From positions 1 through 34,218 of IMG/VR virus record IMGVR_UViG_3300043425_000685: DNA of 34,218 nucleotides. One strand, written 5' to 3'. This DNA comes from a virus. The translations under genes were made by a program, and so were the position numbers. Within the stretch, counting starts at the first letter, position 1. Each line of letters opens with the position of its first letter. This document shows positions 1-34,218 of this stretch, piece after piece. The notes beneath the pieces are model-generated. The model had not been told where the DNA came from, did no database searches, and saw only the letters and a program-made list of their open reading frames with translations.

Positions 1-165
1 CATATCAATTGAAACATCAAGCATCGGCTCAGTGCATCGATCCCGTATCCATTTACTAAGATTGCCACCGCTATACTTCCTCGCGTTTTGTTCCATCTTC
101 TTTTTTTCGTCGGGAGACATCCTTATAAATACTTTCACATTTTGATGCTGCTTTTTTGACCGCAT
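1..165 (-). CDS. Ribbon-helix-helix-like protein, 3' end cut by window edge
   Basis: The frame runs 55 codons from an ATG at 165 to the left edge without a stop, so the gene is partial. GAGG lies 9 bases before the ATG, and an in-frame TAG lies six codons upstream, which fixes the start. The visible product begins with a basic stretch, then a short beta-strand-like segment (VKVFIRMSPDE), a helix and a second helix ending SKWIRDRC. This is the layout of ribbon-helix-helix DNA-binding proteins and MobC-like proteins. It follows the endolysin gene on the same strand after a 54-base gap. An earlier AAGGAG on the minus strand near 193-198 is too far away to serve this start. The family call rests on pattern only; target and role are unknown. 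Confidence 0.55.
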   Translation of the reverse strand, partial: MRSKKQHQNVKVFIRMSPDEKKKMEQNARKYSGGNLSKWIRDRCTEPMLDVSIDM

Positions 166-219
166 AACTAATGACCTCGGCTAATAATATTCTCCTTATA
201 ACTAGCCATACAGCGCCAA

Positions 220-780
220 TCATGTCGATAATTCTTTTCTTATCTGCGCCATTGTGAATGACATTATTAGCCCTGGATCAATTTTACGCCCTTTTGGCAT
301 AGCGCATTCATCATGCCCGCAAATATTAGCTGCTGATATCCCAAAGTCAGCCATCAAGCCCCGCAAAAGTTTGATCAACGCTTTTTCCTGTTTTTCAGTT
401 GCAGCATCCCATAGATGCCCTCCTCGCTTAACAGGATTGGCTATTTTCGTGCCATTCCATGCCAGACCATCTCCATTAAGAAGGCCCCAACTAAGGAGAG
501 ACACAGATAAGTGAGTTCTGTTAGGAGACTGACCGCTCCAATTAGCTTTCCCAGCATGATTCACCGCCTTGGCTAGATTAGCCGTTTGATGCAGTAGCCC
601 CTCACGATCAATTATGAAGTGATACCCGCATTTTGATTTATCCATTTCACGCTTTACGCGTTCTAAATTACCATCAGCGGTATAATGAACCGTAATACCA
701 GTAGGCAAAGCAGGCCAAGCAGTTGTTCCTAGCCTGTCTATCTCCCAATAGCTGTGTGCTTTTTCATAAATGCTTTTCAA
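220..780 (-). CDS. Endolysin: N-acetylmuramoyl-L-alanine amidase (Amidase_2/PGRP fold)
   Basis: This 186-residue zinc amidase should cut the bond between muramic acid and the stem peptide of peptidoglycan at the end of infection. Visible zinc ligands are H32 (VHYTADG), H156 (GHDE) and D168 (GRKIDPG), the H-H-D set seen in AmiD-like members. The YHFIIDREG strand (53-61), the NHAG segment near 74-77 and K166 also fit the family. It has no signal peptide or cell-wall binding domain, so it probably needs a holin or other membrane lesion to reach its substrate. Translation appears to start at a TTG that overlaps the upstream TGA (TTGA), with GAGG seven bases before it. No other start keeps H32. 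It is the last gene of the minus-strand lysis group. Confidence 0.92.
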   Translation of the reverse strand: MKSIYEKAHSYWEIDRLGTTAWPALPTGITVHYTADGNLERVKREMDKSKCGYHFIIDREGLLHQTANLAKAVNHAGKANWSGQSPNRTHLSVSLLSWGLLNGDGLAWNGTKIANPVKRGGHLWDAATEKQEKALIKLLRGLMADFGISAANICGHDECAMPKGRKIDPGLIMSFTMAQIRKELST

Positions 781-1037
781 GTTAAAGCCTCAACAAGTTT
801 AAAAATCGCATCTTTCAAGTCATTCAATAGTATATCTTTTTCCTCACCGCTTAAATCTGCAAGCTCATCATCAATATCGCCCGAACCATTAATTGCAGCA
901 ACAAGGTCAGGCGCAATGGTTAAAGCCTTCATAGCATCGAATATGTCCAATTTCCCATCGGCTTTGGCATCTTTTATAGATACCGCTATACTCTTCACCA
1001 AACCAATGGCCTCTTGAGTTTCTTTTATTCCCTTCAT
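777..1037 (-). CDS. Small acidic helical protein in lysis module, unknown function
   Basis: This 86-residue protein starts at an ATG with AGGAGA five bases upstream, and its stop overlaps the TTG start of the endolysin. It is predicted to be mostly helical, is acidic in its second half (DIDDELADLSGEEKD) and has no transmembrane segment or signal peptide. Short proteins of this layout, with an alternating hydrophobic N-terminal helix, a GxLDxFD-type turn and an acidic C-terminal half, are common next to phage lysis or tail genes without an assigned role. Its first 131 bases overlap the end of the lipoprotein gene in another frame. I cannot assign a function. It does not look like a holin because it lacks a membrane span. 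Confidence 0.75.
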   Translation of the reverse strand: MKGIKETQEAIGLVKSIAVSIKDAKADGKLDIFDAMKALTIAPDLVAAINGSGDIDDELADLSGEEKDILLNDLKDAIFKLVEALT

Positions 1038-1152
1038 TGGTTTCTCCTATGATATAATTTTCTTGCTCCAATGGCGTGGAGCTATGCCCTTGGGCAAGCT
1101 CCTTTTCTTCCCCGCAGGCAGCAACTATTAAAATTAAAAATAACTTCCTCAA
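907..1152 (-). CDS. Small lipoprotein, candidate outer-membrane spanin (o-spanin)
   Basis: The 81-residue product opens MRKLFLILIVAAC, a minimal lipoprotein signal with a lipobox ending at C13, followed by a short hydrophilic polar chain. It starts at a TTG that overlaps the TGA of the preceding membrane coiled-coil gene (TTGA), with AAGG eight bases upstream. Its last 131 bases overlap the next gene in a different frame. A small lipoprotein directly after a one-span coiled-coil protein and just before an endolysin is the usual arrangement of Rz/Rz1 spanins, which fuse inner and outer membranes of Gram-negative hosts at lysis. The C-terminal part, read inside the overlap, has a composition that could simply reflect the other frame. 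The spanin role is inferred from position and topology. Confidence 0.55.
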   Translation of the reverse strand: MRKLFLILIVAACGEEKELAQGHSSTPLEQENYIIGETNEGNKRNSRGHWFGEEYSGIYKRCQSRWEIGHIRCYEGFNHCA

Positions 1153-1364
1153 TATCTTCGCCTTTTACCTAATTCTTTTTCAATCCTATATAAAGCCTCT
1201 TCCGTTCTTTGCTCTTCATACTCAATTCTTGCTTGCAACTTAAGTTGCTCAACTTGTAGTGCCCTGATATTCTGATTTAAATTATCCACATATTTAAACA
1301 TAAAAGTACCTAGCATTCCGAAGATGCCTAGAATCAATCTGTTTATGAGGTTGTTATAATCCAT
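1149..1364 (-). CDS. One-span membrane protein with coiled coil, candidate i-spanin
   Basis: I choose the ATG at 1362-1364 (MDYNNLINRL), which has AAGG six bases upstream. A longer reading from a TTG at 1409 would add 15 residues containing a duplicated MDYNN and has poorer start signals. The 71-residue product has one hydrophobic span at about residues 8-25 and then a charged heptad-rich helix to the C-terminus (LNQNIRALQVEQLKLQ, later EEQRTEEALYRIEKEL). An N-terminal anchor with a periplasmic coiled coil is the topology of inner-membrane spanins. A one-span holin is the alternative. The gene overlaps the lipoprotein gene by four bases and is divergent from the plus-strand cassette that begins at 1409. 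Confidence 0.6.
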   Translation of the reverse strand: MDYNNLINRLILGIFGMLGTFMFKYVDNLNQNIRALQVEQLKLQARIEYEEQRTEEALYRIEKELGKRRRY

Positions 1365-1389
1365 GATATGCCTTGTGTTATTATAATCC

Positions 1390-1705
1390 ATATAGAGGAT
1401 ATCGTACAATGATTAGCGATGAATTGCTCAAAATATACGACGAGATGGAGTTGAAAGCCACGCCTAGACCGTGGTCTAGTTTCATTCGTCGTCGTCCTGG
1501 TTATGGAAAATTGGTTTTTTGGGAAAGAAGGCCACTAATGGAAGTGATCTTCGATTGTGAGCAGGATGCTCGCTACCTCGCATTTATAAGAAACATCGTC
1601 CCAGAGCTCGTAAAGGAAGTTCGGGAACTAAGGAGGGAGCTTGCACAATTACGAAGAAATAAAACTGATCCTTAGCATCACATGGATGCTTGTAATCCTC
1701 TATAT
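1390..1705. repeat. 11-bp inverted repeat flanking the plus-strand gene
   Basis: ATATAGAGGAT at 1390-1400 is matched by its exact reverse complement ATCCTCTATAT at 1695-1705. The left copy contains the Shine-Dalgarno-like GAGG of the 1409 gene, and the right copy lies inside the first tiny membrane ORF. In a transcript the two arms could pair and hide the ribosome binding site, or they may be a chance match. Only the positions and the match are seen directly. Confidence 0.4.
1409..1675 (+). CDS. Small phage protein, Ea22-like layout, unknown function
   Basis: This 88-residue protein starts MISDELLK, with GAGG ten bases before the ATG. It contains ATPRPW near residue 19, a central FDCEQDARYLAFIRNIVPELV segment split across a short helix, and a charged terminal helix (KEVRELRRELAQLRR). 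Many small phage proteins share the pattern of an acidic helix, ATPGPW, a DAxFIAxAR..VPxLxxEVxxLR segment and a coil. The Ea22-like accessory proteins are one such group, of unknown role. It lies on the plus strand in an otherwise minus-strand region, only 44 bases from the divergent lysis genes. Two TATAAT words (1355-1360 and 1382-1387) sit in that gap, but neither has a convincing -35 partner. Confidence 0.75.
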   Translation: MISDELLKIYDEMELKATPRPWSSFIRRRPGYGKLVFWERRPLMEVIFDCEQDARYLAFIRNIVPELVKEVRELRRELAQLRRNKTDP

Positions 1706-1727
1706 CATGTACAGGCTTGATCAATGA
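1641..1727 (+). CDS. Tiny membrane peptide (28 aa), TTG start
   Basis: A TTG at 1641 is preceded by AAGGAGG four bases away, a much stronger ribosome binding site than most here. The frame is closed just upstream by a TAA. The peptide has a short polar start (HNYEEIK) and then a continuous hydrophobic run (LILSITWMLVILYIMY) ending RLDQ, so one membrane span is likely. It begins inside the last 35 bases of the 1409 gene in the +1 frame, and its TGA overlaps the ATG of the next tiny ORF. It is too short for normal gene finders. A holin-like, toxin-like or signalling role is possible but nothing identifies it. A chance ORF is the main alternative. Confidence 0.45.
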   Translation: MHNYEEIKLILSITWMLVILYIMYRLDQ

Positions 1728-1810
1728 GTTTAATCATTGCCTGCATAGTCATTTTCAAAAAATGGAGAAATAAAAAAAAACGAGAGATAGACCAATGGAT
1801 TTACTGGTAA
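1724..1810 (+). CDS. Second tiny membrane peptide (28 aa), coupled by ATGA
   Basis: The ATG at 1724 overlaps the stop of the preceding tiny ORF as ATGA, a junction seen at many confirmed gene pairs in this window. The product starts with a short hydrophobic segment (SLIIACIVIF), continues with a strongly basic stretch (KKWRNKKKRE) and ends DQWIYW. The pattern suggests a peptide that inserts at the inner membrane with its basic tail in the cytoplasm. The last ten bases overlap the convergent metzincin gene. Both tiny ORFs have exactly 28 coding codons. Their function is unknown, and translation has to be shown before they count as genes. Confidence 0.42.
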   Translation: MSLIIACIVIFKKWRNKKKREIDQWIYW

Positions 1811-2430
1811 GGCACACACAGCCTAGCCCCATTCACACCAAGGCTTTCATAGTATCCAGCCACACAAAACGGTTGACCATATTTGATATGAGAATATAAT
1901 GCGCGAGCGCCAATAATATCGTCAGGCTGCAAAACCGTGAAATAATATAGATAGTTCATGATGCTTGGCGGTTGATTCACCTCCACATACATATCGGCAA
2001 GCCCAACAAGATGTCCCATTTCATGTAAAATGATCGTAGCTCTATAGTCTCGCTGCGAATAGGCAAGCTGGATAATGCCGTTTGTTGGCTCTGCGTATGA
2101 TCTATTGATATAAGCATTGACTATAAATTTGTAAGATCGTGTCGAGTTTTCCCAGATAACCGTAGGATTCTTGTAAGGCCAATCAATCGCGCTCGCCCAT
2201 TGGGTAATAGCTGCTGCAATTTCAGTCCTGATTGCCTCTGATTCAGCTTGATTCATCACAAGCCCATGCTGCCAAAGCCCAAAATAGACTACGCCTGCGT
2301 TTCGCTCAATGTGGCTATATAAACCGTATTGAGAAATTGGTATTGGCAAAGCTCCGTAATTTACTCTTGGCTTTGCGGTGAGTACCGCACTGAAACAGAA
2401 TAGAATGAATGATAGATAATACTTGCCCAT
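1801..2430 (-). CDS. Secreted metzincin-type zinc metalloprotease
   Basis: The 209-residue product begins with a Sec-type signal (KYYLSFILFCFSAVLTA) with cleavage expected near residue 19. The active site HEMGHLVGLAD spans 136-146, giving H136, E137, H140 and D146 in an HExxHxxGxxD pattern. PSIMNY at 155-160 supplies the Met-turn of metzincins, and the following QPDDIIGARALY resembles the helix that ends matrixin-type (M10) catalytic domains. Cysteines 189 and 205 could form a disulfide in a short C-terminal extension. No propeptide or cysteine switch is obvious. The gene starts inside the 3' end of the HNH gene (70-base overlap). A secreted or periplasmic protease is unusual beside phage lysis genes; it may be cargo or may act on host surface proteins. 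The substrate is unknown. Confidence 0.85.
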   Translation of the reverse strand: MGKYYLSFILFCFSAVLTAKPRVNYGALPIPISQYGLYSHIERNAGVVYFGLWQHGLVMNQAESEAIRTEIAAAITQWASAIDWPYKNPTVIWENSTRSYKFIVNAYINRSYAEPTNGIIQLAYSQRDYRATIILHEMGHLVGLADMYVEVNQPPSIMNYLYYFTVLQPDDIIGARALYSHIKYGQPFCVAGYYESLGVNGARLCVPYQ

Positions 2431-2720
2431 ACGTGGCTATCCTCTCGATAAGTGCGGTAATTGCCTGCATGTCCCACAAATAAATGGCAATTTATTCCCA
2501 TTTTTTTAGATTCGCAAAGAGTGATTAGATTGGAAGGATCCAGCTCAAGCTCAGGCGCTATGTGGAATGGAATTTTGTGGTGTACTTCTAGCTTTTCTTT
2601 TCCACCACATGCTGCACATGTAGAGTTAACCGCAAGGAAATTAGCTCGAAGCTTTTTCCATTGCGGAGATCGTTTAGCGAATAAGGGAGCTTTATTGCTG
2701 ATTAAGTCCTTCAACCCCAC
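2361..2720 (-). CDS. HNH endonuclease
   Basis: This 119-residue protein has the HNH layout: CAAC at 35-38, the LEVHHKIP core with H47 and H48, DPSNLITLC with N64 and C69, and CH at 78-79. The two cysteine pairs should bind a structural zinc and the histidine-asparagine set a catalytic metal. It likely begins at a GTG with AAAGGG six bases upstream, overlapping the Tad1-like gene by 29 bases. Small HNH proteins like this often sit beside terminase genes and help DNA packaging. Here it is about 30 kb away, inside an accessory cluster, so a separate role is equally possible. The 25 residues at the C-terminus are read inside the metzincin gene. Confidence 0.85.
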   Translation of the reverse strand: MGLKDLISNKAPLFAKRSPQWKKLRANFLAVNSTCAACGGKEKLEVHHKIPFHIAPELELDPSNLITLCESKKMGINCHLFVGHAGNYRTYREDSHVWASIIYHSFYSVSVRYSPQSQE

Positions 2721-3093
2721 GCAAAACCCTTTCAGCCGTTCGACGTTTAAGCCACATCGATGCTTCTTGAAGCTTGGTTATTGCAATTGCATTTTCTCGA
2801 CACGGAAAGGATCTATTAGCCTCGGTTAACATGTGTTCAACAGCAGATATGATACAATCTATCTGACAGCCATTCACGCCTTTTTCTCGAACAGGCCCAT
2901 TTTGCAAGTTGAATGTAAGTGAGTTCTTGTCCCTGCGAATATAGATATACTTGAAAGGTCTAATCTCCGTTTCAAACCACTGATAATCCATCTGTCCGCT
3001 TGAGTTAAACTTATGCGGATACTTTTCTCTTAAGCAATCCATCTCAACGACTTCAAAGCCCTCAATACTTTTCGCGTCGAAATATTCAAGCAT
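2692..3093 (-). CDS. Tad1/Acb2-family anti-defence protein (cyclic nucleotide sponge)
   Basis: The C-terminal half carries the hallmark of the Acb2/Tad1 hairpin domain: GPVREKGVNGCQ (66-77), FPCRENAIAITKLQEA (96-111) and RTAERVLRGVEG (118-129), numbered from the ATG at 3093. Tad1 proteins bind the gcADPR signals of Thoeris defence, and Acb2 binds cyclic di- and trinucleotides of CBASS. Both act as oligomeric sponges in the infected cell, without an enzyme site. The first 60 or so residues, with MDCLREKYPHKFN and IRPFKYIYIRRD, are not something I recognise and may form the beta core. The ATG overlaps the stop of the lipoprotein gene (TGATG) with GGGG eight bases upstream; TTG and GTG codons two and one codons earlier are alternatives. 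Ligand choice cannot be read from the sequence. Confidence 0.8.
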   Translation of the reverse strand: MLEYFDAKSIEGFEVVEMDCLREKYPHKFNSSGQMDYQWFETEIRPFKYIYIRRDKNSLTFNLQNGPVREKGVNGCQIDCIISAVEHMLTEANRSFPCRENAIAITKLQEASMWLKRRTAERVLRGVEGLNQQ

Positions 3094-4001
3094 CACCAAA
3101 ACCCCGCAATCATTCCAGCGACTAAGAAGTCAACCGCATCATGCGTTTCCTCTTTTTCGCACGGTTTCCAATCATCACCAAAGTCTCGCTGAAATAAATA
3201 CTCCTCGCAGCGATCTCGACTAGTGGGCAATCTATCACTGGGAAACAAAGATTCGTCGAGCAATATTTCTGCCGTCTTAGACTGATCGCCATCTCGATAC
3301 GCATGATAAGCAGCCTGAAAGATCGCATTCTTTGGCTGCCTGTCTACCTGTGAGCGAAGCACGAAATCAGCTACATCATCGGTTTCGCCTGTAAGCTCCC
3401 CATCCAGCCAGATTTTTAGCACGTCAAGATGAGCAAGAAAACCGCGATTGATGACTGGAATCGCAGCCTCTTCGGTTGGAATTGGCGTGCCGCTCCAGGA
3501 GCCTGAGAGGTACTTGTAGAGCCGTTCCATGGTTAAGATAAGGCCAGGAGACATGATAACGCGAGAAATGCCTTCAGCAGTATCTGTCGGCCTTCCTAAT
3601 ACGTAACGATTTGCATCAACGTAAGCCTTGAACCGCGCAAGAGCTGGAAGGTCTTTACTCTTGTAAAGTTGCACGAAAAGCATCAGCGCCATGTCCTTTG
3701 AGAAGTCAGATTGACTTTCTCCCTTATCGAAGCAGTCTTTCTCAGGCGAGCGATACCAGCGGCCATTGTCTTCAGACTTGAAAAGATCGGCATCTTTACA
3801 CCCCCCACTGGCAAGGCATAAGGCAGTAAAGCCGACAGAGTCGCAACGTGAATGAGCATAACCATGCTCATTTAAAGCTTGCGATTGTAGCGATAGATAC
3901 AAGTCACGCTTCGCTAGCAATGGATCTGGAGCCGCTGGAGAATCTTTTTTTTCTGACTTCGAACACGAAAATAAAAGTAAAATTAAAAGATATTTCAACA
4001 T
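3093..4001 (-). CDS. Large lipoprotein, unknown function
   Basis: The 302-residue product has a very short lipoprotein signal (MLKYLLILLLFSC, lipobox cysteine C13) and a proline-rich linker (SPAAPDP). The mature part is helical, with cysteines in HSRCDSVGFTALCL, GGCKDAD and EKDCFD, and an SDFSKDMALMLF helix. The pattern resembles an all-helical toroid of the glycosidase or cyclase kind, where an early Asp or Glu and an SxxSxDM segment line a cleft, but I cannot name the family and no catalytic set is proved. A lipoprotein carried with phage late genes could be a superinfection-exclusion factor or a surface modifier. Its stop overlaps the ATG of the Tad1-like gene. The start has GGAGG nine bases upstream, inside a hairpin. 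Confidence 0.75.
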   Translation of the reverse strand: MLKYLLILLLFSCSKSEKKDSPAAPDPLLAKRDLYLSLQSQALNEHGYAHSRCDSVGFTALCLASGGCKDADLFKSEDNGRWYRSPEKDCFDKGESQSDFSKDMALMLFVQLYKSKDLPALARFKAYVDANRYVLGRPTDTAEGISRVIMSPGLILTMERLYKYLSGSWSGTPIPTEEAAIPVINRGFLAHLDVLKIWLDGELTGETDDVADFVLRSQVDRQPKNAIFQAAYHAYRDGDQSKTAEILLDESLFPSDRLPTSRDRCEEYLFQRDFGDDWKPCEKEETHDAVDFLVAGMIAGFW

Positions 4002-4004
4002 TTA

Positions 4005-4036
4005 AACCGCCCTCCTTTCGAGCGGGAGGGTTGGTT
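4005..4036 (-). promoter_or_regulatory. Hairpin over the lipoprotein ribosome binding site
   Basis: On the minus strand CCCTCC (4030-4025) pairs exactly with GGAGGG (4015-4010) around a nine-base loop, and AACC (4036-4033) with GGTT (4008-4005) extends it past a small internal loop. The stem starts at the stop of the fibre gene and includes the GGAGG of the lipoprotein gene. Only three U residues follow, so it is a weak terminator at best. It may instead lower translation of the lipoprotein or mark a processing site. Confidence 0.5.
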
Positions 4037-4883
4037 AGGCTATGCGCACGGCCCTTACTGTGCCCTGCATTCTTGCATTCGCCCCTGTCGGGGTGGCTTT
4101 GCCGTAGTAATTAGTGCTGCTACTAAGATTCACAGTAATCGACACATACGTGCCTGGATTGAGTGCAGTTCCAGACGCGAATACTTGTGTACTGTTACCA
4201 GTTGTATTGCTTACATCAGAAAAAGTCGTAGCCCCAGAATCTGTAGATATACCTATTGCAACTGCGCTAAGGGATGCAGCGCCAGTGGTGCGGCTAGAGT
4301 TCTCTATTCTCCATACGCCGGCTGTAAGAGCCAATACAGACGTAGTCGACCAACTTCCATTAGTTGCGGTATTAAAATCATAAGTTACTTCTTTTATCTC
4401 CCCCACATACCCAGCACTAATCGCAGCGCCAGTCGTCAAACCAGGCGCTTGCCCAGCCTTATAAGCGCCTTGAACGCTAGCCGTTGCAAGCGTCACATTC
4501 GATCCATCCACCTGCAACGGAAACTGAGCACCCAAAGCAGGAGCATCAAGCTTGTATTGAATATAAGCCGAGGCAAAGCCTGTGAAGTTAGGAAGCGTAG
4601 CGACAAGATTCGTTCCGCTCATTGAGAACGTAACTATTGGAGAGCCGCCTATGTCGTCGCCTGATATATCTGCAGCAGCTACTTCATAAGTTCCTGCTCC
4701 GTTCTTTACTACTTGAACTATGACAACCGCACGATAATCAGTAGTAGCATCGACGTAAACAAATCCCGTGAGAATTTGCCCATCGTATGCAGACATATTT
4801 TGCACGGTTGTAGCACCGTTATTCGCGAGCGAAACTCTTGTTGTCGTCGGAGTGAAGCCGGTTTTTGACGATAATGAGGCCAA
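4035..4883 (-). CDS. Tail fibre or host-contact structural protein
   Basis: The 282-residue protein is rich in Thr, Ser, Ala, Gly and Val with no charged clusters, typical of beta-rich phage fibre subunits. It starts at a TTG with AAGGAG seven bases upstream. Residues 1-150 look like alternating beta strands (ILTGFVYVDATTDYRAVVIVQV). The C-terminal 120 residues (WRIENSSRTTGAASLSAVAIG onward in short strands, then NLSSSTNYYGKATPTG) resemble a C1q- or TNF-like jelly roll often found at fibre tips. It is the last virion-type gene before the accessory block and is separated from the collar proteins by a homing endonuclease gene. Receptor specificity cannot be predicted. Confidence 0.65.
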   Translation of the reverse strand: MASLSSKTGFTPTTTRVSLANNGATTVQNMSAYDGQILTGFVYVDATTDYRAVVIVQVVKNGAGTYEVAAADISGDDIGGSPIVTFSMSGTNLVATLPNFTGFASAYIQYKLDAPALGAQFPLQVDGSNVTLATASVQGAYKAGQAPGLTTGAAISAGYVGEIKEVTYDFNTATNGSWSTTSVLALTAGVWRIENSSRTTGAASLSAVAIGISTDSGATTFSDVSNTTGNSTQVFASGTALNPGTYVSITVNLSSSTNYYGKATPTGANARMQGTVRAVRIA

Positions 4884-4897
4884 GGTAAATCTCCTTT

Positions 4898-5440
4898 TTA
4901 AACGATTTTTCTTTGTCTTTTGCCTGTATAATGACTTACCGTTGATTGATGAAGCCCGTATTTTGCTGCAATATCCTTATTTCTCATTCCCATCTTATGA
5001 TCATTAAGTAGTTCTAAATATTGCTCATTAGATATTTTTGATGAATAGTGCTTTTCACCGCTGACTTTTTCTCGGAGCTTTCTAGCAAAATTATCTCTCA
5101 GGCCAATTTCCCATGAATGCCTAATATTTTCCGCATGAGTAACGTACTCCAAATTATCTATGCTATTATTTTTTTTATTGCCATCTTTATGATTGACTTG
5201 CATGCCATTTTCTTTTGGGCCTATCCATGCTAAGGCAACTAAAGTATGCACGAAAAAGGAATGACCTTTACCATTTTTGCATAAAGCAACTTTCATATAA
5301 CCCTCTGGAGATTTTGCAGCGGATAATTGCTTTATTCTTTTTATATGATAATTATGTGCTCTCACAGAAAGAGATAAAACTTTACCGTCTTTAGTGCATC
5401 CATAATTATCAAAACCAGGAATGATCTTGTATTCATCCAT
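4898..5440 (-). CDS. Free-standing HNH homing endonuclease (NUMOD4-HNH-HTH)
   Basis: The 180-residue protein has three parts. Residues 1-30 (YKIIPGFDNYGCTKDGKVLSL) match the NUMOD4 motif. Residues 80-110 hold the HNH_3 core VNHKDGNKKNNSIDNLEYVT, with H84 and two Asn positions in place. The C-terminus (LLNDHKMGMRNKDIAAKYGLHQSTV across two helices) is a helix-turn-helix that would help find the target site. Such genes spread by cutting an allele that lacks them. It starts at an ATG with AAGGA six bases upstream and lies between two fibre genes with no overlap, as expected for an insertion. The target is probably in the neighbouring fibre region of related phages. Confidence 0.9.
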   Translation of the reverse strand: MDEYKIIPGFDNYGCTKDGKVLSLSVRAHNYHIKRIKQLSAAKSPEGYMKVALCKNGKGHSFFVHTLVALAWIGPKENGMQVNHKDGNKKNNSIDNLEYVTHAENIRHSWEIGLRDNFARKLREKVSGEKHYSSKISNEQYLELLNDHKMGMRNKDIAAKYGLHQSTVSHYTGKRQRKIV

Positions 5441-5449
5441 ATATTTTCC

Positions 5450-6097
5450 TTAAAACTTAATAATGTAGTTTACGCCTTTGTTGAGAGGACGAGTTTCGTT
5501 GTCGCCGCCGCCGTTGACTGTTGATGCTGGGCACGTACCTGTTACGGTATGGGTATGGTCTATGTTAGTTGAGTTAGTTGTTGGATTCCTTCTGAATTGC
5601 TCTCCACCTGATGCATAGTTGCTTGCCCCTGATAGAGAACCGCCATTATACGAAAGAAAATCCCCTGAAGCACCAGTATGTGAGTGAGAAGTTAATGCCC
5701 CTGACCCTGTAGCTGCAGCAGAACCACCTGATAAAGATTGCGATGCCGTAGTAAAAGCATTTACAGGCACCTTAGTCTTAGTCGTCTGCCTACCACCCAA
5801 CGTAACAGAATCTAAACCGCTCGGACTTCCAACACCACGAAGAAAAAGGCCGCGATAATCAGGCACACGGAAATCTGTCCCTGCTGGTGCAGCGAAAGCT
5901 GAGCCGGTTGTCTCGTTTGTTTGTGTGTCGTATGTTGTCCCGATCAATGCAAATAAAGCTGCATAAGTAGTTCGTGATATTGCTGATCCATCGCATAAAA
6001 GCCAACCGCTCGGAGCAGTACCGCCTGCATAGGCTTTCACTGTTCCCACTGGCGAGGCTTCTGTGACTATCGCGCCTTGTTGAAATCGTTTAGCCAT
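5450..6097 (-). CDS. Tail collar-domain fibre protein A
   Basis: The 215-residue protein contains a phage tail collar domain: PVGTVKAYAGGTAPSGWLLC then DGSAISRTTYAALFALIG and FRVPDYRGLFLRG, at about residues 16-95. The rest is a low-complexity Ser/Gly/His region (SHSHTG, DHTHTVTG) ending in GGGDNETRPLNKGVNYIIKF. This is the usual structure of short tail fibre tips, where His-rich segments bind metal and the terminal strand closes the trimer. I start it at the ATG at 6097, which has GGAGG seven bases upstream, not seven codons earlier. It is a paralogue of the 6280-6879 gene: the collar domain and last 19 residues match closely while the middle differs. Confidence 0.85.
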   Translation of the reverse strand: MAKRFQQGAIVTEASPVGTVKAYAGGTAPSGWLLCDGSAISRTTYAALFALIGTTYDTQTNETTGSAFAAPAGTDFRVPDYRGLFLRGVGSPSGLDSVTLGGRQTTKTKVPVNAFTTASQSLSGGSAAATGSGALTSHSHTGASGDFLSYNGGSLSGASNYASGGEQFRRNPTTNSTNIDHTHTVTGTCPASTVNGGGDNETRPLNKGVNYIIKF

Positions 6098-6098
6098 A

Positions 6099-6272
6099 TT
6101 ATTCCCCTCCGCGAACAAAAGCTTGATAAGCCTCGATTACAGCGATTTGTGCTTCATCAGTCACTTCAACGGTTGTTTCCTCTGTTGCTACCGTAGCGAA
6201 GCCTTGAGCATCGAGTATATGCAAACCGTCTTCATTAAATAAGTATTCACCCGCTTGTATTGTGATCTGCAT
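6099..6272 (-). CDS. 57-aa protein between two collar fibre genes
   Basis: This short gene fills the gap between the two collar-domain genes. The product starts MQITIQAGEYLFNEDGLHIL, continues with an acidic strand-rich part (EETTVEVTDEAQI) and ends in a helix (AVIEAYQAFVRGGE). GAGGGG lies just before the ATG, and its TAA is one base from the next start. Small acidic proteins paired with collar fibres may help fold them or may attach to the fibre, but nothing here identifies this one. It is shorter than 60 residues, so automated calls could miss it. Its gene spacing and start signals match those of its neighbours, which makes it likely to be real. Confidence 0.75.
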   Translation of the reverse strand: MQITIQAGEYLFNEDGLHILDAQGFATVATEETTVEVTDEAQIAVIEAYQAFVRGGE

Positions 6273-6279
6273 ATTCCCC

Positions 6280-6879
6280 TCAAATCTTGATAATGTAGTT
6301 TACATAGGCGTTTATGGGACGGGTTTCGTTGTCGCCTGCTCCGATTGTTATTGTTTGCGCAGCAGCAGTCAAAGAATGACTTATCGATGGTGTCTGGGAA
6401 TCTGTGAAATGAGTTTGAGTAGCAAATGCACCAGCGGCGATACCTCCGCCAGTTCCTGTATCTCTGTTTGATCCGCCTTCAACATATGCTCTATGACTAT
6501 GTGCTGATTGCGATATTGAACCGCTAACAGAACTAGAAGCTGCACTAGCCGTTAAGCCATTTTTCTTAGTGGCCTCACCCTGCACACTCCCAACATTATC
6601 ACCAGTGTTCCCGCCTGAGTTTGCAGCAGTCCGAGATGCTCGGTCAGGATCTCGCGCGATTCCACCATCTCTTCTGCGCATAATGCGGCCACGATAATCA
6701 GGAAGATTGAACGTCGTCGAACCATCCCCAGAACCGTGAGCAGTAGAAATTGCAGAAAAGAGCGCAGCATAAGTTGAGCGCGATACAGCAGAGCCATCGC
6801 AAAGAATCCAGCCCTGCGGAGCCGTAGCACCCGCAAATGGAAGAACAACACCCGAAGGAACAAAGCCTAAATATGCCAT
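6280..6879 (-). CDS. Tail collar-domain fibre protein B
   Basis: The 199-residue protein starts MAYLGFVPSG at an ATG that shares its A with the upstream TAA (TAATG) and has GGGAG eight bases upstream. PSGVVLPFAGATAPQGWILC, DGSAVSRSTYAALFSAIS and FNLPDYRGRIMRR form a complete collar domain, followed by a Ser/Ala/Gly/His-rich stretch and the closing GAGDNETRPINAYVNYIIKI. The domain is shared with collar protein A. The two genes are also alike at the DNA level at their 3' ends (near 5455-5512 and 6285-6345), so they are a duplicated pair that could exchange tips by recombination. Confidence 0.85.
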   Translation of the reverse strand: MAYLGFVPSGVVLPFAGATAPQGWILCDGSAVSRSTYAALFSAISTAHGSGDGSTTFNLPDYRGRIMRRRDGGIARDPDRASRTAANSGGNTGDNVGSVQGEATKKNGLTASAASSSVSGSISQSAHSHRAYVEGGSNRDTGTGGGIAAGAFATQTHFTDSQTPSISHSLTAAAQTITIGAGDNETRPINAYVNYIIKI

Positions 6880-8282
6880 TAGAAAATCTCCCATCCTGAG
6901 CCGTTGCTCATGATCTGCAAAGATTCAAACCGCGCAATTGTTCGAGGCGTTACACCTGGATCAACGCCATCAATAGTTTGACTACTTGTCGTTGATATAT
7001 TTAAAAGCACGCCAACATTCATATTGGATTTTATCACAAAGATTCTACCAGCACCCGCTGAGGCAGCACTCGGCAATGTCACAGCATAGTTAGATGCACC
7101 GCTTGCAGATATAAAGTAATCGCTCAATGTGATCGAAGCTGCTGCAGTAACCGCTCGATATGAGCCTTGCTGTGCGTTGTATTCTATAGAATTCAAGGAT
7201 CTCATAGACCAAGAACTTAAAGCTGTATTCCAGCTAAATTCAACCCATCCGCGCTTCACATCGCAAACCAGCGACTCATTGGTTGCTAGGTTATCGATCT
7301 TTTCGCCTGTGGCCGGAGTAACCGTAAGGTTAAAAGTGTCCCAAGTTTCATTGGCATCAGATACCATTATGACTGAACCAGCGACACCAGCGGGTAGAGT
7401 TATCGTAAAAGCACCGCCTGCTGTATTCGTTAAATAGTGCGTGCCAGCTTGAGCAGTAAGCCCACTAGAAACTGGCGACGGTTGAAGCCCTCCGCCTCCC
7501 GAACCTCCGGCCAAAACCCAGCGAGATAATCCTGAATCATAGACAAGAGTAATTGCAGCATTGTTTTTCAGAGTAAAATCGACTCCGGTTCCAGTATAGA
7601 TCCGGTTTGCTGCAGTCGCTCCCGTATCATTCTTAACCGTGATAGATGATCCAGTCTCATTTACTAAAACGTAGAGCTTTCCACCCGATGGACTTCCGAT
7701 CATTTGTAGATCTGCAGCAGAACCAGTTATGCGCTGCAGAGTTTTTCCAGTGGTAGCCGTAATGGTGTTTGATGATATTGTCGCAGTCTCAGAAGTATAA
7801 TAAACATTCGCAGCTTTCCATTTAGAAGCCGCGTTATCATAGATTAAATATTGTCCATCGGTAGGGGAAGCCGTAAAATCGATGTCATCCAAGTCTTTGA
7901 GCTTTTCCGCTCCTCGCCCATGAGTAACGAAAACCGCGAAAGTATGAGGTCCGCCACTATTTGGCGTTGTTACATCGATTTTTGTTTTCAAAAATCCTGC
8001 AGTTGCCGCGATTGTCCATCCAGCTGCTACAGGATCGGAAACTCTCGTCAAGTTCGGATGAGTACCCGTGTATAAGAGCACCTTTAAGTCCGCAAACTGC
8101 ACACCAAAGTTATGGTCAATAGTCGTCACTGTTGAGTCAGCAACACTTGCTGCAGTGTCCCAACGTCCAGCTAGATCATCACCAATATTGGTATAAAGTG
8201 TTTCAATGCTCGCATGTAAACCGCTGCCTCCAGCAGTTCCTAGAGCGGGATGGTCTAGCTTGCTGCGCCCGACTATTGTCAT
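6879..8282 (-). CDS. Long fibre-like structural protein
   Basis: The 467-residue protein is beta-rich and poor in Cys, Met and Trp, as fibre shafts are. Residues 1-45 (IETLYTNIGDDLAGRWD) look like an attachment helix. A DLDDIDFTASPTDGQYLIYD segment near 130-150 is a motif seen repeatedly in phage fibres (DVDxSxxPxDGQxLxYD), with a W-containing strand next to it. A Gly-rich linker (GGSGGGG near 260) separates two similar halves that each carry SSIT- and TLP-type strands. The ATG overlaps the stop of the preceding gene (ATGA). Its position after the tail-tip genes and before the collar proteins suits a fibre shaft carrying the collar tips. Confidence 0.7.
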   Translation of the reverse strand: MTIVGRSKLDHPALGTAGGSGLHASIETLYTNIGDDLAGRWDTAASVADSTVTTIDHNFGVQFADLKVLLYTGTHPNLTRVSDPVAAGWTIAATAGFLKTKIDVTTPNSGGPHTFAVFVTHGRGAEKLKDLDDIDFTASPTDGQYLIYDNAASKWKAANVYYTSETATISSNTITATTGKTLQRITGSAADLQMIGSPSGGKLYVLVNETGSSITVKNDTGATAANRIYTGTGVDFTLKNNAAITLVYDSGLSRWVLAGGSGGGGLQPSPVSSGLTAQAGTHYLTNTAGGAFTITLPAGVAGSVIMVSDANETWDTFNLTVTPATGEKIDNLATNESLVCDVKRGWVEFSWNTALSSWSMRSLNSIEYNAQQGSYRAVTAAASITLSDYFISASGASNYAVTLPSAASAGAGRIFVIKSNMNVGVLLNISTTSSQTIDGVDPGVTPRTIARFESLQIMSNGSGWEIF

Positions 8283-8590
8283 AATTCAACCCCATATCGC
8301 TTTAAGTGTTCAGCCCATTGTTTTAATCGTGACGCTAAAGCTTCTATATCATCCTCACCAAGCGTCATTATAAAACCATCGCAAAGTAAACCGTGAGAAT
8401 TTTTCTTTGCATGTAATGACATTAAACGAGTATAGCCGCAAACAGGCGACCAATGCTCAATCATATGCATTCTATAATAAAATCCAGATTTCTTAATTTC
8501 TTCAGCATCAACATATGATTTAATATTTAGTCCACTCAGGATAGATAAAGCCTTGATCAAGTTCCCATCGCTCAACTTTGGTACTCCCAT
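8279..8590 (-). CDS. Hypothetical protein (about 103 aa) in tail-tip region
   Basis: The reading frame ends in an ATGA overlap with the fibre gene. Its 5' end overlaps the 8520-8951 gene by up to 77 bases. I give the ATG at 8590, but TTG codons at 8596 and downstream, or the ATG at MHMIEHWSPVCGY, cannot be excluded because no good ribosome binding site is seen. The part outside the overlap (SYVDAEEIKKSGFYYRMHMI, then GLLCDGFIMTLGEDDIEALASRLKQW) looks like a normal coding sequence: a compact alpha/beta domain with a terminal helix. I do not recognise the family. Position suggests a small tail-tip accessory or a fibre-assembly factor. Confidence 0.6.
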   Translation of the reverse strand: MGVPKLSDGNLIKALSILSGLNIKSYVDAEEIKKSGFYYRMHMIEHWSPVCGYTRLMSLHAKKNSHGLLCDGFIMTLGEDDIEALASRLKQWAEHLKRYGVEL

Positions 8591-8951
8591 CAGCAAAAAC
8601 CGTAAAAAGTTTTCTTGGTGTCCTCAGTCTAGCTCCGTAAATAAAATTTATCGATCCCTTATCATTAGAAATAAGAGCCGCTAAATTCTCAAAGTTCAAA
8701 AATTCATCTCCAGCGACTCTAGCAAACTCCCTAACCTCACGAGTGATAAAGTGCTTGCCTTCTATGCTAACCCAAAGCAACCCTTCCTTAGATTGCATCG
8801 CGGCCATATCGGTCAATTGCGAGCTTGCGCTATTCCAAACCCCAGAGCGTGATGGCTTTGAAACCCATTCCATCTTCCAACGAAACAGCCATCGGTTCCC
8901 AGGATCGCTTCTTAAATGAGCGTGAGGATCGTAACTATGCTGTATATGCAT
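8520..8951 (-). CDS. Hypothetical tail-tip protein (143 aa)
   Basis: The protein has a Trp- and His-rich N-terminus (MHIQHSYDPHAHLRSDPGNR, WLFRWKMEWV) and a beta-rich remainder ending WELDQGFIYPEWTKY. It overlaps the preceding gene by 17 bases and the next by up to 77. The composition, strand pattern and position among baseplate and fibre genes suggest a small virion component. I cannot name its family. Aromatic and basic residues near the N-terminus are more numerous than in neighbouring fibre proteins, so it may contact sugar or an aromatic pocket, but that is a guess. Confidence 0.65.
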   Translation of the reverse strand: MHIQHSYDPHAHLRSDPGNRWLFRWKMEWVSKPSRSGVWNSASSQLTDMAAMQSKEGLLWVSIEGKHFITREVREFARVAGDEFLNFENLAALISNDKGSINFIYGARLRTPRKLFTVFADGSTKVERWELDQGFIYPEWTKY

Positions 8952-9606
8952 AGCTAATTACGGTATCAAATTGCACAATGCCGCCATCCGTACTTGCCAA
9001 ATGCAAATAACTACGCAGACGAATATGACCACGGTTTCCTAGCACTGTATCAGTTGACTTGCCAATTTTGCCGGTTACAGGTGTCGTAGCGTCAACTTCG
9101 CTTGATCCGTTCCAGTAACTACAAGCGTCAACGTGAAGATCAAAGGCATTCGCTAAGGACAATCCGTCTTTACCTGTGTACGTTTTCCCGAAGATTCGCT
9201 TCTGACCAGTTGCTTCCCGTGCATAAGAAAATTGGTTGGCAGTGGAAACATCCCATGACATATCCATATGATAACCACGACTCAAACCATCGTTATTATT
9301 GGTAGTAGCGCCCGTATCTGCAGCGCCATAAGCTCCAATAGTTGTAAAGTCTGCTGCAGCCGTATTGGCTCCGCCGTATGTGCCGGTATATTGTTGCAGG
9401 TAGAACTTGACATCTGTTATAGGATCGGTTACGGCATCATGACGTATAAATAAATCTTGATGACCGGTATTGCCTGACTGTGATATAAGTGGCGCATATT
9501 GCCCGTTAGTCACTTGACCCATATCAAGCCCAGTACTGCCCCCAGCCAAACTGTCTGATACATTCGCGCCTGTAATGGTCTCGGACACCGTAATCGTTAC
9601 TGCCAT
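8935..9606 (-). CDS. Structural protein of the tail tip or fibre base
   Basis: The 223-residue protein has the low-charge, Thr/Gly/Ala/Asp-rich composition of virion beta proteins. It starts MAVTITVSETITG and includes a run of short turns (NGQYAPLISQSGNTGHQDLF, DGLSRGYHMDMSWDV) and ends with paired strands (GHIRLRSYLHLASTDGG, FDTVISYAY). Similar proteins occur directly after hub proteins in siphovirus tail modules, with an unassigned role. It is separated by two bases from the hub gene upstream and overlaps the next gene by 17. No enzymatic motif is visible. Confidence 0.65.
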   Translation of the reverse strand: MAVTITVSETITGANVSDSLAGGSTGLDMGQVTNGQYAPLISQSGNTGHQDLFIRHDAVTDPITDVKFYLQQYTGTYGGANTAAADFTTIGAYGAADTGATTNNNDGLSRGYHMDMSWDVSTANQFSYAREATGQKRIFGKTYTGKDGLSLANAFDLHVDACSYWNGSSEVDATTPVTGKIGKSTDTVLGNRGHIRLRSYLHLASTDGGIVQFDTVISYAYTA

Positions 9607-9608
9607 TT

Positions 9609-11321
9609 TTATGTCTCCTCGTTAATCGTTTGATTATAGCCGCCAACTATGCCAAGACCCGCGCCTGCGTAACCAGGGAAGGGCAAGATTTGCATTGACC
9701 AAAGCTCTACTGGAATTTGAATACCAGTCGGATTATAGCCTTTTGTCCTGATCATTGCAGGAACATTCTCGTATATAACCGAGCCAATTTCAATGTTTAG
9801 AAAAACAAAGTCACCGACATCAAGCAGAAGGCTTCTCCAAGTCAATGAACATTCCACGGTTTCAAATAGAGAAGAGCTCATTCTTAAAATTTCAATCAGC
9901 TGGTTAGATACATCTGCATCTATATAAAGGTTTGGGAATTCTATTTTTTTAGATATGAATTTCCCAATCTGGTTAAATGAATCGATATTATGATAGATAC
10001 TGCTAACCCTACTTTGCTGATTCCTATTAGGGTGATAATCAAAACTAGCTTGAGCTCTATTGAAATTATTCCTTTCGTCAGTTCTTGGTCTAAAGCTCTT
10101 TTCGACTATATCCCAATTTTTTATAGTATATGATGGAGATGGATTCCAATCCTCAAAATGCAAGCTATTTATCTTGAGTTTCAAATTTTTATCGATGAAA
10201 ACCTCTAATCTAACTTGTTCCAAAAGACTTAAAACGTATTCCATAACCGGAGTCGGTTCATTCTCCCATATCCTAGATTTTATCGTCGATATAGAAGATT
10301 GAGCCGGAGCAGCTTTATCTCTGTACGTTGTCCAATTTGAATCAAAATCACCTGATATAGCTCCTGCCTGTGTGATTAAAATATCTCTGGCCTGCCATAC
10401 AATATTATCGTCATAAGTACTGAGATCTTTCCCTTTAACACGGACAAAAAACTCATCACCTTTTTCATAAAGATAGGCTGCCCCATCGGGAGCCCAAAGA
10501 TTCCCTGTATTCTGTAGAATTTCAAAATAATTATTAGTAATAGCTACATTCACAACATCGGCGGGTGTAACTTGATAATAAACATCGCTTTTTTTAAGAT
10601 ACACGTTGGAATTATCAAAATACGTTAGATCATGTTCTGCGATTCGAAATTGTACAGCATCCCTTGAACCGCCTATTACATTTGAATTCGCGCCATTTAA
10701 AACATAAACTGGCACAATAGCCGGATCATTTTCTAAAGCTGTTGTATAATCGCCATAAATTACGGGTAGAACCTTCCCAACCGTTCCATCGTCAAGATCT
10801 GGATAAACCGTGCGTGAAAGCGTAGTTTTAGGGAATGAAACATTAAATTTTTCCCTATCATCTCGCGCTATAAAACTTACTGAGGAGACACTTCTGGAAA
10901 AGCCGCCGACCTCTGTTATTTTACCAGCAAAAATAGTCATGTAAGTCGCTGCTTGTTCAGCTAATCCGATCTTGACGATAATTGATCGACCAATAAAAGA
11001 ATCATAACTACCACCACCAGGCAGGTATTCATTAAATCGACCATCAGCATTTGATAATTCTATCTGTAAAATACTAAATTGCAGCGATGGCGAGAGCCAT
11101 TCCCCCACGGTTCTAGTGATTGTGGGAAAGACCAGCAAAGCTTCGTAAAAGATACCACCGACGTATTTATTCCTATCGCTGGCATATATATAGCCTCCAC
11201 CAGGCTTTTCAATCTCTAGAACCATCTCGATTCTAGTATCAAGATTGTCTGCACAAGAATTAAGCAGAGCTTGATCTAAAATCGCAGCCGTTAGATAGCT
11301 TCTTCTATTGCTGCTGCTCAT
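9609..11321 (-). CDS. Tail hub / baseplate protein
   Basis: This 570-residue protein follows the repeat protein and precedes the fibre genes, the place of the tail-tip hub in siphovirus gene order. The N-terminal part (RIEMVLEIEKPGGGYIYASD, then IGRSIIVKIG and MTIFAGKITEVGGF) has the strand pattern of hub domains that bind the tail tube, as in gp27-like proteins. A central region (VVNVAITNNYFEILQNTG) is less clear, and the C-terminal half (LKLKINSLHFEDWNP, SLLLDVGDFVFLNIE) returns to long beta strands of the kind found in hub proteins with phage-tail-associated domains. No lysozyme or peptidase motif is visible. The family is assigned by position and pattern, not by a clear signature. Its ATG overlaps the previous stop (ATGA). 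Confidence 0.6.
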   Translation of the reverse strand: MSSSNRRSYLTAAILDQALLNSCADNLDTRIEMVLEIEKPGGGYIYASDRNKYVGGIFYEALLVFPTITRTVGEWLSPSLQFSILQIELSNADGRFNEYLPGGGSYDSFIGRSIIVKIGLAEQAATYMTIFAGKITEVGGFSRSVSSVSFIARDDREKFNVSFPKTTLSRTVYPDLDDGTVGKVLPVIYGDYTTALENDPAIVPVYVLNGANSNVIGGSRDAVQFRIAEHDLTYFDNSNVYLKKSDVYYQVTPADVVNVAITNNYFEILQNTGNLWAPDGAAYLYEKGDEFFVRVKGKDLSTYDDNIVWQARDILITQAGAISGDFDSNWTTYRDKAAPAQSSISTIKSRIWENEPTPVMEYVLSLLEQVRLEVFIDKNLKLKINSLHFEDWNPSPSYTIKNWDIVEKSFRPRTDERNNFNRAQASFDYHPNRNQQSRVSSIYHNIDSFNQIGKFISKKIEFPNLYIDADVSNQLIEILRMSSSLFETVECSLTWRSLLLDVGDFVFLNIEIGSVIYENVPAMIRTKGYNPTGIQIPVELWSMQILPFPGYAGAGLGIVGGYNQTINEET

Positions 11322-12883
11322 AGCGCCTCATCTACGGTTATATCAAGGTCAATATAGTCGGCATTCTGGCCTATTACTTTGTGGTTTTCTACCGGAATTT
11401 CAGCCAACTTACCAAATACAGCAAACCGTGAAGCATATTCAGGAGTCGGTATCCATAAGCATTTGAGCGATGTTCTAGCGGTATCAATCACTCCCACTAA
11501 ATTATCATAATTGTCTTTATTAAAGTCTAACCGTCTGAAGCTCAGACTTACAGCTCGTTTCAAAGCCCTATCATTTGAAATGGCTGTATAACCTTCTGTT
11601 CTAATTCTATCAGCAAAATGTGTTTTCCTTCGTACCACGTCATCAATGAAGCATTCACCGTTAAATATGATGGATGATCCAAACACAATCGTACCTATCT
11701 TGATGTTTTCAGAATTCGTGGTATCCACAATTTGGAAACGCCAATACCTATATGATGTCAAAGGTAAAGTCGGACTAATCCAATAAAGATTTTCGCGTTC
11801 TACTGTCAGTACTTCACTCATACCGACTATGACAAAAGTCGGATCATTTGAACCTTGCATTGTTACTGATGCTGACGTTGTGAAGTTATGACCCAATATC
11901 GCTAAGGTATCGTTAAATATACCCTGCGATATTTCCGTGTCGCATTGGATAGTGACTACTTTTGCAGTCGCCTGATATCTCTGCTCAACTATGTCAGTAT
12001 TGACATTGTTGATCCCAAAGTCTCCGGCTTCAGTTCCCCCAGAAATGACTGACCAGTTTGTGCCAGATGTTCCGCGAGATGGGAAGTCACAAAGAATCCT
12101 AAGATTCGTCGTATTGTAGATCACTTGTGTAATTTGTGTATGCAATCTATACGCTGTAATGCGTTCAAGCTGCGTTCTCAAGTGTGCGCATATAAACGGT
12201 GCTAGGTAAGGCTCAGATAAATAAGCATCGGTTAAATAGCCTTTGCAGAACTCATGACTGACTGGGCCGCGTCCAAACTCGGTTCGAGTAGTTTTGGAAC
12301 CGTTGAAAATATGTCGTTTAAACTGTGTATTGATTCCAGGGTTAGATACAACTCGCTGTTTGATTTGAGTGAACGTATCTTGATCTGAGACAACTTGACG
12401 CTGATATTGGGTTCTGATCGTTGCAAGACCGCTATCAATTCGTCTGTCAAATTGTGAGGGCAAGAGTGCAGCACTGAAAATTGCCCTATCAAATTGGCTG
12501 TAAACCGTATGAGTATTATTGGCTATTAATCGATCAAATTGACTACGAATGATTGCAGAAGCTTCTACTCTGCGTTCAAACTGGGTTCTGATATCAGTGT
12601 CTGTTTCGATTCTCTGACTGACTTGAGTTCTTATGTCAGCATCAGCTTCTATTCGTCGCTGTATTTGAGTATTTATTGCAAATACATTGTCAGCAATCCT
12701 ACGTTCCAATTGAGTTCTGACATCAGTATCAGTTTCGATCCGTTGCGCGATCTGAGTTTGAATATCGTTATTAACTCGTATGTGCTGCGAAACTTGAGTA
12801 TTGATCTCGCCAATGCCAAAGCCTGTGGCATACGGAGAAATTAAATAGGCAAATTCAAGGTAACCGTAAAGAGTTAGATTCAT
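11318..12883 (-). CDS. Tail-tip protein with tandem TQxxRR repeats and a beta-sandwich domain
   Basis: The 521-residue protein has three parts. Residues 1-28 are an aromatic lead. From about 28 to 205 there are roughly 12 copies of a 14-15 residue unit with consensus [TS]Qhx[QR]Rhhx(5)R, such as TQIAQRIETDTDVR and TQLERRIADNVFAIN. The C-terminal half (LRILCDFPSRGTSGTNW, then LAILGHNFTTSASVTMQGSND and YRYWRFQIVDTTNSENIKI) resembles discoidin- or galactose-binding-like sandwiches used in phage tails for sugar contact. Hydrophobic positions spaced along each unit suggest a long solenoid or coiled stalk. Its ATG overlaps the stop of the tape measure gene. The repeat stalk plus lectin-like head points to host contact. 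Confidence 0.65.
   Translation of the reverse strand: MNLTLYGYLEFAYLISPYATGFGIGEINTQVSQHIRVNNDIQTQIAQRIETDTDVRTQLERRIADNVFAINTQIQRRIEADADIRTQVSQRIETDTDIRTQFERRVEASAIIRSQFDRLIANNTHTVYSQFDRAIFSAALLPSQFDRRIDSGLATIRTQYQRQVVSDQDTFTQIKQRVVSNPGINTQFKRHIFNGSKTTRTEFGRGPVSHEFCKGYLTDAYLSEPYLAPFICAHLRTQLERITAYRLHTQITQVIYNTTNLRILCDFPSRGTSGTNWSVISGGTEAGDFGINNVNTDIVEQRYQATAKVVTIQCDTEISQGIFNDTLAILGHNFTTSASVTMQGSNDPTFVIVGMSEVLTVERENLYWISPTLPLTSYRYWRFQIVDTTNSENIKIGTIVFGSSIIFNGECFIDDVVRRKTHFADRIRTEGYTAISNDRALKRAVSLSFRRLDFNKDNYDNLVGVIDTARTSLKCLWIPTPEYASRFAVFGKLAEIPVENHKVIGQNADYIDLDITVDEAL
12270..12830. repeat. Imperfect tandem repeats of 42-45 bp within the tail-tip gene
   Basis: The DNA that encodes the TQ..RR units repeats with a period of 42 to 45 bases. 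Plus-strand words such as TGAGTTCTGATATCAGT recur near 12585, 12715 and, with changes, elsewhere. The identity between units is moderate, so the repeats are old or under diversifying pressure. Unit number could vary between relatives. No palindrome or spacer pattern of a CRISPR array is present. Confidence 0.7.
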
Positions 12884-15800
12884 CTAATTCCCCTCTGGCT
12901 TATGACGAACTTGCCATCTAGCGAAGCTCTGCGAAGTTCTTCGGTCATTTGCGGAATCAGTTTACCTCGAATGTAGCCCTCATCCATAGTCGTTTTTGCA
13001 TCTATGTTGACTTCGATATTGACAACAGTATTACCTGTACTTGGCGATTGACCACGATTGATATTATTGAGCAAGCCAAGCCCAGCTGCTTCCACTCCCC
13101 TACGATTAACTATAAATTCCCCAGGTGTGAGAGCAGCAGCTACGGTATCTGTACCCATACCTGGAATATTCGCCAAATTTTCCACCAAACCGCCTTTTGC
13201 AAATTTCATGATATCGCCTGGAATTAAATCGATATCACCCCAAAGATCACCGCTCCAGCTTCCCAATCTTCCTGCCGATATACTCCAGCCAACTGCAGGG
13301 ATTTTCAAACCATTAATAAGATCAATGAAAACATTGAAGACCTCTTTTACTGGTTTCATAACTTCTTCAAAAGCCTTTCTGAACATTTCCCCTGCAGCTC
13401 CAAACGCCTCATTTACAGCCTCTTTCATGCCTGAAAAATCTAGTTTAAATAAGCTAGAGAATAGTTTCCCAATAGCTCCAAAGAAATCTTTTAGTCCATT
13501 AAAAGCATCTAATAAAGGCTCAGCGATCTTCTGACCAATTTCTGAAAGCGGTTTAATGATGTTTTGATCAACAAATTCCCAGATACCCGTTAAAGCCGAA
13601 ATAAATGGACTAATTATATTGTCATAGACAAAAGTCCATACCTCTTTGATTCCGTTCAACAATGGCTTGATGATGTTTTGATATACAACGTCCCAGACAG
13701 CTTTTATTCCAGAAATGAATGGTTTTATTATTGTGTCGTAGACCCAAATCCAAACGGCTTTGATAGCTTCATAAACTGGTCGCAATATATTTTCCCAGAC
13801 CCAAAGCCATACAGCTCTTATCCCTTCATAAATTGGTCGTATTATATTATCCATCACCCATTGCCATACTGCTTTTATACCGTTCCATATCCATTGCCAA
13901 GCTTGGGTAAACCAATCAACACCCTTTTTAAAAGCTTCTTCAATACCATCTGTCAGATTTTGCAGCGGATCTTTTGCCGCATCCATCAATTCGCTGACTT
14001 TGAAGATTTTGGATGCTGATCCAACAAATTTATTCGCAGCAGATTGCATTGATTTAGTATCGATTGGAATTTTAGGCGGCTTGATTCCTTTAAATAAATT
14101 CATGAATCCTCGAATCAATCCTTTTATGACGCCTTGCACCATCTTTGCTACTCCTTTAACAAAGAGCTCAACCAACTTAGGCATCATTTGGATTAATTTT
14201 ATGAAGATAACGGGTATCACCTCAGCAACACGCTCAAAAAGTGTAGGTAAAGCATCTAAGAATGCGGCAATAAAATCAGGTATAAGGTCAACGATTTTAA
14301 CTAAGACAGCTGGTAATGCTTCCGCAATTTTACGAATACCTTCAGGGAAAGTGTCGAGGAATTTCTGTATAAGACTAGGAATATTCAGAATAATTCTTAA
14401 GAAGTTTTTAGGAAAGTCAATCAAAGCCGAAAGGTATTTATCAGCATTCATGAAAACATCAATCACGCTTCCAATCCATCCTGCTGCTTGAGTAAAGCCA
14501 GAAGCCATTAAACCACCAGCATTACCTAGCATGGACGCCACTTTTTCACCGCCTTCCCATACTTTGCCCATTGTATCTGAAACGACTTTTCCGGCTGGAG
14601 AATCAGTAACAGGAGCAGCGATGCTCTTAAGTTTATCCATTCCGGCTTGCATATAGCCTAAGAACTTATCGACTGGCTCTTTGCCGAAAAGATTGTTCCA
14701 AGATTCCTTAAATTTATCTATCCAGTCTCCAAACTCCATTTCGGATATTTCTTTTTGAACTTTTGCATTCTCGATTAGTAGTGTTCTTTGCTCTTGCAGC
14801 TTCTTAACTAAATCATCATTCTTACCCCACATGATGATATAGCGCTCTATTTGAGCATCTAGCGATATTAGTTCATCCTTCAATGCCGCTGCAATCTCTT
14901 GCCTTTTCGTAAGTTCTGGAGCAGCTATCGATTTTTTTAGCTCATTATTTTTATCTATAATCTTCTGCAAAAATTCTTCTTGCTCTTTTAATACCTTATT
15001 ACCTTCTTGTTCCATTTCTTTTTGTTTGCGTTCTTTTGCAGCTTTCAAAGCGGCTTTTTCTGCCGTATTAAGAGATGAATAAGCTGCAATTATTTTTGCA
15101 GCTGATTCTCCCGCCACAGGACCAATTCTTGATAGTTGTTCCTCTAATTTTCTTACGGCTTCCCGTCTATCGTCAAAGTCTGAAATTATCTGTTTTGTTT
15201 CATCGCCGGAGTTTTTTATGATATCTTTTTTTGAGTTAGTTATAATGTCATCTAATTCTTTTAATCTATCTTTTCTGAATTTACTTAATTCAAATTCGGC
15301 TTTCTTCAACTCTTCCAAAGATTTTTTATACTCTTCTATGACTTCTTTGGAATCTTCTGTACTTTCCAAAAACTTTTTAGCCAAAAGTTCTGACTGATTT
15401 TTAGCTTTTATTATTGATTGAGTTACTTTCTCATATTCTTCCCCAAGAACTTCCACTCGTAATGAAACTATATCTATAGATTTTCCAGCCTTAGTCAGAG
15501 CTTCTTGTCTTATGGCTAAATATTTAGTTTCATCACTAGCTTGTTCAATTGTTTGGCCGAAAGCTTTGGCTGCTAAGCCTGTAGATGCAAAAGCATTATC
15601 AATTTTTTCGAAAGAATTAAATATACTTTGTGATAAAGTTTCAATCTTTGAATCAACGTCTATAATTGAAGCTATAAGATTATCATCTTCAACTGAAAAT
15701 AATTCTTGTAAATAAAGCTTTATTCTTTTTAGGACTAATCCTAAACCAGCTATGCCAATGATTATCAATTTTATCGATTGAACAATCGTAGTTGATACGG

Positions 15801-18558
15801 CTGATATTATGTTTTTTATCTGATCCCATTTCTTTCCAAAATCATCTAATACAGAGCTTTGCTCATTAATCTCATCAGAAGCTAAAGCCATTTCATCTAT
15901 CAATTCCGAAATAGCAAAAAATACAGCAGTTAATCCAGCGGCTATTAAAGTTCCTTTTATGAATAAAGGATTGGTCAAAATAGCGATGGTAAATAATCCA
16001 ACTGATTTTGCTGCTGCTAAAAAATATGTACCTACATTTGCTATTAGTCCAATAAATCCAGCGGCTAATAATCTTTGCAAGTTTATTATAACAGCACTGA
16101 GTGAAGTAGTTGCTACAAGGTTGGCTTTCATTGAAATATTTAGAGCGTTGAATGCGGCAGTTAATGCTGTTTGTACAATAGTGCTATTGATAATAATCGC
16201 ATTCAAAAGCTTCCATGCGCTAACTAAACCTAGAACTGACAGAGATATTGATAAAATCAAACCTGATACTTTTAGGAAAACTGATATAACATCAGCTATT
16301 GACGAAGTAACGAACAATATCGGTTCTGGAATTTTATTCAAGATTACCCAAAATTCCCTCACAGCCCTACTGAGAGATAAACTAACTATTCCAGCCTTAC
16401 CGAATTTTAAAATGAATTGATCCATTAAAACATCTATAGACTTTTGAACGCCTGTTAAAGTTTTGAGTTCACTTGACACAGCGCCTACAATTGGAGCAGT
16501 TTGTTTAAATAATTCGTACAGTCTAGTCTGTAGTTTTTCTTGCTCGCTCATCTCTTCAACGGTTTTTCCAATTTGATACGCATATTTAGAATGTGCTAAA
16601 GCAGTATTCTGTAAATTCACCCCTACGGTAAGAAGTGAATCGGAAGACATTCCAGACAAACCTTTTGCTATTCTTAATATAATATCATTTAATTCATAAC
16701 CAGACGTTGAAGATAAATCCATACCAGCAACTAGAACTTTTTGCATATCTGAGAAACTAAGTTTTATTGCGGTTCCTTCAGCGACTAAAACTTTAACTGA
16801 CTTTTGTAGTTCTTGAGCTGAAAAATTAGTTTCATTCATTGCTTTATTTATGATGCTATTCCATTGCTCTATACTTCCAACCTTATCAGCCCCAAACTCT
16901 CTATTGAATCCTTTTATTGTGAACATAAATTGATTAGCTATTGCATCAGCTTTATTAGCTCTTTTAGTAAATTCTCCTAAAACATCTATCATTTGCGATC
17001 CTAGCCTATATGCTAGGCTTCCTATCTGGCCTATCAACAATGTAATGACGCTTGAAAGACCACCGAAAGCTATAGATGCTGCTGTTACTACTGCTCCAGT
17101 TAATTTAACAAGTGTATTTTCAGACTCAAGCATATGAAAACCAAGTACAGATAAAACCGATGAGAGTTTTTCTCCATATTCAGCTAATAATACGAAGCCA
17201 TTACCAGGTAGAGTTTTGAATAAAACTTTCATTATATTATTAAAATTAAAAGCATCTTTAGTAAGATTGGAAAACATCGATGAAACTTTATTTGACATCG
17301 TCGAAAATATGTTAACAAAATCTTGATTCGTTTTATTGAAATCTGAAACTAACTTGCTCCATCCAGACGAAAAATACCCGCTCATCAATGAAGAGAATTT
17401 TATAGTATTTTCTATGATTGATTGGAATCCTGCTTTTATATAGGAATCAATTTTGGCTATTGATATCGTTGTTACATTCATTATCGAGTTAAAAGCACCA
17501 ATAAACGCTATAGAACTTTTATTTGAAAATTCTAATATCTTATTTATTGAACTCGAAATAATCGATTTTATAGAGTTATTTAACAAGTCTAAAGATTTTA
17601 CAAAAGATTGTGCTGCATCTTCAAAAGATTTTATTTTAGTTATTCCGGTTTGATCATTAAAAAACTTAGCATATTCTTTAATTGACTTTAAAAATTCTGG
17701 AGCTGACGATATTAAATACTTTTCTGATGCGACAATTCCCAATGAAACAAGGTTTATTTGCCCTCCATATCGTAAATACGCTTCAGCTAAAACTGACAAA
17801 GATTGTACGATTACATTACTGTATTTTCCTAATGATCCTGATAGTTCTTTAAAATCACCAAAAACATCTAGCGATGAGCTGAATATTTTTTCTAATTGTT
17901 TAAACTTAGCGACGGTACTCTTGCCGATTTTTATAACCATTTCATCTATAGCATTTTCAAAATATCTTTCCGGCTTAGCCGCTCCTATGCCTTTTGCCCA
18001 TCTATTGAATGATTGAGCTATACCCTTTTCAGCTTCAGACAGTGGTATTTTAGTTAAATCAGCCCATGTAGTTTTGTTTTCAACCGTAAAAAATTCTTTA
18101 ATTTTCCACGTTAGAGCGTTTTTAACTCCAACTTTGGACACCCAATTGTTATATTTTTCAAATGTAAATTTAAGACCGTTTATAAATGAGCCAAAACTTT
18201 CATTTAACAGTTTAGTTCCTCTTATGATTCCTTTTACACCCTTTACAATATTACCTTCTAAATCAACTCCAACAATAACAGAGGCAAATTTAGTAGCATA
18301 AATTGCACCAAAAGCGACCAAGCTTTTGCTTAAAACATTAAATGCATCATTCATGGAAAATATAGATTTTTCCGTGTTGTTTATAGCTTGTTGATATGCC
18401 TGCTGAGTTCTAGTCTGTGCTTTTATAGTTTCATTGAGCCGATTTATAGAGGCATCTAGTTTCTCTATACTAGATTGAAAGTTCTGCGCTTCGTTTTTAG
18501 CTTTGTCACCATTTACTTTTATATCATAAACAAGTTGCTCATTAGTTATCGCCATCAT
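12880..18558 (-). CDS. Tape measure protein
   Basis: At 1892 residues this is the longest gene, lying straight after the tail assembly chaperone, which is the standard site of the tail length ruler. Visible parts in order are an N-terminal coiled coil (FQSSIEKLDASINRLNETIK), several hydrophobic helices between about residues 480 and 1000, a central charged helical rod (KSLEELKKAEFELSKFRKDR), an 11-residue proline-spaced repeat set, six W-rich 19-residue repeats, and the C-terminal GGLVENLANIPGMGTDTV with AALTPGEFIVNRRG, a classic tape measure ending. At about 1.5 angstrom per residue it predicts a tail near 280 nm. It starts at an ATGATG overlapping the preceding TGA. Hydrophobic segments may form the channel for DNA entry. 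Confidence 0.95.
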   Translation of the reverse strand: MMAITNEQLVYDIKVNGDKAKNEAQNFQSSIEKLDASINRLNETIKAQTRTQQAYQQAINNTEKSIFSMNDAFNVLSKSLVAFGAIYATKFASVIVGVDLEGNIVKGVKGIIRGTKLLNESFGSFINGLKFTFEKYNNWVSKVGVKNALTWKIKEFFTVENKTTWADLTKIPLSEAEKGIAQSFNRWAKGIGAAKPERYFENAIDEMVIKIGKSTVAKFKQLEKIFSSSLDVFGDFKELSGSLGKYSNVIVQSLSVLAEAYLRYGGQINLVSLGIVASEKYLISSAPEFLKSIKEYAKFFNDQTGITKIKSFEDAAQSFVKSLDLLNNSIKSIISSSINKILEFSNKSSIAFIGAFNSIMNVTTISIAKIDSYIKAGFQSIIENTIKFSSLMSGYFSSGWSKLVSDFNKTNQDFVNIFSTMSNKVSSMFSNLTKDAFNFNNIMKVLFKTLPGNGFVLLAEYGEKLSSVLSVLGFHMLESENTLVKLTGAVVTAASIAFGGLSSVITLLIGQIGSLAYRLGSQMIDVLGEFTKRANKADAIANQFMFTIKGFNREFGADKVGSIEQWNSIINKAMNETNFSAQELQKSVKVLVAEGTAIKLSFSDMQKVLVAGMDLSSTSGYELNDIILRIAKGLSGMSSDSLLTVGVNLQNTALAHSKYAYQIGKTVEEMSEQEKLQTRLYELFKQTAPIVGAVSSELKTLTGVQKSIDVLMDQFILKFGKAGIVSLSLSRAVREFWVILNKIPEPILFVTSSIADVISVFLKVSGLILSISLSVLGLVSAWKLLNAIIINSTIVQTALTAAFNALNISMKANLVATTSLSAVIINLQRLLAAGFIGLIANVGTYFLAAAKSVGLFTIAILTNPLFIKGTLIAAGLTAVFFAISELIDEMALASDEINEQSSVLDDFGKKWDQIKNIISAVSTTIVQSIKLIIIGIAGLGLVLKRIKLYLQELFSVEDDNLIASIIDVDSKIETLSQSIFNSFEKIDNAFASTGLAAKAFGQTIEQASDETKYLAIRQEALTKAGKSIDIVSLRVEVLGEEYEKVTQSIIKAKNQSELLAKKFLESTEDSKEVIEEYKKSLEELKKAEFELSKFRKDRLKELDDIITNSKKDIIKNSGDETKQIISDFDDRREAVRKLEEQLSRIGPVAGESAAKIIAAYSSLNTAEKAALKAAKERKQKEMEQEGNKVLKEQEEFLQKIIDKNNELKKSIAAPELTKRQEIAAALKDELISLDAQIERYIIMWGKNDDLVKKLQEQRTLLIENAKVQKEISEMEFGDWIDKFKESWNNLFGKEPVDKFLGYMQAGMDKLKSIAAPVTDSPAGKVVSDTMGKVWEGGEKVASMLGNAGGLMASGFTQAAGWIGSVIDVFMNADKYLSALIDFPKNFLRIILNIPSLIQKFLDTFPEGIRKIAEALPAVLVKIVDLIPDFIAAFLDALPTLFERVAEVIPVIFIKLIQMMPKLVELFVKGVAKMVQGVIKGLIRGFMNLFKGIKPPKIPIDTKSMQSAANKFVGSASKIFKVSELMDAAKDPLQNLTDGIEEAFKKGVDWFTQAWQWIWNGIKAVWQWVMDNIIRPIYEGIRAVWLWVWENILRPVYEAIKAVWIWVYDTIIKPFISGIKAVWDVVYQNIIKPLLNGIKEVWTFVYDNIISPFISALTGIWEFVDQNIIKPLSEIGQKIAEPLLDAFNGLKDFFGAIGKLFSSLFKLDFSGMKEAVNEAFGAAGEMFRKAFEEVMKPVKEVFNVFIDLINGLKIPAVGWSISAGRLGSWSGDLWGDIDLIPGDIMKFAKGGLVENLANIPGMGTDTVAAALTPGEFIVNRRGVEAAGLGLLNNINRGQSPSTGNTVVNIEVNIDAKTTMDEGYIRGKLIPQMTEELRRASLDGKFVISQRGIR
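13540..13900. repeat. Six 19-residue W-rich repeats in the tape measure gene
   Basis: Six units of 57 bases encode copies such as GIRAVWLWVWENILRPVYE, AIKAVWIWVYDTIIKPFIS and GIKAVWDVVYQNIIKPLLN. The pattern is GIKAVWxxVxxNIIxPxxx, with conserved Trp, Asn and Pro. At DNA level the plus strand shows recurring words near 13678, 13738, 13795 and 13855. The units were probably made by duplication and could set tail length by changing copy number. Confidence 0.8.
14153..14320. repeat. 11-residue proline-spaced repeats in the tape measure gene
   Basis: Five adjacent 11-residue units begin with a hydrophobic residue and Pro (LPAVLVKIVDL, IPDFIAAFLDA, LPTLFERVAEV, IPVIFIKLIQM, MPKLVELFVKG). This 11-residue spacing is known from tape measure proteins, where it forms a helical rod. 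The set lies upstream of the W-rich repeats in the protein. Confidence 0.7.
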
Positions 18559-18968
18559 TTACCCCTAGCAGGCTTAGGTGCTTTAGATTCTTTTCCATCA
18601 CCTAGAATTGCTCGCGCTCGACTATAAAACTTCTGGTCACTATAGCGTAACAGAAATACACCTAAAAGCTCAATGAACCATGCAGGCTGTTCCGATATTC
18701 CACCGGCAGACCATAGAGAACCAGTTTCAGCACAGATTACCAATGATAAGTAAATTTGCGATATGCTAGCATCCCAAGTCGCCTTGCCTGGGCAAAAGCC
18801 GAATTGCTCGCCTTCTTTCGTGATCATTATTGGAAATACCGAGCCATTATCTTTATGCGTGAAATCTTCGCGGGGATCGGCGCACCTTCGGAGAGCTTTG
18901 ATATCAGGAGGGCACTTTGCGCAAGAAAAAGCCTTTGCTCGCTCAGGCGGCGCAAAAGCTAATTCCAT
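18555..18968 (-). CDS. Tail assembly chaperone, -1 frame extension (T part of GT)
   Basis: This 137-codon frame lies between the chaperone and the tape measure, where the T part of a G/GT pair belongs. It begins MELAFAPPERAKAFSCAKCP, has more cysteines (C16, C19, C29) than neighbours and ends in a basic Lys/Pro tail. No ribosome binding site precedes its ATG. Reading upstream in the same frame passes open through CTA GCA ATA ATA into the A9 run at the end of the first chaperone frame, so translation most likely enters by a -1 slip, giving a fusion of about 300 residues. Chaperones of this kind coat the tape measure until the tube assembles around it. Independent start is the alternative. Confidence 0.8.
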   Translation of the reverse strand: MELAFAPPERAKAFSCAKCPPDIKALRRCADPREDFTHKDNGSVFPIMITKEGEQFGFCPGKATWDASISQIYLSLVICAETGSLWSAGGISEQPAWFIELLGVFLLRYSDQKFYSRARAILGDGKESKAPKPARGK

Positions 18969-18976
18969 TAGTGCTA

Positions 18977-19456
18977 TTATTTTTTTTTCAAATCTTCAGT
19001 GAACTTACTTGTGGCGTTTTGGCGTATAGTGAATAAATCCATTACCGCGCCTATAGCTTGCAAACCTTCCACAATTTCTTTAGAGCAGGAGCCATCACTA
19101 TCACGCTTGTATTGTATGCGATCAGGTAACGGCACATAGTCTGGATTCTCAATATCGACCAGAGCCTGTCTAACATCCTCCTGGATGAATGACATCTGAA
19201 TTTGAATTTGTCCGTCCTTCATCGTTGTCTGTGCATTCTGAACCCTGGCATTTTGATCAAAAGACAGTACTTTACGCAAAACAAACCGAGTCGGTTGCTC
19301 TCCGTCCTTAAACCGTAAAAGGGATTCATCCCCCGACTTGAGATAAGCCGCCCAAGTTTCATCATCAGTGATCGGATCTCCAGACCATAAAAGCGAAGAG
19401 TCAGCCCTTACCACACATTTTAGGGTTTCAGTTCTGCTTGGTAACTTCAGAGCCAT
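18977..19456 (-). CDS. Tail assembly chaperone (G part)
   Basis: I begin the gene at the ATG of MALKLPSRTETLKCVV, which has AAAGG seven bases upstream. A longer reading to 19558 adds 34 residues that merely shadow the repressor gene. The 159-residue protein has an N-terminal beta segment (TLKCVVRADSSLLW), a helix region and a C-terminal helix (IRQNATSKFTEDL) ending in the A9 run. Its position before the tape measure and the -1 partner identify it as the tail chaperone. In most siphoviruses it directly follows the tail tube gene. Here a regulatory island sits between them, and the start overlaps the repressor gene by 29 bases. Confidence 0.8.
   Translation of the reverse strand: MALKLPSRTETLKCVVRADSSLLWSGDPITDDETWAAYLKSGDESLLRFKDGEQPTRFVLRKVLSFDQNARVQNAQTTMKDGQIQIQMSFIQEDVRQALVDIENPDYVPLPDRIQYKRDSDGSCSKEIVEGLQAIGAVMDLFTIRQNATSKFTEDLKKK
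18980..18988 (-). other. A9 slippery site for programmed -1 frameshift
   Basis: The minus strand has nine A residues directly before the TAA of the first chaperone frame (TTG AAA AAA AAA TAA). Slipping one base back reads ATA ATA GCA CTA ATG GAA into the second frame with no stop. This is the expected site for the G/GT frameshift of siphoviruses. The A AAA AAA heptamer in the run is an efficient bacterial slip site; no clear downstream stimulatory hairpin was found by eye. Confidence 0.8.
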
Positions 19457-19616
19457 TTTGATGCCTTTCAAGATAAAATTTAATCGCTTTGCAAATCTCA
19501 GCGCTAACACTCGCAGAGCTAGCTTGCTTGATCTTATTAGCCAAATCATTGGGAACATTGATAGTTAACCGTATTGATTTTTCGAGACTTTTCGGCCTCC
19601 CTCTAGTCTTTTCCAT
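19428..19616 (-). CDS. Ribbon-helix-helix repressor, probable autoregulator
   Basis: The 62-residue protein has a basic start (KTRGRPKSLEK), a beta strand (SIRLTINVP) and two helices (NDLANKIKQASSA and VSAEICKAIKFYLER), the layout of CopG/Arc-type DNA-binding dimers. The ATG has GAGG six bases upstream. The gene is divergent from the plus-strand small genes, and the 141-base gap holds two 12-bp operator-like words plus a strong promoter facing the plus genes. It therefore probably represses that promoter and the second copy at 20046, and perhaps its own. On the minus side a TTGACA word lies at 19659-19664 without a good -10. Its stop lies inside the tail chaperone gene. Confidence 0.8.
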   Translation of the reverse strand: MEKTRGRPKSLEKSIRLTINVPNDLANKIKQASSASVSAEICKAIKFYLERHQNGSEVTKQN

Positions 19617-19666
19617 ACTTTACCTCGCTGGCTTAACCGTGCCAAAAAAATGTTGGATTGTCAAAT

Positions 19667-19707
19667 TTAAGCGCATAACTTACTCTTGACTTTAATTATG
19701 CGCTTAA
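19667..19707. promoter_or_regulatory. Paired operator-like inverted repeat
   Basis: TTAAGCGCATAA (19667-19678) is the exact reverse complement of TTATGCGCTTAA (19696-19707), centre to centre 29 bases. Each word is itself close to palindromic around GCGC. The right word fills the spacer of the plus-strand promoter, so a bound repressor would block RNA polymerase. The left word lies on the side of the repressor gene. The ribbon-helix-helix protein next door is the natural candidate binder. Confidence 0.7.
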
Positions 19708-19714
19708 CTATATT
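19686..19714 (+). promoter_or_regulatory. Sigma70-type promoter P1 for plus-strand small genes
   Basis: TTGACT (19686-19691) and TATATT (19709-19714) are separated by exactly 17 bases and differ from consensus at one position each. The spacer contains the operator word TTATGCGCTTAA. Transcription would start near 19721 and run into the gene at 19758. Confidence 0.8.
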
Positions 19715-19757
19715 CCTTCTTGTCAGGAAGTAAAGAGAAATAACCGGAGAGAAGAAA

Positions 19758-20036
19758 ATGACAGTAGCTCAAATCATCCTCGATCAAATCAAAACTATGG
19801 ACAAAATGGCTCTATGGGCATGGGGAGCGAAGAACTATGTTGGCGGGAAAACAATGTTGCAGTTTGATTGTAATGGTCCAAAACATAAGGGGAAAATCCA
19901 AATCCATTTAACCCCCGCAGACGAATACCGCATCGAAACTTGGAAAATACGGGGAGTTAACGCAAAGAAACTAGACACAGTTGACGGCGTTCATGCTGAA
20001 GACTTGGTCATAGTCCTTGATGAATTGATTGGCTGA
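19758..20036 (+). CDS. Small conserved-type phage protein (92 aa), unknown function
   Basis: The ATG is preceded by a GGAGAGAAG ribosome binding site. The protein starts with a helix (VAQIILDQIKTMDKMALW), then AWGAKNYVGGKTMLQFDC, a KIQIHLTPADEYRIETWKIRG strand pair and a helix at the C-terminus (HAEDLVIVLDELIG). The pattern GAKNFVGG...ITLxPxDxYxVExxKxRG...YADxLxxxF is one I recall from small phage proteins of unknown role. It is the first gene after promoter P1 and so the first target of the repressor. Expression would be independent of the late structural operon on the other strand, as for a moron or an early gene. Confidence 0.8.
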   Translation: MTVAQIILDQIKTMDKMALWAWGAKNYVGGKTMLQFDCNGPKHKGKIQIHLTPADEYRIETWKIRGVNAKKLDTVDGVHAEDLVIVLDELIG

Positions 20037-20045
20037 TTATTTCCC

Positions 20046-20074
20046 TTGACTTTAATTATGCGCTTAATTATATT
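20046..20074 (+). promoter_or_regulatory. Sigma70-type promoter P2, near-identical copy of P1
   Basis: TTGACT (20046-20051), a 17-base spacer holding TTATGCGCTTAA, and TATATT (20069-20074) repeat P1. Positions 20045-20085 match 19685-19725 over 41 bases with a single difference. The copy lies nine bases after the stop of the 19758 gene and would drive the next two genes. Confidence 0.8.
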
Positions 20075-20097
20075 CCTTCTTGTCAGAGGGAATATAA
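20068..20097 (+). promoter_or_regulatory. Perfect 9-bp inverted repeat at start of second transcript
   Basis: TTATATTCC (20068-20076) is matched by GGAATATAA (20089-20097) across 12 bases. The left arm covers the P2 -10 box and the right arm lies just before the AAGGAG of the 20112 gene. It may be a second operator or, in read-through RNA from P1, a hairpin. P1 does not have the full right arm. Confidence 0.55.
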
Positions 20098-20111
20098 CTA
20101 AGGAGAGAGAA

Positions 20112-20321
20112 ATGGATCAGCAACAAAGAATAAAAGCAGACTGGGATAAAGCATCACAAGGGAATTTGCAGGTCATAGTTCATGATGATTGCATTTTTGC
20201 ATATGGCACAGAATTAGAATGTTTAAGGCTTTTCCATTACTACAAAGGCAACGAAAAAACTCAAACATGGTTTAGCAAGAATTTAAATACATGGATTTTT
20301 AAACTAGAAAGGAAAATCTAA
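20112..20321 (+). CDS. Hypothetical protein (69 aa), repressor-controlled
   Basis: The start MDQQQRIKADWDKAS follows AAGGAGAGAGAA; an upstream ATG at the promoter would place the -10 box inside the coding part and is rejected. The protein has a helix, two strands (LQVIVHDDCIFAYG), a second helix (TELECLRLFHYYKG) and a W-rich end (QTWFSKNLNTWIFKL). It looks like a small alpha/beta fold without a known motif. Its stop overlaps the ATG of the next gene (TAATG). Promoter P2 and the operator word sit directly upstream. Confidence 0.75.
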   Translation: MDQQQRIKADWDKASQGNLQVIVHDDCIFAYGTELECLRLFHYYKGNEKTQTWFSKNLNTWIFKLERKI

Positions 20322-20485
20322 TGACCCCAAAAGAAATCTTTACCCAGTTCCAGGAAGAAAAACAAAGCCGCATTAAAAGCGGCTGGTCTGAGCGGGAAGC
20401 CGGTGCCCTAGCAATCGAGGACACGGCTTGGATGTTAGATCTAAGTATCGCTGATGTTTGCCGCGCTATCTCATTAAATGAATGA
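20321..20485 (+). CDS. Hypothetical protein (54 aa), last gene of the plus island
   Basis: The ATG overlaps the stop of the preceding gene, with AAAGGA eight bases upstream. The 54-residue product is helical: TPKEIFTQFQEEKQSRIKSG, then WSEREAGALAIEDTAWMLDL and a final helix SIADVCRAISLNE. There is a helix-turn-helix-like feel to the middle, but I would not assign it. The gene ends 12 bases inside the convergent tail tube gene. It is shorter than 60 residues, so it could be missed by automated calls; its coupling and codon pattern argue that it is real. Confidence 0.7.
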   Translation: MTPKEIFTQFQEEKQSRIKSGWSEREAGALAIEDTAWMLDLSIADVCRAISLNE

Positions 20486-21703
20486 AATAGTCAACTCATC
20501 TCCAGCGCTACTATCCACGTATGCTGTGCCCTCATAAGTAACTGGGATCGATCCGGTCTCAGGCACACTGATCGAAGGTACTGAGAATTCCACATTGGGA
20601 AGGTCAATTTTCAAGTGACGCCCTGAAGCTGAGCCAAGAATCAACTCGATATCCTGAGATTCAAAACGCTGGATAGCATTATAAAGCTCAACCGTGTCAT
20701 CATTTAAATTCACTTCTACAGAAACTGTGCAAGTCATTCGGTTTGCAGCCACGAAATAGGAGCCATGCAAAGCATCTTCGCCATAGCAATAGTTAACTGC
20801 TTCATGTGCGTTTTCGATGGTGACAGTACCATTTCGCAAGCAAAGCATGTTAAGGCCAGAAATATCGAACGATCCAACTAGGCCAGTAACTGGATTGTTT
20901 ATTGCAGTTCTAGTAGCTGGTTCATAATAGCAAAGGTAAACAGGAGTGCCGGAACCGTCTGCGTCAGCAAGCGGAGCACCGCCAACGGTTATAATATCTC
21001 CAGCAATAGAAGTAATCGTTCGAGGAGAACCGCTTGGAGTGTCAGCACTGCGAGTAGTTCCATCAGCTTCGATAATCATCACAAGCCCACCAACTTGCAT
21101 TCGCTTACCTTCTCCGGTTTGAAGCGTTATAGTATTCCCTGCATTGTTATCGATTGTGCTTTTACCGATACCGATTAAAAAAGCTTCCGCTCCCATCCCG
21201 CGAAATTCTTGTTGTGCCCTGCCATCCCCAGGGAATGTCAGCGTAGCACCATCAACAAAACAGCCGCGTGCCTGTTTGGCCCACTTATCCCCTACCTCAA
21301 AAATGCTAAAAGTCACACTCGGCTGATCTTCCGAAGTGTAAACCGCGCCTGATGTTGTAACTTCTTTTCCCATCAAGCTTTTATAGAGTAAACGTACTCC
21401 AGTATCTATTTCAGCTGAGCTTGCAGCCCCAAGGCTTGTATCGATATTAAAGAGCATAGGGATTGTCCAGCTAAGCTCTTTCTTGCCTTTGATTGATCCG
21501 GTATGATGGCGACCAGACTTATGAGGAGAACTTTCAAGCGGCTGGCTATATTCGATTGAAGTTCCGCCAATTGTATATATGAAATCGGCGGAAGTAGGCG
21601 CAATTAATTGCCCACGAGTCGTTTCGAGCTTGACGTAAATGTCTTGCTCTAGCGAGCTGCTGTCATTAGTTGAGTTGTATATTGATGCGAAATTCTTAGC
21701 CAT
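20474..21703 (-). CDS. Major tail tube protein
   Basis: The 409-residue protein has the order of a siphovirus tail tube subunit: an N-terminal arm with IYVKLETTRGQLIAPTSADF, a strand-rich core (KKELSWTIPMLFNID, GATLTFPGDGRAQQEFRG) and C-terminal strands (VSVEVNLNDDTVELYNAI, IPVTYEGTAYVD). An insertion of about 80 residues near 180-260 may be an exposed decoration domain. It lies between the tail completion gene and the chaperone. The tube polymerises around the tape measure. The ATG has AAGGGG about nine bases upstream. It converges with the plus-strand island by 12 bases. Confidence 0.8.
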   Translation of the reverse strand: MAKNFASIYNSTNDSSSLEQDIYVKLETTRGQLIAPTSADFIYTIGGTSIEYSQPLESSPHKSGRHHTGSIKGKKELSWTIPMLFNIDTSLGAASSAEIDTGVRLLYKSLMGKEVTTSGAVYTSEDQPSVTFSIFEVGDKWAKQARGCFVDGATLTFPGDGRAQQEFRGMGAEAFLIGIGKSTIDNNAGNTITLQTGEGKRMQVGGLVMIIEADGTTRSADTPSGSPRTITSIAGDIITVGGAPLADADGSGTPVYLCYYEPATRTAINNPVTGLVGSFDISGLNMLCLRNGTVTIENAHEAVNYCYGEDALHGSYFVAANRMTCTVSVEVNLNDDTVELYNAIQRFESQDIELILGSASGRHLKIDLPNVEFSVPSISVPETGSIPVTYEGTAYVDSSAGDELTISFI

Positions 21704-21721
21704 ACATAGACCCCTTATAGG

Positions 21722-22192
21722 TTAGCAGTCGCGTACTAAATGTTCGTTATATAATACGTCAAAATCCATTCTAAGCAAATAGAACGGCTCTAATAAGTGC
21801 AGATCGGTTTGATTGGAAGTATAGCGGCAATGTACTACACCTGGAACGCCAAGATTGGGATTTTCCCAGATTTTCCTAGCAACTTGATATTCCATATTCC
21901 ACATATCAGCTTGGGAAATATAACCGTTGGAAGTTGATTTGTTCACAATCTCAATCGATACTGACCATGTTCTTTCGACATAATTGCGTTGGTGAACAAG
22001 CGTTTCGGTTAGATCTATGAATTGGGCAGCGGGTAATTCATCCTCTTTAAAGTCAGAAGCTAGAAGCCTTACGCGATCAAATCCGACATAGTTAAAGACT
22101 GGCATTGATTCTAGAATAGCTTTCAAAGCATTAGCAATCCTAGTCTTTGTCGATGCTGGCTGGAAATTGATTTGAGTGAATAAGGCTGTCAT
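21722..22192 (-). CDS. Tail terminator / neck protein
   Basis: The start MTALFTQINF is the ATG that overlaps the upstream TGA as ATGA; a longer reading by 11 codons would run through the neighbour's end. The 156-residue protein has two helices (TKTRIANALKAILESM), a strand array (VERTWSVSIEIVNKS) and a second helix pair (MWNMEYQVARKIWENP), the fold and size of tail terminators that cap the tube. Its position between the gp10-like protein and the tail tube supports the call, but the sequence alone has no signature motif. Confidence 0.65.
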   Translation of the reverse strand: MTALFTQINFQPASTKTRIANALKAILESMPVFNYVGFDRVRLLASDFKEDELPAAQFIDLTETLVHQRNYVERTWSVSIEIVNKSTSNGYISQADMWNMEYQVARKIWENPNLGVPGVVHCRYTSNQTDLHLLEPFYLLRMDFDVLYNEHLVRDC

Positions 22193-22596
22193 TTCATTGC
22201 TGCCCTTAGAGTTTGGATGATCCAATCACTACTACTTTTAATTGCTGGCCTTACAAATGGCCGCGCAGGTATATTTTGCTGTCTGATATGAGCACTTATA
22301 TTTACCTTTCTAGGATTTTTCATAGGCTTGCCAAATGCAATGCTCATCATTCTACGATGAGCTGGTACGGTTTGTGGTCCTTGATATCCGAACTCATGAA
22401 TAGCAGCATATGGAACACCGAATGATCCAACGCGAAGCCTTATTGTGTCGCCTCTATTTTCAACCATGTACTGGATTGAATTTAATAAGTTTCCAGTATC
22501 GATCAATTTTTGGCGACCAATATTTTGCCGCATTTTTGCTTGCAACACGGAACCGATGCGGATTAGAGCAATTCTGATTTTTTCATCAGAAATCAT
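22189..22596 (-). CDS. HK97 gp10-like tail completion / neck protein
   Basis: The 135-residue product has the characteristic order: an N-terminal amphipathic helix (IALIRIGSVLQAKMRQNI), LIDTGNLLNSIQYMV, VGSFGVPYAAIHEFGYQ and, at the C-terminus, ARPFVRPAI. This pattern is shared by HK97 gp10 and Mu gpG type proteins that join head and tail. It overlaps its neighbours by four bases on both sides (ATGA), so the head-tail genes are translated as a coupled chain. Confidence 0.85.
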   Translation of the reverse strand: MISDEKIRIALIRIGSVLQAKMRQNIGRQKLIDTGNLLNSIQYMVENRGDTIRLRVGSFGVPYAAIHEFGYQGPQTVPAHRRMMSIAFGKPMKNPRKVNISAHIRQQNIPARPFVRPAIKSSSDWIIQTLRAAMK

Positions 22597-23174
22597 ATCC
22601 GACCTACATCAATCGATACTGCTTCGAAACGCCTATAAGGCTGAAGCATTTGCTTAATCATCATCGGGATCTCGGCTAAGATCCCTACCGATTCACCCAT
22701 CTTTGATGCTGTGGTACGTCCGCTATCACCCCGATTATTATGCAGATAGAACCATTCGGAAGCCCATAGATTCGCCATTACTAGATCATTTGGGATTGTG
22801 GAATAACCGGCTGTATAAATGATTCGAACATTGTCTAAACCGATAGGAAATAAACCGTTGAAATATTGAATATTCATTTCATCGCTAGTAATTGCATAAT
22901 CCGTCGATGGGACTAGGCCAGAAGCCCAGTCCCGATCTGAGGATATGCGAAGCTCCGTAACTGCTGTGATCGGCCAGTTGCGAGGCGTTAGCATTGTAGT
23001 TGCGTTCCCGTTAGATCGCTCAGTATAAGATGCACTTTCGAACTTGCGTTCGCAATAGCTTTCGACCCACGCACTCCCAGCATTCAAAAACATAGTCAAC
23101 TTAGCATCGTTCGTTGTGTCAGATGCTTTCCAGTTTAAATGTGTTTTAAGTTGCGCGAGTGTTGCTAATGTCAT
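22593..23174 (-). CDS. Head-tail connector protein (gp6-like)
   Basis: The 193-residue protein opens LATLAQLKTHLNWKASDTT with LTMFLNAGSAWVESYCERKF, the helical start of HK97 gp6-like adaptors, and includes PITAVTELRISSDRDW and IIYTAGYSTIPNDLVMANLW, a pattern found in nearly all of them. It should form the ring below the portal to which the tail attaches. Both borders are ATGA overlaps. The C-terminal tail (AEIPMMIKQMLQPYRRF) fits too. Confidence 0.9.
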   Translation of the reverse strand: MTLATLAQLKTHLNWKASDTTNDAKLTMFLNAGSAWVESYCERKFESASYTERSNGNATTMLTPRNWPITAVTELRISSDRDWASGLVPSTDYAITSDEMNIQYFNGLFPIGLDNVRIIYTAGYSTIPNDLVMANLWASEWFYLHNNRGDSGRTTASKMGESVGILAEIPMMIKQMLQPYRRFEAVSIDVGRI

Positions 23175-23407
23175 GCGAGCGCCTCTGTTTCAGTATTTTG
23201 GAGATCTTCAGACTTTACGGTTTTCTTTCTGACCTTTTCCTCTAGGACTTCAAACGCGTTTGGATAATCAGCCATCAGCTTGTAGCCTATATCTGGAGAG
23301 ACTTCCAATATCGAACCTTTCTTTAAAGTCTCTGGAGCCATCCAGAACCGTGGACTTTTCAACATTGGTACAAAATCAACTTTTTCCAAAAGACATTTCA
23401 ATTTCAT
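23171..23407 (-). CDS. Small head protein (78 aa), unknown function
   Basis: I start it at ATG 23407 (MKLKCLLEKVDFVPM), which has GGAGG nine bases upstream; a longer reading to 23446 would overlap the YiiX-like gene more. The product has a segment GSILEVSPDIGYKLMADYPN with AFEVLEEK, a short pattern that recurs in small phage head-region proteins next to the connector. The Lys-rich end (KVRKKTVKSEDLQ) is likely disordered. No membrane span or enzymatic motif is seen. Confidence 0.7.
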   Translation of the reverse strand: MKLKCLLEKVDFVPMLKSPRFWMAPETLKKGSILEVSPDIGYKLMADYPNAFEVLEEKVRKKTVKSEDLQNTETEALA

Positions 23408-23423
23408 AATCGCAATCCTCCGT

Positions 23424-24014
23424 TCATTCGTGAGATTGCCATACAACGCGCCACTTGTCCTTTGCTTTGTAATAGTCGTTAGGTATTATTGTATGCACAC
23501 CCATACGCTCTCTGCGTTCAAAGACTGGCTTGCCGAGAGCGCTTTCATAGCAATCTGCTATCAATTCTGAGCAGTAAAATGCCTGATTACCAGGAGTAAA
23601 ATAATAGTCATAAGGCGCGTTCAGATATCTATCAGCGATCTTTGCAGCTGCAGCCATCTCGGCCTGGGAAGCAAATGCTGGTTCTAATAATACCAATCTA
23701 TCCTTTGATGTCATGAAACTAACTAAATCAGTGATTGTTACTCCTTTACCGATTGCCTCGACAACATAGGGATAACTAAATTCAGTAAAAGACAAAGCTC
23801 CAAACATCGCGCAATGCTTCCATTCCCCATCTATTAAATAATTGGACAATTCCCCATTTGTTTTAGAAAGGAACACCATACCAGGACGAATTAAAGGCAA
23901 AACCGAGTAAAAATGAAAGCCTTTAACTTCCTTTCGTGTATAAGGTAAATGCAAATGACCAACGGCTTTAGTCACCGGCAATAAAACGTCCAAAAGCTTC
24001 GTAGAAAAGCTCAA
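23424..24014 (-). CDS. YiiX/YebB-like permuted papain-fold hydrolase (C92 type)
   Basis: RPGMVFLSKTNGELSNYLID with WKHCAMF (43-71) and AFYCSELIADCY (146-156) are the two halves of the YiiX-like permuted NlpC/P60 fold. H67 and C148 are the predicted catalytic pair, with E86 as a likely third residue; in the permuted order the His comes before the Cys, as seen. The family includes amidases and lipid- or peptide-directed enzymes. No signal peptide is visible, although the N-terminus has a hydrophobic helix (LLDVLLPVTKAVG). It starts at a TTG overlapping the upstream TGA (TTGA). Among connector genes it may be a virion enzyme that opens the cell wall, or a head maturation factor. Confidence 0.85.
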   Translation of the reverse strand: MSFSTKLLDVLLPVTKAVGHLHLPYTRKEVKGFHFYSVLPLIRPGMVFLSKTNGELSNYLIDGEWKHCAMFGALSFTEFSYPYVVEAIGKGVTITDLVSFMTSKDRLVLLEPAFASQAEMAAAAKIADRYLNAPYDYYFTPGNQAFYCSELIADCYESALGKPVFERRERMGVHTIIPNDYYKAKDKWRVVWQSHE

Positions 24015-24637
24015 GTCTTAACCTCATTCATCAAATAGTTTATGCCAATAGTCTTATTCGACACCGAATAATAAGTTATTTTAAGCACCATTCCAGCATA
24101 AACATCAGAATCGAAAGGTGATTCGCGCTTATAATAGTCTTTTGCAATATTAAGTTCATAACCAAATTGATTTAAAAGAGCATTCGGAACCCCAGAATAA
24201 GTACCGCTCGCAGTATCATAAACCCTCAGCTCTGCATAATCTCCAACCTCACCGCCTATACATTCAAGTCCAATCATTTTCACATAAGGAAATGTAGCAG
24301 TATAGTTGCATTCAGTGGTCACGCCAGAGCTTACAGAGAAACGCTTTCCAGTATTGCGAGCGAAAAGATTCTTCACGGTTCCACCTACAGCTATTTTTTT
24401 TGCTGCAAAAGGGGATAGCGTAACTGTTGGAACTACTTTATTTGAAATAGGTTTATAATTTGTTTCCCAGTCAGTAAGATCGGTTGTATCTGAAGGTGAT
24501 TTAATCAATTCGCATGAAACTTCTAAGTGGCCATAAAAAGCGAAAATATAGTATTTTTCGCTTCCCTCTATATATTGAGGGTTAGCTGAGTATGTGATAA
24601 AGAATGATTTAAAAGCTGCCCAATCAAGTTTTACCAT
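24011..24637 (-). CDS. Structural protein of the head-tail region (208 aa)
   Basis: The protein has a short N-terminal amphipathic segment (LDWAAFKSFFITYSAN) and then long beta-rich stretches with many Tyr, Thr and Gly residues (SEKYYIFAFYGHLEVSCEL, DYAELRVYDTASGTYSGV). This looks like a head decoration or fibre subunit. The gene follows the next structural gene with no gap and ends in a TTGA overlap with the YiiX-like gene. I do not recognise the family. No enzyme motif is present. Confidence 0.6.
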   Translation of the reverse strand: MVKLDWAAFKSFFITYSANPQYIEGSEKYYIFAFYGHLEVSCELIKSPSDTTDLTDWETNYKPISNKVVPTVTLSPFAAKKIAVGGTVKNLFARNTGKRFSVSSGVTTECNYTATFPYVKMIGLECIGGEVGDYAELRVYDTASGTYSGVPNALLNQFGYELNIAKDYYKRESPFDSDVYAGMVLKITYYSVSNKTIGINYLMNEVKT

Positions 24638-25141
24638 TTAAGTTTCCTTTGACATTATCATCAAACCAGCTTGGAATTTTTTAGACCCAGAAACTCTCGC
24701 TAATAAAATTTCAACGGAAGTTTTGTATTGAATCGCTCTATTCATTGGACTGGAAAATACAAGCCTATCATGTGAACCTTTTGATAAACCCAAGAATGCT
24801 TGGTTAACATCCGTAACGTCATCCAAATCATAGATTTGGTCTGATATAATATCACTAAACAATAAACCATTTGGATCGAAAATCTCTTCCCCATCTATGA
24901 TAAATCTAATTTTCCAATCATTTAATGTCTCAGTATTAACAATCCAACCAGCTATATAACCAGACCCTGAATAAGAAAATAAAGTTGTCCAACTTGTTGT
25001 TATAGATGTTGCTCTCGCAACTCCACCTGTCGAAGCATTCATATCTATATAACGAAGTTTTTTATTCCAGTTTGTAGCTATAACTGTCAATTCAGCATCA
25101 GCGCCTAATGGATCTCCAAAACTTCCTGCTCCTATAGCCAT
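24638..25141 (-). CDS. Structural protein (167 aa), unknown
   Basis: It begins MAIGAGSFGDPLGADAELTV, has a strand-rich body with Trp, Ser, Tyr (TTSWTTLFSYSGSGYIAGWI) and a central DGEEIFDPNGLLFSD element. The pattern of one to two beta sandwiches resembles the small proteins that dot phage capsids or tail fibres. The ATG shares its A with the stop of the preceding gene (TAATG), so translation is coupled. No family is recognised. Confidence 0.6.
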   Translation of the reverse strand: MAIGAGSFGDPLGADAELTVIATNWNKKLRYIDMNASTGGVARATSITTSWTTLFSYSGSGYIAGWIVNTETLNDWKIRFIIDGEEIFDPNGLLFSDIISDQIYDLDDVTDVNQAFLGLSKGSHDRLVFSSPMNRAIQYKTSVEILLARVSGSKKFQAGLMIMSKET

Positions 25142-25461
25142 TAGGTAGCCTCTCTATTCAAAATGACTTCATATTTTCTATTAGATGCATCAGCTTTAAT
25201 TTGAATCTGTGTCACGGTTCCCTTTGGAGACCATGTAATGCAAGAGTTCCATGACAATGTATTGAAAGTAGTACCGCCATCAAATGAAAATGAAATGACA
25301 GTACTTCTATCATTCGAGGCAGGGTTAGCTATATACACCTCGCTAATTCTCCCACCTGCAACAGAAGGCAATGAAATGGCTGAAGTACCTACAGTACTTG
25401 CATATTGGGACGTTGAGCCGATATTGTCCCGCGATTCAAATTCTGGAGCTAAATCAACCAT
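25141..25461 (-). CDS. Small structural protein (106 aa), unknown
   Basis: The protein starts MVDLAPEFESRDNIGS and is followed by paired strands with a central ISFSFDGGTTFNTLSWNSCI, similar to the strand order of small beta-sandwich decoration proteins (a typical phrase is ...NPASNDxSxxISFSFDGG). It is free of Lys/Arg clusters. Its stop overlaps the next start and it lies 13 bases after the repeat protein. A head decoration role is a guess. Confidence 0.6.
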   Translation of the reverse strand: MVDLAPEFESRDNIGSTSQYASTVGTSAISLPSVAGGRISEVYIANPASNDRSTVISFSFDGGTTFNTLSWNSCITWSPKGTVTQIQIKADASNRKYEVILNREAT

Positions 25462-25474
25462 TTCATTTTCCTAA

Positions 25475-26278
25475 TTAGATAGCTTGACAAGTAATAGTAG
25501 CGCGAAGAGAACTAAGAGCTTCAAAGTTCTTAGCCTTAACCTTCAGTTTCTGTGTTCCTGTTCCACCTGTAGTTATCTTCAAGCAATGCAATTCACCATT
25601 GATAGTGTATTGTCCTGGACCAACAATGAACTCAGCAAGTACAGTATCAGTCGCATCATCTTGTTGAATGATTTGGAAAAGAGAATCGCGGCGGCTAGAA
25701 ACGATAAAACCGATTCCACCGTAGCTTGTGCTTGTCGATAAAGTAATCTCGGCATTAGTAACCGCTGCCAATGAAGCAGAACCAGCGGCCAATTCACCCG
25801 CTGGTGACTTGTAGCAAAGACCTTCGGTGAAACTAACTGGAATTTGCCCTCCAGCGGTAAGCTGAGGAAGTACAAGGTCGCCTGTGCTATCTTTGAATGC
25901 GAAAGCGACAAGACCTTCTTTACCAGCGGCTGCGTCTCCTTCCTGGTCTTGATGATCAACAAGAACAGGCACATTACCTGCAGCGTCAAGCGAAGGAAGC
26001 ACCAAGTCGCCTGTGCTGTCTTTATACGTGAAGGCAACCAATCCTTCTTTACCAGCAGCAGCATCACCTTCCTGGTCTTGGTGATCAACAATTACAGCGA
26101 TATTACCAGCAGCGTCCAAAGCTGGTAAAATCACGTTACCGCTAGAATCCTTGAATGCAAAACCAATCGAACCATTCTGCGCGGCAGCGGCATCACCTTC
26201 TTGACGAGCAATCAGACTCTTGCCTTCCTGCGTGCTCGAATCCTGTAATGTGGGAAAACTCTCTCGTAAATCAGCCAT
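25475..26278 (-). CDS. Structural protein with three 43-residue repeats
   Basis: Residues 26-68, 69-111 and about 112-148 are copies of a unit QEGDAAAGKEGLVAFxxKDS with TGDLVLPxLDAAGNxPVxVDHQD (the last copy is truncated). Copies two and three are almost identical and copy one has diverged. Each unit should give a small antiparallel beta hairpin, so the N-terminus is probably a rod. The C-terminal 115 residues (TLSTSTSYGGIGFIV, LFQIIQQDDATDTVLAEFI, GTQKLKVKAKNFEALS) look like a jelly-roll sandwich. The gene lies directly after the capsid region and may be a head decoration or a fibre on the head. Confidence 0.65.
   Translation of the reverse strand: MADLRESFPTLQDSSTQEGKSLIARQEGDAAAAQNGSIGFAFKDSSGNVILPALDAAGNIAVIVDHQDQEGDAAAGKEGLVAFTYKDSTGDLVLPSLDAAGNVPVLVDHQDQEGDAAAGKEGLVAFAFKDSTGDLVLPQLTAGGQIPVSFTEGLCYKSPAGELAAGSASLAAVTNAEITLSTSTSYGGIGFIVSSRRDSLFQIIQQDDATDTVLAEFIVGPGQYTINGELHCLKITTGGTGTQKLKVKAKNFEALSSLRATITCQAI
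25835..26203. repeat. Three 129-bp tandem repeats in the structural gene
   Basis: Unit positions are 26075-26203, 25946-26074 and 25835-25945 (last one shortened). The two newer units are nearly identical (plus-strand words such as CTTTACCAGC at about 25919 and 26048). High similarity of adjacent units suggests recent duplication and possible copy-number change. Confidence 0.8.
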
Positions 26279-26293
26279 GCGTTACCCCTTCAT

Positions 26294-27148
26294 CTAGCTT
26301 AAGGTGCCCTGCAAATAGCACTCAATATCAGCAACAGGGGAACCACTCCGCGCTGTCGCTTTTACTTCGACTATTTTACCAGAAGAATAGCTTCTTGCGA
26401 CTCGGAAGGGAAAATTAACATTAGGCACAGCGGCTCCACTACGACCAGAACCGATTTGAGAACCATCCCCTAATATGCGTATTTTTGATTCAAATCTGCA
26501 TATGACCATAGCGTTCAATAGATTGAAGGTTTTTCCAGCGGGAACCGTATATGATATAAGCGTTTGTTCAATGCCTGGAGTCGTTACGCCTTGATAGTCG
26601 CTAAATTGCGGATCTCCAGGCTCTCCAATCTGAACATTGCCAACAACTCGAACGTCCTGAATCCCATCTTCACCGCGAGCAAATTTCCAAATCCCGTTGG
26701 TCTCATCATAGACCATGATCGGGATTCCCTTATCATTCAACAGATTGACTGTCTCGCCTTCGAGTTGCAAAGCATTATCAATATCTGAAGCCTGACTAAG
26801 TACTACGGTTACATAAACGCCAAAGCGAACATTCCCACCGCTTACAGTGACTTTGCAGTATGGCTTATCATGCAGATTTGTGATTAGACGCTTATTAAAG
26901 CTTGTGGCGGTATTGATTGCGGGATGAGCATTTAAGGTTATAACTTCGCCGACAAGCTCGCCTTGCGTGAATTCGAAATACTCGACAGTGACGCTTGCGC
27001 CACCATCGAGGGATTCAACAAAAACCGTGGAAAGTAAGGAATTACCAGCAGTAGCCATCTGCTGGTAGTAGACACCTGGAGCTCGCGTAGATAGCTGAAA
27101 AACCGCTTTAGATTCGTATTGACCGATCCTTAGAATTTCTTCAGCCAT
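26294..27148 (-). CDS. Structural protein downstream of the capsid gene (284 aa)
   Basis: It begins AEEILRIGQYESKAVFQL, followed by strand-rich stretches with VEYFEFTQGELVGEVITL and VRFGVYVTVVLSQ, then a middle segment with KGIPIMVYDETNGIWKF and a C-terminal sandwich (GKTFNLLNAMVICRFESKIRI, then VEVKATARSGSPVADIECY). Its composition is typical of virion beta proteins. Position next to the major capsid gene suggests head decoration, but a family signature is not apparent. Confidence 0.6.
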   Translation of the reverse strand: MAEEILRIGQYESKAVFQLSTRAPGVYYQQMATAGNSLLSTVFVESLDGGASVTVEYFEFTQGELVGEVITLNAHPAINTATSFNKRLITNLHDKPYCKVTVSGGNVRFGVYVTVVLSQASDIDNALQLEGETVNLLNDKGIPIMVYDETNGIWKFARGEDGIQDVRVVGNVQIGEPGDPQFSDYQGVTTPGIEQTLISYTVPAGKTFNLLNAMVICRFESKIRILGDGSQIGSGRSGAAVPNVNFPFRVARSYSSGKIVEVKATARSGSPVADIECYLQGTLS

Positions 27149-27174
27149 CGCATTCGCTCATCAATTATGGGTTA

Positions 27175-28560
27175 TCAAGTCCCCACATTGTAGCCGTAGC
27201 TAACCGAAATTTCACTTGCGCTTTGAGTAAAGCCTTTGAAATCTAGGCGCTGATAGCTTGCGAGCAACCAACGATCTTGAGAAGGTAAATCTTCTTGAAT
27301 TTTGACACGAATAGGACGACGCATACCGACATACCAGCGACTGATATTCACCAGAAGTAGTGCGGTTTTGTTGGTGGTTACTCCGTCATACACACCAGTA
27401 GCATTTAAATCGCTGCGCATAAATTCACTAGTCACAATTGGAATCCCTGCATAGCGAGCGAGTTCACCAGTTACCACAGTTGCTGAACTTCCGTACTTCT
27501 CCATTGTGCTGACGTTAGTTAGCCCAATCATTTGCTGCAAGCCAATTGGATCAACGATCCAAAGGAGCTGAGATGGAGATGCACCGGCTTTTTTCATTCG
27601 TTGACGCATAGTGCGCAAGAGAGCTTCAGTGATAACGGAACCAGCAAAGTCAGTCGTCCCGCCATTGGCCGAATTGGCTAAGGCTTGGCGACGTAGCCCC
27701 TTCCAAATCTTCTCTGCCAAATCAGCGGCGCCGGCTTGTGTATCCGAGTCAATATGTGTTCCGTCATCATCACCATTTAGGATGGCAGATTCTACTGCGC
27801 GCTTTTGAGCCTCGACGACTTCGCGTGTGCCAAGCTGATATATTGCAGGTGCGCTATCTTCGGTAAGCTCTTCTGGCAGGATATAGTACTCCGCCAATTT
27901 GGTAGCGCTAAATGACACCTTAGAAGTAGTAAAGTTTGTGTCAGTAACCGCAACATTTTCAGCAACTTTACGAGCTTTAGTGAATCCACCAGCAACAGGT
28001 AAGTCATAAGGATTCGATGCCATTTGGATCTCTTGGAACTTGTCTTGAACAACCCGCTCAAGCTGTAGTTCCTCGGCATATTGGCTGGATATCAATATTG
28101 GCACCCATTCATCCCCGCCGCCTACGACAGTACTGCCGAAGGCTTTTAGGCGTGGCGCTAATTCTTCACGGCCAAAATAGTGATCGGTCATACCCTTAAC
28201 ACGTGCAACGCGATCTTGCTTTTCAGACACGCCAATGTGATCTTTTCCTTCGCCGTAAAACTGCTGGCTGATAAACCGTGCAGAGTTGACTGCATGCTTA
28301 AGATCGACGACGACTTGCTTAAGCTCTTGCGGAACATGCTTAAATCTTGGATGAGAGGTGTTCACCTGAATTAATTGCGCTGGATGTGAACAACCGAAAA
28401 ATTTAAGCGCTCTTTCTTCGTCGCTGGTACGGCCAGAAACAGGGAAAGAACTCCCTTTTAGAATTGCCGAAAGACTTTCAGAATCAGCAGTCTTTTGACG
28501 AGTTTCTAATTCGGTTACTTTGTCCTCTAAAGCCTTCATTGTTGCCTCAATTCCTGACAT
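27175..28560 (-). CDS. Major capsid protein, HK97 fold
   Basis: The 461-residue protein follows the prohead protease, as usual. Its first 25 residues form a short coiled coil (MKALEDKVTELETRQKT), which with the next ~100 residues may be the delta/scaffold arm cut off by the protease. FVTSSKTK-like HK97 signals are present in altered form: KARKVAENVAVTDTNFTTSK (the strand-turn of the E-loop/spine region), KLAEYYILPEELTEDSAPAI, and GIPIVTSEFMRSD with VNISRWYVGMRRPIRVKIQED at the C-terminus, typical of HK97 P and A domains. A GGAGGTAAT ribosome binding site precedes the ATG. Confidence 0.9.
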   Translation of the reverse strand: MSGIEATMKALEDKVTELETRQKTADSESLSAILKGSSFPVSGRTSDEERALKFFGCSHPAQLIQVNTSHPRFKHVPQELKQVVVDLKHAVNSARFISQQFYGEGKDHIGVSEKQDRVARVKGMTDHYFGREELAPRLKAFGSTVVGGGDEWVPILISSQYAEELQLERVVQDKFQEIQMASNPYDLPVAGGFTKARKVAENVAVTDTNFTTSKVSFSATKLAEYYILPEELTEDSAPAIYQLGTREVVEAQKRAVESAILNGDDDGTHIDSDTQAGAADLAEKIWKGLRRQALANSANGGTTDFAGSVITEALLRTMRQRMKKAGASPSQLLWIVDPIGLQQMIGLTNVSTMEKYGSSATVVTGELARYAGIPIVTSEFMRSDLNATGVYDGVTTNKTALLLVNISRWYVGMRRPIRVKIQEDLPSQDRWLLASYQRLDFKGFTQSASEISVSYGYNVGT

Positions 28561-28579
28561 CTAATTACCTCCTATTTAA

Positions 28580-29929
28580 TTAAACGCCCAAAACCTTGAG
28601 GCGTTCGTGCATCCTTTTAGCAAAGTCTTCCACCTTCTTTTCTAAACCGCTTTCAAGGAAAGTCGCATTCACTCCTGGAGGCGGTAGGTTTTGCTCAGGC
28701 GGAGCTAACCGTTCATTCATTGCTTGTAGCAATTGAACAATACTAGCCAATAATACATTGCTTTGTTTCATTTGGTCTAGTGAAGGATTGACTTCAGTAT
28801 CGGCATGTGTAGCAGGTTCGAGAGGAACCGTCATCGGATTTTGATCATCCAGCAAGCCCTTTTCCTCTGGTTTGTCGTCCATACAAGATTTCTTGCTTCC
28901 GCCTTCTTTCATATAGTACCAGACAACAAAAGCATAAGAGACTTCGCCTAGAGCTGACTGGCTAACTTCTTTTGCTTTCTCCCACAAAGCCTCATCAGTT
29001 ACCCAGCTTGGTGGGTTTCCTTCTTCACCCGCAACTGCTTGCTGTGCTTCAGTCTGAAACTGACTGGCTAAATCTTCCTCAGCTTTTATTTTACCAACAA
29101 TAGCAGACAGACCGCCGTCCATTTCTACTTGCTCAGTCTCTTCGAAAGATTCAGCCGGTTTTTGTCCTAATACAAAATGGGTATCGGTTTCGGACAGATT
29201 TTCCATAGAATAACCATTATCAGAGGCCCAAGCACCAAGAGCTTCGTGATTATCGAACATATCCTTTGGTACTAGAATGGCTTGAATTTCTTTTTCCATC
29301 CAATCCTTGACCTCCTTCGGTGTCTCTTCGGTTTTTAGTTTCAGAAAGTCTAACGACTTTTCGACCGAAAGACCAGAAGCTTGGGAGAGTTCTTTAGCTA
29401 AGTCAGAAAAGCTATTCCCATGCAGCCGATGAAAGACTTTTGAAATTGATCTACCTTCGGTAATTGCTTCCATGATTTTATTTAGTGGCTGGGACATTGT
29501 TTTTACTGAGGCAGATATAGTCGAGTCCTGATTCATGGGCACGCTAACGATTGAACATTCGTGCAATTCGCAAGCCTTAATATGATTGACTTCCCCTTTG
29601 CGCTCCTCATCCATGACGCGCATACCAACAGACATGCTATTTAAAATGCCTTCTTCTACAAGATCTCTAATGCGGCTAATTTCTGGATCTTTGCTGTTAG
29701 AAATTCGACCTTTTACATACAAGCCGTCATCTTTAGCTTCAATATTGATCATCTTACCGATTGGTTTCGAATGATCATGATTAAATAAAACGATTGGATT
29801 TTTCTTGTAATTATCGAGTTGCCAAGCTTTTTTACCGATCAAATCCCCACCACGATCTACAACCGCTTTATTTGCGTAACCTTCGAAGTAAACCGATCCA
29901 TCAGATAATGCTTTGACTTTCGAGAACAT
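28580..29929 (-). CDS. Prohead protease (S78 type) with long scaffold-like C-terminus
   Basis: Residues 1-150 form an HK97-type prohead protease: YANKAVVDRGGDLIG, FNHDHSKPIGK with catalytic His near 51, EEGILNSMSVGM with Ser 100 near the expected position, and ELHECSIVSVP. The family usually has about 200 residues; here about 300 more follow, with charged helices (EAITEGRSISKVFHRLHGN) and PSWVTDEALWEKAKEVS then YAFVVWYYMKEGG, a block that occurs in other phage head proteins. The extra part is probably scaffold or a binding platform that the protease removes. The ATG has AAGGGG five bases upstream. It cleaves capsid and scaffold during head maturation. Confidence 0.88.
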   Translation of the reverse strand: MFSKVKALSDGSVYFEGYANKAVVDRGGDLIGKKAWQLDNYKKNPIVLFNHDHSKPIGKMINIEAKDDGLYVKGRISNSKDPEISRIRDLVEEGILNSMSVGMRVMDEERKGEVNHIKACELHECSIVSVPMNQDSTISASVKTMSQPLNKIMEAITEGRSISKVFHRLHGNSFSDLAKELSQASGLSVEKSLDFLKLKTEETPKEVKDWMEKEIQAILVPKDMFDNHEALGAWASDNGYSMENLSETDTHFVLGQKPAESFEETEQVEMDGGLSAIVGKIKAEEDLASQFQTEAQQAVAGEEGNPPSWVTDEALWEKAKEVSQSALGEVSYAFVVWYYMKEGGSKKSCMDDKPEEKGLLDDQNPMTVPLEPATHADTEVNPSLDQMKQSNVLLASIVQLLQAMNERLAPPEQNLPPPGVNATFLESGLEKKVEDFAKRMHERLKVLGV

Positions 29930-29938
29930 GTTAACCCC

Positions 29939-32092
29939 TTATCGTTTTAAACCTAATTGTGGTAAATCGTCTGCACTAACAGTCAACAAAGAACACCGGC
30001 AATTAATAATCTCATTTGCTGGCCCCTTCAAATCACGTGGATAGCGCAAACCGTTTTCGAATTCTTCGTCAATATCAACGATTTCGCCCATCAAACGCCA
30101 ATGATCAGCCTCAGAATCTGGATACTCTCCATTAGGATTCCCACGAACACGGCTATCATTTGCATTTATCCATACCTTTACAAGATTTGGGATGACTTCC
30201 TTTGCGTCTTGAGCCGCTGCAGCTTCGCCTAAACTTCTTGCTATTAAAGTCTCAGTTCTTGAAATAGTCATTGCTCGACCAGCAGATATATTAGCCTTGT
30301 CCATGATCTTTGCGGCGACTTCCTGCAAAGTGCTTGACTCTTTCATTCCATTTTCAATGATCCGCATGATTTGTTCGGTTGTCGTTTTAGTCATTTGATC
30401 AAACGAATCAAGAGCGCGCATCTCAAGCATTTCACGCCTTTTATTTTCATTTCGTGCGCGAATTGCCTGGATTCCTGGCTTGTATGGCTCATTAAAAGGA
30501 ATCTCTAAAAGCGTGTCATATCCCAATTCGACTTGGCCTGAAAGTGTATCAGTATATCCGTTTGTCCATTCCTCTTCTAACTTATCCATCGCTTGCTTGA
30601 TGTCTTTTTTAAGTTTGGCCTTACTTGGAGTTTCAAGAGCCTTTTCCTGTAAATGCTTCTTAGCTACTTTTACAGCAGCAACTATTTGTTCCTCAAGGAT
30701 CTTGAGCCAAAGCTTTTCGAGTTTATCTTGCGACTTCTTTGCCTCTTGTTCTTGTCTGTCTTGAGATTCATTGAACCAGCCGTTACCTTCGGCTTTGATA
30801 TAATTTGAAAACGCTTCTATGTTTGCCTCTTTATATCCTATTTCCTTAGTCGATAATTCTTGCTGAGGAACTTCAATTTGCGGAGCTTGAAATTGAGGGA
30901 AAGCCGGTTGACGCAAATCTCTAAGCGTATCGCCGCCTGGAATTGGTGGAAGCTTCCAAATCTTTGCCCTGACTTCGTTATATGTCATGGTCGATAGCAT
31001 CGAAGCCGCGACGTTAGACTTCTCCATAAGGTCTTCTTGAAGAATGGGAACATTGCTATAATCAAGTTTAATAACATAACCTTGACCTAAAAACTGAGAT
31101 AACCGCAAGGTCATTGCAGTCTCAAACATAGAGCCAATAGACATCAATGGGCCTTGCCAGAAGTTCTTTAGAGCCGTTTTGTACTCTTCGCTTCCAAGGC
31201 TTCCAACTTCCGCAATACTGAGTTCATGCTTTGGAACACCATAGATATTAATAAGCGTTTCACGGTTATTATGCAGATAATCAATCAACTGCTGATCAGC
31301 AAGAGTATCAGCCAGTTTGTGTGGTTTTGTTCCTTTCGGAAGCAGTAGCCCTTTTCTTTGGTTACGGCGACCAGTAGAGTTTTGCTCTATTAGTGCAAGG
31401 ATTTTCTTTGCCTGTTCGACGTTCATTTCTTCGGTAGCTTCCAGTACTAGCCCAGGCTGCGCTCCCTTCCTATAAAAATTCAAAAGGTACTCAGTAGAAA
31501 ATTTATTAAACATGGTCGATGAGGAACCAGGTATCAAAGGCGACAAACCCCAATAAACCGATGATGGGTTGGGTCTTTTAACGTGTATGACATCACGCGG
31601 TAGGAGTTTAGTTCTTGATCCAGCGGGAAACGCCATAGGATCGATGCCAGTTATGTAATAGCCATTCAAATCTCCGCGAGTATTCACGTCAAGCTGGAGC
31701 AGTTCTACCGGCACTTGAACCAGCCATTTGTTTTGCCTACTAATATAAATGAGCGAATTTCCAGTTACAGAAAGATCTGTGATGGATGCGTATTTGAACT
31801 CATACGCGCTTTGCAAAGGATTAGGATAATCAATCATTAATTGAACCGGATGATTTTCCTGTGGCTCAAAGCTTTCTGAGCCATCCTTTACCACTCTACG
31901 CATTACACGCCAAGGGATTTGCGCAAGCTTCGATGCGATGCGATCATTTAGAATGTAAACCCAATCTTCGCTCTGATAGATAGATTTAAGCAAGCGAGGA
32001 TCAACTATCCCGCCTAAATCGGAATATCCGAGAAAGTCGGAGCTCCCCCCAAATGACTTTACTTCCAAGTCATCAATATCAACCATATCCAT
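29939..32092 (-). CDS. Portal protein fused to a MuF-type minor head domain
   Basis: The first 420 or so residues have the portal order: SIYQSEDWVYILNDRIASKL, NSLIYISRQNKWLVQVPVEL, HVKRPNPSSVYWGLSPLIPG and, at the stem, KNFWQGPLMSIGSMFETAMT. A charged linker of helices (SQDRQEQEAKKSQDKLEK) follows. The last 150 residues are a MuF domain: AMTISRTETLIARSLGEAAA, KVWINANDSRVRG, ADHWRLMGEIVDIDEEFE and ANEIINCRCSLLTV. MuF proteins are usually encoded by a separate gene after the portal. Here the two form one 717-residue protein, so each of the 12 portal subunits carries a MuF part at the head vertex, or the product is cut later. Confidence 0.9.
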   Translation of the reverse strand: MDMVDIDDLEVKSFGGSSDFLGYSDLGGIVDPRLLKSIYQSEDWVYILNDRIASKLAQIPWRVMRRVVKDGSESFEPQENHPVQLMIDYPNPLQSAYEFKYASITDLSVTGNSLIYISRQNKWLVQVPVELLQLDVNTRGDLNGYYITGIDPMAFPAGSRTKLLPRDVIHVKRPNPSSVYWGLSPLIPGSSSTMFNKFSTEYLLNFYRKGAQPGLVLEATEEMNVEQAKKILALIEQNSTGRRNQRKGLLLPKGTKPHKLADTLADQQLIDYLHNNRETLINIYGVPKHELSIAEVGSLGSEEYKTALKNFWQGPLMSIGSMFETAMTLRLSQFLGQGYVIKLDYSNVPILQEDLMEKSNVAASMLSTMTYNEVRAKIWKLPPIPGGDTLRDLRQPAFPQFQAPQIEVPQQELSTKEIGYKEANIEAFSNYIKAEGNGWFNESQDRQEQEAKKSQDKLEKLWLKILEEQIVAAVKVAKKHLQEKALETPSKAKLKKDIKQAMDKLEEEWTNGYTDTLSGQVELGYDTLLEIPFNEPYKPGIQAIRARNENKRREMLEMRALDSFDQMTKTTTEQIMRIIENGMKESSTLQEVAAKIMDKANISAGRAMTISRTETLIARSLGEAAAAQDAKEVIPNLVKVWINANDSRVRGNPNGEYPDSEADHWRLMGEIVDIDEEFENGLRYPRDLKGPANEIINCRCSLLTVSADDLPQLGLKR

Positions 32093-32094
32093 GC

Positions 32095-33387
32095 TTAAAA
32101 CTCCACAATGCTGTAATCGCGTTCTACATGTTGTAACATCGCCGCGTTTGCTAGAGCCAATGACATTACCATATCATCATGTGCCCCATCCGGTGCACTA
32201 TATGTTGGCAAGCCAGTCGCTGTTGTGTTGACTTCCAAGTCATTTAACTCAGTAGATAACAGACCGATGTTAGGTATGCCTAGCATTTCGGTTTCAAAGC
32301 CTAACATCAACTTAACCATTAACTCATTTTTGCTAGCATTTGAAAAGGTAATGCCGTGAAATGGCAGGTCAGTCGAATGAAGGATGTCATCAAGCGCCAT
32401 ACCTACGCCGGTTTTATCGTGCCATACACTTTCAATTGTTTTGAAATTTTCTGTGAAAGCTTTGAGCCTCTGAACCTGCACGGGATACGGAACGCCTCGC
32501 ATGCGCTGAACGCCTACGACTTCACGGGTTTTAATGTCAACAGCTGTAAAAACCGTAAAGTCAGTAGTTCGTGCCCAATCAGCACCGATAACCGTAGATG
32601 ATTCCTTGTGTCCTGGCTTGAGCCATACAAATTGATCTGCATAATCAAGGTAATCGGTTTTAAAGCATCGGTCATAATTGACAAAAACCCCACCCTCGGA
32701 AACGAATTCTGCTTCGTAATATTGCTGGAATAACCGATGAGGCAGAGTTTTACGAGCATCGTCTATGACCTCTTGCGATACAAAAGGATTAGCTCTGCTT
32801 GGCGCGTGGATAAAAATCTTGGTCGGCCTGCGACCTTCGTACTTAGCTCTGACCATCTCTTCCTTGGCTTCCATACACTTCCGATAAAACCAAGATGCTT
32901 TACCGCGTGGTGTCGAGATCCCGATGATTGGCCCACGCGTAACCGATGTTGTGGTCTTTACGGAAGCATAGACGGCTTCCTTCATTTTGGCACATTCATC
33001 GAGTATGTTACCGGCTGTCGCCTCACCTTCCAAAGCCTCAGCATCCTGGCCTGTGCAAAATTGGATGAGCGAATCATTATGAGGCATAGATAGCGTCAAA
33101 GCTGTCTCGTTAGGCTTCACGTGTGGCGGAGGTGGAAGCATTCGCCTAATATATTTGAAGGATATCTTTGATTGGTTATAAATTGGCGCAACCACTCTAT
33201 ATAGCGCCTGCTGGGACACCGGAAGAGCTAAAGTCATAGCGCCACATGCTGACAAGGTTTTCCCGAACTTAGTACCACAAGCAACCCACATCTCTAGAAG
33301 TCCTGGGATGAACAAAGAATTAAAAATCAGGTCTTGTTTTGTGGAATGTGGCTGTAAAGCTAGTCTGAGTTTTAATTGTCTCGGCAT
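32095..33387 (-). CDS. terL: Terminase large subunit
   Basis: The 430-residue packaging motor has an N-terminal ATPase with Walker A at 35-44 (VACGTKFGKT), Walker B at about 127-131 (GNILDE) and a coupling segment (GPIIGISTPRGKASWF). The C-terminal RNase-H nuclease is shown by GADWARTTDFTVF, ESVWHDKTGVG and PDGAHDDMVMSLALA, which supply the metal-binding acids. It overlaps the small subunit gene by 16 bases and ends three bases before the portal. It cuts the concatemer and drives DNA into the prohead. Walker A has Thr at the first variable positions rather than the usual GxxGxGKT; this is normal for terminases. Confidence 0.95.
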   Translation of the reverse strand: MPRQLKLRLALQPHSTKQDLIFNSLFIPGLLEMWVACGTKFGKTLSACGAMTLALPVSQQALYRVVAPIYNQSKISFKYIRRMLPPPPHVKPNETALTLSMPHNDSLIQFCTGQDAEALEGEATAGNILDECAKMKEAVYASVKTTTSVTRGPIIGISTPRGKASWFYRKCMEAKEEMVRAKYEGRRPTKIFIHAPSRANPFVSQEVIDDARKTLPHRLFQQYYEAEFVSEGGVFVNYDRCFKTDYLDYADQFVWLKPGHKESSTVIGADWARTTDFTVFTAVDIKTREVVGVQRMRGVPYPVQVQRLKAFTENFKTIESVWHDKTGVGMALDDILHSTDLPFHGITFSNASKNELMVKLMLGFETEMLGIPNIGLLSTELNDLEVNTTATGLPTYSAPDGAHDDMVMSLALANAAMLQHVERDYSIVEF

Positions 33388-33899
33388 ACTTCGTCCATAA
33401 CCTCGGAAACCATGGCGTCTATAGTTTGTATCGCGCCATTTCCGATTTCATTTTTTGTATCCTGCCTCACCACTCCGTTTGATAGCTGTGTCTCGAAAAC
33501 AACCGTTGTTTTCCCGTCTTGACCTTCCTTTGTAACCATTGTCGTCGTTTTGTTAAAGTAATCTTGATAGCGACGAGACATGATAAACATGATGAGACCA
33601 GGATGAGCTTTCTTAAGGTGCTCATGGTCTCCGTGGTCTCCTGTCGCAACTTTTCTTGCAACTTCTTCCCACCATGCTTGCGCAAGTGCTTTCCCAGTGT
33701 CTATTGAGTCACGAAATTCTTTGTGCTCTTCAGTCCAATGCATCATTCTATTCCTGCCAATACCAATAGCAGCGCATACTTCAGAAAGCGACTTACCCTC
33801 TTTCATAAGCTCTATAACGGTTTCGCAGTATTTCGGATCGTATTTGCTAGGTCTTCCGCGTGGTAGCGGCTTTTTTTGTTCTGACATGATTTTGTCCAT
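33372..33899 (-). CDS. terS: Terminase small subunit
   Basis: The 175-residue protein starts with a basic arm (KKPLPRGRPSKYDP) and a homeodomain-like helix-turn-helix (YCETVIELMKEGKSLSEVCA and IGIGRNRMMHWTEE), followed by a helical oligomerisation region (AQAWWEEVARKVATGD). This is the usual TerS layout; it should recognise the packaging site. The ATG at 33899 sits in the right arm of an inverted repeat, and a second ATG at 33887 (MSEQKKPL) is an equally good start. A promoter candidate lies immediately upstream. It overlaps the large subunit by 16 bases. Confidence 0.88.
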   Translation of the reverse strand: MDKIMSEQKKPLPRGRPSKYDPKYCETVIELMKEGKSLSEVCAAIGIGRNRMMHWTEEHKEFRDSIDTGKALAQAWWEEVARKVATGDHGDHEHLKKAHPGLIMFIMSRRYQDYFNKTTTMVTKEGQDGKTTVVFETQLSNGVVRQDTKNEIGNGAIQTIDAMVSEVMDEVCRDN

Positions 33900-33951
33900 A
33901 CAACTTTAAGAAGTGTATGGACAACATAAAGACATAGGAGGAATGAGACAA
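33894..33951 (-). promoter_or_regulatory. Candidate late promoter overlapped by a 9-bp inverted repeat
   Basis: On the minus strand TTGTCT (33951-33946) and TATGTT (33928-33923) are 17 bases apart, an acceptable sigma70-like pair. Directly after it, GTCCATACA and TGTATGGAC form a perfect inverted repeat with an 11-base spacer (33894-33922). It covers the expected transcription start and the first codons of the small terminase gene, as an operator would. Alternatively it could be a terminase binding site. Confidence 0.4.
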
Positions 33952-33957
33952 GGTATT

Positions 33958-34161
33958 TTAACGCAGCGCATAAGCAAATAAACCGTCACTGGTTTTTTTG
34001 CGCTGGAGGATTTTCTTTTCGACAAGGTTTAAGCAGGTGCTAGCGAAGTTGCGCTGCTCGTCCTGAGATGCGCCAACTCGGTCTAAGATTTGCTGAATAG
34101 TTTTAAACTCTCCTGTATCGAGAGCTTTGAGAATCATTTCTTTTCTGCTTTTTTTGGGCAT
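33958..34161 (-). CDS. Small winged-helix-like protein, possibly longer
   Basis: From the ATG at 34161 the 67-residue product has a basic start (PKKSRKEMILKALD), a helix (TIQQILDRVGAS), a recognition-like helix (QDEQRNFASTCLNLVEKK) and a final strand (ILQRKKTSDGLFAYAL), the plan of a small winged helix. No good ribosome binding site precedes this ATG, and the frame stays open for 19 more codons to the window edge (LRSLEEIPKYIRFLSEDS), so the gene may be longer and partial. It lies just upstream of the terminase promoter region and could regulate it. Function is a guess from fold pattern. Confidence 0.6.
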   Translation of the reverse strand: MPKKSRKEMILKALDTGEFKTIQQILDRVGASQDEQRNFASTCLNLVEKKILQRKKTSDGLFAYALR

Positions 34162-34218
34162 GGGAGAATCTTCAGAAAGAAACCGTATATATTTAGGGAT
34201 CTCTTCAAGCGAGCGAAG

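Follow-up and report, generated by a model that had tools for sequence, protein, structure and literature searches.

In anti-CRISPR (acr) operons, Aca repressors bind inverted repeats, one of which always lies in the core promoter (PMC9410906). The Aca families described are helix-turn-helix (HTH) proteins, and aca follows acr in one operon (PMC9410906). On the Bacillus plasmid p576, several strong establishment-gene promoters are under the control of a ribbon-helix-helix (RHH) repressor, Regp576; its authors contrast it with phage repressors of this kind, which they state to be helix-turn-helix (PMC8708921). In archaeal viruses, one promoter block is common to many anti-defence genes (PMC11065993). 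A further group of described units comprises the morons of late operons, including those of SPP1 (PMC6316719), Tab in JBD26 (PMC10884400) and STMMW_20121 (PMC7067206). As far as the available portions of these reports go, such units are additional genes or transcription units placed between conserved virion genes, sometimes antisense, and a dedicated repressor with repeated operators is not described there.

The locus analyzed here lies in a viral record of 34,218 bases (the window, meaning the whole stretch of DNA analyzed), in which the late genes run on the minus strand from the terminase small subunit to the endolysin. Between the tail tube and tail assembly chaperone genes lies an island of one minus-strand gene encoding a 62-aa protein (rhh) and three small plus-strand genes (Table 1). 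We read the island as an RHH-repressed accessory cassette, that is, a moron with its own regulation, placed antisense in the late operon between tube and chaperone, and put the probability of this reading at about two in three. The original prediction had placed an RHH gene facing three plus-strand genes at 19616-20485; the arrangement was as described, but that interval reaches only the start codon of rhh, the gene itself occupying 19428-19616. No close DNA relatives of the window were found in the phage collection.

Table 1. Coordinates of the island, its predicted regulatory elements and the flanking late genes in the window.
Feature	Position	Strand	Description
Tail assembly chaperone gene	18977-19456	-	Profile matches at the same place in relatives; right neighbour of the insertion
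rhh	19428-19616	-	62-aa RHH protein, predicted repressor
O1 (predicted operator)	19667-19678	+	TTAAGCGCATAA; 7 bases upstream of the P1 -35
P1	19686-19714	+	TTGACT (19686-19691), 17 nt, TATATT (19709-19714); precedes gene 1
O2 (predicted operator)	19696-19707	+	TTATGCGCTTAA within the P1 spacer
Gene 1	19758-20036	+	92 aa; phrog_9437 / phrog_28795; GGAG at 19746-19749
P2	20046-20074	+	TTGACT (20046-20051), 17 nt, TATATT (20069-20074); precedes genes 2 and 3
O3 (predicted operator)	20056-20067	+	TTATGCGCTTAA within the P2 spacer
Hairpin	20063-20102	+	Spans the P2 -10 and reaches part of the gene 2 ribosome-binding site
Gene 2	20112-20321	+	69 aa; phrog_26253 family; AAGGAG at 20100-20105
Gene 3	20321-20485	+	54 aa; start codon overlaps gene 2 stop; overlaps tail tube 3' end by 12 bases
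Terminator-like hairpin with T run	20366-20384	-	89 bases past the tube stop, antisense inside gene 3
Tail tube gene	20474-21703	-	Pfam PF18906 (2.1e-11) and relatives; left neighbour of the insertion in late-operon order

Like acr-aca operons (PMC9410906), the island combines small phage genes and strong promoters with a small repressor alongside and one or two inverted repeats, and O2 and O3 each place such a repeat in a core promoter. However, the island repressor is of the RHH type, divergent and in line with the late operon, and no small gene is a known Acr. Judged from its sequence, the island probably works like acr-aca operons and the p576 establishment genes, yet by the tests made it does not appear to be a member of the acr-aca kind. 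With p576 it shares an RHH repressor, repeated operators, several strong small-gene promoters and, as we propose for the island, transient expression on entry into a repressor-free cell; p576 differs in being a plasmid, in having its operator TTATCCCnnTTATCCC outside the -35/-10 spacer and in giving reg its own regulated promoter. The Aca8 regulons of archaeal viruses (PMC11065993) resemble the island in that several unrelated small accessory genes share one upstream regulatory sequence and have a small repressor encoded close by, but their promoters are archaeal, their repressor is a winged HTH protein and their genes mostly lie near genome ends, whereas the island has bacterial-type promoters within a late operon.

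The insertion was examined by comparison with other phages. Scans with the tail tube protein recovered relatives at 45 to 73% identity, apart from one 100% identical contig, and the tube-chaperone junctions of relatives (L035-L109) were scored. Across 67 distinct junctions the two genes were neighbours, mostly less than 200 bp apart, and the island was present in none. Thus, as originally proposed, a repressor-operator cassette has been inserted between tube and chaperone genes that are adjacent in relatives. An intrinsic terminator directly followed the tube gene in 42 of the 67 junctions, compared with 2.4 expected after shuffling of single bases. The terminator-like hairpin inside gene 3 (-11.9 kcal/mol, z -3.2) is probably the tube terminator found at this place in relatives. 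A terminator directly after the tail tube gene could, as a separate matter, set the tube-to-chaperone ratio.

Other inserts after the tube stop were an Ant/Rha-like regulator (L082), a zinc-finger protein (L091) and a tail-fibre-like protein (L093), and serine recombinases were inserted at the junction in L092 and, by its sequence, in L095. Because a few relatives carry unrelated inserts there, the tube-chaperone site is an insertion spot. The description of this site as the most conserved part of the late operon was therefore too strong, since a terminator normally occupies the junction and some relatives have other inserts there. Among the junctions compared, an antisense cassette with predicted repression was found in this phage only. 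Of four moron features tested, the island has two: its insertion between genes adjacent in relatives and, by sequence, its own promoters. The other two were not seen: its G+C content (39.6%) is close to that of the window (41.6%), and after gene 3 no plus-strand terminator-like site was found, only a minus-strand one.

A unit of this kind could instead serve lysogenic conversion, with a temperate phage expressing genes 1-3 from the prophage under RHH control, as do morons that lie antisense to the lytic genes of prophages. Antisense placement in a late operon is typical of prophage moron genes (PMC7067206), and the unrelated accessory genes taken up at the junction include the Ant/Rha-like regulator and the serine recombinases. 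However, a tyrosine integrase was found in only 2 of 40 relatives and a serine recombinase in none of 28 of the larger relatives, all counted on incomplete contigs, and, within the sensitivity of a pattern search, 84,980 genomes of bacteria and archaea yielded no tail tube relative. We consider lysogenic conversion unlikely; the evidence, drawn from incomplete records of which this one holds late genes only, favours early use in lytic infection.

The two promoters of the island are almost the same sequence. P1 and P2 each match 10 of 12 consensus bases, and the blocks that contain them form one 47-nt direct repeat, 94% identical and spaced by 360 bp. The 41-42 bases singled out in the original prediction as two near-identical TTGACT-17-TATATT promoters differ at one position. 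Since the repeat block stops about where transcription should begin, the promoter has been duplicated and the leader has not. A search of IMG/VR for the exact 22-mer of P1 and P2 returned the identical contig only. The hairpin at P2 (-16.4 kcal/mol, z -6.2) is formed by an inverted repeat that is 89% complementary, and it is present only in RNA begun upstream of P2. In such read-through RNA, the hairpin could keep gene 2 dependent on P2.

A 12-bp word, TTAWGCGCWTAA, is found, as had been noted from the sequence, in both promoter spacers, where the copies at 19696-19707 and 20056-20067 each begin ten bases after the start of the respective -35. A third copy, O1, precedes the rhh start codon by about 50 bases. 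These three are the only exact copies in the 34,218 bases, all within the island, compared with 0.025 expected under an order-1 Markov model; when one mismatch was allowed, four copies were found against 0.70 in shuffles. O1 had been called an inverted copy 29 bases from the word in P1. The distance is correct, but the label is nearly meaningless because the word almost equals its own reverse complement. If the word belongs with the repressor, relatives lacking the repressor should not keep it; consistent with this expectation, TTAWGCGCWTAA was found in 0 of 40 relatives without the island (~1.4 Mb scanned). A literature search for the word returned unrelated sequences only.

The 62-aa protein reads as an RHH protein from several weak, mostly one-directional matches. 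The strand-helix-helix sequence pattern was recovered through weak matches to PHROG families named 'transcriptional repressor' (0.016) and 'Arc-like repressor' (0.059), through weak PDB matches to ORF56 (0.17) and a CopG-family RHH protein (0.29), and by profile comparison, in which hhalign aligned the protein with a profile of phage Arc-like proteins at P 0.0016, compared with 0.69 for a control profile. The top PHROG match (0.0019) was to a family named methyltransferase and covered residues 22-56 only. Pfam gave no match. The single-sequence structure model, of low confidence (pLDDT 66), has an extended N-terminus followed by two helices and gave no useful Foldseek match. A scan of IMG/VR with the single protein recovered the identical contig only, and tblastn against phages and plasmids gave nothing reliable, the one ParG-like match being at 0.6. 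The final 29 bases of rhh overlap the start of the chaperone gene. No good minus-strand promoter for rhh was found; the -10 of the best candidate sits at or next to the start codon.

Many RHH proteins encoded near small genes are autoregulating antitoxins. The rhh product could on these grounds be the antitoxin of a toxin-antitoxin pair, with one of the small genes encoding the toxin. However, the genes are divergent and do not form a single operon with a co-transcribed toxin of known family, and the small proteins matched no toxin family in Pfam, NCBIfam or PADLOC. Two separate repressed promoters would be unusual for such a pair, and only a short tail follows the second helix of the RHH protein. 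Thus, a toxin-antitoxin pair is highly improbable.

The assignment of the word to the RHH repressor draws its strongest support from a second phage. The paired pattern TTAAGCGCWTAA-N5-35-TTAWGCGCTTAA was searched across the whole of IMG/VR and was found in two contigs. One is the identical copy of this phage; the other is the unrelated contig IMGVR_UViG_3300000114_000608 (L111), a 4.5-kb sequence with terminase and sigma-factor genes. A control search of 786 genomes of two clostridial orders (~2 Gb) found no instance of the pattern. As in the island, an RHH gene in L111, here encoding a 70-aa protein, faces small genes, two in number, and the word lies both in a promoter spacer and upstream: the promoter TTGACG-17-TAGGAT (region 3220-3310) has TTATGCGCTTAA in its spacer and TTAAGCGCTTAA 40 bp upstream. 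L111 differs in coming from an unrelated phage, in having terminase and sigma-factor genes of its own, in carrying unrelated small genes and in the position of the locus outside a tail operon.

Profile alignment of the two RHH proteins covers the predicted DNA-contact strand and the helices and places R-T-N here against R-S-T in L111, at the strand positions that contact DNA in Arc. Direct BLASTP between the two proteins gave no alignment, which makes them distant, and the common word may reflect convergence. The word was absent near other Arc-like relatives of the L111 protein. Upstream of Arc-like RHH genes of gut phages and inoviruses (L200, L201, L202, L204, L205), inspection by eye suggested repeated palindromes particular to each, such as ACATCTTACACAAGATG in L202. 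Having such palindromes is usual for RHH genes, and these loci could form a set from which RHH-operator pairs are learned. Taken from the sequences of two phages, these data suggest that the word is the operator of the RHH repressor.

The word could also be read as part of the promoter, P1 and P2 being copies of a general early promoter of the phage and the RHH protein acting elsewhere. In a sister phage, G004, two early small genes, one of them a relative of gene 1, are preceded by a near-identical 68-nt block, and the record lacks the early region of the phage, where further copies may lie. This explanation is nevertheless doubtful, in that the third copy of the word, O1, has no promoter block around it, the word in L111 recurs with a different -35 and -10 and again faces an RHH gene, and no further copy is present within the 34 kb. 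The island is known from a single phage, as might be expected if its words and promoters were functionless or if it were an assembly join. However, the count of the word, the duplication of the promoter, the context of the insertion and the independent locus in L111 all argue against chance, and a second contig, from another record, represents the same phage with 100% identity over 14,620 bases and the same island junctions. The likelihood of chance or artefact is consequently very slight. This contig carries the only other copy of the island found.

The small genes had been described as having no assigned function. Searches of Pfam, PHROGs, NCBIfam and PADLOC found no family of known function for genes 1-3 apart from one borderline match, although genes 1 and 2 do have families. 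The family of gene 1, of ~100 aa, is found in unrelated phages of Enterobacter, Pseudomonas, Microcystis, Sinorhizobium and Tunturiibacter and also on plasmids. A scan with a closer sequence set, the first alignment being too diverse for scanning, found it in bacteria and archaea as well, in at least 154 genome stretches. Its phage relatives sit amid small genes without known function. The model of the gene 1 product is confident (pLDDT 90), with a helix, five strands and a helix, and the structures related to it in BFVD belong to uncharacterised phage proteins. The borderline match, of gene 1 to Pfam Coa1 (22.2 bits against a cut-off of 22), was not used to assign a function, nor were the weak structural matches in the PDB, where Foldseek found none at 0.001 and the best VIA match had Z 6.5.

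In the sister phage G004 (L110), the gene 1 relative is close to the end of the contig. One copy of the 68-nt promoter-like block precedes it, and another precedes a small gene beside it. These blocks, at 935-1002 and 1413-1480 of L110, are 87% identical, and inner words GTGCTTGCA repeat. Gene 2 has relatives in the large Sinorhizobium phages phiM12, phiN3 and phiM7. Its start was set at the ATG at 20112 because the 91-aa frame listed from the TTG at 20046 begins within P2. A match to the gene 2 family in one relative was rejected, as it has an internal stop and scored only 15.6 bits. Single-protein scans of IMG/VR with genes 1 and 2 recovered the identical contig only, and no relatives of gene 3 were found. 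For the small proteins, the likeliest class of role is protection from host defences or takeover of the host.

The promoter and operator anatomy, the insertion relative to other phages, the absence of the word from those phages, its recurrence in L111 and the co-orientation of rhh with the late genes are features of the sequences themselves; from them we infer binding of the word by the RHH protein, repression, early timing and late shut-off. Under the repressed-cassette reading, P1 and P2 would be ordinary sigma-70-type promoters that open when phage DNA enters a repressor-free cell, P1 driving gene 1 and P2 driving genes 2 and 3. The 62-aa RHH protein would bind TTAWGCGCWTAA, and because O2 and O3 sit between -35 and -10, the bound repressor is proposed to keep RNA polymerase off. 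O1 would be a second site at P1, a place for autoregulation of rhh, or both. Since rhh reads in the same direction as the late operon and runs into the start of the chaperone gene, late RNA that reaches that gene also carries rhh. We propose, therefore, that repressor rises as the late genes turn on and silences P1 and P2. Their closure would matter because both promoters fire head-on toward the tail tube gene. Thus, the small genes probably fire early in infection and are off before tail assembly, and the cassette is probably silenced so that late transcription is not opposed.

A more specific and tentative possibility is that the island is an RHH counterpart of the Aca switch: with rhh in the late operon, the onset of tail-gene expression would stop an anti-defence cassette that is expressed early and points toward the late genes, and the read-through hairpin would tie translation of gene 2 to its own promoter. 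In this arrangement, the late operon would carry the off-switch for an early cassette that opposes it, and the shared operator and RHH repressor would mark the genes under their control. If binding holds, looking for TTAWGCGCWTAA beside an RHH gene would be a way to find phage accessory genes missed by HTH-based Aca searches, and genes 1-3 become ranked candidates for anti-defence.

Two minor observations concern the surrounding late genes. The chaperone gene ends in GAAAAAAAAATAA (18970-18990, minus strand), and from a run of nine A residues there the -1 frame continues open into the gene that follows. The resulting fusion (18555-19456, minus strand; ~300 aa) is a candidate for programmed frameshifting like that of lambda G/GT. 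Elsewhere in the window, the adjacent genes at 5450-6118 and 6280-6894 share matches to the same tail collar fibre families and resemble a tandem duplication, and an HNH endonuclease gene (4898-5440) adjoins this pair.
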